A program made the translations under genes and the position numbers. DNA of 64,000 bases from an uncultured Cellvibrionales bacterium. Lineage in GTDB: Bacteria; Pseudomonadota; Gammaproteobacteria; Pseudomonadales; Cellvibrionaceae. Shown piece after piece: positions 1 to 64,000 of this stretch. The first letter of the stretch is position 1, and each line of letters starts with the position of its first letter. The DNA lies in NCBI GenBank assembly GCA_913050115.1, contig CAJWZU010000009.1, positions 1 through 64,000 on the forward strand. Reading direction: 5' to 3'. The notes below the pieces were generated by a model. The model was not told the DNA's origin. It was given only the letters and a program-made list of their open reading frames with translations, and searched no databases.

Positions 1-63
1 TCTTAATGTCTTAATGTCTTAATGTCTTAATGTCTTAATGTCTTAATGTCTTAATGTCTTAAT
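1..63. repeat. 8-bp tandem repeat (TCTTAATG)n at window edge
   Basis: The window opens with seven full copies and one partial copy of TCTTAATG, uninterrupted and without mismatches. The array touches base 1, so its true length and the gene it may belong to are unknown. The unit is not a multiple of three, so a copy-number change would shift any reading frame running through it. Perfect identity between copies points to recent slippage. No function is assigned. Confidence 0.95.
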
Positions 64-374
64 AATCAGATGAAAACTGCTTGTAGACTCAAAGCCATTA
101 AAGAAACCCTGAGTTTATATCTAATTCGGACAGTAAATTTATTATCAGCCAAGTAATAAATTGCCGGCGTAATCGATTTTTTCTTACATTGATTCAACCT
201 TAACGTTATGAAATCGGTAAACGACTCGTTAATGGATTAGCATTAAAATGCTGAACCGTCAGACTTTTGGAGGTGAAAAACCACCTCCAGTCCTGATTGT
301 GCCGTAACTATTGGTCGTTAAACATCAAACCTGTTATAGTTATGTTATAACATAAATTAATAGGAAGCAGTTCA
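64..374. other. Leader region without a clear gene, upstream of rpmE2
   Basis: About 310 bases with no convincing gene. It holds an 8-bp hairpin at 268-289 (arms TGGAGGTG and CACCTCCA around a six-base A-rich loop), which could end transcription from the left although no long T-run follows. A Zur-like palindrome lies at 340-355. A 28-codon ATG frame at 70-156 was seen but has no other support. Confidence 0.6.
340..355. promoter_or_regulatory. Candidate Zur operator upstream of rpmE2
   Basis: A perfect 16-bp palindrome (TTATGTTATAACATAA) starts 35 bases before the rpmE2 ATG and overlaps or directly follows a possible promoter (TTGGTC at 311-316, TATAGT at 335-340, 18-base spacer). A further half-like TGTTATA lies at 332-338. 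Gammaproteobacterial Zur sites are AT-rich palindromes built on TGTTATA/TATAACA, and zinc-free L31 paralogues are classical Zur targets. The spacing is tighter than the usual 23-bp consensus, so this remains a candidate. Confidence 0.55.
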
Positions 375-632
375 ATGAAACCTGGTATCCATCCTGAATA
401 TCGTCAGGTCATATTTCACGACACGAGTATCGACAAGCATTTCATAATTGGTTCCACTGTGGCGACCAAAGGGACTCTTGTCTGGTCAGATGGTGAAACT
501 TACCCTTACGTGACACTCGACATATCGTCTGAATCCCACCCTTTCTACACTGGGCATCAGCGTCACAATTCTAGCGAAGGTCGCTCTTCGAAATTCCAGC
601 GTCGCTTTGGCTCTCGTATTAAAACCAGCTAA
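375..632 (+). CDS. rpmE2: Ribosomal protein bL31, type B (zinc-independent)
   Basis: An 85-residue bL31 paralogue. It begins [12 protein letters not shown] and contains the family's [10 protein letters not shown] segment and the basic KFQRRFG near the end, as in YkgM/RpmE2. The C-type paralogue carries a CxxC zinc site; this copy has no cysteine at all, marking it as the zinc-free form. It replaces zinc-binding L31 on the large subunit when zinc is scarce, releasing zinc. Regulation by Zur is expected and a candidate operator lies just upstream. The start is supported by AGGAAG about nine bases upstream of the ATG. It is followed by a strong terminator at 663-696, so it appears to be a single-gene unit. 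Confidence 0.93.
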
Positions 633-662
633 AGATTGGTTCAGGTACAAGACTCAGCGACT

Positions 663-696
663 GTTAAAAAAGGTACGAGGACAGACCTTTTTTAAC
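663..696 (+). terminator. Rho-independent terminator after rpmE2
   Basis: Perfect 12-bp inverted repeat, GTTAAAAAAGGT and ACCTTTTTTAAC, around a 10-base loop, starting 31 bases after the rpmE2 stop. The A-run before and T-run within the arms would allow function on both strands. Confidence 0.75.
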
Positions 697-1174
697 TCGA
701 GTTGAGTCAATTTTGAACACCAGTGTTTAAGGTTGAACGTAGTACCAACAACATTGCACGTATTCGATCTTAGCCTACAATTCATTCGCTTCTATCTCGA
801 TGTCAGAGTCGCGACTTACTAAAGGCAACCTCCCCTCCCCCCAGTTTTGATATTTTCATTTCTACTTGTTACGGGCGTCTATCAATTTATTTTGGTCGTT
901 ATAGATCCACTCTAAGCAGTCTATCGTTTAAAAATTTTTTTAATTTTCGCAATTGATCGGTCAGATGCAGACATGTTCTCCTTGCTGCCTGTATATGGTT
1001 GCTCAGTTATGGAAGTTTGCCCTGTTAAGAATAAGCCGGTTAGTGTCACTAACTCTGCAGGCGCTTCAACAGCCAAGCTATGATATTGGTGTGCTTGAGA
1101 AAGTTCGTTACAGCGCTCATAGCGCTATTTTCCTGCTCTAACATTGGCGCATATTCTATTGGGCTCATTTTTTG
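697..1174. other. Non-coding or decayed stretch
   Basis: No supported gene. A 62-codon plus-strand frame at 953-1141 has no recognisable product. It lies in the same frame as the following decayed GGDEF-like fragment, from which an in-frame TAA at 1139-1141 separates it, so it may be part of the same dead gene. The sequence includes C-rich runs near 831-843 and AT-rich runs near 930-950. Confidence 0.4.
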
Positions 1175-1443
1175 ATGATCACCTTGTGCCATAGCGAATC
1201 TGAGCACTTAGCTAAGCTTGAGCGTTTACAGCAAGGCTTTCGGGTTATTACTGTTTTTCCAAACAAGAAAACAAGCAGATTAGCATTTCCAGTGCTGTCG
1301 CTACGGCTCGGTTAACGCCTAATAGCTACGACAATCTCGATGATCTAATTGCCGTTTGCGCGACGGATGTTGCTTATCTGCGTCAAAAGAAATACAACAA
1401 CCCAGCAAATTCTAATACGTTGCCTTTGCCCGCAGTAGGCTAA
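1175..1443 (+). pseudogene. Decayed fragment resembling the C-terminal part of a GGDEF domain
   Basis: Two reading frames joined by a frameshift resemble the end of a diguanylate cyclase domain. The first (1175-1315) reads CHSESEHLAKLERLQQGF, like the stretch after the GGDEF motif where a helix ends in ERLR. The second (1276-1443) reads ISISSAVA, then NLDDLIAVCATDVAYLRQKK, like the conserved SIGVA strand followed by LxxxADxALYxAKxxGRN. No intact N-terminal part, GGDEF motif or start is present. The assignment rests on pattern recognition of two short segments; it could be coincidence. Confidence 0.4.
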
Positions 1444-1548
1444 CTGCTTCATTAATATAAGCCAAGGGCGTCGGCTGATTGCAGTACCGTAAAGTTGAGT
1501 CGATAAAAATATTATATTTATTAAAATTTTTATTTTTGTATCACTCAT

Positions 1549-1597
1549 AAACGAAAAAACCCCTTTGACTAAGGTAGTCAAAGGGGTTTTTTCGTTT
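1549..1597. terminator. Bidirectional terminator after the tRNA genes
   Basis: Very strong hairpin: 23-base arms (1549-1571 and 1575-1597) with a GC-rich CCCCTTTGACTA core, a 3-base loop, and A- and T-runs on either side, so it can act on both strands. It lies just beyond the 3' end of tRNA-Leu and most likely ends the pgsA-tRNA transcript. Confidence 0.9.
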
Positions 1598-1603
1598 TCT
1601 AAA

Positions 1604-1690
1604 TGGTGCCTCGGGCCGGAATTGAACCGGCACGACCGTGAGGTCGGCAGATTTTAAGTCTGCTGTGTCTACCAATTCCACCACCGAGGC
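1604..1690 (-). tRNA. tRNA-Leu (anticodon UAA)
   Basis: Reading the minus strand, the gene starts GCCTCGG and ends CCGAGGC plus A and an encoded CCA. The anticodon stem GCAGA/TCTGC closes the loop CTTAAAA, giving anticodon TAA. The long variable arm (CCGACCTCACGGTCG region) and the T-loop GGTTCAATTCC fit a class II leucine tRNA. The length is 87 bases. It lies 46 bases downstream of tRNA-Cys and is probably co-transcribed with it. Confidence 0.97.
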
Positions 1691-1736
1691 AAATCGATGA
1701 ACCGCCCATATTGCTGCGGAGGTTTGGTCGAAAATT

Positions 1737-1810
1737 TGGAGGCTTGGCCCGGAATCGAACCGGGGTAAACGGAGTTGCAGTCCGCTGCATAACCATTCTA
1801 CCACCAAGCC
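1737..1810 (-). tRNA. tRNA-Cys (anticodon GCA)
   Basis: Minus-strand acceptor arms GGCTTGG and CCAAGCC pair perfectly, followed by discriminator T and an encoded CCA. The anticodon loop CTGCAAC gives GCA, for cysteine. The T-arm reads GGTTCGATTCC. The length is 74 bases. In Pseudomonas a tRNA-Gly usually sits in the same cluster after pgsA; I found none between this gene and pgsA. Confidence 0.97.
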
Positions 1811-1925
1811 TTGGTGCGCTATTTTGGGTGATTAAGCCATTGTAGCTAGCCCTTATGTCGCTATATCAATCATAAGGTGCGGCTATTCTATTCATTGGCT
1901 GCCAGCTGTCAAGGCTCCTGCGCCT

Positions 1926-2510
1926 TTATTTAGAATCTTCAGCCAATAAGGTCGGCAGGGCTGCTTTTATGTACAAAACCATAGACCAAAGGGTGAGCGT
2001 AGCCGCGGTGTAAAGCAAGGCAAAGCCGCACATCATAAATACTGAGCTACCAAACAGCGTAAATATAGGCTGGGTATTAGGGTTAAAGGCCAACAGCACA
2101 ATTATAGAGGCCATTTGTGCCGTGGTTTTAACCTTGCCAATGTAGGATACGGCAACGCTGGCGCGTGCGCCCATTTCTGCCATCCATTCGCGGAGCGCGG
2201 ATATAACAATCTCGCGACCAACAATCACCGCTGCAGGAACCGCAAACCAAACGCTAGGATGTACCGAGGTTAAAAGCACCAGCGCCACCACAACCATTAA
2301 TTTATCGGCGACGGGGTCTAAGAAGGCACCAAAAGCAGTACTTTGATTGTATTTTCTAGCTACATAGCCATCAATCCAATCAGTGATGGCTGCTAAACCA
2401 AAGATTACCGCCGAAACTGGGTAGCTCCAACTGTAGGGAAGGTAAAAAACGATCACAAATACTGGGATAAGCGCTATTCGAAATAGCGTAATTTGATTGG
2501 CTAGTGTCAT
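1926..2510 (-). CDS. pgsA: CDP-diacylglycerol-glycerol-3-phosphate 3-phosphatidyltransferase
   Basis: Transfers a phosphatidyl group from CDP-diacylglycerol to glycerol-3-phosphate, the committed step to phosphatidylglycerol, in the inner membrane. The 194-residue protein shows the CDP-alcohol phosphotransferase signature: D44, D47-G48, A51-R52, G61, D65 and D69. It is almost entirely hydrophobic, with several membrane helices and a typical family length. I chose the ATG at 2510 (MTLANQITLFRI) because homologues start there; a GTG 12 codons upstream is open but unnecessary. It follows uvrC by 91 bases and precedes the two tRNA genes, the order seen in many gammaproteobacteria. Confidence 0.95.
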   Translation of the reverse strand: MTLANQITLFRIALIPVFVIVFYLPYSWSYPVSAVIFGLAAITDWIDGYVARKYNQSTAFGAFLDPVADKLMVVVALVLLTSVHPSVWFAVPAAVIVGREIVISALREWMAEMGARASVAVSYIGKVKTTAQMASIIVLLAFNPNTQPIFTLFGSSVFMMCGFALLYTAATLTLWSMVLYIKAALPTLLAEDSK

Positions 2511-2601
2511 ATTGTCTAAGTTCTTAGTGCTGTAGGGTGATGGCACTGCAAAAAAGCAGCTTTATAAGCCAGTATAAACGCTTACGCGGTTTTTTCAGAG
2601 T

Positions 2602-4419
2602 TTAGCCGCGAAAAGCGGCGTAAATTTCCTCTGCAATGATCTTACTGATGCCTTTGACCGTGGCTATTTCGTCGGCCGATGCCCGCTCTATCTCCTGCAA
2701 CCCACCGAAATGGCGTAACAATTCGCGACGGCGCTTAGGACCTACGCCTTCGATCTCTTCTAGGCGCGATGTTTTGCGCTGTTTATCGCGCCTTTGCTTG
2801 TGTCCGCCAATAGCAAAGCGATGCGACTCATCTCGAATGTACTGAATCAAATGCAGCGCAGGGTCATGACTGTCGAGCGAAAGTTCACAGTCGGTGGTTT
2901 CCAGATATAGCGTTTCAAACCCAGCCTTGCGCGTACTGCCTTTAGCAACGCCGATCAACATAACACTATTTATACCGAGCTCAACCATGACGGCACGCGC
3001 GCGATTGAGCTGGCCTTTACCACCATCGACAAACAATATATCGGGAAGTCTGCCCTCTTCTTTTTGCACCCGGGTGTAGCGCCTTTTAAGCGCCTGCTCC
3101 ATCGCGGCATAGTCGTCACCACCAGTGATGCCGTCAATATTGAAGCGACGATAATCGCTTTTAAGGGGGCCCTCAGTATTAAAGACTACACACGAGGCGA
3201 CGGTTTTTTCGCCGCTTGAGTGAGAAATGTCAAAGCATTCTAGTCGTGTCGGTATCTCAGCCAGCTGCAAGCGCTCTTTAAGCGCGACAAATCGCTGCTG
3301 AGTATTCTGCCGGCTACCGATGCGCGCCTTTAGATTTTGCTCTGCTGTTTCTTGCGCCATTGACAGCCACTTGCTTCGCTTGCTGCGCACAGAGTGATTG
3401 ATATTGATATTTCTTTTGGCTTTTAGGGTGAGTGCTTCGGCAATAATACCGGCACTTTCAAGCGGCATGCCTATGACCACCTCTCGCGGAAGATCTTTGC
3501 GCTGATCGGCCAAATAAAACTGAGTGATAAAGCTTTCCAAAAGCTCGTTATTACTTTGGTTTAAAGTGAGCTTAGGGAAATAACTTTTACTGCCGAGCAT
3601 GCGGCCGCGACGTATAAACAACAAGTGCACACAGGCTAAGCCACCCTCACTGGCACAACCGATAATATCGATATCACCGCCGCCGGCATCAATGCCCTGC
3701 TGTGATTGAATCCTGCGCAGCGCCGCTATTTGATCGCGCAGCTGTGCCGCCTGTTCATAGTCGAGCTTTTCCGCAGCGAATTCCATACTGTCGGCTAATT
3801 CTTGTATTAGCTGGTCGCTGCTGCCGCGCAAAAACAGCTCGGCATGTTCAATATCTTTGGCGTAATCATCTACGCTAATCAATTTTACGCACGGACCGGT
3901 GCAGCGATTAATTTGGTACTGCAGACAGGGCCGAGTACGGTTACTGAAAACACTGTCTTCGCAATTGCGCAAGCGAAAAGTTTTTTGCAGAAAGTACAGA
4001 CTGTCTTTTACCGCCCCAACGTTTGGAAAAGGGCCAAAATAGTGACCCTTTTTTTTCTGCGCGCCACGATGCAATGATATGCGAGGAAAGTCTCCAGCCG
4101 ACAAGAATAAATACGGATAAGATTTGTCGTCGCGCAATAAAATATTGTAGGGCGGTTGCTGCGACTTAATTAAATTGTGCTCAAGAATTAAAGCTTCGGC
4201 TTCGGTCTTGGTAATAGTTACCAATACCTGGGCTATCTTGGACACCAGGGCCATAGTCTTGCTGTTTAGGCCCGTTTGTCGAAAATAACTCGACACACGA
4301 TTTTTGAGATTTTTGGCCTTACCAACATAGAGGATTTTATCGGCACTATCGTACATCTGATAGATGCCGGGCTGGCCGGGCAAACTGGCAATTAAGTTGT
4401 CAGCGTCGAAATCAGACAT
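2602..4419 (-). CDS. uvrC: Excinuclease ABC subunit C
   Basis: Makes both incisions in nucleotide excision repair, working with UvrA and UvrB (uvrB is at 51418-53421). The 605-residue protein has the GIY-YIG nuclease domain at the start (G18-I-Y, Y31-V-G), a cysteine-bearing segment near 150-180, a UVR UvrB-binding motif around 205-240, the RNase H-like second nuclease around 380-540 (FDISHSSGEKTVAS, DILFVDGGKGQL), and C-terminal helix-hairpin-helix repeats (IEGVGPKRRRELLRHFGG). Length matches the family. It starts 20 bases after the gacA stop, the classic gacA(uvrY)-uvrC pairing, so it is probably co-transcribed with gacA. Confidence 0.98.
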   Translation of the reverse strand: MSDFDADNLIASLPGQPGIYQMYDSADKILYVGKAKNLKNRVSSYFRQTGLNSKTMALVSKIAQVLVTITKTEAEALILEHNLIKSQQPPYNILLRDDKSYPYLFLSAGDFPRISLHRGAQKKKGHYFGPFPNVGAVKDSLYFLQKTFRLRNCEDSVFSNRTRPCLQYQINRCTGPCVKLISVDDYAKDIEHAELFLRGSSDQLIQELADSMEFAAEKLDYEQAAQLRDQIAALRRIQSQQGIDAGGGDIDIIGCASEGGLACVHLLFIRRGRMLGSKSYFPKLTLNQSNNELLESFITQFYLADQRKDLPREVVIGMPLESAGIIAEALTLKAKRNININHSVRSKRSKWLSMAQETAEQNLKARIGSRQNTQQRFVALKERLQLAEIPTRLECFDISHSSGEKTVASCVVFNTEGPLKSDYRRFNIDGITGGDDYAAMEQALKRRYTRVQKEEGRLPDILFVDGGKGQLNRARAVMVELGINSVMLIGVAKGSTRKAGFETLYLETTDCELSLDSHDPALHLIQYIRDESHRFAIGGHKQRRDKQRKTSRLEEIEGVGPKRRRELLRHFGGLQEIERASADEIATVKGISKIIAEEIYAAFRG

Positions 4420-4439
4420 AAAATAGGACTGCGGGTGTT

Positions 4440-5087
4440 TTAGACTACGGACTCGGGGTCAAGTATTTTGTGTTTTACGGCTAGCAAGGTCAGCTCAACA
4501 TCACTGCTAATTTGTAGCTTGTCGAAGATTCGGTAGCGATAGCTATTGATGGTTTTTGGACTAACACTGAAGGTTTCTGCTATTTCTTGTGCGCGCTTGC
4601 CGTTAGCGATAGCCAGTGCTGTTTGTAGCTCGCGATCTGAAAGCTGATCAAAGGGTGATGATTGTGCGCCACTGTAGTTTTTCAGAGCCATTTGTTGGGC
4701 GACCTGACTACTCATAAATAAATTGCCCGACATCACCGTGTTTATGGCGCTGATCATTTCTTCTGGTCCGGCCCCTTTGGTGACATAACCAACGGCGCCA
4801 GCTTGCATTAGCTTTGTTGGGTAAATACTGTCATCACAGGCGGTAACGGCAATAATTTTTATCTCGGGGTTTATTCGTAATAGCTTTTTGGTGGCCTCTA
4901 AACCCCCAATGCCTGGCATTTTAACATCCATAAGCACAACATCGGGGTTGTGCTCACGAGTTAAGAGCAGGGCTTTTTCACCACAGTCGGCCTCACCAAT
5001 AATGGTGAAATTATCGACATCTTCAAGAATACGCACTATACCCATGCGAACTAGATCGTGATCATCTACAACAAGGATATTGACCAA
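4440..5087 (-). CDS. gacA: GacA/UvrY-type response regulator
   Basis: A 215-residue NarL/FixJ-class regulator with an N-terminal receiver domain (acidic pair D8-D9, phospho-acceptor D54 in VVLMDVKMPG, conserved Lys in GYVTKGAG) and a C-terminal LuxR helix-turn-helix (LSDRELQTALAIANGKRAQE, then VSPKTINSYRYRIFDKL). In this family it is phosphorylated by GacS/BarA and activates small RNAs that sequester RsmA/CsrA. Position directly before uvrC supports the GacA assignment. The start is TTG at 5087, with GAGGTGA upstream; a TTG start is also known for gacA in Pseudomonas. The cognate kinase is not in the window. Confidence 0.95.
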   Translation of the reverse strand: MVNILVVDDHDLVRMGIVRILEDVDNFTIIGEADCGEKALLLTREHNPDVVLMDVKMPGIGGLEATKKLLRINPEIKIIAVTACDDSIYPTKLMQAGAVGYVTKGAGPEEMISAINTVMSGNLFMSSQVAQQMALKNYSGAQSSPFDQLSDRELQTALAIANGKRAQEIAETFSVSPKTINSYRYRIFDKLQISSDVELTLLAVKHKILDPESVV

Positions 5088-5528
5088 GCTGTCACCTCAA
5101 AATTTACTGTAAAAATCACCTCGAGACTGCATTGGCAAAGTTAATGCACCGCCCTGAGATTGCCGACCGAACTTAACATTCATTTTACATCTTGCCCAGC
5201 GCTAATGCCCAGACTATTTAATAGTAACCACGAACTGGCTAATACTAGCGCTTTTAAACCATGCTACTAGGGTTATGCAGGCATCAGAGCAAGAGGGCCT
5301 TTGGCAACATGAGCGGTAGCGAGCTTGATAGCAATTATAGGCCAAAAAATGCTCAGCGATTACATCCTTGCAATTGTGGCTAACCGGCTCTTGGCGTAGG
5401 GTGTAGGGTGTAGCCGCGAGTAAAACCCTTGCCCAGTATGGCCCCAACAAGGCGGGGCAATCACCGCTATTGCTATCCTGCTGAAAAGACAGCCATGACC
5501 TACAGCGGCCAACTGGAGCATAACGCTG
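5088..5528. other. Intergenic region between murB and gacA
   Basis: About 440 bases between two minus-strand genes. It should hold the gacA promoter and the end of the murB transcript, but I see no clear hairpin with a T-run. The direct repeat AGGGTGT occurs twice near 5398-5412. Minus- and plus-strand frames of about 80 codons near 5214-5450 and 5429-5674 have improbable composition and are not called. Confidence 0.6.
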
Positions 5529-6545
5529 TTAAGGATAAACGCGCGGTTCTATTTCTAACTCTACACCGAACCGCTCAACCACGGAAGTGCACACCGCCTG
5601 AGCCAGCTTCAGCACCGCCGCTCCAGAAGCTCGCTTGGGATTGGTCAGCACTAGTGCTTGATGCTTGTGCATAAGCACGCCGCCCATACCCTTTCCTTTC
5701 CAGCCGGCTTGCTCTATCAACCACCCCGCCGCTAGCTTTACGCCTGCTGCGCCTTGGTCGTATGCGGGCATGGTGGGATGAGAACGCTGCAAAGTGCTGT
5801 ATAGCGCGTGACTGATCAGCGGGTTTTTAAAGAAACTACCAGCATTTGGAATTTCTTCCACCGCGGGCAGCTTACTGCGACGAATCGCGCACACCGCAGT
5901 GCTGACATCGGCGGGTGTTAAGGAGGCCTCGGGAATCGCTTTCAGTGCAGCCGCAAGAGCTGGGTAAACAACAGTATGTTTAGGTGTTTTACAGAGCTTT
6001 AGGGTGATAGAGGTGATAATGAACTGGTCTTTCAAACGCCCTTTGAAGATGCTGTCGCGATAGCCGAACTGACAGGCGTCTTTATTGAAAACCACTGTAT
6101 CGCCAGTACTTATTTGTACGGCTTCCAGTTCATAAAAGACATCTTTTAACTCAACACCATAGGCGCCTATATTTTGAATCGGGGCGGCTCCTGCACAACC
6201 GGGAATCAGCGATAAATTTTCCAGTCCCCAGTAGTGGTGACTCAAGCAGTGATTCACTAGCTCATGCCAATTTTCTCCGGCGCCAGCGCGCAGCCAGACA
6301 CATTCGTCAGTCTCTTTAACCAGCTCGCGTCCCATTAAATTGAGTTTGATGGCAATACCGGGAAAATTATCTGTTAACACTATGTTGCTACCGCCACCAA
6401 GGAGTAACAGCGGTAACTTTTTTTTGCGGGCGGTGCTGACGACATCCAGCAGTGACGGTAAATTGCTAACGGTTGCGAAAAACTTGGCTTGGGCACTGAT
6501 ACTCAGGGTATTGAAGGGCTGCAGATTATAGTTGGGGGTCAGCAA
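5529..6545 (-). CDS. murB: UDP-N-acetylenolpyruvoylglucosamine reductase (type I)
   Basis: Reduces UDP-GlcNAc-enolpyruvate to UDP-MurNAc with NADPH and FAD, in the cytoplasmic phase of peptidoglycan synthesis. The 338-residue protein has the FAD-binding segment LLLLGGGSNIVLTD, the middle-domain GCAGAAPIQNIGAYG and FGYRDSIFK, and the catalytic-serine motif NAGSFFKNP; residues after 280 (GKGMGGVLMHKHQALVLTN) form the substrate-binding C-terminal domain. The start is TTG with GAGGG six bases upstream. It lies two bases after the phosphatase gene and ends the lpxK-kdsB-phosphatase-murB run. Confidence 0.97.
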   Translation of the reverse strand: MLTPNYNLQPFNTLSISAQAKFFATVSNLPSLLDVVSTARKKKLPLLLLGGGSNIVLTDNFPGIAIKLNLMGRELVKETDECVWLRAGAGENWHELVNHCLSHHYWGLENLSLIPGCAGAAPIQNIGAYGVELKDVFYELEAVQISTGDTVVFNKDACQFGYRDSIFKGRLKDQFIITSITLKLCKTPKHTVVYPALAAALKAIPEASLTPADVSTAVCAIRRSKLPAVEEIPNAGSFFKNPLISHALYSTLQRSHPTMPAYDQGAAGVKLAAGWLIEQAGWKGKGMGGVLMHKHQALVLTNPKRASGAAVLKLAQAVCTSVVERFGVELEIEPRVYP

Positions 6546-6547
6546 AA

Positions 6548-7024
6548 TCAGCCCTCTAAAAGTTGAGTTTTAATACGCGTTAATAGCGCCTGACTGGCGT
6601 CTTCGAGCAGATCAAGTACGCGCTCAAAACACTGTTCGGCCTCGTAATAAGGGTCTGGCACCTCTGTATCTGAAGATTCACCGAGATCGAGCATTAACCC
6701 CAGATAACCGGCGTAATCACTAGGCGCTATGGACTGCAGGTTGGCGAGATTTTCACTGTCCATTGCGAGTATATAGTCGAATCGAGCAAAGTCTTCAATC
6801 ACCGCCTGACGAGCCCTTAAATCGCTCAAATCATAATTACGCTTGAGTGCATGCGAGCAGGTGCGGGGGTCTGGCGCCCTGCCAGGATGCCAGTCGGCAG
6901 TGCCCGCTGAATCTACTTTAATGCAGTCGTTGAGACCCGCATCTGACACCATTGTGCGAAAAATTCCATGTGCAGTGGGTGAGCGACATATGTTGCCTAA
7001 ACAGACGAACAGAACTCGAATCAA
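6548..7024 (-). CDS. Low-molecular-weight protein-tyrosine phosphatase
   Basis: A 158-residue phosphatase of the arsenate reductase-like fold. The P-loop C8-LGNIC-R14-S sits at the start and the general-acid Asp is in VPDPYYE near residue 122. Such enzymes dephosphorylate tyrosine kinases or sugar-transferases of exopolysaccharide systems, but here the gene sits in a cell-wall/LPS run with no BY-kinase in sight, so the substrate is unknown. The start is TTG at 7024, overlapping the kdsB stop as TTGA, preceded by AGGAG eight bases upstream. Homologues occupy the same position between kdsB and murB in Pseudomonas. Confidence 0.92.
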
Positions 7025-7785
7025 GATAGTGCTCCTAGATGTAAGCGAATGCGCTCAAGGTCTGCAGGGGTATCGACACCTCCAGGCACCTTTTGGCAGG
7101 CCAAGTCGATATGAATGTGCTCGCCATTGCTAAGCACGCGCAGCTGTTCGAGACTCTCTAATTGCTCCAGTGGCGCCGGTGGCCAGCGAATAAAGCGGTT
7201 CAATAAAGCACAGCGATAAGCATAGATGCCAATATGACGCCGTGCGACTAGCTCGCTGGGTAGATGGCTGCTGCTTGGGGTGTAAGTATCGCGAGGCCAA
7301 GGTATAGGTGCGCGCGAAAAATACAGGGCAAAACCGTTATTATCGCTCACTACCTTAACAACATTGGGGTCATTAAAGTCTTGCAGTGAGGCTATCGGTT
7401 CGCACAGCGTGGCAACACTGGCCGCTGAGTTGGCCGCTAAATTGGCGGCAACCTGATCGATAACTTGAGGGGGAATTAAAGGCTCATCACCTTGCACATT
7501 AACTACAATATCACTGTCGCTAAAGCCGTAACAAGCCGCCACTTCCTGCAGGCGATCGGTGCCAGAGGTATGCGTATCTGAGGTCATGCAGACTTCACCG
7601 CCAAACACTTTGACCGAGTCGGCTATGCGCTGATCGTCAGTGGCCACAATAACTTTAGTCGCGGCGCTTTTGCTGGCCTGTTCATACACTCGCTGAATCA
7701 TGGTTTTATCACCAATCATTGCCAGTGGTTTAGCCGGCAGACGACTAGAAGCATAGCGCGCGGGGATCACAATATAAAAACTCAT
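7021..7785 (-). CDS. kdsB: 3-deoxy-manno-octulosonate cytidylyltransferase
   Basis: Activates Kdo with CTP to CMP-Kdo for lipopolysaccharide inner-core synthesis in the cytoplasm. The 254-residue protein has the nucleotide-binding N-terminus [15 protein letters not shown], the [10 protein letters not shown] strand and loop, the [12 protein letters not shown] segment and RHIGIYAYR. Length is normal. I prefer ATG at 7785 ([11 protein letters not shown]) with GAGAG upstream; a TTG two codons earlier overlaps the lpxK stop and cannot be excluded. The Trm112-like small gene that Pseudomonas carries between lpxK and kdsB is absent here. Confidence 0.97.
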
Positions 7786-7787
7786 AT

Positions 7788-8825
7788 TCAACTCTCTAAA
7801 AACTCGCCATGCTGGCAGGTATAGCGTGCCATACGCTGCTCTACCATAGTGTAAAATGCTGTATCTATTTGAGCTTCAACCGCTAAAAAATACCATCGAC
7901 TACTGTCGAACTTATCACATAAATTGTGGCATTTAATAGCGTCCTTGGCGGTCATAAGTAACAACTTGCCGCTATAAGGGGCTAAATCTTGATCTTGAAA
8001 GTTGTGATGATCGGCTAGAGCAACGGTGGACGCGTCGACCCCCAATTCTAATAGAGTGTTAAAGAAACGCTGAGGATTGCCAATGCCGCTGATAGCATAG
8101 CTGTCGTCGCTAAGGTGAAAGTCTTTTAAGGCCACAGTGTTCCCCGAAGCAACTTCGACCCAGTGCAGCGGCTGCAGTTGCATAGCGTATTGCTGTGCGT
8201 GTAATGTCGCCGCTAACTCGCCGTTACTAATCACACAGTCAGCCTCAATTAAGCGTGTGCGAGGTTCACGTAAAGGCCCAGCAGGCAGAGTCCTGTTATT
8301 ACCGAATTGACGCGTTGAATCTACCACGACAATTTCAACATCCCGAGCCAGCTTATAGTGTTGCAGGCCATCATCACTGAGAATGACATCACAACCTTTG
8401 CTGATCAACAATTTAGCTGCCGCTACTCGTTCCGGTGCAACACATACTGGCATAGAAAGAGCTTGTAAAATCAGTGCAGGCTCATCACCGCTATCGGCCA
8501 CAGGTGTTGTATCGGTGAGGAGCAGTGGGTAGTTTGGCGCGGACCCACCATAGCCACGACTAACGACCCCAGGCGAGTGCCCGTTTGCCGCTAACGCTTT
8601 AGCTAGGGCAATAATGACAGGAGTTTTACCCGTACCGCCGACGGCTATATTGCCAATGACGATGATCGGTACACTAAGTTTCTCGGCAGCGGCCGTGTGC
8701 GATTTTCGAAGCTTGCGGGCAACAAACTGCAATAGCCACGCCAGCGGTTGCAGCGCTAAACTAAAGCCATTTTGCAGGCGATTAGGGCTGTACCAAAAAC
8801 GGTTGATACTATTTTGCAGACTCAC
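7788..8825 (-). CDS. lpxK: Tetraacyldisaccharide 4'-kinase
   Basis: Phosphorylates the 4' position of the lipid A disaccharide precursor at the inner-membrane surface. The 345-residue protein has a hydrophobic N-terminal anchor (residues about 20-40), a P-loop ([10 protein letters not shown] near residue 60), the SDDGLQHY motif and [12 protein letters not shown], all typical of LpxK. The start is GTG, seven bases after the exbD stop, placing it in the exbB-exbD-lpxK-kdsB-phosphatase-murB transcript. Confidence 0.97.
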
Positions 8826-8832
8826 CTTGCTG

Positions 8833-9258
8833 TCAGTCTGTGCTGGCGTTGCGGGTAGTGATGCTTAATTGCACGAAGCCAGCTTGCCCAGCAGCGTCCA
8901 TGGCACGCACTACAGCCTCGTGGGACGAGTTGGCGTCGGCAGTAATGATTAGCGGGGTGTTTTCCGCAGTATTGTCTGGGTTAATGATATCCAAAGCCGA
9001 GAGTAGCGTTATGAGTTCGGCATTAACCAGCGCGCGACCATTGACCGCATAACTGCCGTCCGCGTTAATCAATATCTCTACATCTTCTGGGCTCTCGACC
9101 TGCGGGTCACCGCTGGCTTGAGGTAAATTAATACTGAGGTGAGTCTCTTTGGTAAAAGTGGTTGAGACCATAAAAAAGATCAACAACAAAAAAACCACAT
9201 CAATTAGCGGGGTCAGATTAATAGCGTCTTCTTCTCGAAGCTGGCGGCGAAACTGCAC
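8833..9258 (-). CDS. exbD: ExbD/TolR-family biopolymer transport protein
   Basis: A 141-residue inner-membrane protein with a short cytoplasmic N-terminus, one membrane helix carrying the essential Asp (INLTPLIDVVFLLLIFFMV), and a periplasmic domain. With ExbB it forms a proton-driven stator that energises TonB-like partners. The start is GTG with GGAGA upstream. No tonB lies next to it; in Pseudomonas this exbB-exbD pair also sits directly between comEC and lpxK. Its energised partner and cargo therefore cannot be read from the context. Confidence 0.92.
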   Translation of the reverse strand: MQFRRQLREEDAINLTPLIDVVFLLLIFFMVSTTFTKETHLSINLPQASGDPQVESPEDVEILINADGSYAVNGRALVNAELITLLSALDIINPDNTAENTPLIITADANSSHEAVVRAMDAAGQAGFVQLSITTRNASTD

Positions 9259-9272
9259 GTTATATCTCCGAA

Positions 9273-9899
9273 TTAAGACGTTTTAACATCGACACGGCGG
9301 TCGCTGTGCAGTGCGTCGACCAATTTAATCGCGTCCTGCTCCATAGTAATAACTAAGGTATCAATATGACGACAAAAGTGGCGATGTAGCATCATTGCTG
9401 GAATAGCAACGGTCAGACCGGCAGCGGTAGTAATAAGGGCTTTGGATATGCCACTGGCCAGAACTCCTGGGTTGCCCGTGCCTTGCGTGGTAATGGCGGT
9501 AAACACCTCTATCATCCCAAAGACAGTTCCCAACAGGCCGATCAGAGGCGCCACGGCAGCGATTGTACCAAGGGCTCCTACATAGCGCTCCATACTGTGA
9601 ATAACATGGCTGGCCGCCTCTTGAATGCTGTCGCGCATAATATCGCGGCCATGGCGTGAATTGGACAAGCCTGCAGCTAAAACAGTGCCCAGTTCTGAGG
9701 AGTCTTTAAGCTCTTTGAGTTTGTTGGCATCGAGCTGATTATTTTTGATCCAGCCCCACACTTGGGCCAGTAAATGACGCGGTGCTATTTTTGTCGAATC
9801 CAGGGTCCAATAGCGCTCGACACTAATGGCAATCACGGCGATGGAACACAGGATAATAGGCAGCATCAACCAGCCGCCACTTTTAATAATTTCGAACAC
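9273..9899 (-). CDS. exbB: ExbB/TolQ/MotA-family proton channel protein
   Basis: A 208-residue protein with three membrane helices: one near residues 10-30 and two near 105-170 (VGALGTIAAVAPLIGLLGTV and ALITTAAGLTVAIPAMMLHR). The GxxxGLLGTVxGM and TTxxGLxVAIP signatures are those of ExbB/TolQ. It forms the pentameric stator around ExbD. The start is GTG with AGGAG about ten bases upstream. It leads the minus-strand envelope run; 178 bases separate it from comEC. Confidence 0.92.
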   Translation of the reverse strand: MFEIIKSGGWLMLPIILCSIAVIAISVERYWTLDSTKIAPRHLLAQVWGWIKNNQLDANKLKELKDSSELGTVLAAGLSNSRHGRDIMRDSIQEAASHVIHSMERYVGALGTIAAVAPLIGLLGTVFGMIEVFTAITTQGTGNPGVLASGISKALITTAAGLTVAIPAMMLHRHFCRHIDTLVITMEQDAIKLVDALHSDRRVDVKTS

Positions 9900-10077
9900 C
9901 GCCTAACTCCTATTGCATTAATGACTTCTCTGACGAGCAATATTTGTCGGCAGAATTTATACGCTGCGCACTTTAGCATAATCACAAGGGTGGGTTACAA
10001 CCCACTGCACAAGATACAACGATAGCCAGCGCGATAACACGGAGCCAAAGGTACCAACTATTTAGTAGCCACAGATA

Positions 10078-12507
10078 TTAATGGTACCAAAAGCGGCGAC
10101 GATCTTGACGCATACGAGTGACGACTTGCTGGCCAGACTCGTTCACCGACAACTGAATGGCGCCGAGCTGATCGGTATTAAAGATACGACTGCCGACGCT
10201 TATATACCGCTCGACCACGGCCTTGTTTGGATGCCGGTAACTGTTTTTGTGGCCGTATTGAAAAACTACATTGTGCGGCCTGAGTTGTGTCAAAAAAGCT
10301 TTTGTGGAGGATGTCTTACTGCCGTGGTGTGGTGCCGTCATCCAGTCAACATGGCGTGGCAATATGCCCGAGGACAACAGCCCACGTTCGGCCAGCGCTT
10401 CAATGTCGCCGGTGAGTAACACGCTGATACCATTATGTTCAATAAGCAAGAGACAGGAGCGATTGTTGCGCGCGTTAGCATGCGGGTGGTTACGGCGACC
10501 GCCCTGTTCAGCAAATGTACTTCGAAAAGAAAAAAGGCTGAAATCAGTTTGCCCCCACTGCCAGCGTCTAAGGGTCTCGCAGTTTTGATATCTGTGGGCC
10601 TTAACAGGCATTGATAAAGGCTTTTTATTCCAACTGGCCGGTAGACAATGTCTCGACCCCGATGACAGACATGTGATCAACTCTGCCGGCGCATTAACCT
10701 CTATTACCGCATGGCGCTCAGCCAATTGAGCAGCCCCACCACTATGGTCGGCATCGCCGTGACTTATGATTAACTTGTCGATAGTGCGCGCGCCAACGGA
10801 GTCTAAGTATGGCGATACTATGCCGCTGCCGGCATCAAACTTTTCACTAAAACTGCGACCTGTGTCGTAAACGGCTCGTTTGCCACCCGCTTCTATAACA
10901 ACCGCGGTACCTTGGCCAACATCCATGAACGTAATTCGCAATTGCTCTTTGAGCCCTCTTGGCGAGAACATTAACGGCAATACCAGCAACAAATATCCCA
11001 GACGACGACCGGGAATGCCACGCGGGCTAAGCATTAATGCAACAGCCAACAAACCCACCACAACACTGCCCCAACTCTGTGCGCCGCCATTGATATGTGC
11101 GGTTATGGGCAAACCTTGCAGCCATTCAAGGCCTTGCCACAGCCAGGTGAGCACCCAGTCAGCCAACTGCAAAGGGTAATCTGCATAAGATCTAAGCGAT
11201 AATGGCAGCAGAGCGTGTAACAGAACCGCCAACAATAACAATGGCACTACCAGGGCTGACACCACAGGTATGGCAATCAAATTTGCAACAGGAGCAAGTA
11301 GCGAAGCACGCTGCAAAAGCCAAAGCATTGGTAACAGCAATACAACAAATAAATACCACTGTGATCGGACTGCGGCTATGGCAGTACCGTATGTTCTATT
11401 TGACTTTGTGCTGCGCCCACTAAATATCAACAACAGAGCGACAGCTGCTGCAAACGACAACCAAAAACCTGTGTCCCATATTGCCAGTGGATCGATAACA
11501 ACAACCCCCAGCAGCGCCAAGCTTGCCGCTAGGCGTTTCAGAGCTGGACGGTATAGCCACAGACAAAACTGCACCGTCAGCACCATAATTAAAGCGCGCA
11601 ATGTGGGCGTACTAAAACCTGCCAGGGCAGCATAAGCCGCCGCTAAGGTGGCAGCGCTGATATTGGCAATTAAAAATGTACTGATTCTTGGCCGTATGGC
11701 GTTAGCCATACGGCCAACTAAAGCCCCCAAGAAATAGCCCAACGTGGCGATCAGGCCAATATGTAATCCCGATATAGCCATCAAGTGCACGGTGCCGGTG
11801 CTTTGCAACAGGCGCCAGCTGGCACTACCGATATGGCTTTTGTCGCCGATCATTAATGCCTTGAAGTGGGCAGTGTTGTTTATCTCGGCTCTTTCCAGCC
11901 ACAGTCGAAGGGCTTGTCGGGCTAAAGGGATACTAAATTGGTCGGAGGTATTGCCGACTTTAGTAGCAGATTTAACGGTACCTGAGGCGACAATGCCTTT
12001 TCGTAATAGCCAGACCTGATAATCGAAACCCGCCGGATTGACAAAACCACGGGGTGACTTTAAACGAACCTTTAAGCGCCAGCGCTCACCTACCGCAATG
12101 CGGTCGCTGTGGTCATACCAACTAAGAAGCAACTGAGCATTAGCTGCTAAGCCCCCAAAATCACTCTCGTTAAGCTGAAATAGAAATCGTTGCCGCCGAG
12201 GACTATCGTGACTTACGTCTATAATATGACCATTTAACCACACGTCCTGACGATCATAGGAATCGGGCAATTGCTTGGCTAAACTGATACTATTTTGATG
12301 ATTGGCATAAGTAAAACCAAGCAGTAGGGCGAGTATTAACCCGCACCACTGCCGCAGCCAACGAGCGCGACGAAACAAAAAAAGGCTGATACCAAAGCAA
12401 ATTGCCAAGGCCGCTATGGAAGCTAACAACACACTAATAGGCACTAACCGCGATAAGCTTGCGGCCATCATAATACCCACACTGAAACATACCGCCAGCC
12501 ACTGCAT
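10078..12507 (-). CDS. comEC: DNA internalisation-related competence protein ComEC/Rec2
   Basis: Inner-membrane channel that carries single-stranded DNA into the cytoplasm during natural transformation. The 809-residue protein has an N-terminal DUF4131 region with membrane helices, a central Competence domain of about ten helices (GTVHLMAISGLHIGLIATLG and following), and a C-terminal metallo-beta-lactamase domain with intact H583-GDAD-H588 and a later APHHGSKTS motif. I chose ATG at 12507 because AAGGAG lies six bases upstream; the open frame extends 21 codons further. It suggests potential competence, but type IV pilus genes are not in the window. Confidence 0.94.
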   Translation of the reverse strand: MQWLAVCFSVGIMMAASLSRLVPISVLLASIAALAICFGISLFLFRRARWLRQWCGLILALLLGFTYANHQNSISLAKQLPDSYDRQDVWLNGHIIDVSHDSPRRQRFLFQLNESDFGGLAANAQLLLSWYDHSDRIAVGERWRLKVRLKSPRGFVNPAGFDYQVWLLRKGIVASGTVKSATKVGNTSDQFSIPLARQALRLWLERAEINNTAHFKALMIGDKSHIGSASWRLLQSTGTVHLMAISGLHIGLIATLGYFLGALVGRMANAIRPRISTFLIANISAATLAAAYAALAGFSTPTLRALIMVLTVQFCLWLYRPALKRLAASLALLGVVVIDPLAIWDTGFWLSFAAAVALLLIFSGRSTKSNRTYGTAIAAVRSQWYLFVVLLLPMLWLLQRASLLAPVANLIAIPVVSALVVPLLLLAVLLHALLPLSLRSYADYPLQLADWVLTWLWQGLEWLQGLPITAHINGGAQSWGSVVVGLLAVALMLSPRGIPGRRLGYLLLVLPLMFSPRGLKEQLRITFMDVGQGTAVVIEAGGKRAVYDTGRSFSEKFDAGSGIVSPYLDSVGARTIDKLIISHGDADHSGGAAQLAERHAVIEVNAPAELITCLSSGSRHCLPASWNKKPLSMPVKAHRYQNCETLRRWQWGQTDFSLFSFRSTFAEQGGRRNHPHANARNNRSCLLLIEHNGISVLLTGDIEALAERGLLSSGILPRHVDWMTAPHHGSKTSSTKAFLTQLRPHNVVFQYGHKNSYRHPNKAVVERYISVGSRIFNTDQLGAIQLSVNESGQQVVTRMRQDRRRFWYH

Positions 12508-12870
12508 TGACCACTCCTTGGTCTGAACGGCACAGCACTTTATAAAAGTGAGGCTGCGCGCGAGTAGCAATTCATCTCACAAACTTCAAAATTAGGCGTC
12601 TTAGGCGAAATAAAAAATCACATAAGAAGCAAGCTCGCCTTGCAATACCTACTTTGGTATAGATGATAAATGACTGTCTAACCAATCATTTGTACCCCTA
12701 CCTCCAATATTTTCTACCCGGTATGTACCCCCATATACCCCGGCCCAAGATAACTAATTTAAGCAGCTCCGCCAGAAAACAAAAGCCACCCTATAAATGT
12801 CTCTGCTAGTATAAGCTATAGCAAAATAACTAACGGCATTGTTAAGCATTAAACAAAAGTCTGCAGCAGT

Positions 12871-12904
12871 TAGCTGGCCGTAATGCCATTTATACGGCCA
12901 GCTA
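12871..12904. terminator. 12-bp perfect hairpin, terminator- or RNA-like
   Basis: Arms TAGCTGGCCGTA (12871-12882) and TACGGCCAGCTA (12893-12904) are exact inverse complements around a 10-base loop. No T-run follows on either strand, so it is not a typical intrinsic terminator. It could be part of an unrecognised small RNA or a protein-binding palindrome. Confidence 0.45.
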
Positions 12905-12946
12905 TAAAACACCGGGAGCCACTCTGTCGAGATTATATTTAGCTTA

Positions 12947-13144
12947 TTAATGCCAATTTTTTGCTATTTTAATGAGCGTGTCATTAACGAGGTTCGCGGG
13001 CGCTCGATGATCAGTAATACTGCCCAGGCACTTTGCTTTAGCGTTAGCACCGCGACTCATTGAGAGGTGATTTACCATGTGGTGCAGTATTTTGTTGCAC
13101 GGCGTTGTAATGCTTAAATTCAACAACATGTCAGCTATGCACAA
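12947..13144 (-). CDS. Doubtful small hypothetical ORF
   Basis: A 65-codon frame starting with TTG, or ATG at 13129. It has no recognisable domain. Composition is unremarkable and not obviously non-coding, with several Asn, Lys and His. There is no clear ribosome-binding site. It may be the tail of a lost gene or chance. Confidence 0.2.
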   Translation of the reverse strand: MCIADMLLNLSITTPCNKILHHMVNHLSMSRGANAKAKCLGSITDHRAPANLVNDTLIKIAKNWH

Positions 13145-13374
13145 CTAGGGGCTGATATATAACTCTGCCCCAAAAAATTACGGGTCCCGCAGCAATGTCT
13201 TTTACTGCCAGAGCGGGATAAAAATTGATTCTTTTTAGTAATGTAGCCGTTGGCTATGCTCTTGCTGCCATACTCAGCCTTTGATCTGGCTCTAAGAAGG
13301 GTTTATAGGCATAATGGCCCCGCTTTTTAGTAACAAATTGCTATAAGACTTCGAATAATTAAGGCCCACATTGA

Positions 13375-13905
13375 ATGGCTCGAAAAATACTTAAAAGACT
13401 CATGCCGGACCCTGAATCAATACGCAAGAGACCAGGGTTGCAGTTTTTGGGCAAACTATTGCACGATCCGAATTTGTTTCACCTAAATAGACACTCGGTT
13501 TCAGTAGCCGCATTTGTCGGTGTTTTTACCTGTTTCCTACCCCTCCCGGGACAGATGATTATTGCAGCAATCTTGGCATTGCTGGCTCGATGCAATTTAC
13601 CTTTGTCGATAGTGCTAGTGTGGATTAGTAATCCGTTAACAATACTGCCAATATTTGCGATAACAACACAGTTAGGTAGGATTATATTGGGCATCCCGCC
13701 AATTGATTTTCAGGGTGAGATAACTGCCCAATGGTTTATCGACGAGATTGAACGCCTTTGGCAACCACTCTTGTTAGGCTCTTTGGTCTGCGGGGTGAGT
13801 TTGGGCGCCACTGCCTACGTAGCTATGCGGTTTTTTTGGCGCTGGCAGGTGTTGCGCCACTGGAGAAAACGTCAAAAACTAAGAGAGCAACACATCGACA
13901 AATAA
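13375..13905 (+). CDS. DUF2062 domain protein
   Basis: A 176-residue membrane protein of unknown function. DUF2062 features are present: a basic N-terminus (MARKILKRLMP), HRHSV-like RHSVSVAAFVGVF, then FLPLPGQMIIAAILALL, and WISNPLTILPIF. Two to three hydrophobic helices lie at about 45-95 and one near 135-155, and the tail is strongly basic (WRKRQKLREQH). Related proteins sit next to comEC in Pseudomonas. The start is ATG with AAGG upstream. It is convergent with lolE. Confidence 0.88.
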   Translation: MARKILKRLMPDPESIRKRPGLQFLGKLLHDPNLFHLNRHSVSVAAFVGVFTCFLPLPGQMIIAAILALLARCNLPLSIVLVWISNPLTILPIFAITTQLGRIILGIPPIDFQGEITAQWFIDEIERLWQPLLLGSLVCGVSLGATAYVAMRFFWRWQVLRHWRKRQKLREQHIDK

Positions 13906-13980
13906 TCAGCACAAGCACTTGGGCCTTCAAAGCTTAGCGTGGTTGACACTTGGAGCGCTAAAAAGACTCAAAGTGCCCTA

Positions 13981-15213
13981 CTAAACCTCGTACCTCAACG
14001 CCTCGGCAGGTTGGGTTCGGCTAGCTTTCCAGGCGGGGTAAATTGCCGCTAAGGCAGATAGCAATAGCGCCGCTACTACCACTAGTGCCACATCGTTGAA
14101 TTGAATATCTGTCGGCAGGTAACTGATTGGATAGACGTCGGACTTTAAAAACTGAATACCTGCTACCGATTCGAACCAGGCGACAACGTCACTGGCAAAA
14201 AAAGTCATTGTTAAGCCAAGTATTAAGCCTAACAACGTGCCTACACCGCCTATTAAACTGCCTTGAATAAGAAATATCGCCATAATTTGTAACTTTGAGG
14301 CGCCGAGAGTGCGCAGTATGGCTATATCGCTGCGCTTATCGGATACCACCATAATCAACGTAGTAACAACATTAAACGCTGCTATGCCTATAATTAAAAA
14401 CAGCAACATACTTACCATCTGCTTTGACATTTGAATGGCCTGATAAAGATTACCGTGAGTTCGAGTCCAGTCACTGCTGTAAAAGCCATAGCCCCATTCT
14501 CGACTTATCGTGCGGGCAATCTCTGGCGCGGCAAATAAATCATCAACTTTAAGTCGCAGGCCGCTAATGTGGTTGGCCTGCCCGGTTAAATGGGCGGCGG
14601 TAGCCAGATTGCTAAGCGCCAAACTGTGATCGGCCTGGGTGCCTGTGTGCACTATGGCGCTGACGGTTAGGGCTCGAATTTTTGGCAGGCTGAGATCTTG
14701 GCCATTGGGCACAATAATTGAAAGTTTTGAGCCGGCTTTAAGGCCGAGCGTTGCCGCTAACCCTGAGCCAATCAGTAACGCGTTGGGATTCCCTTGCAGT
14801 TGCTTGCGAAAATCTGGCAGCATAGTGGTGATATTTGACACGTTAGCTTCAAGTTCAGCGTCCACTCCGAACAATATTAGAGGCGCCACTTTGGCTTTGT
14901 GATAAGCCAGTGCCTGCACTTTTACAAAAGGCGCACTGGCAATAACACCGGCTTTGGTATTAAGTGCGCCCACACGCAGGCGCCAATCCTCCATGCCCTG
15001 ACGATGATAAATAACAGCTTGCGGCATAATACCCAGAATACGCTCGCGTAACTCGCGGTCAAAACCATTCATTACCGACAACACCAGTATCAACAGTGCT
15101 ACCCCCAACACTAAACCCAGCGTTGAAATACGCGAAATAAATGCGGTCATTTGCTGGTCGTCACGACTGATGCCGTAACGACGGCCAATCAATAGAGTAA
15201 AGTGCCCTGTCAT
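13981..15213 (-). CDS. lolE: Lipoprotein-releasing ABC transporter permease LolE
   Basis: One of two membrane subunits of LolCDE, which extracts mature lipoproteins from the inner membrane and hands them to LolA. The 410-residue protein has one N-terminal helix (about 25-50, [20 protein letters not shown]), a large periplasmic domain, then three helices in the FtsX domain (about 270-400), ending [10 protein letters not shown]. It starts with ATG overlapping the lolD stop as ATGA. Assigning LolE rather than LolC rests on gene order and similarity to the distal gene in Pseudomonas; the two paralogues are close. Confidence 0.9.
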
Positions 15214-15950
15214 GCGCTAACTACTTGCACGGGCTCTTTTTCAGTGACGTCCTGCAGTTCACCATTACTGAGTAAATACTGGCGGTCCATTTTTTGTGCC
15301 AGACGACCGTCATGCGTGACCACAATAAAACTGGTACCCAGTTCGCTATTTAACTCTTTCATCAAATTATGAATCGCATCAGCGCTGTCTTGATCAAGGT
15401 TGCCGGTGGGCTCATCCATTAGTACACACTCGGGCTCACACGCCAGTGCTCGCGCGATGGCCACACGCTGGCGCTCGCCACCGGACAACTCTGATGGCCG
15501 ATGACTGCTGCGGGTCTTTAAGCCGACACGATCCAGCAGTGCCTGCGCTTTTGCATTGGCCTCCGCGCACTTTACCTTGCCGATTAGCAGCGGCATGGCA
15601 ACATTTTCAAGCGCGGTGAATTCAGGCAGCAAATGATGAAACTGATAAACAAAACCAATGCTACTATTGCGCAATTTTCCGCGCTGGCGCTCACTCAAGT
15701 TGTTGAGCGATTGCCCCAGCACAGTCACTTCGCCGCTACTGGGTGTATCTAGGCCGCCGAGTAAGTTCAACAGGGTAGATTTACCCGAACCCGAGGTACC
15801 AATAATAGCCACGCGCTCCCCTCGACCCACACTAAAGTCGATGCCCTTAAGCACATCAACTACCTGCGGACCTTGGGTGTAAGTTTTACCGATACCTTTA
15901 GCGCTCAGAACTGAAGCACTGGCGCTCACTGAAGAAATCATAGTTGTCAT
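15210..15950 (-). CDS. lolD: Lipoprotein-releasing ABC transporter ATPase LolD
   Basis: The ATPase that powers LolCE. A protein of about 246 residues with Walker [18 protein letters not shown]-loop region [20 protein letters not shown], signature [15 protein letters not shown] and Walker [14 protein letters not shown]. LolD-specific length and order support the call. I place the start at ATG 15950 ([10 protein letters not shown]), five bases after the lolC stop; the frame stays open for another 34 codons inside lolC but that would add an unrelated N-terminus. Confidence 0.96.
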
Positions 15951-15955
15951 AAATA

Positions 15956-17203
15956 TTACTCGTAGCGCAGTGCATCGGCGGGCTGAATGCGGGTAGCTCG
16001 CCAAGCGGGGTAAATCGTGGCAAGCAAGCTTAAGACCGTGGCTGTAGCACAAACAATAACAACATCAGTCGACTGCAGATCTGAGGGTAGTTGCGAGATG
16101 AAGTAAATACTGGGATCAAAAATGTAGCGCCCCGTTAGCACTTCGAACCAAGTCACTAAATCGCCTATAAAAAGCCCTAACAAGCAGCCACTGATAGCAC
16201 CGATCAATATCCCAAGTAGACCCACCGCCAAGCCTTGCACCATAAATACTGCCATCACTTGTGCGGCTGTCATGCCCATGGTGCGCAACACCGCAATGTC
16301 CGAGCGCTTGTCTGCCACCATCAAGATCAAGCTCGAGATAATATTAAAGGCCGCCACAGCCACAACGATCATCAGCAAAATACCGATCACCATTTTTTCC
16401 ATTTTAACCGCTTGAAATAAGCTGCCCTGGGTTTGGCTCCAGTCAATCGCTTGGTAATTGGCACCGAGCGCAAGATCAAGCTCGCTAGCAATGCTGCCGG
16501 CACGATAAATATCGCTGGTTTTAATGCGCAGGCCATCGGCCTTCTGCGCCATGCGCAATATTTTTTGCGCGTCACGCATGTGGATAATAGCGAGATTCTG
16601 ATCAGCCTGCGCGCCCACTTCAAATACACCGCTAACGGTAAAACGTTTAACGCGTGGAAACAGTCCCGCTGGGGTTACCTGCACCTGCGGCAAGGTGAGC
16701 AGCAACTTATCGCCTGGCATCACGCCTAGATTTCGCGCCAGTAAACGGCCAACAATCACATTGTAAGCGCCGGCCTTTAAATCACTAAGTTTCCCCATAC
16801 GCATATGCTGGTCAACCACAGAGACATACTGTTCTAGCTCTGGAAGCACACCCTGGACTTCGACCCCCTGCATACCGCTTTGATAGCTAATTAGCGCACT
16901 GGTGTGAATATAAGGCGCGCTACTGACAACTCCTTGGGTACCCTTAACATTAGCGGCAACTAGCTGCCAATCTGAGTCGGTAGGTGCCTGCACGAGTATG
17001 TGCGGTGTGACGCTTAAAATACGCTGCTTGAGCTCTTTGTCGAAGCCGTTCATAACCGACATCACAGCAATTAAGGCCATCACTCCAAATGCCATACCCA
17101 ACAGCGAAAAGGTACTGACGAAAGAGATAAACTGGTTGCGGCGCTTGGCGCGTAAGTAACGCAAGCCGACATATAACGGGACAGATATAAACATGCACTG
17201 CAT
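15956..17203 (-). CDS. lolC: Lipoprotein-releasing ABC transporter permease LolC
   Basis: First gene of the lolC-lolD-lolE operon. The 415-residue permease has the same layout as LolE: N-terminal helix after [20 protein letters not shown], a periplasmic MacB-like domain, and a C-terminal FtsX domain with three helices ending [11 protein letters not shown]. The two permeases share the [24 protein letters not shown] motif at the end of the first helix. The start is ATG 17203 or 17194; neither has a clear ribosome-binding site. It is divergent from the small secreted-protein gene at 17426. Confidence 0.92.
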
Positions 17204-17425
17204 TTAATAGAAGTTAACCCACAAGAACAAGCCCACAAAGGCTTAGATTACGATAGACTATTAAACCAAGTGATCGCCCAGCAGCTACAAATGGGCATAA
17301 ATAACAAAAACAGGTTAAGTAATGGCGAGACATCAACGGTCCGCCAGACCTATATATTAGGCCCGCGCAAACAAGTAGCGCGGGTGACAATACACTTTTA
17401 AAAGTAATACTACGGAGTATCTTCA

Positions 17426-17764
17426 GTGAAGCCACTACTACTGCTATTGATCTGCGCTACTAGCGCTCTATCTCTACCGATGAACGCTGAGACGATCAAA
17501 GTACCCATCGGCCAGCAGAGCAATCAAAACGGTGAGATATCTCGCCCCGAACGCGGCATGCAAAAACAGCAAGTTTTGCAGTTGTTTGGGCCGCCAGTTA
17601 TAAAATCTACAGCACGTGGAACACCGCCGATATCGAATTGGAAGTATGCAGATTTTGTTGTCTATTTCGAATACGACCATGTCATACACTCTGTGCTAGT
17701 GCACCGCAGACTCGATAAAACTGATTTCGATAAGGCCGTTAATATTCGGCACAAAGGCGAATAA
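17426..17764 (+). CDS. Small secreted conserved hypothetical protein
   Basis: A 112-residue protein with a clear signal peptide (MKPLLLLLICATSALSLPMNA, probable cleavage after NA at about residue 21). The mature part reads RGMQKQQVLQLFGPP, then GTPPISNWKYADFVVYFEYD, a pattern seen in small periplasmic BamE/SmpA-like proteins where a helix leads into xxFGxP and a two-strand turn. Function is unknown. The start is GTG with GGAG eight bases upstream. It is divergent from lolC and convergent with the flippase gene; a homologue lies beside lolC in Pseudomonas. Confidence 0.75.
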   Translation: MKPLLLLLICATSALSLPMNAETIKVPIGQQSNQNGEISRPERGMQKQQVLQLFGPPVIKSTARGTPPISNWKYADFVVYFEYDHVIHSVLVHRRLDKTDFDKAVNIRHKGE

Positions 17765-17859
17765 CATATTTGATCTTAAATTCACTGCCGCCTTCTAGGT
17801 TATTTATATGCGCAGTTAAAATTTACGCCTATCGCATTCATCAAATATAAGACCAGTAG

Positions 17860-19299
17860 TTAGCTCAGCGCGCTAGCTTTAATGCCAACCCTATCTTGGT
17901 TATTGAATACGTCTTTATGAATAAATCCACTGCAATACAAAAAAGCTGAAAAAACACACAGCGCAACAAACACTAATAAAATCTGTAATCGTATGCTGTG
18001 TGCATAAGGCAATAATAAAGTTAATGAAAAACAAATAACCGCCAAAAGAAGCAATTTATTCCACTCAAACTTGAGAGGAAGAACGCGCTGGCTGTAAACA
18101 TAAAAAGTTATGGCTCTAAAAATTTGCGCTAAAATCAAGGCGTATAAAACACCAAAAACCTCATATGGGCCACTTAATACATAACAAAGAAGCAACGCTA
18201 AACCGGCAGTAGTAAAGTCGATATACATAACGTTGACGGTACTTTTATTAACATAACACCCCATATTAATGAGGTCTGTTATCTGTTTTACGACCAAAAA
18301 CAACAATAACCAAGGCAAATAAACCAGCGCCGCATGATACTTATTATCAATAAATAACTCCATTAACAAAGAAGAACTCAAACAAATAAGTGTCGCAAAG
18401 CACATCATTAAAACCAAGCCTAAGCTGGTTGTTTTAGCTACATAGTGCATTCCATCAGGTTGCTTTAACTGCTCAAAACGTCTAGCAAACCACCACATAC
18501 AGTAAGGCTGCATTAAAATAACACTTATTGTGGCTATCTTTTTAGCTAATGAATACAACCCTAATTCGTGCTCAGATGACACAGCAACAACTATCCAAGA
18601 ATCCACACCATATAAAGCAAAAGTAGCGAAGCTACTTAATACCAGTGGAATCCCATAAGTTAATATATTTTTGCTTAACGCTAAGTTCAAACGCAAGCCT
18701 GTTTGGCGAATCTGCATAAACAGTAAAACACTCACCAGTAATATAATAGAAATTAGCCCGCCCCATAAAATCGCAGTAATACCATAACCTTCCCGCAATA
18801 ATATCCAAGATAATAATGCTTGGATCATCACCTTAATGCTCGTTAGCACAAAAAAAACAAAAGCCTGCTCTTTCATTCGAAGCCAAGCCAACGGAATAGC
18901 GATACAACCCTCAAATGAAAACATCACGACCAACAACTGCATGTCAAACAACGTAATTTCATCGGACAGAAAGGTAATAATAAAAGGGGCGAGGCTCATA
19001 CCAACCACTAGACTAATGACGCCAATAATAATAGCCAGGGTAATAAAATTAGCCGTAATGCTATCTTCGTCTTCAGGGTTTTCATTCAGACCAACAAACC
19101 GATACAAGGCATCCACCAAACCAAAACCAACCAACAGTGTGGCAAAATTGCAAATACTTAACATTAATTCCAGCGCACCATACTCGGCAGGCGTAAAATA
19201 ATGAGTCAGTATAGGTAACATTATTAATGACACGGATTTCATTAATAAAATTCCAAGACCGTAATAAACGGCCTGATGAATAACAATTTTTCGGGCCAT
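17860..19299 (-). CDS. Wzx-type oligosaccharide flippase
   Basis: A 479-residue, almost wholly hydrophobic protein with about 12-14 membrane helices, starting GLGILLMKSVSLIMLPILTH and FTPAEYGALELMLSI. That N-terminal pattern (FxxxEYGxxxL) is typical of the polysaccharide transporter/Wzx group of the MOP superfamily, which flips lipid-linked sugars across the inner membrane. It lies 125 bases downstream of the glycosyltransferase, same strand. Codon use is AT-rich compared with neighbours, a sign of accessory origin. The sugar is unknown and no polymerase or further transferases accompany it. Confidence 0.85.
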   Translation of the reverse strand: MARKIVIHQAVYYGLGILLMKSVSLIMLPILTHYFTPAEYGALELMLSICNFATLLVGFGLVDALYRFVGLNENPEDEDSITANFITLAIIIGVISLVVGMSLAPFIITFLSDEITLFDMQLLVVMFSFEGCIAIPLAWLRMKEQAFVFFVLTSIKVMIQALLSWILLREGYGITAILWGGLISIILLVSVLLFMQIRQTGLRLNLALSKNILTYGIPLVLSSFATFALYGVDSWIVVAVSSEHELGLYSLAKKIATISVILMQPYCMWWFARRFEQLKQPDGMHYVAKTTSLGLVLMMCFATLICLSSSLLMELFIDNKYHAALVYLPWLLLFLVVKQITDLINMGCYVNKSTVNVMYIDFTTAGLALLLCYVLSGPYEVFGVLYALILAQIFRAITFYVYSQRVLPLKFEWNKLLLLAVICFSLTLLLPYAHSIRLQILLVFVALCVFSAFLYCSGFIHKDVFNNQDRVGIKASALS

Positions 19300-19424
19300 A
19301 CAACGTTACACTCCTGCCACATTACAAAGCTTAAAAATATTTTTCTGATCGGTTAAACTTTAAAAATATAATAAAAAATTAAGCGCTCATCAGTATAAAA
19401 TTCAACCTACGCCTAACTAACTGG

Positions 19425-20435
19425 TCATCTTGAAAAACTTTTATAAATAGCAATAATTTTAGGAATAGCGATCGCACTTGAAAAATTATTTTCAATAGTC
19501 CTTTTCGCCGACATTTGCAGACAGTACTTACTCGACGTAGGCATCTCATACCAATTATCGACATGGTCAACCAGCAGGTTAAAATCGCCTGAGGTAATTA
19601 ACCAACCATTGATATTATTTTTAATCAGTTTATTAAGTGCTCCAACGCGATATGCCAAAACAGGTATCCCCCTTGCCATGGCTTCTAGTGCTGCCATTGG
19701 TAGACCTTCATACCTTGAAGGTATAACCAATAACCCAATCTTTGGCCATATGGTATCCATATTATCTAGCTGACCGTGCAGATATAGATTTTCGGGGCAA
19801 TGCTTTTTAAGCTCTGGTAAAAGAGGTCCATCACCATATAAATGAAAACTTAAATGGGGTAACTGTTTAGCTAAAGACGCAAAGTAATCAGGCCCTTTTT
19901 CATTGCTAACTCGGCCAACAAACGCTATCTGTTTACCGGTCGAGTTTTGCAGATCTCGAGTATTTACAAAGTTATCAAACACCTTTGCCTTGACGGGAAG
20001 TCGCTTAGCTATCTGCGGGCTAACGGCAAAAACCTGAACGGCCAAACCTGCGCTGTAACGATCTATCCAATCATAAAAAGCCAGTTTGCCACTAGCAATT
20101 TCTCCTGAATGATAGGTACTAATTACCGGTATCTTGCTTATCCATGCGCTTAATCGACCAAAAATTCCCGCTTTATAGCCATGTGTGTGCAGTATAGCGG
20201 GACGTTCTTGACGTAATTTTTTTAACAAAGCGGTAAATCCGCCATCTAATGTTATTTGGGAAATACCGTTGTGCTGCAATAAATCTCGCAGCGGGTGCTG
20301 GCCATAGTCAGTGAGAAAAACAACTAGCGGCGCTTCGCCGTGATCGCGCAAACCATTCGCCAATTGCAATACGTGAGTTTCTATCCCACCCGCTTTGCTG
20401 CTATCGAGCAGTAACCAGATATTATGCTTTGCCAT
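19425..20435 (-). CDS. GT4-family glycosyltransferase
   Basis: A 336-residue GT-B retaining transferase. The N-terminal domain starts WLLLDSSKAGGIETHVLQLA, with the donor-loop glycine and the family's GGIExH. HTHGYKAGIFGRL and STYHSGE follow. The C-terminal domain has AFVGRVSNEKGPDYF, YGDGPLLPEL and the EX7E motif in PSRYEGLPMAALEAMARGIP. It would add a sugar to a lipid-linked or lipid A-linked acceptor. With the flippase it forms a two-gene AT-rich island. The specific linkage cannot be read from sequence. Confidence 0.88.
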   Translation of the reverse strand: MAKHNIWLLLDSSKAGGIETHVLQLANGLRDHGEAPLVVFLTDYGQHPLRDLLQHNGISQITLDGGFTALLKKLRQERPAILHTHGYKAGIFGRLSAWISKIPVISTYHSGEIASGKLAFYDWIDRYSAGLAVQVFAVSPQIAKRLPVKAKVFDNFVNTRDLQNSTGKQIAFVGRVSNEKGPDYFASLAKQLPHLSFHLYGDGPLLPELKKHCPENLYLHGQLDNMDTIWPKIGLLVIPSRYEGLPMAALEAMARGIPVLAYRVGALNKLIKNNINGWLITSGDFNLLVDHVDNWYEMPTSSKYCLQMSAKRTIENNFSSAIAIPKIIAIYKSFSR

Positions 20436-21036
20436 TACCGCCCCATATTAACGATGACTGTATTACTGCCCGTAACTGGTAGAGCAAACATACCGCTCAA
20501 CCTAATTAAGCAATTTTAATACCAATATAGTCTAGTTATGCATCCTATAAAGATCTGGGCGAGATTTTAGATACCCTCGCACAAAATATACATTTACAAA
20601 TAACAACTTACGCGCCGCAGATAAATTGACATTGCACGATGCATTGCAAAATGCTAATTAGAAACCAGGTGCATCTAACTACTACTAGACACAACGATTA
20701 AGAATAATTACAAAGGCTTCTATAGAGTACCCGGCAACCACTGAACTCGTATATGTACCCCGAATGGATGACCAAGAATATAGATACCTGACAAACCTAT
20801 AGGTATTGCACCAACACGGCTAGATTGTCATTAACAGGCATCAGTAATTGAAAAGAATAACTTGGGGTGGGCAATTAAGTATTGTATCTGCAAGCATGCA
20901 ATCGTTTTTAAAATACAAAGCAGATTACTGGCTAGCTCACTTAACCTATCCGTAAATAGCTTGAACCTGTCGCGAATTGGCAAAAAATCTAATTAACGTT
21001 TGGCGAAACGTATTTTGATCAGAAGCGAAAATGTGA

Positions 21037-21195
21037 GTGTTTGATCCTCTGTCCGAGCCGAGCTTAAATGAGCAAAAATCACCAGTAACCAAGTATACAG
21101 GTAAGACTTTTAAGTCTAGTAATGTTCGCTACTATCCAGTGTGCTGGGGTCAATACATGCCGAAAACAGATGAGCGCAACCGAGCTGCAATATAA
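21037..21195 (+). CDS. Possible 52-residue small protein
   Basis: Starts GTG (FDPLSEPSLNEQKSPVTKYT) and ends KTDERNRAAI. The middle reads SSNVRYYPVCWGQYMPK, with Trp, Cys and aromatic residues that are uncommon in chance frames, and codon choice resembles neighbouring genes. There is no strong ribosome-binding site and I do not recognise it. It could be a small gene, the tail of a lost gene, or chance. Confidence 0.3.
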   Translation: MFDPLSEPSLNEQKSPVTKYTGKTFKSSNVRYYPVCWGQYMPKTDERNRAAI

Positions 21196-21304
21196 CATGC
21201 GATAATTTTTACGATAAGTTAAGCCACGCTTAGCACCCGACTAAGGTTAAATTAATAGTTTAAGGTTAGCCGGGTGGGTCATGAAAAAAGTCTTTGAAAA
21301 GCTT

Positions 21305-21330
21305 GCGGGTAAAGCTTAAGTTTTACCCGC
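21305..21330 (-). terminator. Probable sthA terminator hairpin
   Basis: Arms GCGGGTAAA and TTTACCCGC are exact inverse complements around an 8-base loop, 5 bases beyond the sthA stop. On the minus strand the stem is followed by a short T-rich stretch (AAGCTTTTC), so it may serve as a weak intrinsic terminator. Confidence 0.55.
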
Positions 21331-21334
21331 CACC

Positions 21335-22735
21335 TTAAAACCGATTAACCCGATTAATTCCGTCCAACGCTGCAATTCTGTAGGCCTCAGCCATTGTCGG
21401 ATAGTTAAACGTTGTATTGACGAAATATTCAATACTATTGGCTTTACCTTGCTGGCTCATAATGGCTTGGCCAATATGGATAATTTCAGAGGCCTCAGCA
21501 CCAAAACAGTGAATACCGAGAATTTCCATATTATCGATATGAAAAAGAATTTTTAACATGCCCACGCCTTCGCCGCTGATTTGGCCACGGGCGGTGTTTT
21601 TGAAGAAAGCACGTCCGACCTCATAGGGTACTTTACTAGAGGTGAGCTCACTCTCAGTTTTACCAATAGAGCTAATTTCGGGAATGGTATAAATACCCGT
21701 TGGGGCATCGGTAATAAAGCGGCACTCTTCGCCACTAATAGCGGCGGCCACCGAGCGGCCTTGATCGTAAGAGGCGCTGGCAAGGCTAGGCCAACCTATT
21801 ACATCCCCAGCGGCGTAAATGTTGTCAATACTAGTTTGGTATTTTTCGTTAATACCGAGCTGGCCGCGATGGTTGGCAATAAGCTTGATAGCGTCGAGAT
21901 TCAAACCATCGGTGTTACCGGTGCGTCCGTTACACCACAGTAGTGCATCGGCACGCAAGCGTTTGCCGGACTGCATGTGTAAAGTGACCGATTTATCGTC
22001 GGCCTCGATACTCTCGTATTCTTCGCCATGACGTACCATCACACCATTGTCGCGTAAGTAGTAACTAAGAGCGTCGGATATTTCATCATCCAAAAATGAC
22101 AACAGGCGATCCCGACTATTGATTAGGTCTACCTTAATGCCGAGGCCGGCAAAAATCGAGGCGTATTCACAGCCAATAACACCAGCGCCATAAATAATAA
22201 TGTTCAATGGCGAGTGTTCCATCATCTCTAAAATGGTATCACTGTCGTAGACGCGTGGATGATTAAAATCGACATCTGCTGGTCGGTAAGGGCGTGAACC
22301 GGTCGCTATCACAACACTTTTAGCGCTAATGCATTCAATAGCGCCGTCACTTTGCGTTACCGCGACGGTGTTTTTATCGACAAAGTTGGCGTTACCAATA
22401 TGCAAGGCAACGCGGTTGCGGGCATAAAAATCGGTATGCAGCTCAACCTGTTTAGGGATAACTTTGTTGGCCTCCGCTAGAACTTTGGGAAAGGTTAAAA
22501 AACGCGGGTCACCCAACTCACGAAAGATGCTGTTGCCATTGAAACGAATAATCTGTTTAACCGCATTTCGCAGTGACTTAGACGGGATAGTGCCTTTATG
22601 CGTGCAGTTACCGCCAACAGTGGAACGGTTTTCAACCACACCGACTCGTTTGCCGCTCTTAGCTGCAGCCATAGCCGCGCCCTCGCCAGCAGGCCCCGAA
22701 CCGATCACCAAAACGTCGTAGTTATAATCCGCCAT
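21335..22735 (-). CDS. sthA: Soluble (Si-specific) pyridine nucleotide transhydrogenase
   Basis: Flavoprotein that moves hydride between NADPH and NAD+, mainly reoxidising excess NADPH. The 466-residue protein starts with the FAD-binding [18 protein letters not shown], then [16 protein letters not shown]. Disulfide reductases have CxxxxC here; SthA keeps only the first Cys and has Thr next to it, as seen. A second dinucleotide fold ([19 protein letters not shown]), [10 protein letters not shown] and a C-terminal dimerisation domain ([16 protein letters not shown]) complete it. It is followed on the same strand by no gene for 0.9 kb and preceded by nqrM at 104 bases. Confidence 0.97.
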
Positions 22736-22838
22736 TACCCTGCTTTCCCTACTCGATTGTTTATTATATTAAGTCTATAAATACACAAATGCCTAAACAG
22801 GCAGAAAACATAAACGAGGCCAGCAACCAGCCCTGCGT

Positions 22839-23111
22839 TTAGTTTTTCTTACTGACGTCGTAACCAAGAGCCGCATTGACTTTGTCGTCAAAACTGCTGC
22901 CAACTCTTTCTTCACCGCTTTCTTCTGAGTTGATCTCGTTACATTTGTCTTCGTCGTCGCCACAGATCTCACAAGTGTAGTCGTCTTCTTGCAGTGCCTT
23001 ACCAACGCCGCCACAGGAGCCTTTGAGCGGTTTGTTGCTAAAGATAACGCCAATAGCCATGCCGCCGCACACGGCAAGCATTACGCCTAAAACAATAAAA
23101 AAAGTTGCCAC
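22839..23111 (-). CDS. nqrM: Na+-NQR maturation protein NqrM
   Basis: A 90-residue membrane protein: one N-terminal helix (FFIVLGVMLAVCGGMAIGVIF) and a cytoplasmic domain with the DUF539 cysteines C33 in SCGGVG, then CEICGDD, then a further Cys. NqrM is required, with ApbE, for assembly of the Nqr complex, probably delivering the iron of its membrane cofactor. It follows apbE by 18 bases on the same strand and is the last gene of the nqrA-nqrF-apbE-nqrM run. The start is GTG. Confidence 0.95.
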   Translation of the reverse strand: MATFFIVLGVMLAVCGGMAIGVIFSNKPLKGSCGGVGKALQEDDYTCEICGDDEDKCNEINSEESGEERVGSSFDDKVNAALGYDVSKKN

Positions 23112-23129
23112 AGTTATACCTACCTATGT

Positions 23130-24188
23130 TTAATCAATTGCGCCGAGATAAGGCACAAACAGTGAGTTGTACGATTCAATAAAGCCGGTCTCTGACTTGA
23201 TAATCAAAAACACTGCCAACTGATTTTTGTCCGCAATAGCCAGTGCCTGCTCAGGGCCCGCCACGGTCAATGCGGTAGCCCAGGCGTCGGCCTCAGCCGC
23301 TGTATTGGCGATAACGGTAATAGAGGCGAGCTTATGGTTAACCGGCCAGCCGCTTCGTGGGTCGATGGTGTGCGAGTAACGAACGCCTTGTTGCTCGAAG
23401 TAATTTCGATAGTCACCGGAAGTAGCGACACCGCCGCGGTTAATTTCAATTGTCTGCTGATTGCTCGTATGTAATAAGCTCGGCCGTTCTATGCCCAAGC
23501 GCCAGTCTTTGCGGCGCTTATTCTGACCCTTTACGCGTATTTCGCCACCAATTTCAATCAAGTAGTTTTGGATACCAAGGGTTTCTAGATTGGCGGCAAT
23601 AACATCTACGCCGTAGCCCTTAGCTATAGCGGATAAATCGATAAATAGTTTGCTCTGTTTAGTGGCAGTTTGCTTATTGAGCTGCAGGTTGTGCTGACCA
23701 ATATTTGCCAGTTGCGTGTCGATAGCGCTTTGCTTAGGTTGTTCGACTGAGCTTGCTAACGGGCCAAAACCCCACAGGTTAACAAGGGGCCCAACAGTGA
23801 CATCAAAACTACCAGCGCTGGCAGTATAAATTTGGTCGCTTAGTAATAACACCTCAAACAAAGGCGCAGATAACGCAAACGGAATTTCTACGGGCGCGCG
23901 ATTTAAGCGCATCAGTTCAGAATCGGGGATATAGGTTGACATGATTTGGTTGAAATCTTGCAACCAAATATCTATTTCGGTTTGTATTACAAACTGGGGC
24001 TTAGGCAGACTTTGTTCTGCATCTAGCACCAAAGTAATATTATATTGTGTGCCCATAGTTGGGCCAGAAAAATGATAGCTTTGCAGCGGATCTTCTGAAC
24101 AACCACTGAGGGAGAAACAGGCAAACAAAAACAAGGCCAGCAGAGCTGGCCTTGTTTTTGAGCAAGTGCTTAACAATGCGTTAATCAC
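23130..24188 (-). CDS. apbE: FAD:protein FMN transferase (lipoprotein)
   Basis: Transfers FMN from FAD to Thr residues of NqrB and NqrC. The 352-residue protein has a lipoprotein signal (hydrophobic PALLALFLFACF, lipobox LSGC with Cys30), then YHFSGPTMGTQYNITL, LSAIAKGYGVD and HTIDPRSGWPV, with the metal-binding TAAEADAWATAL near the end. The start is GTG, three bases after the nqrF stop. Unusually, its signal-peptide codons contain a perfect 16-bp terminator-like hairpin, annotated separately. The proximity of its targets nqrB and nqrC supports the function directly. Confidence 0.96.
   Translation of the reverse strand: MINALLSTCSKTRPALLALFLFACFSLSGCSEDPLQSYHFSGPTMGTQYNITLVLDAEQSLPKPQFVIQTEIDIWLQDFNQIMSTYIPDSELMRLNRAPVEIPFALSAPLFEVLLLSDQIYTASAGSFDVTVGPLVNLWGFGPLASSVEQPKQSAIDTQLANIGQHNLQLNKQTATKQSKLFIDLSAIAKGYGVDVIAANLETLGIQNYLIEIGGEIRVKGQNKRRKDWRLGIERPSLLHTSNQQTIEINRGGVATSGDYRNYFEQQGVRYSHTIDPRSGWPVNHKLASITVIANTAAEADAWATALTVAGPEQALAIADKNQLAVFLIIKSETGFIESYNSLFVPYLGAID
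24126..24160 (-). terminator. Terminator-like hairpin inside the start of apbE
   Basis: A perfect 16-bp stem with a 3-base loop: 5' arm 24126-24141, 3' arm 24145-24160. The stem core pairs AAGGCCAGC with GCTGGCCTT and both outer flanks are runs of A or T. On the minus strand it is followed by TTTG. It lies 29-63 nucleotides into apbE, within codons 10-21, just after nqrF. It is coding DNA and a textbook intrinsic terminator shape at the same time. Read-through or attenuation would set the ApbE/Nqr ratio. Confidence 0.7.
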
Positions 24189-24191
24189 TCA

Positions 24192-25415
24192 TTAGCCGCC
24201 GAAATCATCAAGCATGATGTTTTCGTTTTCGACGCCAAGGTCTTTTAACATATTGATCACAGCCTGGTTCATCATTGGCGGACCGCACATGTAGAACTCG
24301 CAATCTTCTGGAGCGGGATGGTCTTTTAGATAATTCTCCAACAGTACGTTGTGAATGAAACCTGTCATACCTTCCCAGTTATCCTCTGGCTGAGGATCCG
24401 ACATAGCTACGTTCCAAGAGAAATTGTCATTATCTTGGGCAAGCTGATCGTAATCTTCTTTATAGAACAACTCTTTAAGAGAGCGTGCGCCGTACCAGAA
24501 AGAGATCTTGCGCTGGCTCTTTAATCGCTTCAACTGATCGAAGATGTGCGAGCGCATCGGAGCCATACCGGCACCACCACCAACAAAGATCATCTCATTT
24601 TCGGTTTCGCGGGCAAAGAACTCACCGAACGGTCCGTAAACTTTCATCTTATCACCTGGCTTCAGATTAAAGACATAAGAAGACATTTGACCGGCGGGTA
24701 TACCTTTAGAGCCTGGAGGTGGCGATGCAATACGAATATTGAACTTCACCACACCCTGCTCTTCTGGGTAGTTGGACATTGAGTAGGCGCGAACCACCTC
24801 TTCATTAACTTTAGATTCGATATTGAAGAAACCAAAACGCTCCCAATCAGCGCGGTATTCGTCTTCGATATGGAAGTCAGAATACTTTACATGATGCGGT
24901 GGACACTCAAGCTGAACGTAACCACCGGCACGGAAATCAACACTCTCGCCCTCTGGCAATTTAAGCGTCAGCTCTTTGATGAAGGTGGCAACGTTCGGGT
25001 TTGACTCAACCGTACATTCCCATTGTTTAACGCCGAAGACCTCTTCGTCAACTTCGATAACCATGTCTTCTTTAACTGGAGTCTGGCACGACAAGCGCCA
25101 TCCTTCAGAAGCTTCGCGCTTTGTAAATGAGCCTTCTTCAGTGGGCAGCATGCCGCCACCGCCTGAGTTTACGACACACTTGCATTGTGCGCAGCTGCCA
25201 CCACCGCCACAAGCCGACGGCAAAAATAAGCCGTTAGCTGCGAGGGTTTGCATCAGTTTGCCACCGGATTCAACGGTGAGAGTTTTCTCGCCATTGATTG
25301 AAATTTTAACATCGCCACTGCTAACCAGTTTGGCGCGGGCACTCAGAATCACAACAACCAGTGCAAGCACGATCACGGTGAACATGACGACCCCTAGTAC
25401 GATAGTAACGTCCAT
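24192..25415 (-). CDS. nqrF: Na+-translocating NADH:quinone reductase subunit F
   Basis: The NADH-oxidising entry subunit of the Nqr sodium pump. The 407-residue protein has one N-terminal helix, a plant-type 2Fe-2S domain ([16 protein letters not shown] and a later Cys in LSCQTP), an FAD domain (RAYSMSNYP) and an NADH domain ([23 protein letters not shown]). Length is typical. It starts ATG, 19 bases after nqrE. Electrons pass from FAD through the iron-sulfur centre to NqrD/E, then to NqrC and NqrB. Confidence 0.98.
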
Positions 25416-25434
25416 ACTCTAATAGCCTCGCAGG

Positions 25435-26043
25435 TTATAGGTCGATGCCACCGAAGGACATAAAGCCCAACGACATCAAACCAACAGTGATAAAAGTAAT
25501 GCCAAGACCCTGCAGACCGTGAGGAATGTCAGAGTACTTTAACTTCTCGCGAATACCGGCAAGCGCGGTAATTGCCAGCGCCCAACCAACACCAGAACCG
25601 ACCGCAAAAACGGTAGACTCGGCCATATCGTAATCACGCTCAACCATGAACAGTACCGCACCCATAATGGCACAGTTCACTGTAATCAATGGTAAAAATA
25701 CGCCCAGTGCGTTGTAAAGCGCTGGCATATATTTATCGAGTACCATCTCCATAATTTGAACCGCAGCGGCAATAATACCAATGAAGGTAATCAGGCCAAG
25801 AAAACTCAAATCGACCTCGGGATAACCGGCCCAAGCCAGTGCGCCGTCGGCGAGAAGGTTACTGTAGACAAGGTAGTTCAAGGGTACCGTGATAGCCAAA
25901 ACCACGATAACCGCGATGCCAAGACCAATAGCAGCCTCAACTTTCTTGGATATTGCGATAAAGGTACACATGCCCAAGAAGAACGCCAGCGCCATGTTTT
26001 CGATAAAGATCGAACGCACAAACAAGCTTAAATAATGTTCCAT
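25435..26043 (-). CDS. nqrE: Na+-translocating NADH:quinone reductase subunit E
   Basis: A 202-residue inner-membrane subunit with six helices, starting [20 protein letters not shown]. The cysteine in FLGMCTF and one in NCAIMGAV match those proposed to bind the iron shared with NqrD. It is homologous to NqrD and to RnfA. It lies 3 bases downstream of nqrD. Confidence 0.97.
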
Positions 26044-26046
26044 AAT

Positions 26047-26700
26047 TTAAGCCTCCTTAACGGTGTTGGGGCAAATTTTAAATTCTGCAACTTCAACCTG
26101 TTTCTTATCATAAGTGCGCATGGCCCAAATGATCAAACCGATTAGAAAGAATGCGCTCGGTGGCAACAGCAATAGACCGTTAGGTACATACCAGCCGCCA
26201 TCGGTAACTAGAGGCAGAATCTCGTAACCCATCAGCTTACCGGAACCAAACAGTTCACGAATTACCGCGAGGACAATTAGCATTGCGCTGTAACCAAAAC
26301 CGTTGCCAATGCCGTCGAGAAAACTTGCACCTGGCGGATTCTTCATAGCAAAGGCTTCGGCGCGGCCCATCACAATACAGTTGGTGATAATCAAACCAAC
26401 AAATACTGAAAGTTGCTTAGAGATCTCAAAGGCATAGGCCTTCAGAACCTGGTCAACAACAATTACCAATGAGGCAATGATGGTCATCTGGGCAATAATT
26501 CGAACGCTGTTTGGAATCTGATTACGCACCAGAGATACAAACAGGTTGGAAAATGCCGTCACAACAGTGAGTGCAATACACATTACCAGGGTCACTTTCA
26601 GCGAGCTGGTAACAGCCAATGCCGAGCAGATACCCAGAATTTGCAAGCCAATTGGGTTATTGGTCAGTACTGGAGAAAACAGTAGCTCTTTAATCTTCAT
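26047..26700 (-). CDS. nqrD: Na+-translocating NADH:quinone reductase subunit D
   Basis: A 217-residue membrane subunit of six helices, with [20 protein letters not shown] near the start and [13 protein letters not shown] in the middle; each holds a Cys that pairs with NqrE residues around the membrane iron centre. It is inverted in topology relative to NqrE. The gene starts two bases after nqrC. Confidence 0.97.
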
Positions 26701-26702
26701 TA

Positions 26703-27440
26703 TTAAGCATCTCCATCTTTGAGGTTAGACAAAAATGGGCCATAGCCGCTATCGCCCATCCAGAACTTAATTAGGTTGTCGACACCTTTGCTGGTCAAAG
26801 TAGCACCAGAGAGGCCGTCAACTTTATTGATATCGCCAACAGGCGCAGGGCCTTTGGTGATAGTAATCGCAACAGAGCCATCATCAGCGTAGACCTCTTT
26901 GCCAACCCAGAGTGATTTCCACTTTGGGTTGTCAACCTCACCGCCTAAGCCCGGTGTTTCACCGTGCTGATAAAAACCCAAACCGACAATAGTATTGGTG
27001 TCAGCTTCTAGAGCCATAAAGCCATAAAGTGTTGACCAAAGACCATAGCCTTTAACGGGTAGGATTATTTTTTCCAGTTTACCAGCATTTTCAACAAGAT
27101 AAACTTTGCTGTAGTCAGCGCGGGTGCCAATTTTTGCAATATCCAGTTCGCCAATCAGCTTAGTTTCTTGAGCCAACTGTTCAGGGGTAACGTCTAAAAC
27201 ATACTTGTCTATGGCGAAATCAACCGTTTTAGTGGTGATAAGCTTAAACTGCTCTTCAACGTCAGCGCCCTCTTTTAGCATGCCTGCTGCCGCTAAAATA
27301 TTGCGCTTAAAATCGAGCGCTTTATTAGTTTCCTGAATTGGCTTAAGCACAACCGCTGCGGTAGATACAATTACCGAACAGACAAAGCACAACGACAAGA
27401 TGACGATAAGTGTTTTTGATGTAGTCTCTTTATTAGACAC
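26703..27440 (-). CDS. nqrC: Na+-translocating NADH:quinone reductase subunit C
   Basis: A periplasm-facing FMN subunit of 245 residues with one N-terminal helix ([20 protein letters not shown]). The FMN attachment motif SGATLTS lies near the C-terminus ([12 protein letters not shown]); FMN joins the Thr and is placed there by ApbE. I chose GTG at 27440 (VSNKETTSK) because GGAGG lies seven bases upstream and homologues start there. It overlaps the end of nqrB by eight bases; a start 12 codons earlier is open but has less support. Confidence 0.96.
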
Positions 27441-28626
27441 GCGCCAACCTCCGCTTGATGTTTCCTTGAACCACAAAATGGTCGATCAGAGGGGAGAATA
27501 AATTGGCAAACAAGATAGCCAGCATCATACCTTCTGGGTACGCAGGGTTAACCACGCGAATCAACACAACCATGACGCCAATCAACGCACCGTACCAGAG
27601 CCTGCCGATATTCGTCATAGAAGCCGACACTGGGTCAGTCGCCATAAAGATCATACCAAAAGCAAAGCCACCCAAAACCATATGCCAGTACCAAGGTACG
27701 GCAAACATATAATTGGTGTCAGAACCGATCATGTTAAACAGGAACGATGTCGCCATCATACCGGCCATAACCCCGATCACAATTCGCACCGACGCAATCT
27801 TGGCAATAAGAAGAACGGCACCACCGATAAAGATTGCAAGGGTTGAAGTCTCACCAATACAGCCTTGCATCTTACCGAGAAAAGCATCCATCCAAGTCAT
27901 CGTGCTGGTTAAACCAGCCAGACCTTCAGTGTTGGCAATAGACAGCGCAGTAGCGCCAGTAAAACCATCCAAAGCAGTCCAAACAGTGTCGCCTGAAAGC
28001 TCCGCTGGGTAGGCGAAGAACATAAAAGCACGACCCGTTAGCGCTGGGTTGAGGAAGTTTTTACCCGTACCACCGAAAACTTCTTTGCCAATAATTACGC
28101 CAAAACTGATGCCAAGGGCAACCATCCATAAAGGTACATCGGGCGGGCAAATGAGCGCAAACAGCACCGAAGTTACAAAGAAACCTTCGTTTACTTCGTG
28201 ACCACGAACACTAGCAAAGATAACTTCCCAAAACCCGCCGACCGCAAAGGTCACGAAATAGATAGGCAGGAAGTAAGCCGCGCCATGGATAAAGCAATCC
28301 AAGAAACTGTCCGGATTATAACCGGCGAACAGCCCAATAAAGCCACCGCGCCAGCCGTCAAGTGCAACCATGCCCATTTCAACCATGCCGCTATTGGCTT
28401 GGAAGCCAACGTTGTACATGCCATAAAACATAGCTGGAAAAGTACACATCCAGACGGTAATCATCATACGTTTCAGGTCGATGCCGTCGCGCACGTGTGC
28501 GGTAGTTTTAGTTACACTAGATGGACGGAATAAACCGGTATCAATGGCTTCGTAAAGCGCATAGAACTTTTCCCATTTACCGCCTTTGTGAAAATGCGGC
28601 TCGATGCTATCGAGGAATTTACGCAT
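27433..28626 (-). CDS. nqrB: Na+-translocating NADH:quinone reductase subunit B
   Basis: The main ion-conducting subunit: 397 residues, about ten membrane helices, with the second covalent FMN at the Thr in [10 protein letters not shown], recognised by ApbE as DGxTGAT. It binds riboflavin and the ubiquinone site in this family. The start [20 protein letters not shown] is as in homologues. It is three bases after nqrA. Confidence 0.98.
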
Positions 28627-28629
28627 GTC

Positions 28630-29973
28630 TTATCCCTCCTTTTCAATACGGGTGAGGTTATCGCGCAGGATTGGACCATATTCATATTTGCCGGGGCAAA
28701 CAAAAGAACACAGTGCCAGATCTTCTTCATCTAACTCTAAAGCGCCCAGCTTTTGGGCAACATCGGTGTCGCCAACAATAAGCGCACGTAGCAATTGAGT
28801 GGGAAGAATATCCAGTGGCATGATGCGCTCGTAGTTGCCATTAGGCACCATGGCGCGTTCACTACCCATTGTGGTGGTGGTGAAATCAAACTCTTTCTTG
28901 CCTAGGAGCTTTGAAACATACAAGCCCATAATCGAGAAATAATTAAAGCCAGGTCGCAAGTAGTGCAACAGCGGACGGTCATTACCTTCCAATAATACAG
29001 AAACTTGATTGTGATAGCGACCGAGGTAGGCATAAGCGTCAGCGGCAATACGGCCACCAAACACGGAACCTGAAACAATTCGATTGACACCAGACTTCAA
29101 TTTTCCTGCGGTTAGCTCAGTCAAGTTGGCGCCAAGTTGGCTGCGGATCAACAGAGGTTTATCTACCTGCGGTCCAGCCAGAGCAACAACGCGCGCTGTG
29201 GGTAGTTTGCCGGTGACAAACAGTTGCGCGATGGCAATAACATCTTGATACCCAAGGGTCCAGACAGTTTTATTTGCGCTCACAGGCTCGATATTGTGTA
29301 TATGAGTACCGACATTACCTGCAGGATGAACGCCACCAAACTCTCTAACCACGACACGAGAGTCAGTGCCGGCGGGAATTTTTGCGCCGGGCGCCTTACA
29401 CAAGTAAACATTGCCTTCGGTCAATTTGCTCAGCAAGGTCAGACCATTACTAAAATCATCGGCGGCTTCGCCAATAATCAGCTCTGGATTTGCAGCCAGT
29501 GGATTGGTATCCATTGCTGTCACAAAAATTGCGGCTGGGGTGGAGTCGACGGCAGGCACCTTACTATAAGGACGGGTGCGTAACGCAGTCCAGAGGCCCG
29601 ACTCGATCAAGTTGCTGGCAACTTGATCGCGACTGAGACCGCTGAATTTGTCGGCACTGTACTGTTCGAAGCTTATCGCTTCATCGCCTTCGACATTGAT
29701 AACAACAGACTGAAATACACGGCGTGCGCCGCGATTAATAGCCGTTACAGTACCAGCTGCTGGAGCTGTGAACTTAACGCCTTCAGTCTTCTTGTCGCTG
29801 AAAAGTAGTTGTCCGAGTTTAACCTTGTCACCTACCTGTACAGACATTGTTGGCTTCATACCGTGGTAATCGGCGCCAATAACTGCAACAGATTGAGACT
29901 TGGGACCATCTATGATGGTCTGCTCGGGAGAGCCGGATATAGGTAAATCCAGACCTCGACGAATCTTTATCAT
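28630..29973 (-). CDS. nqrA: Na+-translocating NADH:quinone reductase subunit A
   Basis: First gene of the nqr operon; a 447-residue cytoplasmic subunit without a prosthetic group that contributes to quinone binding. It starts [14 protein letters not shown] and shows the NqrA segments [28 protein letters not shown] and, at the end, [20 protein letters not shown] chose ATG 29973; a GTG six codons upstream gives only MIRQRR in addition. Its promoter must lie within 29974-30352, shared with the divergent mfd. Confidence 0.97.
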
Positions 29974-30352
29974 ACGTCTCTGCCTAATCACTCGTTCGAT
30001 AAAGTGCGTTAGCTCTCTAAAGCACCCCTAAAAAACGAGTCACTGACCTGTTTTTAAGAAATACCACGGGCTAACTGCGTGTAATTTTTTTGATTAGCTC
30101 AATATCCACACTATTCTGACCAATTAGTAACCCAATTGATTAAGAACAAACACAGCTACAGCTAAACCGGCGCAATTATAGAGTTGGTGGGCGCTTCTGA
30201 CCAGACTCAAGGGCAGTATTTCTGCTTTACTGGCAAAAAAAGTACAATAAGGCCTAACTCTTGGTCACTATTTTACCCAGTGTAGGCACAGCACAACTAA
30301 AGCCAGTTACAATGTGGTTCATTTTAAATTCCAGCAGCCACGCACCCGCCCT
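29974..30352. other. Divergent promoter region between nqrA and mfd
   Basis: About 380 bases serving the nqr operon (minus) and mfd (plus). TACAAT at 30243-30248 follows TTCTGC by 17 bases and might be a weak mfd promoter. I see no firm operator for nqr. Confidence 0.4.
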
Positions 30353-33300
30353 ATGAATTACGTTTTTGCAAAGCTCGACAACACCCCTATCGCTCAGAAT
30401 AAAAAGCATTACTGGCAATCACTTCATGGCAGCGCTAAAGCACTGGCTATCGCTGAGCACGCCTGCAAAAGTAAAAGCTTGTCGTTAGTGGTGTGCGAAA
30501 GCATGCAGATGGCCAGTCAACTAGAGCGCGAACTGGCTTTTTTTGCACCAGAGCTAAATATTCTACAGCTGCCAGACTGGGAAACTCTGCCTTACGACAA
30601 TATGTCGCCGCACCAGGATATTATCTCCGAACGACTGAGCACATTGTCGCAACTGGCAGTGGTAAAATTTGGCGTATTAGTTGTCCCTATAACCACTCTA
30701 ATGCATCGCCTAGCACCACGAAGCTTTATTAGCGCTAACAGCCTGATTATCAAACACGGCTCTCAGTTTGATATAAAAGCTCGTCGCGCAGAATTTGAAA
30801 GCTGCGGCTATCGTTGCGTAGACACCGTTTATGAACATGGTGAATTTGCTGTGCGCGGCTCAATCGTCGACGTTTTCCCCTCTGGCGCTCGCAAACCTTA
30901 CCGCATCGATCTATTTGATGAAGAAGTTGAGACCCTGCGCACTTTTGACACAGAAACTCAGCTCACCATTGATAAGATTGATGAAATTCGCCTACTACCG
31001 GCACGTGAATACCCGCTCGATCCAGAGGGCGTGAGCAGCTTTCGTAACAATTGGCACCACCATTTTGATGTAGATCACAGGCTCTGCAGTGTGTACCAGG
31101 ATGTCAGCGACGCCCTGCCATCGGCCGGCATCGAATATTACTTGCCACTATTTTTTAAAAAAATGGAAACCCTGTTCGACTATCTGCCTGAAAATACAGA
31201 AATAATCAATATTGGCCAAACCAATCTAACTCTTGAGCGTTTCTGGCGAGAACTGAATAACCGTTTTGATAGCCGCAAGGGCGATTTACAACGCCCTATC
31301 TTGCCTCCACAGGATATTTTTCTGAGCGCTGACGAAGTGTTTGCGCAGTATAAGAAATACGCCCAAATACAGCTGCGCGATGACCTTCCCGACAAACAGC
31401 TAAGCACCGACTTTAACTCCACGCCACCAAAACCACTGCCCGTAGATGCTAAATCGGACCAACCTTTAGCTACCTTGCAGCAATTTATTAATGGCATTAC
31501 ACAGCAATCAGGGCGCATATTATTGTGCGCCGAGTCCGCCGGACGCCGCGAAGTACTTCTCGACTTACTCGCGCAAGCCAAACTCAAACCCAACACAGCG
31601 CACAACTGGCAAGATTTCTTAATGTCTCAGGCGCCCCTGTGCATCACTGTCGCGCCCCTCGACAACGGCCTAGTACTTGGTAGCGACACACCTTTAGCCG
31701 TCGTGACTGAGACGCAGCTGTTTGGCGCCCGAGTACAGCAGCGCCGGCGCCGCAAAAACAAAGCCGACACCAGCGCGCTAGTTATTAAGCATCTGACCGA
31801 GCTTAAAGTAGGCGATGCGGTTGTACATATTGACCACGGCGTGGGCCGCTACATAGGCTTAGAAATAATCAGTGCAGGCGGAGAAGATGCCGAATTTTTG
31901 CAACTGCAATATGCCGACGAAGCAAATCTTTACGTGCCCGTCACCAGCTTACATTTGATTAGCCGCTATGGCGGTGGCGACAGCTCCATGGCACCGCTGC
32001 ACCGCCTCGGGTCTGAGCAGTGGACCAAAGCCAAGCGTCGCGCCGCAGAAAAAGTGCGTGATACCGCCGCAGAGCTACTGGACATTTACGCCCAGCGTGC
32101 CGCAAGAACAGGCCATGCTTTTGCCGATCCGGCTGCAGATTATGATGTTTTTTCGGCTGGGTTCCCATTTGAGGAAACACCCGACCAATATCAAGCCATT
32201 GAAGATGTTCGCTTGGACATGCTGAGCCCCCGCGCTATGGATCGCTTAGTATGCGGCGATGTCGGCTTCGGCAAAACCGAAGTCGCTATGCGTGCCGCAT
32301 TTATTGCCGCCCATGGAGGCAAGCAGGTGGCCCTGCTGGCGCCCACAACTCTATTGGCGCAGCAGCATTATCAATCTCTGCGCGATCGCTTTGCCGACTG
32401 GCCAGTCAACATTGCGGTGATGTCTCGCTTCAAAAGTAATAAAGAAAACACAGCCGCTATGGCGCGTATTGCCAGTGGCGAAATAGACATCGTTGTCGGC
32501 ACTCACAAGTTGCTACAAGCTTCAATTAAATACAAGAATCTGGGTTTATTAATTGTCGATGAAGAACACCGCTTTGGTGTCGGCCAAAAGGAAAAGTTAA
32601 AATCCTTCCGCGCCAATGTCGATATATTGGCGATGACCGCCACTCCAATCCCGCGGACACTGAATATGTCGATGGCGGGGATTCGCGACCTATCGATTAT
32701 TGCTACCCCGCCACCACGAAGACTATCGATTAAAACTTTTGTGCAAGAGCGCGATGACAACACCATTGTCGAGGCTATATCACGCGAGATTCTGCGCGGC
32801 GGGCAAGTTTACGTATTGCACAACGAAGTTAAGTCAATTGAGCGCAGCGCCCGCGAACTGCAAGAGCTCCTCCCCGATGCGCGTATCGCCGTGGGACACG
32901 GCCAAATGCATGAACGAGAACTTGAGCAAGTAATGAGCGATTTCTACCACAAGCGCTTCAATGTGCTGGTCTGCACCACTATTATTGAAACTGGGATCGA
33001 TATACCCAGCGCCAACACCATAATTATCGAGCGCGCCGACAAGTTTGGCTTGGCTCAGTTACACCAATTGCGCGGGCGTGTAGGCCGGTCGCACCACCAA
33101 GCTTATGCATATTTAATGACACCACACAAACGCAGCATGAGCGTAGATGCGGTTAAGCGTTTAGATGCCATTGCTGGGGCCCAAGAACTGGGCGCGGGCT
33201 TCACCTTGGCCACCCATGATATGGAAATTCGCGGGGCGGGCGAGCTGCTAGGAGACGAGCAGAGCGGGCAAATTCAAACCGTCGGCTTTACCCTTTATAT

Positions 33301-33808
33301 GGACATGCTTGACCGCGCGGTTAAATCTATCAAAGAGGGCAAAGACATTGACCTAGATAAACCCCTAGCGGCCGACATAGAAATAAATCTACGTATCCCT
33401 GCACTTATGCCAGACGACTATGTGCCAGATGTGAATAGCCGTTTAGTATTTTATAAGCGCCTAGCCAGCTGTAATGACGCAGCTGAATTGAAAGAGCTGA
33501 ACATTGAGATGATAGACCGCTTTGGGCTACTGCCGGATGCCAGTAAAAATTTAATCTCCGTAACCGAGCTTAAATTTTCCGCGCGCAAACTTGGCATTAC
33601 TAAACTGGAGGCTTCGGGCAGCGGTGGCCGCATTGAATTTTGCAGCGAACCCAATATAAACCCTATGACTATTATTCAGCTTATTCAAACACAGCCAGGC
33701 ACCTACCAGATGGACGGCGGCAGCCGCTTAAAGTTTAATATACCCACCGACACCGCCGAACAGCGCTTAACTGCCGTAGCGGACTTATTACAATTACTCG
33801 CAGCCTAA
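30353..33808 (+). CDS. mfd: Transcription-repair coupling factor
   Basis: A DNA translocase that removes RNA polymerase stalled at lesions and recruits UvrA. The 1151-residue protein has the UvrB-homology module at the N-terminus (LQLPDWETLPYDNMSPHQDI, RGSIVDVFPSG), the RNA polymerase-interaction domain around residue 480 (VGDAVVHIDHGVGRYIGL), and the helicase core with Walker A GDVGFGKTEVAMRAAF, Walker B DEEHRFGVGQKEK, motif III TATPIPRTL and the RGRVGRSHHQAYAY motif. The TRCF C-terminal domain follows. I chose ATG 30353; a GTG 13 codons upstream is open. Confidence 0.98.
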   Translation: MNYVFAKLDNTPIAQNKKHYWQSLHGSAKALAIAEHACKSKSLSLVVCESMQMASQLERELAFFAPELNILQLPDWETLPYDNMSPHQDIISERLSTLSQLAVVKFGVLVVPITTLMHRLAPRSFISANSLIIKHGSQFDIKARRAEFESCGYRCVDTVYEHGEFAVRGSIVDVFPSGARKPYRIDLFDEEVETLRTFDTETQLTIDKIDEIRLLPAREYPLDPEGVSSFRNNWHHHFDVDHRLCSVYQDVSDALPSAGIEYYLPLFFKKMETLFDYLPENTEIINIGQTNLTLERFWRELNNRFDSRKGDLQRPILPPQDIFLSADEVFAQYKKYAQIQLRDDLPDKQLSTDFNSTPPKPLPVDAKSDQPLATLQQFINGITQQSGRILLCAESAGRREVLLDLLAQAKLKPNTAHNWQDFLMSQAPLCITVAPLDNGLVLGSDTPLAVVTETQLFGARVQQRRRRKNKADTSALVIKHLTELKVGDAVVHIDHGVGRYIGLEIISAGGEDAEFLQLQYADEANLYVPVTSLHLISRYGGGDSSMAPLHRLGSEQWTKAKRRAAEKVRDTAAELLDIYAQRAARTGHAFADPAADYDVFSAGFPFEETPDQYQAIEDVRLDMLSPRAMDRLVCGDVGFGKTEVAMRAAFIAAHGGKQVALLAPTTLLAQQHYQSLRDRFADWPVNIAVMSRFKSNKENTAAMARIASGEIDIVVGTHKLLQASIKYKNLGLLIVDEEHRFGVGQKEKLKSFRANVDILAMTATPIPRTLNMSMAGIRDLSIIATPPPRRLSIKTFVQERDDNTIVEAISREILRGGQVYVLHNEVKSIERSARELQELLPDARIAVGHGQMHERELEQVMSDFYHKRFNVLVCTTIIETGIDIPSANTIIIERADKFGLAQLHQLRGRVGRSHHQAYAYLMTPHKRSMSVDAVKRLDAIAGAQELGAGFTLATHDMEIRGAGELLGDEQSGQIQTVGFTLYMDMLDRAVKSIKEGKDIDLDKPLAADIEINLRIPALMPDDYVPDVNSRLVFYKRLASCNDAAELKELNIEMIDRFGLLPDASKNLISVTELKFSARKLGITKLEASGSGGRIEFCSEPNINPMTIIQLIQTQPGTYQMDGGSRLKFNIPTDTAEQRLTAVADLLQLLAA

Positions 33809-33823
33809 GAGATTGAATGCGCA

Positions 33824-34672
33824 ATGAAAATATTAGTCCTGATCTACACCCTGCTTTCACTGTCTTTTGCCGTACAGTCACACGCTCAAACTGAGAAAAA
33901 ACTCAAAAGTACGTCGCCAGAACGCTGGTTTCGCGTTGAGCTTGTGATATTTTCACGCACCAACGACAATACTGATGAAAAGTGGCCACAGAATTTAAAG
34001 TTACAATACTCACCTAATCTGGTGCAGCTAATTGATAACCAGAATCATGGACACAACAGCACATCTCAATTAGCTGGCAGGCAAGAGTCTGGACGACCTA
34101 CGCCGTTTAAATTACTCGATGACAGTCAGCTAGAGTTGCGCGCACATGCAAGATCCTTGGCACGAAAAAAAGGCTACCAATTACTTTTCCATGAGGCTTG
34201 GGACCAACCAGTATTAAGCGCAGAAGAAGCACCTGCAATAATGATCACTGCTGGTAAGGAATTTGGTAGCCACAAGACGCTTGAAGGTGAAATTAAACTG
34301 AGCGTGGCTCGCTACCTGCACTTTTCAACCAACCTGTGGCTATCAGAGCACGAAACAAATGATGGCGAGAGTCTATTCAATGGGCAGTCGCGTTTACCCA
34401 ACTATCCACGATTTGTCACAGGCAGTAACGATAACGTTAGCGAAGCTACTTCTGGTAGAGCTATAAGAGGCAATGAAACTAATGTGATGCCAGCATTTAA
34501 GCTGCAATCAGCATTAGAGCTAACCAATAACAACGGCGACAATGATTTGCTCGAACCCTACCTACCTAGCCTAATCATCCAACATAAGCAGCACCGTCGT
34601 ATGCGCAGTAAAGAACTGCACTACCTAGATAATCCGCGATTAGGGGTACTGGTTAAAATACTACCGCTTTAG
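33824..34672 (+). CDS. csiV: CsiV-like periplasmic peptidoglycan-binding protein
   Basis: A 282-residue secreted protein with a signal peptide (MKILVLIYTLLSLSFAVQSHA, cleavage likely after SHA). The CsiV pattern is RWFRVELVIFSRTN, with the YQLLFHEAWDQPV segment and, later, GEIKLSVARYLHFSTNLWL. CsiV in Vibrio partners with the stationary-phase cell-wall enzyme CsaB-type factors; the domain binds peptidoglycan. It lies 15 bases after mfd and is probably co-transcribed. The same mfd-csiV pairing occurs in Pseudomonas. Function here is inferred from family only. Confidence 0.82.
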   Translation: MKILVLIYTLLSLSFAVQSHAQTEKKLKSTSPERWFRVELVIFSRTNDNTDEKWPQNLKLQYSPNLVQLIDNQNHGHNSTSQLAGRQESGRPTPFKLLDDSQLELRAHARSLARKKGYQLLFHEAWDQPVLSAEEAPAIMITAGKEFGSHKTLEGEIKLSVARYLHFSTNLWLSEHETNDGESLFNGQSRLPNYPRFVTGSNDNVSEATSGRAIRGNETNVMPAFKLQSALELTNNNGDNDLLEPYLPSLIIQHKQHRRMRSKELHYLDNPRLGVLVKILPL

Positions 34673-35036
34673 CACTCATTGCTATAGAGCTGTACGTAAT
34701 TTTGCCTACCGTGGCAGTAGAGCTCTACCAGCTGATTTAGCGTTAGGGACTTTTAACCACCGCTGTGGTTATTGGCATAGCGAATGAAAACACCCAATTG
34801 AGCCTTTGCTAATAAAAAAATTCCTTCGCCGCGAGTATTATTGCGCTATAAATATGGATGCCATTTACCGAACGCAGCTCGCTGCTCACGCATACTACTG
34901 CCTTATTGTAATGGTTTGTGTTTATGCCTGTAAAAAAGCAGACGGCACCGATGAGATATTTTTCACCACTGCGTGCGAACGATCAAATACAGCGAAGATA
35001 ATTTACAGTTACCACGAGCAAAAAACTGCGTGGCGA
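34673..35036. other. Convergent region between csiV and mtnP
   Basis: About 365 bases. A small hairpin at 34755-34770 (AACCAC/GTGGTT) could end the mfd-csiV transcript but lacks a T-run. A doubtful 74-codon plus frame begins at 34854 and is listed separately. Confidence 0.5.
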
Positions 35037-35078
35037 TCATTTATGCAGACTAAGGGACTTAATCGCGCCAGCAATTAG
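34854..35078 (+). CDS. Doubtful small membrane or secreted ORF
   Basis: A 74-codon ATG frame with a hydrophobic stretch (AYYCLIVMVCVYACKK), which could act as a signal or anchor. It then turns polar and overlaps the end of mtnP on the other strand by 42 bases. No recognisable family or clear ribosome-binding site is visible. It could be a secreted small protein or chance. Confidence 0.25.
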   Translation: MDAIYRTQLAAHAYYCLIVMVCVYACKKADGTDEIFFTTACERSNTAKIIYSYHEQKTAWRSFMQTKGLNRASN

Positions 35079-35822
35079 TAAATTGACCGTGCTTAATGCC
35101 TCTTCAAGCGTGGCCAAAACCTCTGCCATAACCAGTTCCTGCGGATCAATTCCCGCCGCCCAGTTGACTACTGCGCAAATACTTGCATAGCCAAGCTCGA
35201 GCTCACGTGCAAGAGCAGCCTCGGGCATCAAGGTCATGCCCACAATATCTGCACCGTCGCGCCGAATACGGCAAATCTCAGCAGCGGACTCTAGCCGCGG
35301 ACCTTGCGTGCAAGCATAGGTACCCCAAGAGCTAAACTGATTGGGCGCCAAAGTTGATTCGCACTGCTGCTGCAATACTGCTCTTAGCTCAAGTGTAAAG
35401 GGTTCGGAAAAGTCGATATAACTAACCTTGTCACAGAGTTCAGAGCCATCAAAAAAGGTGTGTTCGCGCCCCCAGCTATAATCGATAACCTGATCGGGGA
35501 TACAAAGGTGTCCAGGCCCCATCTCAGAGTGAATACCTCCCACAGCATTGACGGCGACAATGTCCGTTACCCCGAGAAAGCTAAGAGCCCAGATATTGGC
35601 ACGATAGTTAACCTTATGCGGCGGTATTTGATGGTGGTTACCGTGACGAGGCAAAAAAAATACATCGACAGAATTCAGCGTACCTCGGCTAATGCCATGA
35701 ACAAAGCCGTAGGGTGTCTCAATAGCATCAAGCTGGCTAAAGCCAGGCATTTCATACAAGCCGCTACCGCCAATGATGGCGAAAACTTTAGGTTTATGAC
35801 TGACACTTGCCTCGGAAATCAA
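35037..35822 (-). CDS. mtnP: S-methyl-5'-thioinosine phosphorylase
   Basis: Splits methylthioinosine to hypoxanthine and methylthioribose-1-phosphate in purine and methionine salvage. The 261-residue protein has the phosphate-binding GGSGLYEMPGF, RHGNHHQIPPHKVNYRAN, GTYACTQGPRLESAAEI and IVGMTLMPEAALARELELG. The family divides into adenosine- and inosine-preferring forms; similarity to the Pseudomonas MTIP and linkage to hpt favour inosine. The start is TTG at 35822, overlapping the hpt stop as TTGA; no ATG or GTG is in frame before the first conserved strand. Confidence 0.9.
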   Translation of the reverse strand: MISEASVSHKPKVFAIIGGSGLYEMPGFSQLDAIETPYGFVHGISRGTLNSVDVFFLPRHGNHHQIPPHKVNYRANIWALSFLGVTDIVAVNAVGGIHSEMGPGHLCIPDQVIDYSWGREHTFFDGSELCDKVSYIDFSEPFTLELRAVLQQQCESTLAPNQFSSWGTYACTQGPRLESAAEICRIRRDGADIVGMTLMPEAALARELELGYASICAVVNWAAGIDPQELVMAEVLATLEEALSTVNLLIAGAIKSLSLHK

Positions 35823-36373
35823 AATTTAACCGCATAGATACCGGGTGCATTGCGCCAATAACCTTGGTAATCCATTCCCATACCGAATATGTAACGATCG
35901 GCTACAGATAAACCTGTGTAGTCGGACTTTATGCCGCTAATGTTGCGTTGGTGCTGTTTTTCGGTCATGACGGCAATTTTCACCTCACTAGCACCCTGCT
36001 GCCAGCAAAAATCAAGCACCGAGCGCAACGTTAAACCTTCGTCTAGGATATCATCGAGAATCAGTACGCAGCGCCCCATTAGAGACGTATTAGGTTTATT
36101 CAACCACTGCACCTTAGCCCCACGTTCGGCTTTCTGGTAACGCGTTGCATGCAAGTAATCCAGCGATAAAGGGAAGCCTAGCAATGGCAGTAACTGGCCG
36201 CTAAACACTAAACCGCCATTCATCACGCATAATAAAATCGGGTCTTTATCAATAAGATCGGCAGTGATTTTCTCAGCTATATCCGCGATCGCTTTTTGTA
36301 CTTGCGCAGCCGTATACAGCTGATCGCAGTGAGTTAAAAAATCGGCTACTGTTGGGTTGGTGGTTGCAATCAA
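35819..36373 (-). CDS. hpt: Hypoxanthine-guanine phosphoribosyltransferase
   Basis: Makes IMP/GMP from hypoxanthine/guanine and PRPP. The 184-residue protein has the PRPP loop VLILDDILDEGLT and the FSGQLLPLLG and DYLHATRYQ segments of bacterial Hpt. The start is TTG at 36373, overlapping the mscS-like stop as TTGA, with GGAAGAA upstream; the frame reads 22 codons further but family length supports 36373. The preceding gene product MTIP releases hypoxanthine, which this enzyme would recover. Confidence 0.92.
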   Translation of the reverse strand: MIATTNPTVADFLTHCDQLYTAAQVQKAIADIAEKITADLIDKDPILLCVMNGGLVFSGQLLPLLGFPLSLDYLHATRYQKAERGAKVQWLNKPNTSLMGRCVLILDDILDEGLTLRSVLDFCWQQGASEVKIAVMTEKQHQRNISGIKSDYTGLSVADRYIFGMGMDYQGYWRNAPGIYAVKF

Positions 36374-37479
36374 AGCAATTCTTCCGGCTCGTTGTCGCCA
36401 CTGTAATTTAAGTGCACAGTGGACGTTGGGAAAGCACACTCAGCGCCATGAGATGCAACCACAGCCAAGACCTTAAGCAATACATCTTGCTTTATTTTAT
36501 GGTATTCAGCCCAATCAGTTGTTTTAGTGAACGTATAGATAAAGAAGTCGAGCGAAGAGGCGGCAAAAGCATTGAAATTAACCATCAACATTTGCCTGTG
36601 ATCAATAGCTGAGTGAGACTTCAGCATCGCCTCAACATCATTAATAATAACCGCCATTTTGTCTGCATCGTCGTAGCGAATACCGATGGTTTCTTTTATA
36701 CGTCGGTTAGACATACGAGAAGGGTTCTCAACAGCAATTTGAGTAAAAATAGCATTGGGAACATAAAGTGGGCGCTTATCAAAGGTACGAATTCGAGTTA
36801 AACGCCAACCAATATCCTCAACAGTGCCTTCAATAGACCTATCGGGTGAGCGTATCCAGTCACCAACTTTAAATGGCCGATCGAGGTACACCATAAGGCC
36901 GCCGAAAAAATTGGCCAGCAAATCTTTAGCCGCAAAACCTACCGCCAAGCCACCGATACCGCCAAAAGCGAGCACTCCCGAGACACTGTAACCGAGAGTC
37001 TGCAATACGATTAGGCTGGACGTAATGACGATGGAGACACGCAACAGCTTGCCGATGGCAACCACCGTTGTTGTGTCGAGTGGTTTATGCGTATATTTAG
37101 GATCAACCAAATTACGCTCAGCTTTAGCTATAAATCGGACTAAAAACCAACTAACCAGACCAATAAAACCCAATTTTCGCAATGGGCCAAGCAATAACAG
37201 CAGCGAACTGCTAGATTGCTGCGACGCCAATTCGGCAGCGTAAGATAAACCCACCAGCCACACGACCCATTTTGCGGGACGCAGCAGGGCCTCTAGCAGA
37301 GCATCATCCCAAAGGTTTTGGGTGGCCATGGTTTTTTTTATCAACACTACCATCAACTTGTGAACCGCATAAGCAGAAATAAGCGTGGCACTAACTACTA
37401 AAAATACCTCTAAGTACCAGAGGTTCTCACTGCCGGTGATTAAGGAGAGACTATTTTGGAAACCATCCCAAGTGTCCAC
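36370..37479 (-). CDS. MscS-family mechanosensitive channel
   Basis: A small-conductance channel family member that releases solutes on osmotic downshock. A 369-residue inner-membrane protein with about four N-terminal helices; the pore-lining helix and beta domain read GLAVGFAAKDLLANFFGGLM and VYLDRPFKVGDWIRSPD. The C-terminal alpha/beta domain follows. I chose GTG 37479 because AAGGAA lies upstream; a GTG 16 codons earlier is open. It leads the mscS-hpt-mtnP run, joined by TTGA overlaps. The exact subfamily (MscS versus YnaI or YbdG) is not determined. Confidence 0.85.
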   Translation of the reverse strand: MDTWDGFQNSLSLITGSENLWYLEVFLVVSATLISAYAVHKLMVVLIKKTMATQNLWDDALLEALLRPAKWVVWLVGLSYAAELASQQSSSSLLLLLGPLRKLGFIGLVSWFLVRFIAKAERNLVDPKYTHKPLDTTTVVAIGKLLRVSIVITSSLIVLQTLGYSVSGVLAFGGIGGLAVGFAAKDLLANFFGGLMVYLDRPFKVGDWIRSPDRSIEGTVEDIGWRLTRIRTFDKRPLYVPNAIFTQIAVENPSRMSNRRIKETIGIRYDDADKMAVIINDVEAMLKSHSAIDHRQMLMVNFNAFAASSLDFFIYTFTKTTDWAEYHKIKQDVLLKVLAVVASHGAECAFPTSTVHLNYSGDNEPEELL

Positions 37480-37795
37480 ACTGAATTCCTTTTTACAAAA
37501 TAACGGAGGATACAATTCTAACGCCACAACGCTAATAAATCCGCTTAATTAGACTTTCTTTGCATGAGTGGCTCAGAGCTTATTGAGCCTTTATATATAT
37601 GCATAGCTCAGTGATAGAAAAAACCCCATCATATTATGATGTTAGGAATAACTGCTCGAGTAATATCGAAGCTTCGCCCCAAACCCAGACACCTCGATCA
37701 AAAGTGCGATTTGATAAAGAGCGTGCTACTTTTCAGCAGGCACCTTTAATAATTTTCGAGTCAGTGGGCATCTTCAATGTTTTCGGGGGTATAGC
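37480..37795. other. Divergent intergenic region
   Basis: About 315 bases between the channel gene (minus) and a small plus-strand gene. It contains a 15-base palindrome CATCATATTATGATG near 37628-37642 and no recognised operator. Promoters for both genes are expected here. Confidence 0.45.
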
Positions 37796-38113
37796 ATGGC
37801 ATCGCAGCATCCAGCGGTAGGCAATTGGTACACAGACGAAGTCGATCATCAATTATTTGAGGTGGTGGCTATAGATGAAGTTACGGCAACTATAGATATA
37901 CAGTACTCAGATGGTGACCTAGCTGAATTCGATTTTGACATTTGGTCGCAGCTAGAAGTAAGCCTAACCCAGCAACCCAAGGACGCCTGTGGACCTTATC
38001 AACTGCCACAAGACGGCCAATGGGGAGCCGACGCAAGCTGGGCAGCGGCAAACAAAGACAACCCTATCGAAAATATAGAACCCGACACATTTTCAGGCAC
38101 CGAAGAGTTGTAG
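37796..38113 (+). CDS. Small conserved hypothetical protein (DUF6763-like)
   Basis: A 105-residue acidic protein without signal or helix. It opens HPAVGNWYTDEVDHQLFEVV and then has IDIQYSDGDLAEFDFDIW, a pattern I recall from the DUF6763 family of short beta-rich proteins found next to lexA or topA in related bacteria. Function is unknown. The start is ATG with a GGGGG run upstream. It ends 128 bases before lexA. Confidence 0.65.
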   Translation: MASQHPAVGNWYTDEVDHQLFEVVAIDEVTATIDIQYSDGDLAEFDFDIWSQLEVSLTQQPKDACGPYQLPQDGQWGADASWAAANKDNPIENIEPDTFSGTEEL

Positions 38114-38146
38114 CACTTAACTGGGAGGCTATACCGAGGGATCTAG

Positions 38147-38174
38147 TTGCGTGTTCCTTTATACTGTATATAAT
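38147..38174 (+). promoter_or_regulatory. lexA promoter
   Basis: TTGCGT (38147-38152) and TATAAT (38169-38174) are separated by 16 bases. The -10 element lies wholly inside the first LexA box, so bound repressor would block RNA polymerase. Confidence 0.75.
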
Positions 38175-38198
38175 TACAAATACTGTATAAAACAACAT
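38164..38198 (+). promoter_or_regulatory. Two tandem LexA (SOS) boxes
   Basis: Box 1 is 38164-38179 (CTG-N10-CAA) and box 2 is 38183-38198 (CTG-N10-CAT). Each matches the CTGTATAT half of the gammaproteobacterial SOS consensus and differs from the full CTG-N10-CAG by one base. The centre-to-centre distance is 19 bases, about two helical turns. Autoregulation of lexA by paired boxes is well known. Confidence 0.85.
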
Positions 38199-38241
38199 GA
38201 AAGTACACTGAAAAAGTTGCACGCAACGACAGGACCCGAAA

Positions 38242-38847
38242 ATGATCAAGCTAACCGCACGTCAAGCAGAAGTACTACAGCTGATTAAAACCAATATCGA
38301 AGGCACCGGCTACCCTCCAACACGAGCAGAGATTGCTAAGGAGCTAGGCTTTCGCTCGGCCAATGCTGCCGAAGAACATTTGCGCGCACTAGCGCGCAAG
38401 GGTGCTATCGAGATGGTGCCAGGAGCGTCGAGGGGCATTCGCCTTCCTCAAGAGCAGCAAGGCATACCACTGGTTGGGCGAGTGGCAGCAGGCAACCCTA
38501 TACTAGCCGAAGAGAATATCGAGGATTATTGCGACATCCCCTCCTCATTTTTCTCTCCAAGCGCCGATTATATGCTTCGTGTTAGCGGCATGAGCATGAA
38601 GGATGTCGGCATCATGGATGGCGATTTGCTTGCGGTTCATCGAGCTGACACTGCTCGTAATGGCCAAATCGTAGTGGCTCGCATAGGTGAGGAAGTTACC
38701 GTGAAGCGCTTTCGCCGAGAAGGCAATCGGTCGCTGGTACAGCTGTGGCCAGAAAACTCAGACTTTGATGTAATTGAAGTGGATATGCGCGATCAGGATT
38801 TTGCTATTGAAGGTTTAAGTGTAGGCGTTATCCGCCGCAACGATTAA
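38242..38847 (+). CDS. lexA: SOS response repressor LexA
   Basis: Represses DNA-repair genes and self-cleaves when RecA is activated. The 201-residue protein has an N-terminal winged helix ([20 protein letters not shown], then [18 protein letters not shown]) and a C-terminal protease domain. The cleavage site is A83-G84, the catalytic Ser is S118 in [10 protein letters not shown] and the Lys is K155 in VTVKRF; all are intact. The gene has two SOS boxes upstream. No sulA follows, unlike in Pseudomonas. Confidence 0.98.
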
Positions 38848-38869
38848 CGCAGTTCTATAAACGGCAACA

Positions 38870-39109
38870 TTAATGCAGAATATGAGTCTCGGCCTCTTTG
38901 GGCTGAGACTTCTGTTCTGCGATATCGCCTGCAGCATCCATACCCGCCTCGATCATGGCCTTAACAATCTCAAAGCGTCCCTCATTTAACTCTTCTATCG
39001 AGTCATCTGAAAAGCGGATACTGAGTAGAGGCTTGCTATCATCATTTGCACGACGCAACACAAATTCACCGTCTTCAAGTTCAACAATTTCTAATAGTGG
39101 AGATGACAT
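38870..39109 (-). CDS. Small conserved hypothetical protein
   Basis: A 79-residue acidic cytoplasmic protein (MSSPLLEIVELEDGEFVLRR, then SIRFSDDSIEEL). It has no helix or metal motif. A small gene of this type lies between lexA and topA in Pseudomonas, but no function is assigned. It starts ATG and is convergent with lexA, with 22 bases between their stops. A hairpin at about 38884-38912 lies within its 3' end. Confidence 0.6.
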   Translation of the reverse strand: MSSPLLEIVELEDGEFVLRRANDDSKPLLSIRFSDDSIEELNEGRFEIVKAMIEAGMDAAGDIAEQKSQPKEAETHILH

Positions 39110-39176
39110 GTATGGGCTAACAACTTAAATGAATGGGAGTGTAAAGTTTGTGCATTCTAGCATCTTTTTTGTCTAC

Positions 39177-39680
39177 CTAGCACTCGATGTTATTACTGCG
39201 CTGGCGCACAATCATCTCATTCATTGATTCATAGGCAGCACGCAAACCCTCAAGCTTAGGCTCGGGCAGAAAAATTCTAGTCGACGCTATCATCGATGCA
39301 TCCAATGGCGCAGGGGCAGCGAATAAGTTTAGCGCCACACTACTCTTGAAATACCCCTCAATGGCATTTAGCCAGCTACCGCCTTGCGCCGCCAAACACT
39401 CAAGCTCCTGGACGTCAGCGGCATAAACTCCTTCAATGGCAATAGCCTTTGACAGCGCGGAAACCGACCCCACCGATCCTGACTTCCTCAGAAGTGTATT
39501 GGCAAGTTCATTCAAGTAGGCCTGCAACGACAAGTTCAGCGCCATACAAACAGCCTGTATCTGCGCACGTGACTTAACCGGCGAACGCTTTATGGCTTGC
39601 TGGAGCTCCGCAAGGAGATCCAAGTGATAACGACAAAAAGCCATCTGCTCGTTGCAGATAGCGACAAAGGTATTACTCAT
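39177..39680 (-). CDS. DUF6586-like conserved protein
   Basis: A 167-residue protein rich in helix (AICNEQMAFCRYHLDLLAELQ, ALNLSLQAYLNELANTLL), resembling the DUF6586 protein found directly upstream of topA in Pseudomonas. No catalytic motif or signal is seen. The start is ATG 39680; an upstream alternative 21 codons earlier has no support. It lies 75 bases after topA on the same strand, and 67 bases upstream of the next small gene. Confidence 0.7.
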   Translation of the reverse strand: MSNTFVAICNEQMAFCRYHLDLLAELQQAIKRSPVKSRAQIQAVCMALNLSLQAYLNELANTLLRKSGSVGSVSALSKAIAIEGVYAADVQELECLAAQGGSWLNAIEGYFKSSVALNLFAAPAPLDASMIASTRIFLPEPKLEGLRAAYESMNEMIVRQRSNNIEC

Positions 39681-39755
39681 AAATTGCTCAGGGTATTGGC
39701 TAGAAGATAGGGAATACTGATCGGCGCCTATGAACGACGCCAATCAGTCACCTAC

Positions 39756-42479
39756 TTAGATTTTTACAGCTTTACTGGCTGTCTTCGGCTTGGCTTTTGA
39801 TTTAGTTTTTGGTTTAACTTTGGCCTTAGGTTTGGCTTTTACCTTGGGCTTAGGCTTGTCAGTTACCACCCACTTGCCGCCCTCAAAGAAGGCCTTCCAG
39901 CCAGTAGCTTTTCCTTCAACCTCTGACTGCACATACTGCTCTTTGGTTTTACGGCTGTAGCGAATAGTGGTCGCAACACCATCTTCATCGGCTGCAGGCG
40001 CACTGAATAAGAAGCTATATTTGCTGTCAATCTCATTCGTGTGCGGCAAAATCTCAACAACTAAGGGTGCACGAGTTTCGCGATTTCTAGGAAAGCCACT
40101 GGCCGCCAAGAATAGACCCGAAGCACCATCGCGCAAAATGTAAGTGTCATCAACATTGACACATTGCAGCTCCGGCATCGGCACTGGGTCCATTTTAGGC
40201 GGCGCTGCCTCACCACTGCGCAGTAACTTGCGAGTATTTTTACACTCTTCGCGAGTGCACCCAAAGTACTTGCCAAAACGACCTGTCTTGAGCTGCATTT
40301 CACTGCCGCATTTATCGCATTCCAACAACGGGCCTTCGTAACCCTTGAGCTTGTAGGTACCGAGCTCAACCTCAAAACCTGAACAGTCCGGATTGTTGCC
40401 GCAAATATGAAGTTTGCGCGCTTCATCCAACAGATAACTGTCCATGGCCGTATTACAGGATTTACAACGGTGCTTTTGACGTAACAATTTCGATTCAGCG
40501 TCTTCATCGGCATCGACATCTACCGCTTCATCCCCTGAAACCAAGTTCATGGTGTGCTTGCAGCGCTCTTTAGGCGGCAAGGCATAACCCGAACAGCCCA
40601 AGAACACCCCGGTAGTACCGGTGCGTATTTGCATATGACGACCGCAATTTGTGCACTCGATATCGGTTTCTGTCGGCTCGTTGCGTCGCATGCCGTCTTC
40701 GGAGTCTTGTGCCTGCAGCAGTTGGCCGGAAAAACCCTGGTAAAATTCATCAAGCACCTCATGCCAACCACGATTACCTTGCGCCACAGCATCGAGGTCA
40801 TTTTCCATCTTAGCGGTAAAACCGTAATCCATTAACTCAGAAAAACTTTCGCTCAATCGTTCAGTAACAATGTCGCCCATTTTCTCGGCGTAAAAGCGTC
40901 GATTATCGAGTTTCACATAGCCGCGATCCTGAATAGTGGAAATAATCGAGGCATAAGTTGATGGACGCCCAATGGATAATTTTTCCAAGTCTTTAACCAG
41001 ACTCGCTTCGGTAAAGCGAGCCGTTGGCTTAGTAAAGTGCTGAATTGGATCGACGCTAATCATGGGCAACGTCTCACCCACTTTAAACTCGGGCAAGACA
41101 GCATCTTCTTCTTTCTTGGCTATGGCCGGCATTACTTTGGTAAAGCCATCGAAACGAATCACTCGGCCGCGAGTTCGCAACTCGAAATCGTCGGCTTTAA
41201 TAACCACCGATGTGCTGGTGAATTCTGCCAGCGACATCTGACAGGCTACAAACTGCTTCCAGATAAGCGTGTAAAGGCGCTCAGCATCGCGATCAACGCC
41301 TTTTAACTGAGCAGTCATAACAGCCACTGCTGAAGGACGAATGGCTTCGTGCGCCTCTTGAGCGCCATCTTTACTTGAATAAACCTTAGCTTCAGGTGGC
41401 AGATACTTTTTACCGAAGCTTTCTTCAATGTAAGTACGGCAAGACGCTACGGCATCTTTACTCAAGTTAGTGGAATCGGTTCGCATATAGGTGATGTAGC
41501 CCGCTTCATACAAACGCTGAGCCATAGTCATGGTTTTCTTTACGCTAAACCCCAAACGCGTACTGGCAGCCTGTTGCAAAGTCGACGTGATGAAGGGTGC
41601 CGAGGGCTTTGATGTCGTTGGCTTGTCATTACGTTCAACCACAACAAAATCGGCGCTATTGAGCGTCGCCACAGCTGAAGATGCTTGATCTTCGCTAACA
41701 GGTTTAAAAGCGCTACCAGCCTCTTTTTTAACTTCAAATTTAACACTTTCACCGCTAGCTGACTTTAGCTGGGTAAAAATATTCCAATACTCCTCAGGAA
41801 TAAATGCACGGATTTCACGCTCGCGCTCAACCACCAGCTGCGCGGCAACTGATTGCACACGGCCTGCAGATAAGCCACGAGCGACTTTTTCCCATAGAAG
41901 TGGCGACACCATATAGCCGACCACACGATCAAGAAAACGCCTAGCCTGCTGGGCGTGAACGCGATCAATATCCAGTGGTCCCGGATTCTCAAAAGCTTCC
42001 TGAATGGCAGATTTGGTGATTTCGTTAAACACAACACGTTGATAGCGATTGTCGTCGCCACCAATAGTTTCGCGCAGATGCCAAGCTATGGCCTCTCCTT
42101 CCCTGTCCAAATCCGTCGCAAGATAGATTTGGTCTGCGGAAGCGGCCAGCTTGCGCAATTCATCAACCACCTTTTCTTTACCGGGCAATATCTCGTAGTG
42201 AGCCTCCCAGTTTTTCTCAGGATTGATGCCCATGCGGTTGATAAGCTGCAGGCGAGATTTTTTAGCCTTGTGCTTAATTTTAGCGGCAGGCGAAAGCTTG
42301 CGAGTAATAGCGGCTTGTCTGGCACGCTCTTTGGTATCAACGGGCTTCTTTACGCTGCCACTGGTCGGTAAGTCACGAATATGACCGACACTGGATTTAA
42401 CGATGAAATCTTTGCCAAGGTACTTATTGATCGTTTTCGCTTTGGCGGGTGACTCTACTATTACTAATGTCTTACCCAT
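39756..42479 (-). CDS. topA: DNA topoisomerase I
   Basis: Type IA enzyme that relaxes negative supercoils. The 907-residue protein opens with the TOPRIM domain ([34 protein letters not shown]), the active-site Tyr in [11 protein letters not shown], and [18 protein letters not shown]. Three C4 zinc-finger-like repeats follow ([32 protein letters not shown]), then a topo C-terminal repeat. It ends in a lysine-rich tail of alternating PK, AK and VK. The start is ATG 42479 with AAGGA upstream; M-N-K-K-D-S is an optional six-residue extension. Confidence 0.98.
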
Positions 42480-42749
42480 GCTGTCCTTCTTATTCAATGC
42501 CCGAGATGATTTGGATTGGGCTTACGAACACCCCAAGTTGCCTTGTAACGCAGTGCTCAAGCCTAGTATTTATCGGGTTTGGGGTGGCATATATAAATCC
42601 AGACCTCTACTGGGTCAAGGAAAATTTACTAAACAGCAAAATTAATATGCATATTCTTGTTCACTATAGGACATTTTATTGACAAGAGACCTTCAATGCT
42701 CCCACTGCAATACTAGTTGTGGGCTGAGGCACTGGCAATGGCCTACAGG

Positions 42750-43217
42750 CTAACGGCTAAGCTTTTCCAGAGTAACCGCAATTACCGCCAATACTGGTTC
42801 ACCTCCTCGCTCATCCCAGTAACAGCATAAACCTTGAGGCCCGCTACCGATGGCCAGCAATTGTTCGGGAACCTCCGGCAATAGGGCTTTTAAAGAGGCA
42901 TGCCAGTGCGGCGCTGCGACCATATCCCGCTGCCAAGCCCATTTTTTGTAAAAGTGTACATCATGTTCATAAGTCATACGTTCAAGCACCCAAGGAGCCT
43001 TGTCTATGCCTTTTTCTCGCCAAGGTCGGCAATAGGCAGGCACAGATGACTGCCCTTTTGACAGCGGCAGCATGTGTACCTGTAAGCTCATCTCAAGCGC
43101 ACGCGCGCGCAATCTTGCCACCCCCTGCTGACGTTTACTCGGCTTTAGCATCAGTACCGGCCCTACAGCCATTGCAATCGCTAGAACAATAAATATTATC
43201 GGCGCCCATGATTCCAC
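42750..43217 (-). CDS. Conserved hypothetical membrane-anchored protein
   Basis: A 155-residue protein with one N-terminal helix (APIIFIVLAIAMAVGPVLML) followed by KPSKRQQGVARLRARALEM and a soluble domain ending in GLCCYWDERGGEPVLAVIAVT. I do not recognise a catalytic motif; a similar gene lies between topA and uspA in Pseudomonas. The start is GTG with a strong GAGGAGG seven bases upstream. It is divergent from uspA. Confidence 0.7.
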   Translation of the reverse strand: MESWAPIIFIVLAIAMAVGPVLMLKPSKRQQGVARLRARALEMSLQVHMLPLSKGQSSVPAYCRPWREKGIDKAPWVLERMTYEHDVHFYKKWAWQRDMVAAPHWHASLKALLPEVPEQLLAIGSGPQGLCCYWDERGGEPVLAVIAVTLEKLSR

Positions 43218-43274
43218 AGGTAAACCTCCTCTTTTAAAAAAGATGAGCTAGTATAAGTATTAAGGATGGTCATT

Positions 43275-43748
43275 ATGGCGTACAAAAAGATTTTAGCTGC
43301 AATCGATCTTAGTTCTGAGTCACCGCAAATACTCGAGCGAGCCCTTGAGTTAAGCCTCGATAACAGTAAGCTTGTACATCGCATAAATTTAGTCCATGTA
43401 CTGGAACCGCTGGTATTCGCCTACGGTGCCGACTCATCGATAAACCTGCATGAACTGCAACAACAGCTCGAGTCTCAGGCACTTATTAAAGTTACTGCAT
43501 TAGCCAAAGAATACAATATCCCACTGGCTAACTGCCACATATTATTGGGCGCCGCCGCGGGTGAAATTCACGACTTTGCTGCGCGAGAAAGCGTCGATCT
43601 TATTGTGGTTGGCAGCCATGGACGCAGTGGTTTAGCACTACTGCTCGGGTCAACCGCTAACGCCGTACTTCACGGCGCCAATTGCGATGTTTTAGCCGTG
43701 CGAGTTAAAGAAAATCAACCCTCTTCGAGTTCAGCCCAACGATCGTAG
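43275..43748 (+). CDS. Universal stress protein (UspA family)
   Basis: A 157-residue nucleotide-binding protein starting MAYKKILAAIDLSSES. The C-terminal Usp motif GSHGRSGLALLLGSTANAV binds ATP in the G-2X-G-9X-G(S/T) form, so it is likely an ATP-binding UspFG-type member. The start is ATG 43275 with AAGGA upstream; ATG three codons earlier overlaps that site. Its 3' end overlaps the 3' end of uup on the other strand by 34 bases. Confidence 0.9.
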   Translation: MAYKKILAAIDLSSESPQILERALELSLDNSKLVHRINLVHVLEPLVFAYGADSSINLHELQQQLESQALIKVTALAKEYNIPLANCHILLGAAAGEIHDFAARESVDLIVVGSHGRSGLALLLGSTANAVLHGANCDVLAVRVKENQPSSSSAQRS

Positions 43749-45595
43749 CAACGGCCTAACTCTTGCTCAGCAGCTGCCAACGCCTTCAATACCGGGGCCG
43801 TTAAATTTTCAGTTTGGGCAAAAAAACTGGGCTCTGTCATTTTTACCTGCAGCGCCGCCACTTCACTCTCAAATTGTTCGATTTTCTTGGGCAATTGATC
43901 CAATTCAAGCTGCATTTTATAGCTAAGTTTTTTCGTTTTGGCTTTATCGATAACGGGTGCGACAGGCTCAACTACAACATCAGCAGTCACAGTAAACTCG
44001 CCCTCTTGCGGCCACTGACCCCCCTGCCGCAACCAGTCTGCATAACCGCCAACGTACTCTTTTACAGAGCCACTGCCTTCAAAGGCAATAGTGCTGGTAA
44101 TAACATTATCAAGAAAGGCGCGATCGTGACTCACCAATAATATAGTACCGTCGTATTCACCGAGAATCTCTTCTAGCAGCTCAAGCGTTTCAACATCTAA
44201 GTCGTTAGTCGGCTCATCAAGTACCAATAAGTTTGCCGGTTTACTAAACAGCTTGGCCAGTAATACTCGATTGCGCTCTCCGCCCGACAGAGCCTTTAGA
44301 GGTGTCCTTGCACGCGGACCAGAAAAGAGGAAATCACTTAAATAACTAATAATATGTCGAGACTTACCGTTCAGCTCAATAAAGTCACGGCCCTCAGAAA
44401 TATTATCGACTGCATTTTTCTCCAGATCAAGCTGGTCTCGCAATTGATCAAAATAGGCCACCGTCATACTGGTGCCGATTTTGATCTCTCCCTCCTGTGG
44501 TTGCAACTGCCCCAGAATTAAACGCAATAATGTACTCTTGCCTACCCCGTTTGGCCCAATCAAACCAATACGGTCGCCACGTACAACTAAACCGGTAAAG
44601 TTTTTAACGATGCGCTTACTTCCAAAGGCGTATGAGACATTTTTGAGATCAGCAACCAACTTGCCCGACGCACTGCCTTTGCTAATATCGAGATTAACAT
44701 TGCCTTGGCGCTCGCGGCGCTGAGAACGCTCATCACGCAGTGATTTGAGCGCGCGCACACGCCCCTCGTTACGGGTGCGACGAGCTTTAATACCTTGTCG
44801 AATCCACACCTCTTCCTGCGCTAATTTTTTATCAAACAACTCGTTGTGGCGTTCTTCTTCAACCAGCGCTTGCTCGCGATAATCTAAGAAAGTCGCATAA
44901 TCACAGTCCCACTGCTTTACTTTACCCCGATCTAAATCCGCTATATCTGTGGCCAAGTTCTGCAAAAAAGATCGATCATGGGTGATAAATACCAGCGCAC
45001 CATTGTAATTAAGCAGCTGTTTTTCTAGCCATTCAATCGCGGCTACATCAAGGTGGTTGGTGGGCTCATCAAGCAGCAATACATCGGGCTCAGACACCAA
45101 TGCCTTGGCCAATGCTACCCGGCGGCGCCAACCACCAGAAAGCTCGCGCATGCACTTCTCAGAAGGCAATTCCAAGCGGGTAATAATGGTCTCGACACGC
45201 TGCTGAAGAGACCAGCCGTCGATATTTTCAATGCTCTGCTGTAATACCCCCAATCGATTAAGATCGGCGTCGGCGGACATTGAAATGGCGTGGTATTCAG
45301 ACAGCAATTCGCCCGCACCAGCCAAACCACTAGCGACCACGTCATAGACACTCAGCTCATCTGCTTCGGGCAGGTCTTGCTCCAGCCGCGCCACTACCGT
45401 GCCCGACTTTACCCTTACTTGACCGCTATCGAGTTCTATATCGCCACTAAGGACCTTCATTAAAGTAGACTTACCGGCTCCGTTACGTCCCACCAAACAG
45501 ATACGACGTCCCTTGCGAACACTAAATTCCAGTCCGTCGAGCAAGTTTAATGTGCCGTAGCTTAAGCAGGCTTTTTCCATTTGAATCAAAGGCAT
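43715..45595 (-). CDS. uup: ABC-F family ATPase Uup
   Basis: A ribosome-associated ATPase with two ABC domains and no membrane part. The 626-residue protein has Walker A GRNGAGKSTLMKVLSG and GPNGVGKSTLLRLILG, signatures LSGGWRRRVALAKALV and LSGGERNRVLLAKLF, and Walker B LLLDEPTNHLD and LVLDEPTNDLD. The C-terminal coiled-coil (about 545-620) and the lack of an extended arm place it with Uup rather than EttA. It could assist ribosome assembly or rescue. It is convergent with and overlaps uspA. Confidence 0.95.
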   Translation of the reverse strand: MPLIQMEKACLSYGTLNLLDGLEFSVRKGRRICLVGRNGAGKSTLMKVLSGDIELDSGQVRVKSGTVVARLEQDLPEADELSVYDVVASGLAGAGELLSEYHAISMSADADLNRLGVLQQSIENIDGWSLQQRVETIITRLELPSEKCMRELSGGWRRRVALAKALVSEPDVLLLDEPTNHLDVAAIEWLEKQLLNYNGALVFITHDRSFLQNLATDIADLDRGKVKQWDCDYATFLDYREQALVEEERHNELFDKKLAQEEVWIRQGIKARRTRNEGRVRALKSLRDERSQRRERQGNVNLDISKGSASGKLVADLKNVSYAFGSKRIVKNFTGLVVRGDRIGLIGPNGVGKSTLLRLILGQLQPQEGEIKIGTSMTVAYFDQLRDQLDLEKNAVDNISEGRDFIELNGKSRHIISYLSDFLFSGPRARTPLKALSGGERNRVLLAKLFSKPANLLVLDEPTNDLDVETLELLEEILGEYDGTILLVSHDRAFLDNVITSTIAFEGSGSVKEYVGGYADWLRQGGQWPQEGEFTVTADVVVEPVAPVIDKAKTKKLSYKMQLELDQLPKKIEQFESEVAALQVKMTEPSFFAQTENLTAPVLKALAAAEQELGRCYDRWAELEEG

Positions 45596-45829
45596 AAAGA
45601 TATTTTCTGTAAGTTATTAAAATCTGAAGAATAATTTTGGGCGATGATAACGGCAAAAAACAAAAGAGTAACCTCTATTTTCTCGTATACTGAATCTCGA
45701 CCCGCAAATAGATCCGTGGCAAACTAATTATTATGTCAGCTAAATATGTGCGCCTGCATAGACTATTATTTGAAGCACAGGGTAATACAACACCACATTT
45801 AAGACACCACCTGCCGAGCCAGAACCCAT

Positions 45830-47797
45830 ATGACCCCAAGTATACTAAAAAGAGCCCCACTGCTGTTCTCCTTATTAATATTTCCCGCACTGGCGGATTT
45901 CAACTCGGTGGCCTTGTCTGCGGGGGACGATGTCAACGGCAAGCTCGACCAGCAACGCAGCGACTTTAAAACCGCTGAGCGCGCCCTAAAAAAACATCAG
46001 ACCGATGCATACCTGCAACTCTTACCATCGCTAACCGACTACCCTCTAGCACCATACTTGATATACCAAGAACTCAGCCAGCGCCTGCGCAGCCTACCCT
46101 ACAAAGATGTAGATAAGTTTCTCCGGCTCCATGCCGACAGCTACCTCGGCGACCGACTGCTTAAAAACTGGCTGTCAACACTAGCCAGGAAAAAACTCTG
46201 GCAACAATATCAAACTTATTATCAGCACCACATAAAAGACATAACACTGCAGTGCTACCAGCTTCGCGCACGCCTCTACAACGGCGATACCAAAGCACTG
46301 GAAGATATTGCCCCCGTATGGAATGTAGGCACCTCTAGACCAAAAGCCTGTGACCCACTTTTCAAGCAATGGATGGATGCCGGCTTATTGACCGACGACA
46401 TTGCATGGGACAGACATGCAAAGGCTTTGGCGGCACGCAAGCCATCTCTTGCCGGCTATATCGGCAAAAATTTCAACTCAAAAGAACTGGCCGCTGCTGC
46501 TAAGAAATATCGCGCCGTTTACAGCCGGCCTAGCCTAATATTTTATACTGACCGTTACTCTCAGAAGAGCCCCGAAAACAAAGAGATCATTCTCTTCGGG
46601 CTAAAACATGTCGCTAAGCGACAACCGGTAAAGACCCTTTCTGCTTGGACTCAATATAACGCACAGCAGGAGTTTAGCGAGAGCGAACAGATTGACATGC
46701 AGGAGCTTCTCGCCGTTATGATGGTGAGAAGTGGCAACATGCAACAAGCCGAAGACCTACTGGAGGGCAAGGCAATATCGAGCGAGCAACTGGTGGAACG
46801 TCTTATTCGCGTTTCACTGCGCGAGCGCGACTGGGACAAAATTTATTTCTGGCTCAACAAGCTTCCACAGGAAGCGGAACAATCCGAGCGCTGGCGCTAC
46901 TGGCGGGCTCGCAGCTTGCACGAGCTAGACCCAAAGGGCAACGCCAAGGAAGTAAAAGGTATCTACTCAGATCTGGCCCTGCGCCGCGACTTTTACGGTT
47001 TTCTCTCCGCCGATATACTGGGTCAGAAGTATGAGCTAGTTGATAGACCGGTAACCCCGCCTGCTGAGCTTATGAGCTTAGTAATACAAAGTCCTGGTAT
47101 CCTAAGGGCGCGTGAGTTTCTCGCCCTGAATCGCATTAACTCTGCCAGGCGTGAATGGCGGCACACAACACGCGATTTCAGCGTGGATGAGAAAAAAGCC
47201 GCAGGTCTTGTCGCACAGCAGTGGGGATGGCACCGAAAAGGCATTGAAGCAATGGCCAGTGCTCGCTATTGGGACGACCTACAGGTTAGATTCCCTTTAG
47301 CATTTAATACACAAGTGCAAGCTGTAGCAGAATTCACCAAAATAGAGCCCCAGCTATTATTTGCCGTTGCTCGTCAAGAAAGCGCTTTCAGTCCAGACGC
47401 CAGATCACGTGTTGGCGCTACGGGGCTTATGCAACTGATGCCAGGCACAGCCAAAGACACGGCAAGAAAAATAGGCATAACGTATAAAAAGTCCGATTTA
47501 TTAAGACCCGACATTAACGTTAAACTCGGTGGTAGCTACCTAAAACAGATGATGGGGCGCTTTGAGGACAATCGTATACTTACCGCTGCCGCATATAATG
47601 CAGGCCCACACAGAGTCAGCAAATGGTTGAGCGATGACGATCAGCTATTACCCTACGATGTATGGATTGAGTTAATTCCTTTTAAAGAAACGCGGCGCTA
47701 CGTGCAAAACATCCTGACATACTCGGTAATTTACGGCTACAGAATGGGCGCTGAGGTGCCACTTATTCGACAAAATGAAGCTCGACAAATGCTGTGA
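45830..47797 (+). CDS. slt: Soluble lytic murein transglycosylase
   Basis: A periplasmic enzyme that cleaves peptidoglycan with 1,6-anhydro formation. The 655-residue protein has a signal peptide (MTPSILKRAPLLFSLLIFPALA), a long superhelical U/L domain, and a C-terminal lysozyme-like domain: catalytic Glu in ARQESAFSPDARS, GATGLMQLMPGTA, and AAYNAGPHRVSKW. Length is as for Slt70. It follows an empty 234-base region that contains a possible earlier ATG in another frame, not called. Confidence 0.96.
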   Translation: MTPSILKRAPLLFSLLIFPALADFNSVALSAGDDVNGKLDQQRSDFKTAERALKKHQTDAYLQLLPSLTDYPLAPYLIYQELSQRLRSLPYKDVDKFLRLHADSYLGDRLLKNWLSTLARKKLWQQYQTYYQHHIKDITLQCYQLRARLYNGDTKALEDIAPVWNVGTSRPKACDPLFKQWMDAGLLTDDIAWDRHAKALAARKPSLAGYIGKNFNSKELAAAAKKYRAVYSRPSLIFYTDRYSQKSPENKEIILFGLKHVAKRQPVKTLSAWTQYNAQQEFSESEQIDMQELLAVMMVRSGNMQQAEDLLEGKAISSEQLVERLIRVSLRERDWDKIYFWLNKLPQEAEQSERWRYWRARSLHELDPKGNAKEVKGIYSDLALRRDFYGFLSADILGQKYELVDRPVTPPAELMSLVIQSPGILRAREFLALNRINSARREWRHTTRDFSVDEKKAAGLVAQQWGWHRKGIEAMASARYWDDLQVRFPLAFNTQVQAVAEFTKIEPQLLFAVARQESAFSPDARSRVGATGLMQLMPGTAKDTARKIGITYKKSDLLRPDINVKLGGSYLKQMMGRFEDNRILTAAAYNAGPHRVSKWLSDDDQLLPYDVWIELIPFKETRRYVQNILTYSVIYGYRMGAEVPLIRQNEARQML

Positions 47798-47808
47798 ATC
47801 GCAGCAAT

Positions 47809-47841
47809 AGTATAAGCCATGAGATTTTTATGGCTTATACT
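47809..47841 (+). terminator. Hairpin after slt
   Basis: A perfect 12-bp inverted repeat (AGTATAAGCCAT and ATGGCTTATACT, 9-base loop GAGATTTTT) 11 bases after the slt stop. There is no following T-run, so it is a weak terminator or RNA-end stabiliser. An eight-C homopolymer lies 33 bases further on. Confidence 0.5.
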
Positions 47842-47947
47842 AGGCCAAATATTTGAAGAGCTGGGTCAGACTACCCCCCCCGCCTGTGATGGGTTTTTCA
47901 TAGAAGACACGTACTGTTTATATCCACTACAATATAAATCACTGGCA

Positions 47948-48208
47948 CTATTTCTTTAAAGTCCTAACTAACGTCTCAACCGCTTCAGCTGTAAATGGCC
48001 AGTCCAATTCAGTCCCAAACAGCTCCGATCTAACAACGGGAATACGCACCCCATAGGTAGCGATAAGGCCATCGCTAAGCGCTATATCTTGTTCAGAATA
48101 TTCAAACGCCAGCACAGTTTGAGCTTGCCACAACACAGCCTTCGCCTGATCGCACAGATGGCAACCCAAAGTGGTTAGTAATATAAGTTGAGGTGTTGTT
48201 ACTGACAT
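47948..48208 (-). CDS. Glutaredoxin-family protein (DUF836)
   Basis: An 86-residue thioredoxin-fold protein. The redox motif C16-HL-C19 follows LILLTTLGCHLC and the fold continues through FEYSEQDIALSD and GVRIPVV, the cis-Pro segment. These small glutaredoxin-like proteins are common but their partner is unknown. It has no neighbour in an operon. The start is ATG. Confidence 0.85.
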   Translation of the reverse strand: MSVTTPQLILLTTLGCHLCDQAKAVLWQAQTVLAFEYSEQDIALSDGLIATYGVRIPVVRSELFGTELDWPFTAEAVETLVRTLKK

Positions 48209-48536
48209 TTAACTAACGCCTAAAAAATTGCAAGATACCTCAGTTGCTCCTTAAACTAAAGCACACTAGGCCCCGCCCCCAACCCATTCGACGAGCAAGG
48301 TAAGGTGAACTCTCGCAGTCACAGCCAGTATGGGCTTGCTGTTTTATGCGTTGTTCTAATAAACAAAGGCGCTCTATAAAAGTTCTTATTACACCGAAGA
48401 CCCCCAGCGACGACTGAGCGAATTTATAAATATTGCAGCAGCTGGCATTGCCAGCCAAATTTAGCCGGCACAACCTAACGTTAACGCACCAAGGGCAGCA
48501 CCCAAAACACCTATAAAAAAGCCGGCAGCGAGACCT
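48209..48536. other. Intergenic, nothing recognised
   Basis: No supported gene. A 77-codon minus-strand frame (48240-48473) has unlikely composition and is not called. The region should carry the glutaredoxin promoter on the minus strand. Confidence 0.5.
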
Positions 48537-48954
48537 ATGACTTATGGGGGCGACGTCAAGGTTGTTCGCACATTAGTACCCCCCACTCCCTTCAAGGCCA
48601 CGGCTAACTGTAGCCGCACCCAAGAAGCGCTAGAAAAACAGCACATATAAAAGTACTTGAATCGAATTGCGCGTGCCAAGGCCCTCAATGAACGAAAAAT
48701 GTATGCGAGGTTTTAATCAGCAATAGCCTCAGTAATCTTAACCTGTGATAAAGCGCAGCGAATATTTTGGCAAGCACAGTGATAATGAAGAGCCGTCAGA
48801 GCTTCCTAAGCCAGTGCTCGGCTAAATACAGGCAGACCCTTAGCACCAGACAAGCTTCACTCAGCAAGAAATTGAACGCCGTGTAGATGCAAACGCTAAG
48901 GTGCTCTCGCCAATCCCTAACGCCAGATCACAAGCTGACAGCGACAAACTTTAG
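48537..48954 (+). pseudogene. Probable decayed gene of unknown family
   Basis: Three stretches read as plausible protein but are broken by stops and shifts. The first starts MTYGGDVKVVRTLVPP and runs through SRTQEALEKQHI, a TAA, then, in the same frame, KYLNRIARAKALNERKMYAR and a TAA. In a second frame KRSEYFGKHSDNEEPSELPK follows. The last reads TSFTQQEIERRVDANAKVLS and SPIPNARSQADSDKL before TAG at 48952. Helical, charged composition looks coding. The family is not recognised. Confidence 0.35.
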
Positions 48955-48960
48955 TTGAAA

Positions 48961-49833
48961 TTAACCAAAGAAATTAATAACGTCGGTAAAAAAAGCCGCA
49001 ACAATAGCCGCCACCACAATCAAACCAATTATTAAGCCCTGCCTAATACTATGAGACTCCGCTTCGTTACTGGCGTGCTCTGTAATTTTCGAACTCGGCT
49101 TTCGGACCGGTGCCGACGAGACGGTCGTAATTTTTCGCGCTGCGGGACTCACCTTAACCTTGGCCTTCGCTGGCGCAGCCCTAACGCTACGAACAGAAGT
49201 TTTATCTATATCCTTGGCTGGGCCTATAACACCAAAGCAAAGGGTGTCAAAGCGCAACTCATCCCCGCGCTTTATCTTAGCCTCACTGACGCGCTTACCA
49301 TTGAGATAGGTACCGTTAGATGAGTCAAGGTCCTTTACGTAGAGCTGCCCATTTTTGACGATTAGCTTGGCATGACGGCGAGACAAATGACTGGCCGCTA
49401 AAGTAATGTCGCAGTCACTGGAGCGACCTATTACAGTGCAGGCTTTGAGTGCAAAAACTCGATTCGAAAGAGCACTGTTATTGGCTTTGAGGGCCCATCC
49501 GGTACTCTCGTCATCACGGGCGACGGCTGGCAATTTTGTTTTTTTCTCTTTTGGATCGACAACTTGTAACTCTTCGGCGCCAATTCTCAATAAGTCGCCG
49601 GCTGTCAAGGTTACTGCATTTAAAACTGGAGTACCGTTAAGCCAAACATTCTTACCATTCGCTAAGTTATTGAGAGTTAACTGATTTACGTTAACAACAA
49701 TCTCAGCATGATAAGCAGCAACCCCCTTAGCGGTTAGCGATAGATTGTTATCCGCAGCCATGCCAATAGTGACTTTGGGCTCAACTAGCCACACGGCATT
49801 GTGTTTATTGTTCTTAAAGCGCAGCTTTAACAT
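48961..49833 (-). CDS. Tandem-FHA membrane protein
   Basis: A 290-residue protein with two forkhead-associated domains that bind phosphothreonine. The first (residues about 5-95) has degenerate motifs (IGMAADNNLSL, LNNLANGKNVWLNG). The second (about 125-195) is canonical: VIGRSSDCDITL, SHLSRRHAKLIV, DLDSSNGTYLNG. A basic, Ala/Pro/Lys-rich linker follows, then one C-terminal helix (LIIGLIVVAAIVAAFFTDVI), placing the FHA domains in the cytoplasm. Start ATG 49833, AAGGA upstream. It is divergent from a PP2C phosphatase gene. No Ser/Thr kinase lies in the window. Confidence 0.88.
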   Translation of the reverse strand: MLKLRFKNNKHNAVWLVEPKVTIGMAADNNLSLTAKGVAAYHAEIVVNVNQLTLNNLANGKNVWLNGTPVLNAVTLTAGDLLRIGAEELQVVDPKEKKTKLPAVARDDESTGWALKANNSALSNRVFALKACTVIGRSSDCDITLAASHLSRRHAKLIVKNGQLYVKDLDSSNGTYLNGKRVSEAKIKRGDELRFDTLCFGVIGPAKDIDKTSVRSVRAAPAKAKVKVSPAARKITTVSSAPVRKPSSKITEHASNEAESHSIRQGLIIGLIVVAAIVAAFFTDVINFFG

Positions 49834-50041
49834 AGGGTCGGTATCCTTTCGCCTTGTCACTTATTGATTTCGAGACTGATAATGCTATAAGAGTATTTGT
49901 ATTATCAATAGCTTAGGTGAATATTTTCACAGTATATTAAACTGTTAGCCGCTATTATCGTTATCTAACGATCAATAAACTTAGCCGACAAAGACAACTG
50001 CGGCAACGTCAACTACAACTAACACAGCTGTAAAGCATATT

Positions 50042-50899
50042 ATGCAATCATTGATATTTAGTGCCAGCACCAACAAAGGGCTGCATCGTGACAACAACGA
50101 AGACAGTTTTTTAAGCTTGCCCGAGCGAGGTCTCTGGGTAGTTGCAGATGGCATGGGAGGTCATGAAGCCGGCGAAGTCGCTAGTGCTATTGTTCGGGAA
50201 ACATTAGAGCAAACAGACTCCGAAACAAGGCTTGCCGCCTCCCTACAGCGCTCACATAAAGCCGTTGTCGAGGCTGCCAACGCCGGTATTGGGGCCAAAG
50301 GTATGGGGTCTACCGTTGTCGCTCTTAAAAGCCGGCATCATGACTATCAAGTTGCCTGGGTTGGCGACAGCCGTGCCTATCTGTGGTCCCAAAATGACAA
50401 TGGCGGTCAGTTAGAGCAATTGTCTACCGACCACTCTTATGTGCAAATGTTAGCGGCGTCAGGCGCCATCGAAGCGAGCGAGCTAGAAAACCACCCCGAC
50501 AAAAACATCATCACCCAGTGCATTGGCTGGCAAGAACTTGACGAGGTCACTGTCGACACGGTTGAGGGAGTATGGCAAAAGAACCAGTGGATAGTCCTTT
50601 GCAGTGATGGTTTAAACGATGAAGTCGACGACGCAGAGATTGCTCGATTGCTGAACTGCGCAAAAAAAACCAAGGACGCTGTAGAACTGCTCATTAATGC
50701 CGCACTTGAAAATGGCGGCCACGACAACATCACCATTCAAGTGATCGAGTCACCGCTATACAAACGCCGCGTATCACTCAAGCTAACGCAATGGATTGCT
50801 AAAAAAATCGCCTACGGAGGAATTAACACAGTGTTTTACAGTGCCGTTGCCATCGGTCTTTCGCTAACAGCCTACTGGCTTCTGGCTTCTGATTTCTGA
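50042..50899 (+). CDS. PP2C-family protein Ser/Thr phosphatase, membrane-anchored
   Basis: A 285-residue metal-dependent phosphatase. All the PP2C metal motifs are present: RDNNEDSF, VVADGMGGHEAGEVAS, VAWVGDSRAYL, CSDGLNDEV and GGHDNITIQVI. A C-terminal helix (TVFYSAVAIGLSLTAYWLLAS) anchors it, so it acts on cytoplasmic phosphoproteins at the membrane. It resembles PppA/Stp1 phosphatases, often found with FHA proteins. It is divergent from the FHA gene, 208 bases apart. Its last codons lie in a 7-bp tandem repeat. Confidence 0.93.
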   Translation: MQSLIFSASTNKGLHRDNNEDSFLSLPERGLWVVADGMGGHEAGEVASAIVRETLEQTDSETRLAASLQRSHKAVVEAANAGIGAKGMGSTVVALKSRHHDYQVAWVGDSRAYLWSQNDNGGQLEQLSTDHSYVQMLAASGAIEASELENHPDKNIITQCIGWQELDEVTVDTVEGVWQKNQWIVLCSDGLNDEVDDAEIARLLNCAKKTKDAVELLINAALENGGHDNITIQVIESPLYKRRVSLKLTQWIAKKIAYGGINTVFYSAVAIGLSLTAYWLLASDF

Positions 50900-50907
50900 C
50901 TTCTGAC
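50880..50907. repeat. Heptamer tandem repeat at the end of the PP2C gene
   Basis: Four direct copies of TTCTGRY (TTCTGGC, TTCTGAT, TTCTGAC, TTCTGAC). They encode the last residues and the stop (TGA at 50897-50899). The unit is not divisible by three, so slippage would alter the C-terminus of the membrane anchor. Confidence 0.8.
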
Positions 50908-51417
50908 TTAATTATGGGCCATTAATATGTTCAAAGGGTTGCTCGCAACGGCATACCTTTGAGCCATTTCACTATACTGTAAGCCTCGCGGCAAACTTGC
51001 ACTCAAGCTAAAAAATACAACTTCGAATATCTAGGCTGTGACCAAAATTGTAGGGGCTACACCGTTAAACAGAGCAGCCTCGACGCCCAAATTGCAATTA
51101 GCCGCTAACCTTATAACACAACACGCTAGCAAATTTTCGATACTAATATCGATCCACGAATCGCCAAATGGTGCAAATCTACACAACCGGCAACATGACT
51201 AATTAACTGCAGGGCTGCACTCTCAAATAACACCTCTAAATCACCCGCAACGCTTTTTTCGAGAGAACAAATAGTTTGCAATAACCCACCTGTTCATAGC
51301 AACCGAGTCACAAACAACGACACTTAGATTACCGGATATATAGTCGAAATACTGCCGACCTTGGGGCGTACCTAAAAGGACGCTTTTCACTCGACAGCAA
51401 GCCTCTATTCACGTCAA
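50900..51417. other. 0.5-kb convergent region with no firm gene
   Basis: Lies between the phosphatase gene (plus) and uvrB (minus). I see no terminator of standard form. A minus-strand frame at 51126-51281 reads CSLEKSVAGDLEVLFESAAL, but nothing else supports it. Confidence 0.5.
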
Positions 51418-53421
51418 TCAAAGCGCCTGTGTTTTTAACTGAGTTATTTGGTCGCGCAAAGTGGCTGCCTTTTCAAATTCCAAATCTTTGGCGGCTTGAT
51501 GCATAAGTTTTTCCAGCGCTTCTATTTGCTTCCAAATATCGCCGCCTGAATCAACCTTATAGATAGCATCTATATCGGCCACCATCTTCTGGCGCTTGGC
51601 CTTAGCCCTGCCTCCAGTGGCGTAGGCGCCTTCAAGTACATCCGCTACTCGTTTAACAATGCCCTGAGGAGTAATACCATTAAGCTTGTTATGCTCTTTT
51701 TGCTTGTCACGACGACGCTCAGTTTCATCCATAGCGCGCTGCATTGAACCGGTAATTTTGTCGGCGTAAAGAATCGCACGGCCATTAATATTACGAGCAG
51801 CACGACCAATCGACTGAATTAAAGAGCGATCCGATCGCAAAAATCCCTCTTTATCGGCGTCTAAAATAGCCACCAGTGAAACTTCGGGAATATCCAACCC
51901 CTCGCGCAGTAAGTTGATCCCCACGAGTACGTCGAATTCACCTAGACGCAAATCGCGAATAATTTCTACGCGCTCCACGGTGGGAATGTCCGAGTGCATG
52001 TAGCGCACGCGTACACCGTGATCAGCCAAGTAATCCGTAAGATCTTCAGCCATACGTTTTGTCAACGTAGTAATGAGCACCCGCTCATCAATAGGCACGC
52101 GCTTATTGATTTCAGACAGCACATCATCAACTTGCGTACCCACTGATCGCACCTCAACCACGGGGTCCAGTAAGCCAGTTGGCCGCACCACCTGTTCGGC
52201 AACATTGTCGGCATGCTCATTTTCATAGGCACCAGGTGTAGCTGATACAAAAATGGTCTGCGGCGTAATTTGTTCCCATTCATCGAAGCGCATAGGGCGA
52301 TTGTCCAGCGCCGATGGCAAACGAAAACCATAGTTCACCAAAGTTTCCTTGCGAGAACGATCGCCGCGATACATGGCGCCAATTTGCGACACAGTCACGT
52401 GCGATTCATCGACAAACAACAAGGCATCATCTGGCAAATAGTCAAATAAAGTCGGCGGTGCATTGCCGGAACCTCGCCCCGAAAGGTAACGCGAGTAGTT
52501 TTCAATGCCATTGCAATAGCCAAGCTCGGTCATCATTTCAAGATCATATTTAGTGCGCTGCTCCAGCCGCTGTGCCTCTACCAGATGATCGTTATTACGC
52601 AAGTGCTCCAGGCGCTCAACCAGCTCGACTTTAATGCAGTCAATGGCACCAAGAATACGCTCGCGCGGCGTCACATAGTGGGACTTAGGGTAAATAGTAC
52701 AGCGTGGTATGCGGCTAATAATTTCGCCAGTGAGGGGATCAAACAGAGAGAGCTGCTCGATCACATCATCAAATAATTCAATCCGCACCGCTACGCTATC
52801 AGAGTCGGCAGGGAAAACATCAATAACATCACCTCGCACACGGTAAGTGGCGCGATAAAAATCAGTATCGTTACGGTTATACTGCACCTCAGCTAAACGA
52901 CGCAACAATTCGCGCTGATCAATCTTGTCGCCGCGATCTAAATGCAACACCATCTTTAAGTAGGCTTCGGGGTCGCCAAGACCATAAATCGCCGACACAG
53001 TGGCCACCACAATGGCGTCGCTGCGCTCGAGCAAAGCCTTGGTCGCCGAAAGTCGCATCTGCTCAATATGCTCATTAATAGAGGCATCTTTCTCAATAAA
53101 TGTGTCCGACGCTGCTACATACGCCTCTGGCTGGTAGTAATCGTAGTAAGAAACAAAGTACTCAACCGCATTATCGGGAAAAAAGTCCTTAAACTCGCCA
53201 TACAGCTGCGCCGCCAAGGTCTTGTTGTGGGCCATGACAATAGTGGGTCGCTGCATTTTCTCAATGACCTTGGCCATAGTGAAGGTCTTGCCGGAACCCG
53301 TTACACCAAGCAGAGTCTGCTGCGCCAAACCGGCATCAATACCTTCAACCAAGCTAGCGATCGCTGCCGGCTGATCGCCGGCGGGCTCGAATTTACTCTT
53401 AACTTTAAATGCCTTGCTCAA
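51418..53421 (-). CDS. uvrB: Excinuclease ABC subunit B
   Basis: The damage-verifying helicase of nucleotide excision repair. The 667-residue protein has Walker [17 protein letters not shown], the beta-hairpin region ([12 protein letters not shown]), Walker [14 protein letters not shown] ([10 protein letters not shown]), and the C-terminal UVR motif [17 protein letters not shown] that binds UvrC. The start is TTG at 53421 ([13 protein letters not shown]), aligned with homologues. I found no SOS box in the 100 bases upstream, although uvrB is SOS-controlled in E. coli. Confidence 0.98.
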
Positions 53422-53520
53422 AAGGGATATCTCTTAAATTATAGGTGATCGACGGGCATTCATGGGCATCATGAAAAAGAGGCGATAGCAGTTATGCGTG
53501 GCGCCCCTGTAGATCCATGA

Positions 53521-55722
53521 CTAGGTATTATGCTTGATTAACCAGCACTTATGGATTTTAGTATTACGCTGAAAATCTTTATCTAAACTAGCGCGACTAA
53601 AGTCTTGTAGGGCGAAGCCGGTAAGCGCCTCACTATCAAGCTTGAAGGTGCGCAGGTTGTTTGAAAATATCAAGGTACCTCCGGGAGCCAACAGCTTCAT
53701 AGCATCATCAATTAGCTCGACATGATCGCGCTGAACATCAAGTACATCGAGCATGCGCTTCGAATTAGAAAAACTGGGTGGGTCCAACATAATCAGATCA
53801 AACTGCTGCTTTACACCGTTAGCGCTGGCATCTTTCAACCACTGAATGCAGTCGGCTTGTTCCAGTCGGTTAACGCTTTCGCTCATGCCGTTGATGGCAT
53901 AATTGCGTTTGGCCCATGCCAAGTAAGTATGCGACATGTCCACGCTTAAAGTGAACTTTGCACCAGCTATAGCCGCGTGCACAGAGGCCGTAGCGGTATA
54001 GCAAAACAGATTCAAGAAACGAGCCCCTTTTGCTAGCGCAGCAATTTTCAGCCGTACAGGACGATGATCGAGGAACAAACCGGTATCAAGGTAGCGCCAT
54101 AGATCAACCTCAAGTTGCACCCCGCCCTCTTTGATTTTTAACGCCTGCTTACTGTCATCGCCGGCCAGTTTCTCATACTGACTGGTGCCTTTATTACGAC
54201 GGCGCTGCTTGTAGCTTACATTGTCCGGCGATAGAGAAAGAGCGTAAGGCACAGCCGCTTGGATTTCAGTAAAGCGCTTGGCCGCCTTATCTTCGTCAAT
54301 AGATTTAGGCGCGGCGTACTCCTGTACGTGCGCGTAAGTATCCCCATCTATACCGCGGTAAATATCAATTGCGGCAGAGTACTCTGGCATATCCGCGTCA
54401 TACAGGCGGTAGCAACTGATATCCTCTTTCTTAATCCACTTCGCTATTTGTTTCATATTCTTATGCAAGCGATTAGCGAGCATACGCGCGCCTTCGGTGA
54501 GATTTTCCTCGCCAAGCTTCAGGGCTTTGCCCGTTTCGCGTTCGCGCACTCGCATGAAGTTTTTGGCTTCAAGATTAAAGAGCAGCAGTTCGCTCGGCAG
54601 GGTGCCGTTAAAAAACTTATACTTTTTGTAAGAATGTAAATTAGTACCGCGGCAAAGATCGGTGTTACCTGTGAAAATAGCTGCCTGCCAGCCCTCAAAC
54701 CCTTCTTTTAAACGCTCGCCAAAATGAGCGTATAGATACTTCAAGGACTCGATATCGCCGAGACGTTCACCATAGGGCGGATTACTTATCACCAAGCCTG
54801 GCTTGAGTGTTTTATGCGTTGGCTGGACAAAATCTTTAAGCTCTTTGCGGGTAACGCGGATCCAGTCGTCAAGCTTAGCTTGGATAACGTTGCTCTCAGC
54901 AGCCCGAATAACGTGCAGGTTGGCGTCATAGCCACGAATTTCAACCAATTCCCGATCTAGGCCTACGCGACGGCGCGAACGTGCCTCTTGCAAAAGGTTT
55001 TGCCAAACATCGTCATCGTGCATTAGCCACTGCTCGAAACCAAACGAGCGCTCAAGTCCCGGGGCAATGTCACCCGCTATCATAGCGGCTTCAATTAGCA
55101 GTGTGCCCGAGCCACACATCGGGTCGAGCAAGGCGCCGCCACTTTTCGCAATCTCTGGCCAGTTAGCGCGCAGTAATAGCGCCGCCGCCAGATTTTCCTT
55201 CATTGGCGCAATGCCCTGCTGGGTACGATAACCGCGCCGGTGTAAGCTGCTGCCAGAAAGGTCCAAGCTGATTTGCGCCTGTCCGCGGCTAAGGCGAACA
55301 TTGATACGTATATCGGGGTTTTGCTTATCGACCGATGGGCGTCGATCTTCACTGTCGCGCAGACTGTCGACAATAGCGTCTTTCACCCGCAGAGCGCCAA
55401 ACTGGCTATTGCGAATCGTCTTGTTAGTACCAATAAAATCAACCACAAAACTGCCATCAATACTTAGGTGTTCCGCCCACGGAATTTCTTGAGCACCCTT
55501 GTAAAGTTCATCGCCACTTTCCACATCCACCTTAGCCAGAGGTAATAAGATTTTATTGGCCAAACGCGACCATAGGCAAGCTCGATAGGCCAACTCTAGA
55601 TCACCCTCGAAATACACACCGGCTACAGTTTCCCGAGTGTCGGTGGCCCCCATATCGGCAAGTTCTTTCAGTAAAAGACCTTCAATACCTTTCGGGCAGG
55701 CGGCAAAATAATGATGTTGCAT
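53521..55722 (-). CDS. rlmL: Bifunctional 23S rRNA methyltransferase RlmKL
   Basis: Makes m2G2445 and m7G2069 in 23S rRNA. The 733-residue protein has a THUMP domain (about 40-160), the RlmL methyltransferase (LLDPMCGSGTLLIEAAM, catalytic SNPPYGER) and the C-terminal RlmK methyltransferase (FLNLFCYTATASVHAAI, MLDPPSFSNSK). The start is ATG 55722 (MQHHYFAACPKG); an open frame 9 codons further upstream is not needed. It is divergent from rmf. Confidence 0.97.
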   Translation of the reverse strand: MQHHYFAACPKGIEGLLLKELADMGATDTRETVAGVYFEGDLELAYRACLWSRLANKILLPLAKVDVESGDELYKGAQEIPWAEHLSIDGSFVVDFIGTNKTIRNSQFGALRVKDAIVDSLRDSEDRRPSVDKQNPDIRINVRLSRGQAQISLDLSGSSLHRRGYRTQQGIAPMKENLAAALLLRANWPEIAKSGGALLDPMCGSGTLLIEAAMIAGDIAPGLERSFGFEQWLMHDDDVWQNLLQEARSRRRVGLDRELVEIRGYDANLHVIRAAESNVIQAKLDDWIRVTRKELKDFVQPTHKTLKPGLVISNPPYGERLGDIESLKYLYAHFGERLKEGFEGWQAAIFTGNTDLCRGTNLHSYKKYKFFNGTLPSELLLFNLEAKNFMRVRERETGKALKLGEENLTEGARMLANRLHKNMKQIAKWIKKEDISCYRLYDADMPEYSAAIDIYRGIDGDTYAHVQEYAAPKSIDEDKAAKRFTEIQAAVPYALSLSPDNVSYKQRRRNKGTSQYEKLAGDDSKQALKIKEGGVQLEVDLWRYLDTGLFLDHRPVRLKIAALAKGARFLNLFCYTATASVHAAIAGAKFTLSVDMSHTYLAWAKRNYAINGMSESVNRLEQADCIQWLKDASANGVKQQFDLIMLDPPSFSNSKRMLDVLDVQRDHVELIDDAMKLLAPGGTLIFSNNLRTFKLDSEALTGFALQDFSRASLDKDFQRNTKIHKCWLIKHNT

Positions 55723-55879
55723 AATCTCTTCTCTTTGTGCCCCAACCAATTATTCATAAATTAGCTAACAGCGATATTTGATATAAAAAACAAGTCGTTC
55801 ACAGCGTTGTCGTCATTTGTTTTACTAAGTCTTTGGCGCTGAAAATACGCTGATATTGCTTGTCCAAAAAGGAGTAGCT

Positions 55880-56083
55880 ATGAAAAGACAAAAACGAAAC
55901 CAGATCGAACGTGCATTCAGTAAAGGTTATAACTCAGGAGCAGGCGGCAGATCGAGAAACCTTTGCCCTCACGGCTCGGGAGCTGGTCGCCTAGAATGGA
56001 TGAACGGTTGGCGCGAAGCTCGAGAAGACCAATGGGCCGGTTTCAATCGAGCCGCTCAAGCCCAAAAACTCTGCAATATGTAA
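55880..56083 (+). CDS. rmf: Ribosome modulation factor
   Basis: A 67-residue basic protein that pairs 70S ribosomes into inactive 100S dimers in stationary phase. It starts MKRQKRNQIERAFSKGYNSG and keeps GRSRNLCPH and WMNGWREAREDQW, matching E. coli Rmf throughout. The start is ATG 55880 with AAGGAG six bases upstream; eight further codons are open. It sits between rlmKL and pyrD, as in Pseudomonas. Confidence 0.96.
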   Translation: MKRQKRNQIERAFSKGYNSGAGGRSRNLCPHGSGAGRLEWMNGWREAREDQWAGFNRAAQAQKLCNM

Positions 56084-56084
56084 C

Positions 56085-56121
56085 TGTAGCGCTTAGAATC
56101 TTTAGGATTTTAGGCGCTACA
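56085..56121. terminator. Bidirectional hairpin between rmf and pyrD
   Basis: The arms are TGTAGCGCTTAGAATC and GATTTTAGGCGCTACA, pairing over 14 of 16 positions around a five-base loop. It starts one base after the rmf stop and ends one base before the pyrD stop, so it may end both transcripts. No long T-run is present. Confidence 0.6.
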
Positions 56122-57144
56122 TTACAAATCAAGCTCAGCAATAGCATCGCAACACTCGCCGATGAGTTCCGGCCCGCGATACATAAAACCGCTGTATATT
56201 TGCACCATACTTGCGCCTGCCAGCATTTTTTCAGCAGCATCGGCACCCGAGCCTATGCCGCCAACCCCAATAATAGGCAAAGCATCACCCAGAACAGCTT
56301 TTAAGTGGCTAATAACTTCAGTGCTTTGATCTTTAACCGGAGCACCACTTAGACCACCCGCCTCATTGGCATGCACGCTGCCCTTAACACTGTCACGCTC
56401 TATAGTAGTATTGGTAGCTATAACGCCATCCATGCCCTGATCTTTAAGAGCTCGCGCTACTTCAGCAACCTCGTCGGCATTCATGTCGGGGGCAATCTTC
56501 ACCGCCAAGGGTACATAGCGGCCATAGGCTTGATGCAAGTGGCGTTGCTCGATTTTTAATGACTCTAACAATGCATTAAGGCTGTCGCCAAATTGCAAAT
56601 TGCGTAACCCAGGAGTGTTGGGGGATGACACATTAACGGTAATGTAATCGGCATGTGGGTAAACTTTAGTCATGCACTGGCGATAGTCATCGACGGCATT
56701 CTCAACCGGTGTATCGAAGTTCTTGCCAATATTAATACCCAGAACACCATCAAAGCGACGCTTCTTAACCTGTGCCACTAAGTGGTCAACACCTTTATTA
56801 TTAAAGCCCATGCGATTAATAATGGCTTGATGCTCGGGAAGCCGAAACAGGCGAGGCTTGGGGTTACCGGGCTGAGGTCTAGGGGTAACAGTACCTATTT
56901 CAACGGAACCAAAACCAAACTGACCAAGTGCGTTAAAGTAATCTCCACTTTTATCGAGGCCGGCAGCCATACCAACAGGATTAGGAAAGGTTAAACCCAT
57001 AACTTCAACAGGGTTATCCGCAACTTTGGCTACTAATAACCTCATTAGATGCAAGCGGTCACATGCACCAATAAGATCTAGGGACAATTCGTGAGAAACT
57101 TCAGGATCCAGAGCAAAAAGTGCCTTGCGAGCCAACGAATACAT
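56122..57144 (-). CDS. pyrD: Dihydroorotate dehydrogenase (quinone), class 2
   Basis: Oxidises dihydroorotate to orotate on the inner membrane in pyrimidine synthesis, passing electrons to quinone. The 340-residue protein has the amphipathic N-terminal helix of class 2 ([20 protein letters not shown]), [32 protein letters not shown] with the catalytic Ser, ATNTTIERD and [20 protein letters not shown] near the FMN phosphate. I chose ATG 57144; a TTG two codons upstream is possible. Confidence 0.97.
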
Positions 57145-57443
57145 AAACAAAACCTTAATTTAAAATACAGAGCTTGGGTGCGGGTAAAAACATGGCACAA
57201 ATTGTACGCTAAAGACGCGCAATTTTCTATTGACCCAAACCTCATACCCTTATTGGCATCTACTCTAAAACTGCCGCATATATCGTCATAGCAGACGAGA
57301 CGGCGCAGAACATTATCACGCAGGCAAAAATGCGACCATCTCAGGCTAAATGAAGCGTATCCATAGCGGAACTGCTATAAAGTCACACGAGGACTGCAAG
57401 CGCATTGGTGATATTAATGACCAAACTGGCCGCCAAAAAAAGC
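57145..57443. other. Intergenic region between pyrD and gdhB
   Basis: About 300 bases between two minus-strand genes. It should hold the pyrD promoter; no hairpin or operator of standard form is evident. Confidence 0.5.
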
Positions 57444-60400
57444 TCAGGGGACTTCACAGTGATCAAAGCTGGTGCACTGCTGACTCGCCTGAGCCAAATC
57501 TAGCAATTCACGCAAAGCCACAGAAAACATTGCGTAATCGGGGCTACCCGCTAATTTTAGATCGGCAATCATTGCGTACCAGCGATCCAGCAAAACACTA
57601 TGCTGTCTGCACCACAGCTCAATACCTTCGCTAACGCTCTGTCCATCCGACATCAAATCAATAAGTGACACCACTAATGTTCTAATTTGCCCTTCCAGAT
57701 CATCGATATACGTTTCCCGCGCCATTGCTTGCCAGTAATTATCGACGGACAGGGCCGCTATTTGCGTCGAGAAAACATTTAGACCCAGCATTTCACTGAA
57801 GCCAATATAAACCTCCAGTACCAACTCAACACCGGCACCACTTTCTCGGGCCGCCTCCACCACACTGAGGCCTGAATAAATATTAATGGGCACACTTGCG
57901 CGGCGAGCAAATTCCTCGCCCACGCCCTGACCGAGCAAATTCTCATAGCGTTCTTGCCAAGCCTCTTTTGACCCGCAATGCAAGTACTTGGGCAGTAACT
58001 CAAAGGCCTTACTGATGGATGCGGCAAAAAACTCTACTTCGGCAGCAGGGTTGATACGGTTACGACGATTGCGTAATAACCAGCGCGTGGCTCTACGGAC
58101 TCGGCGCATAACCGCGGACATCATTTCTATTTGCAGTTTTGCCGTAACCTTATGGTCGAGTGCGCGGATCTGCCGCCGACTAAAATCAAATTCAAATATA
58201 TCTCGCGCCGCTATATAAGCCTTAGCCACGTGCGCAACACTCGACCCTGTTGACTCAACCAAGCGATGACAAAAACTAATCCCCATATTATCGACCATAT
58301 CGTTGGCTACTTGAGTGGCGATAATTTCTCGTCTAAGGCGATGACTGTAAATTTGTTTTTTAAACTTTTTACGCAGAAGGGGCGGAAAAGCCGACTCAAC
58401 TATCGAAGCAATATAGGCATCCTCGGGCACATCAGAGTTCGCCAAATCTTCTTTTAATCCAGCTTTGACGTAGGAGATAAGCACAGATAACTCTGGTCGG
58501 GTGAGGAAAACGCTCGGCGCTTGACGCTCGGCAATAGCATCATCTTCTGGTAAAAACTCCAACTGGCGGTTTAAACGGCCCTCATTTTCAAGGGTAATCA
58601 TGAGGCGGCGATACTCACCAATACGATAGCCAACTTCATCCTGAGCAACACTAATGGCCTGCGTTTGACTATAGTTATTATCCAAAACCATCTCAGATAC
58701 TTCGGCAGTCATTTTTACCAGTAGTAAATTGCGCTGTTTTTCGGTCATGTCCCCACAGATCACCAATTCATTCAGCAAAATCTTTATATTGACTTCGTGA
58801 TCAGAGCAATCGACACCTGCCGCATTATCGATAAAGTCGGTATTGCAGGCACCACCAGCCAAACTGTATTCCACCCGCCCCTTTTGAGTAACACCTAGAT
58901 TACCACCCTCACCAAACACCTTGCAGCGCAACTGGCCGCCATTAATACGCAGGGCATCATTGGCTTTGTCGCCAACATCGGCATGAGACTCAGTACTGCT
59001 TTTAACATAAGTGCCTATTCCGCCATTCCAAATAAGATCCACCGGCGCCAATAACAAAGCGCTCATGAGCTCATTAGGCGAAAGCACGTTAGCGCCAATC
59101 GCAAAACGCTTGCGCATTTCAGGGCTGATGACAATGGACTTGGCGCTACGACTAAAAACCCCACCACCGCTGGAGATGATTTTATTGTCGTAGTCTTGCC
59201 AGGTGCTTCTTGATGTTTGAAACAAGCGCTTGCGCTCGACAAAACTTGTGGCAGAATCGGGATTTGGGTCAATGAATATATGCTGATGATTGAAAGCGGC
59301 AATTAGGCGAATATGCTCCGACAAAAGCATGCCGTTACCAAACACGTCGCCAGCCATATCACCGATACCTATAACACTAAAATCCTCCACTTGAATATCC
59401 GTGCCCATCTCTTTGAAATGGCGCTGTACCGATACCCAAGCGCCTCGCGCCGTAATACCCATAGCCTTATGGTCATAACCCTGACTACCGCCAGAGGCAA
59501 AAGCATCACCCAGCCAATAGTTATATTCTTGCGAGATCGCATTGGCAATATCAGAAAAAGTGGCAGTCCCTTTATCGGCGGCCACGACTAAATATGGGTC
59601 ATCCTCATCCAAACGAACAACTTGTGATGGCGGGACTAACTCGCCATCATGCAAGTTGTCAGTCACATCGAGCAGCCCACGAATAAAGGTTTGATAGCAG
59701 GCTACGCCCTCGGCCATAAACTCTTCTCGATCGGATGCATTGGGCAACTGTTTTGCGACAAAACCGCCCTTAGCCCCACTGGGTACTATGACGGCATTTT
59801 TCACTTGTTGCGCCTTAACCAGCCCCAGCACTTCAGTACGGTAATCTTGCAGTCGATCTGACCAGCGCAAGCCGCCTCTGGCGACTTTTCCACCACGTAA
59901 GTGCACCCCCTCAACTCGCGGAGAGTAAACAAAGATTTCAAACAGAGGCCGCGGCTCTGGGATATTGTCGATATTGCGTGGCGCTAATTTTAAGGCAATG
60001 AAATCGCGATTTTCACCCGCTTCATTTTTTCGGAAAAAGTTGGTACGCAATGTACCTTCAATCATTTCGACATAGCGGCGTATAACTTGATCTTCGTTAA
60101 GCGATTGAACTTGCTCTAGTGAGTCGATAATTTTTCGATGCAAGCGCTCTATGCGCTGCAATTCTTTGACGCCACCTTTGTTGATTTTTGGGTCAAACTT
60201 AGATTTAAACAAAGCGACAAGATTGCGAGTTATATCAAGGTGATTAGCTAGGGTGTCGGCAATATACGACTGACTAAAATTAAATGCCGTCTGTTTCATG
60301 TAGCGGGCATAGACACGTAAAAGCGCTACCTCGCGCCAGTCAAGCCGAGCCCCTAAGACCAAGCGATTAAAGGCATCGCTGTCGGTATGTTTAAGCCAAA

Positions 60401-62339
60401 TTGCCTCAAAAGCCTGCTGAAAATGCTCTTTAACGGCTTGCATGACAATATCGGTATTCAGATTAAACCGCAGATAAAAATCGTGTAAATAAATATCCTT
60501 ACCGCTCGACTCTTGAATTTTATAGGGTTGCTCTCCCACCACTCGCAAACCCAAGTGCTCAAGCATAGGCACGACATCGGATAATTCCACAAGGGTATCG
60601 CGGTGAAAAACCTTAAAACGAACAATGTTATTATCGACCCCTGCCGGACGATAAAAGCTCATAGCTATTGACTGCTCGTCAGTCAACGCTTCTATACGAG
60701 CTATGTCGAGTACAGCACTGCGGCCATCGTAACTGTCTCTATAAGCCGAGCAAAAGCCGTCGCTATATGTTTGAAATAAACGCATGCCATTTTCTTCACC
60801 GCAAGATTCAATAATGGTATCTCGCAACAAATCATCCCAAGTTTTAGCCAAATCTATGACGCGGAGCTCAAGCTTAGCGACATTAAATTCTATCGTATCG
60901 CTCGGATCGATTCGAAACACTGCATGAACCCTAGCTAAAATGGATTCTGAAAAATGCGTAGTGAATTCAAGCTCTTTGGCATTAATAGCGTCCGATAACA
61001 TCTCTTGAATACGTATGCGCATACGCGTGTTGAAGATATCTCGAGGAATGTAAATTAATGCGGTAACAAACTTACTATAGGGATCTTTGCGCATAAACAG
61101 CCGAACCCTATAGCGCTCATTAATGCGGGCCACGCTGCTAGCAGTTTCGAACAACTCGGAGGAATTACTTAAAAAAAGCTCATCGCGCGGAAAAGTTTCA
61201 AGCACCTGCTGCAACTGCTTGCCACTGTGACTTCGTAAATCAAGCCCCGAGCGCTGTAATACATGGGTCACTTTTTGTCTTATTAAGGGGATATTGTAGG
61301 GCGAAAAAGTGTACACCGATGAGGTATACAACCCCAGAAAACGGCTCTCGCCACACACTTTACCTTCTGTATCGTAGCGCTTAACAATTATGTAGTCAGA
61401 GTAGGCTTGACGATGAACTCGCGAACGCACCGATGATTTAGAGAACGTAAGTGACTGTGGCGCCAAATGAAATCGCGCCATACCGGCATTAAAGCTGTCA
61501 ACTTCCATACTCGGCTGAACTTGATTGTGTTGCTTAAATAAGCCTTTTCTAGATTTAGCCACCTCTTCTAGGCAGCGCCCAGTCTCTCTAGTTACGAAGG
61601 CGTGCTCTGAATAACCAAGAAAAGTAAAGTGATTAGCGCCGAGCCACTGCAAAAAATCACAACTCTCTTGCACCGCACCAGACATAAGATTCGGGGCCAC
61701 CTCTGTAAGGTGCTGCTTAACACTGTTCAACTCTGCCAAGATCGCACTATAGTCAGTGACAACCACGGCAACATCAGCCAGCACATCCAACATTGACTGA
61801 CGCAGACCGCTTATTTCATCGGCATCGGTATTTTTGCCTATTTCTATATAAATAAAAGCCTCGTCGCAGCCACTGTCGTCAGAGCCGAGCGACAGCAACT
61901 TACCAGAATTATTTCGCCGCACTGTAATGACGGTACTTTTAATGGTGTTAATGGCAATATTTCGACGTGTCAATTCCATCCTAATAGAGTCAACCAAAAA
62001 AGGCATATTACTCTGCAGTACCAGTAACGCGGTGTGATTGCTGACCCAGCCATCTTCATCTAAAACAGGGTTTAGCAGCGTCGCTTTGGGGGCGCATGCT
62101 TCGCGTAGCGCCAAAAACAGCCAGCAGTTGTAAGCCATACCGAAAACGTCATCAAGCTGACGGCCTTCCAAATCCTCTAAGGAGAAGCAGTCAAAATATT
62201 GACCACAAAAACTCTCAAATGCGTCGGCATCAGCGCGATTAAGTCTCTGTTGGGCGCAGTGTGTAACTGCGGCAATTAGCTCCTGCTGTGTCATTGATGA
62301 TATTGAGCTGACATAATCGTGAGTGTCGCGATCAGGCAT
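57444..62339 (-). CDS. gdhB: NAD-specific glutamate dehydrogenase, large (180-kDa) class
   Basis: Converts glutamate to 2-oxoglutarate and ammonia with NAD+, usually in catabolism. The 1631-residue protein fits the L_180 class. Long N-terminal regulatory regions (about 1-700) with ACT-like sequence precede the catalytic domain: GLRWSDRLQDYRTEVLGLVK, catalytic Lys in PSGAKGGFVAKQL, the NAD fold GIGDMAGDVFGNGMLLS, and NGGIGTYVKSS. The C-terminal domain follows. Single gene. Confidence 0.95.
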   Translation of the reverse strand: MPDRDTHDYVSSISSMTQQELIAAVTHCAQQRLNRADADAFESFCGQYFDCFSLEDLEGRQLDDVFGMAYNCWLFLALREACAPKATLLNPVLDEDGWVSNHTALLVLQSNMPFLVDSIRMELTRRNIAINTIKSTVITVRRNNSGKLLSLGSDDSGCDEAFIYIEIGKNTDADEISGLRQSMLDVLADVAVVVTDYSAILAELNSVKQHLTEVAPNLMSGAVQESCDFLQWLGANHFTFLGYSEHAFVTRETGRCLEEVAKSRKGLFKQHNQVQPSMEVDSFNAGMARFHLAPQSLTFSKSSVRSRVHRQAYSDYIIVKRYDTEGKVCGESRFLGLYTSSVYTFSPYNIPLIRQKVTHVLQRSGLDLRSHSGKQLQQVLETFPRDELFLSNSSELFETASSVARINERYRVRLFMRKDPYSKFVTALIYIPRDIFNTRMRIRIQEMLSDAINAKELEFTTHFSESILARVHAVFRIDPSDTIEFNVAKLELRVIDLAKTWDDLLRDTIIESCGEENGMRLFQTYSDGFCSAYRDSYDGRSAVLDIARIEALTDEQSIAMSFYRPAGVDNNIVRFKVFHRDTLVELSDVVPMLEHLGLRVVGEQPYKIQESSGKDIYLHDFYLRFNLNTDIVMQAVKEHFQQAFEAIWLKHTDSDAFNRLVLGARLDWREVALLRVYARYMKQTAFNFSQSYIADTLANHLDITRNLVALFKSKFDPKINKGGVKELQRIERLHRKIIDSLEQVQSLNEDQVIRRYVEMIEGTLRTNFFRKNEAGENRDFIALKLAPRNIDNIPEPRPLFEIFVYSPRVEGVHLRGGKVARGGLRWSDRLQDYRTEVLGLVKAQQVKNAVIVPSGAKGGFVAKQLPNASDREEFMAEGVACYQTFIRGLLDVTDNLHDGELVPPSQVVRLDEDDPYLVVAADKGTATFSDIANAISQEYNYWLGDAFASGGSQGYDHKAMGITARGAWVSVQRHFKEMGTDIQVEDFSVIGIGDMAGDVFGNGMLLSEHIRLIAAFNHQHIFIDPNPDSATSFVERKRLFQTSRSTWQDYDNKIISSGGGVFSRSAKSIVISPEMRKRFAIGANVLSPNELMSALLLAPVDLIWNGGIGTYVKSSTESHADVGDKANDALRINGGQLRCKVFGEGGNLGVTQKGRVEYSLAGGACNTDFIDNAAGVDCSDHEVNIKILLNELVICGDMTEKQRNLLLVKMTAEVSEMVLDNNYSQTQAISVAQDEVGYRIGEYRRLMITLENEGRLNRQLEFLPEDDAIAERQAPSVFLTRPELSVLISYVKAGLKEDLANSDVPEDAYIASIVESAFPPLLRKKFKKQIYSHRLRREIIATQVANDMVDNMGISFCHRLVESTGSSVAHVAKAYIAARDIFEFDFSRRQIRALDHKVTAKLQIEMMSAVMRRVRRATRWLLRNRRNRINPAAEVEFFAASISKAFELLPKYLHCGSKEAWQERYENLLGQGVGEEFARRASVPINIYSGLSVVEAARESGAGVELVLEVYIGFSEMLGLNVFSTQIAALSVDNYWQAMARETYIDDLEGQIRTLVVSLIDLMSDGQSVSEGIELWCRQHSVLLDRWYAMIADLKLAGSPDYAMFSVALRELLDLAQASQQCTSFDHCEVP

Positions 62340-62604
62340 GCTGAAAACCCTTATGTGTGGTGGCCGTGGAATGATTCCGACTATAAATAATATTTATGCT
62401 GATTAGAACTTGCATAGTTTCTTTTAAGCATAGACCATGCCGCTGGAACTTTTTTGTCCGTTACAAGTCAGTTATTACACAGGTGCAACAGAGTTACTCG
62501 CTGAGTTAATATTGCGGGCAAACTGTCTGTATTTTGAGCGCTTGAAAAATCAAGCTAACGCGGTTTAAAACCCGGCCTACAAGCCTAACAACAGATTCAA
62601 CATT

Positions 62605-63576
62605 ATGTCTATTTCAAGCCCAGAACACCAACGCATTAGTACATTACGCGACTGGCTCAGTAATCAAATTGTCGGCCAGGAACACCTTGTAGAACGTATG
62701 TTGATTAGCTTGCTGGCTGACGGTCATCTCTTAGTTGAAGGTGCGCCTGGGCTTGCCAAAACTAAAGCTATTAAAACTTTGGCTGATGGTATCGAAGGCG
62801 ATTTTCACCGTATTCAATTCACTCCAGATCTACTGCCGTCGGATGTTACCGGCACCGACATATACCGCCCCGAGAATGGCACATTTGAATTCCAGCCAGG
62901 CCCCATATTCAACAACTTGGCACTGGCCGATGAAATTAACCGCGCGCCCGCAAAGGTGCAGTCAGCGCTACTCGAGGCCATGGCTGAAAGTCAGGTCAGT
63001 GTCGGCCGTAAAACCTACAAGCTACCTGAACTATTTATGGTAATGGCAACCCAAAACCCTATCGAGCAAGAGGGCACCTACCCTCTGCCTGAAGCGCAGC
63101 TCGATCGCTTTTTACTGCATGTCACGGTCGGCTACCCGTCACTTGAAGCCGAAAAGAAAATACTGCATCTGGCTCGTGCAGAAGCCAGTCACAATGAGAT
63201 TAGTCAGCCAGAACGAATTTCTCAGGCGGATATATTCAGTGCACGTGCACAGATACTAGACATTCATATGAGTGACAGTGTCGAAAATTATATCGTGCAT
63301 TTAGTGGATGCGAGCCGAAGGCCAGCTGGTTTAGATGCCGAGTTAGCGCAATGGCTGGAATTTGGCGTAAGCCCCCGCGGTACTATCGCCCTAGATCGCT
63401 GTTCGCGCGCCCATGCTTGGCTTGCGGGCAAAGATTTTGTTAGCCCTGATGATGTTCAGGCTGTTATTCACGATATATTCCGCCATCGGTTAATTCTCAG
63501 CTTTGAAGCCGAGGCAACGGGCGTTAGCAGCGACCAAGTCATCGACCGCCTGTTAAACCTTGTCAGTGCGGTTTAA
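62605..63576 (+). CDS. MoxR-family AAA+ ATPase
   Basis: A chaperone-like AAA+ ATPase of 323 residues with Walker A G46-APGLAKT-T53, Walker B ALADEINRAPAKVQSALLEAM, sensor 1 MATQNPIEQEGTYPLPEAQ and LDRF. MoxR ATPases work with DUF58 and von Willebrand-domain proteins; the DUF58 gene starts nine bases downstream. The substrate or complex is unknown, with Bat/YeaD-type operons the closest parallel. Confidence 0.93.
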   Translation: MSISSPEHQRISTLRDWLSNQIVGQEHLVERMLISLLADGHLLVEGAPGLAKTKAIKTLADGIEGDFHRIQFTPDLLPSDVTGTDIYRPENGTFEFQPGPIFNNLALADEINRAPAKVQSALLEAMAESQVSVGRKTYKLPELFMVMATQNPIEQEGTYPLPEAQLDRFLLHVTVGYPSLEAEKKILHLARAEASHNEISQPERISQADIFSARAQILDIHMSDSVENYIVHLVDASRRPAGLDAELAQWLEFGVSPRGTIALDRCSRAHAWLAGKDFVSPDDVQAVIHDIFRHRLILSFEAEATGVSSDQVIDRLLNLVSAV

Positions 63577-63585
63577 CAGCTAACC

Positions 63586-64000
63586 ATGAAGACGCCCACA
63601 CAACATTTTTTGCAGTTGCGCCCGCAGGGTGCTTACGCGCAAATTGATGACTTACTGCGACTACGTTTTAGTGCCCGAGATTTATTGTTGAGCGCCAAAC
63701 GCCCGGCAACCAGTTTGCTGGCGGGTGGCAAACGTACGCGCTTTCGCGGCCGCGGTATAGACTTTGAAGAGGTACGTCTTTATCAGGCTGGCGATGACAT
63801 TCGATCGATTGACTGGCGCGTTACTGCGCGCACTCAAGTGACCCACACTAAACTGTTTAGTGAAGAGCGCGAACGACCGATTTTTATTGCCTGCGATTTG
63901 CGCTCACCGATGTTTTTTGGCACCAAACAGTGTTTTAAATCGGTCTTGGCCAGCCACCTAGCCACCTCATTGGGGTGGGCCGCTCTGGCCGGCTCCGACC
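63586..64000 (+). CDS. DUF58 protein, start only (cut by window end)
   Basis: The first 138 codons of a gene that runs off the window. It opens MKTPTQHFLQLRPQGAYAQ and has the DUF58 core FRGRGIDFEEVRLYQAGDD followed by IRSIDWRVTARTQVTHTKLF and ERERPIFIACDLRSPM. No stop is reached. It follows MoxR in the same direction, nine bases from its stop, a standard MoxR-DUF58 pairing. Confidence 0.92.
   Translation, partial: MKTPTQHFLQLRPQGAYAQIDDLLRLRFSARDLLLSAKRPATSLLAGGKRTRFRGRGIDFEEVRLYQAGDDIRSIDWRVTARTQVTHTKLFSEERERPIFIACDLRSPMFFGTKQCFKSVLASHLATSLGWAALAGSD

Follow-up and report, generated by a model that had tools for sequence, protein, structure and literature searches.

The peptide-leader attenuators, of which trp is one, are a described type of terminator whose outcome can depend on a nearby ribosome. 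Internal intrinsic terminators are also described, in the accessible part of a report on cellulolytic Clostridia, as setting the stoichiometry of ABC importer operons through partial read-through (PMC9045158). The influence of ribosomes on terminators has been studied with E. coli constructs, and according to the available sections of that work (Li et al. 2015, PMC4824070), the ending ribosome leaves a terminator undisturbed and nearly fully functional if it lies more than about 27-30 nt beyond a stop codon, and a synthetic terminator placed 30 bp after an AUG (construct W48) lost only about 10%. As for the locus considered here, the available text of PMC12052999 states that ApbE is needed for the maturation of NQR, in which FMN is attached to NqrB and NqrC.

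Here we describe a hairpin that lies just past nqrF and inside the beginning of apbE in DNA of an uncultured Cellvibrionales bacterium (the window, meaning the whole stretch of 64,000 nucleotides analysed), and we compare it with the same junction in other bacteria. We consider it probable that this hairpin is an intrinsic (Rho-independent) partial terminator of the nqrA-F operon, overlapped by the start of apbE, which holds the transcription of apbE and nqrM below that of nqrA-F.

Results

All genes concerned lie on the minus strand. The gene apbE, encoding an FMN transferase (Pfam PF02424, E 3.9e-87), occupies 23130-24188 with a GTG start at 24188, and nqrF, recognised by its Pfam domains and ending in DDFGG-stop, lies directly upstream at 24192-25415, with 3 nt from its stop codon to the GTG. 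Further upstream, nqrA (identified by Pfam) is accompanied by what we take to be nqrB to nqrE, named from sequence and gene order (25435-29991 together). The gene for the NQR maturation factor, nqrM (22839-23111; Pfam PF04400, E 2.8e-7), is located 3' of apbE and hence also behind the hairpin, which the preliminary description had not included.

That description had reported a perfect stem of 16 bp with a 3-base loop, 29-63 nt inside apbE, and both arm complementarity and RNA folding agree with it. The arms at 24126-24141 and 24145-24160 (minus strand) are 16 nt each, 100% complementary and separated by 3 nt, which read TCT on the mRNA strand. Between the end of the nqrF stop codon (24192) and the hairpin lie 31 nt. 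Its GC-rich core of 10 bp (24132-24154) has a computed energy of -17.3 kcal/mol and is directly followed on the mRNA strand by a U-tract (TTTTTGTTT, 24123-24131), where 3' ends would be predicted at about 24122-24127, and the A-tract CAAAAA (24155-24160) pairs with this U-tract. The stem-loop is more stable than expected by chance, since the 71-nt RNA fold reaches -29.4 kcal/mol (z -6.2), a value equalled by 0 of 200 shuffles, and the longest perfect stem found in random DNA was 14 bp (15 Markov-1 windows of 64 kb, loops of 3-8). By a terminator-like score of the d'Aubenton-Carafa type, with at most one mismatch and no bulges allowed, the hairpin obtained 52.3, whereas 500 random 160-nt stretches of the same genome had a median of -46.6, with 8 above zero and 2 at 52 or more. 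A generic terminator scanner run on the window did not list the hairpin; it looks for a T-run that follows the stem, whereas the U-tract of this hairpin pairs within it. With Rfam 15, six matches with E values up to 1 were obtained in the region 23900-24400, all of them under the gathering score.

The same bases encode the hydrophobic leader that had been noted before, and more exactly they fall within the code of a lipoprotein signal peptide. Counted from the GTG, the hairpin corresponds to codons 10-21 of 352, the leader reads ...SKTRPALLALFLFACFSLSGC, and the lipobox Cys, recognised by eye, is codon 30 (codons 1-30, 24099-24188; the TTG at 24176 offers another start). The A-tract supplies Lys of the n-region. 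If the true start of apbE were downstream of the hairpin, the element would be an ordinary intergenic terminator and its coding overlap an annotation artefact. In favour of this, the GTG here lacks a Shine-Dalgarno-like match, such a match of at least 4 nt accompanies only 32 of the 96 best start candidates, and 53 of 100 relatives also contain an in-frame ATG or GTG in or after the hairpin. However, all of 100 have an in-frame ATG, GTG or TTG before the hairpin, and 100 of the 108 loci that have 10 pairs or more share one codon phase over about 50% divergence of the protein. As judged from its sequence, removal of these codons would take from the ApbE of the window its positive n-region and a large part of its hydrophobic core. 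A downstream start is therefore very unlikely in our view.

For the comparison within the family, 144 genomes were searched by protein, apbE was matched at E 1e-60 or better in 119, and the junction DNA was fetched for all 119. We take this family to be Cellvibrionaceae, since three loci known to come from Cellvibrionaceae have the same sequence as loci in the set. The relatives compared belong to other genera of the family, the nearest ApbE being about 50% identical. Among 20 listed of the 25 genomes that had no close apbE match at this threshold, 19 belong to genus g2, and these genomes may lack an nqr-linked apbE. All 118 nqrF-apbE junctions, from 28 genera, were counted; one further locus (L025) escaped the motif used and carries the hairpin as well. 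Allowing one mismatch and G-U pairs, 108 of 118 loci have a best leader hairpin with 10 pairs or more, and stems in the relatives reach up to 23 pairs. When each leader was compared with 300 synonymous recodings of itself, 102 of 118 loci outscored every recoding. In 100 of the 108 loci the centre of symmetry falls in the same codon phase, and 98 of these outscore every recoding; three of the eight off-phase loci (L020, L032 and L202) have hairpins elsewhere in the stretch. By genus, 23 of 28 have at least one locus that beats all recodings, 17 have only such loci and 5 have none. The terminator-like score, computed ungapped, is positive in 91 of 119 family loci. When 27 of the 28 loci at or below zero were rescanned with a bulge-tolerant finder, which had no matched random control, a junction hairpin was seen in 26, and 24 of these carry 6 or more T in the 14 nt at the hairpin end; the 28th locus is L025. 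One locus, L018, had no hairpin by any of the methods used. The preliminary description had named loss of the stem in close relatives as the observation that would speak against its reading; instead, the family and many other families have retained the hairpin, with substitutions that compensate for one another and alter the protein.

The codons are chosen to suit the hairpin. At the hairpin, Arg is AGG in 32 of 36 cases, compared with 2.4% elsewhere in the same genes, Gly is GGG in 54 of 54 (11% elsewhere), Ala is GCC in 79 of 80 (32%) and Phe is TTT in 80 of 82 (36%). The bias extends into the U-tract beyond the pairing, and at aligned codon 15, which is outside the 16-pair structure, the third base is T in 86 of 96 hairpins against 26.8 expected. 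This observation bears on a post-transcriptional role, in which the stem-loop would be an RNA-processing or 3'-protecting element (a site of RNase III cutting or a barrier to exonucleases) that stabilises nqrA-F and leaves apbE-nqrM unstable, on the model of operons with selective RNA processing and stabilisation. The length and perfection of the stem would suit such an element, and stem-loops between operon genes are reported in such roles in the accessible parts of two papers (PMC8219983, PMC10311766). It is nevertheless an unlikely explanation, because the U-tract is kept by synonymous choice even outside the 16-pair structure, and because the form of the hairpin matches the intergenic hairpins of the same genome, many of which share its order of A-tract, GC stem and T-tract.

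The strand on which the element acts was considered separately, given the near symmetry of the stem. Third positions on the 5' side are strongly enriched in A, a feature that a sense terminator by itself would not call for, and the direction therefore rests on the comparison of sense and antisense scores. In the window, the antisense strand is also terminator-like (38.9 vs 52.3 for sense), and across the family the antisense score is positive in 56 of 118 loci. Together with the 5' enrichment of A, this would suit a terminator that works in both directions or antisense, or a palindrome bound by a protein, in each case unconnected with the nqr operon. In contrast, the sense score exceeds the antisense score in 89 of 118 loci, the sequence varies while the pairing is kept, unlike a protein site, and the hairpin is tied to adjacency with nqrF (see below), which makes a role outside the operon hardly plausible.

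Covariation was analysed in 96 distinct aligned segments of 55 nt. In the 16-pair structure, 91.8% of the cells are paired and both sides have changed in 13 of 16 pairs. The covariation score reaches 0.441, compared with 0.229 for shuffled and 0.09-0.18 for slid structures; these counts are inflated by preselection for a hairpin in the common phase and by the many similar sequences of genus g4, which make up about half of the set, whereas the synonymous test is independent of that selection. At distances 5, 6, 8, 9, 10, 12 and 13 from the centre, pairing (G-U counted) is found in 96 of 96 despite differing letters. The coupled swaps change the protein on both arms, with Arg at position 6 together with Ser at position 12 in 30 of 96 segments, Gly with Leu in 50 and other combinations in 16; these paired residues change together because their bases must pair. 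The 4-base core on the 5' side has changed at least 15 times on the NqrF/ApbE tree. A tree test with independent pairs gave 1 to 3 starred pairs at positions 5, 6, 9, 10 and 12, too few for significance, and at the same five positions the partner base, where different, had changed in the same way in every random pairing shown, which we do not count as proof. In this test the 3' base is invariant at position 15 and hardly differs at position 16, and the outer stem therefore varies mostly on its 5' side. The peptide thus follows the hairpin across evolution, which goes beyond the preliminary description.

Outside the family, 80 loci of the order were sampled across families in a non-random manner, and 78 of them had an apbE match. 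The terminator-like score was positive in 48 of 66 loci in which apbE adjoins nqrF and in 0 of 12 without an nqrF end upstream in the fetched DNA (Fisher p 2e-6), although some positives outside the family are doubtful because very stable GC stems can exceed zero despite a poor U-tract, as in the Halomonadaceae loci. Among the 66 adjacent loci, the hairpin is inside the apbE ORF in 38 (23 families) and between the genes in 10, and 18 have none by score. In a further set of 80 named loci, of which six are shared with the order or family sets and three are Cellvibrionaceae, the score was positive in 67 of 78 adjacent and in 0 of 2 non-adjacent loci. The hairpin is inside the ORF in Alteromonadaceae (3/3), Oceanospirillaceae (4/4 adjacent), Porticoccaceae (3/3), Spongiibacteraceae (2/2), Pasteurellaceae (2/3) and, with a poor U-tract, Halomonadaceae (3/3), and it is intergenic in Vibrionaceae (9/9), family f34 (4/4) and, with many weak U-tracts, Morganellaceae (29/32). 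By score, 7 of 10 Yersiniaceae have no terminator, and given these and the 18 order loci the hairpin is not indispensable to the nqr operon. Since positive scores occur with nqrF adjacency and not without it, the element goes with nqrF and not with ApbE. The two other apbE homologues of the genome studied here also score far below zero.

A hairpin belonging to ApbE signal peptides as such was considered as well, and it is rejected by the apbE genes without nqrF upstream, none of which scored positive. The same genes bear on the possibility that the hairpin mainly lowers or times apbE translation, through structure near the start, the rare AGG and GGG codons and slow elongation during export, instead of acting on transcription. 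The hairpin does begin as early as codon 10 here, and AGG and GGG are rare elsewhere in these genes. However, such an effect needs no conserved U-tract, the Vibrionaceae hairpin is outside the gene, and no terminator-like hairpin was seen in apbE without nqrF upstream, either in the order and named sets or in the two paralogues, so that we regard an action mainly on translation as decidedly improbable.

Codon phase differs between families, and the overlap may therefore have arisen, or shifted, more than once. By hand count, 28 of the 38 in-ORF order loci have the register in which codon base 1 pairs with base 1 and base 2 with base 3, for which chance would give one third; this may reflect shared descent or easier evolution. 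In Morganellaceae (L045-L112), a recurrent nqrF-apbE palindrome, AGCGCCCACA...TGTGGGCGCT, often has a weak T-tract and resembles a dispersed repeat more than a terminator, and the intergenic palindromes of this family (AGCGCCCACA...) may be repeats instead of terminators.

In the same genome, 464 kb of 2.72 Mb (the window and 20 further stretches) were sampled for other hairpins. Of 36 perfect hairpins with at least 10 bp and at least 3 GC pairs, 28 are intergenic, 2 lie across an ORF edge and 6 are in ORFs. The terminator-like score is positive within the first 130 nt of 4 of 371 ORFs of at least 90 codons, with apbE at the top (52.3) and the next at 30.5, a DUF6586 ORF (window 39177-39743) whose hairpin lies at about nt 82, counted from a TTG that may be too early as a start. 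The window also contains a perfect hairpin of 23 bp outside ORFs (1549-1597), which has A- and T-tracts and resembles a strong ordinary terminator, and a 13-bp perfect hairpin without a T-tract deep in a long ORF (11688-11717). Elsewhere, an Ion_trans_2 ion-channel ORF of relative G125 (L252:14831-15952) has a terminator-like hairpin (score 52.4) about 66-85 nt past the first possible start, encoding KVRRLLASLF, which is perhaps a second terminator-coded N-terminus or the result of a wrongly placed start. In a thymidylate synthase gene (L238:14159-14998), the stretch coding for GDRTGTGT and its neighbours form a hairpin followed by TTTTT (score 17.3), which may be a by-product of the conserved motif.

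Discussion

The hairpin is conserved and covarying, its codons are chosen to suit it, its U-tract is biased, and it depends on nqrF. These features fit a partial terminator at the end of nqrF, and from them we infer that transcription terminates here, that it does so in part, and that this sets the ratio of nqrA-F to apbE-nqrM. RNA polymerase moving past nqrF would form the GC-rich hairpin and then the U-tract, where a share of the polymerases would stop and leave an nqrA-F message. The remaining polymerases would continue into apbE and nqrM, whose products are assembly factors presumably needed in lower amounts than the pump subunits. Read-through is expected because ApbE is required for NQR maturation. 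The preliminary description had proposed an attenuator at which most transcripts stop after nqrF, keeping ApbE low. The U-tract, the dependence on nqrF and the intergenic version in Vibrionaceae favour its terminator reading, while the stopping itself, the share of read-through and the low level of ApbE stand as predictions.

From the nqrF stop codon to the GC core the median distance is 40 nt, with at least 27 nt in 90 of 96 segments, and if the published E. coli constructs are a guide, a ribosome finishing nqrF would usually be too far upstream, and one starting apbE usually too late, to melt the hairpin. The terminated messages would be non-stop for apbE and could thus load tmRNA, as proposed for the E. 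coli constructs and for arfA and brfA in the parts of those reports available.

What selection appears to maintain is a terminator after nqrF, through which the signal peptide of apbE seems to be written in many lineages. Such dual coding is possible because A-tracts are read as Lys and U-tracts as Phe or Leu; judging from the genetic code, the codons of the A-tract would provide the n-region and those of the U-tract the hydrophobic core, so that the terminator could be translated as a signal peptide. A more far-reaching proposal, which we offer tentatively and with some doubt, is that a dual-coded element, at once operon terminator and signal-peptide code of the downstream gene, is spread across many gammaproteobacterial families and, more boldly, might serve as a translation-responsive gate, where the ribosome on its way from nqrF into apbE would decide on read-through into the maturation genes, a non-stop signal-peptide fragment would go to tmRNA, and assembly factors would be matched to pump synthesis. 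Any regulation going past a fixed ratio is speculation.

If the partial terminator is as we propose, several points follow. First, the signal peptide of a protein appears to have been shaped by an RNA signal. Second, the arrangement suggests a way in which operons might adjust assembly factors relative to abundant complexes and need no additional space. Third, terminator predictions inside ORFs are not always false. NQR, a respiratory sodium pump, can be a concrete and testable system for the interplay of terminators and ribosomes at gene starts.

In the open-licence literature, with subscription papers mostly outside this scope, we found no description of an nqrF-apbE terminator or of a terminator-coded signal peptide. 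The Neisseria papers that name nqr and a terminator gave no link between the two in their accessible text, and a P. aeruginosa 3'-end paper mentions neither nqr nor apbE in its main text.

The element lies between co-directional genes of one functional unit (nqrF, apbE and nqrM), as an internal operon terminator would. As far as the accessible part of the report goes, the terminators of the clostridial ABC importers resemble it as terminator-like stem-loops between co-transcribed genes, with longer GC stems and partly paired U-tracts, but they are intergenic, whereas the apbE hairpin is inside the next gene and translated, and the protein varies with it (PMC9045158). In the available descriptions of brfA of B. 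subtilis (PMC6881298) and arfA of E. coli (PMC3989581), a terminator or terminator-like stem also lies inside an ORF, and a terminated apbE message would likewise lack the stop codon of its ORF and engage tmRNA. In those genes, however, the hairpin is located towards the 3' end of the ORF and what is produced is the truncated protein, while in apbE it occupies codons 10-21 of 352 and the product would be the upstream genes. Construct W48, in the sections available, is similar in that translation costs a terminator within the first 100 bp of a second ORF little of its efficiency, but it is artificial, and neither a natural conserved example nor a signal peptide is mentioned there (PMC4824070). 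With peptide-leader attenuators such as pyrBI, as described in the same source (PMC4824070), it may share a terminator outcome that depends on a ribosome close behind the polymerase, with the difference that the translated element here is the N-terminus of a structural gene. Internal operon terminators are already known, and the probable one at apbE, which doubles as signal-peptide code, appears to be a new variant.
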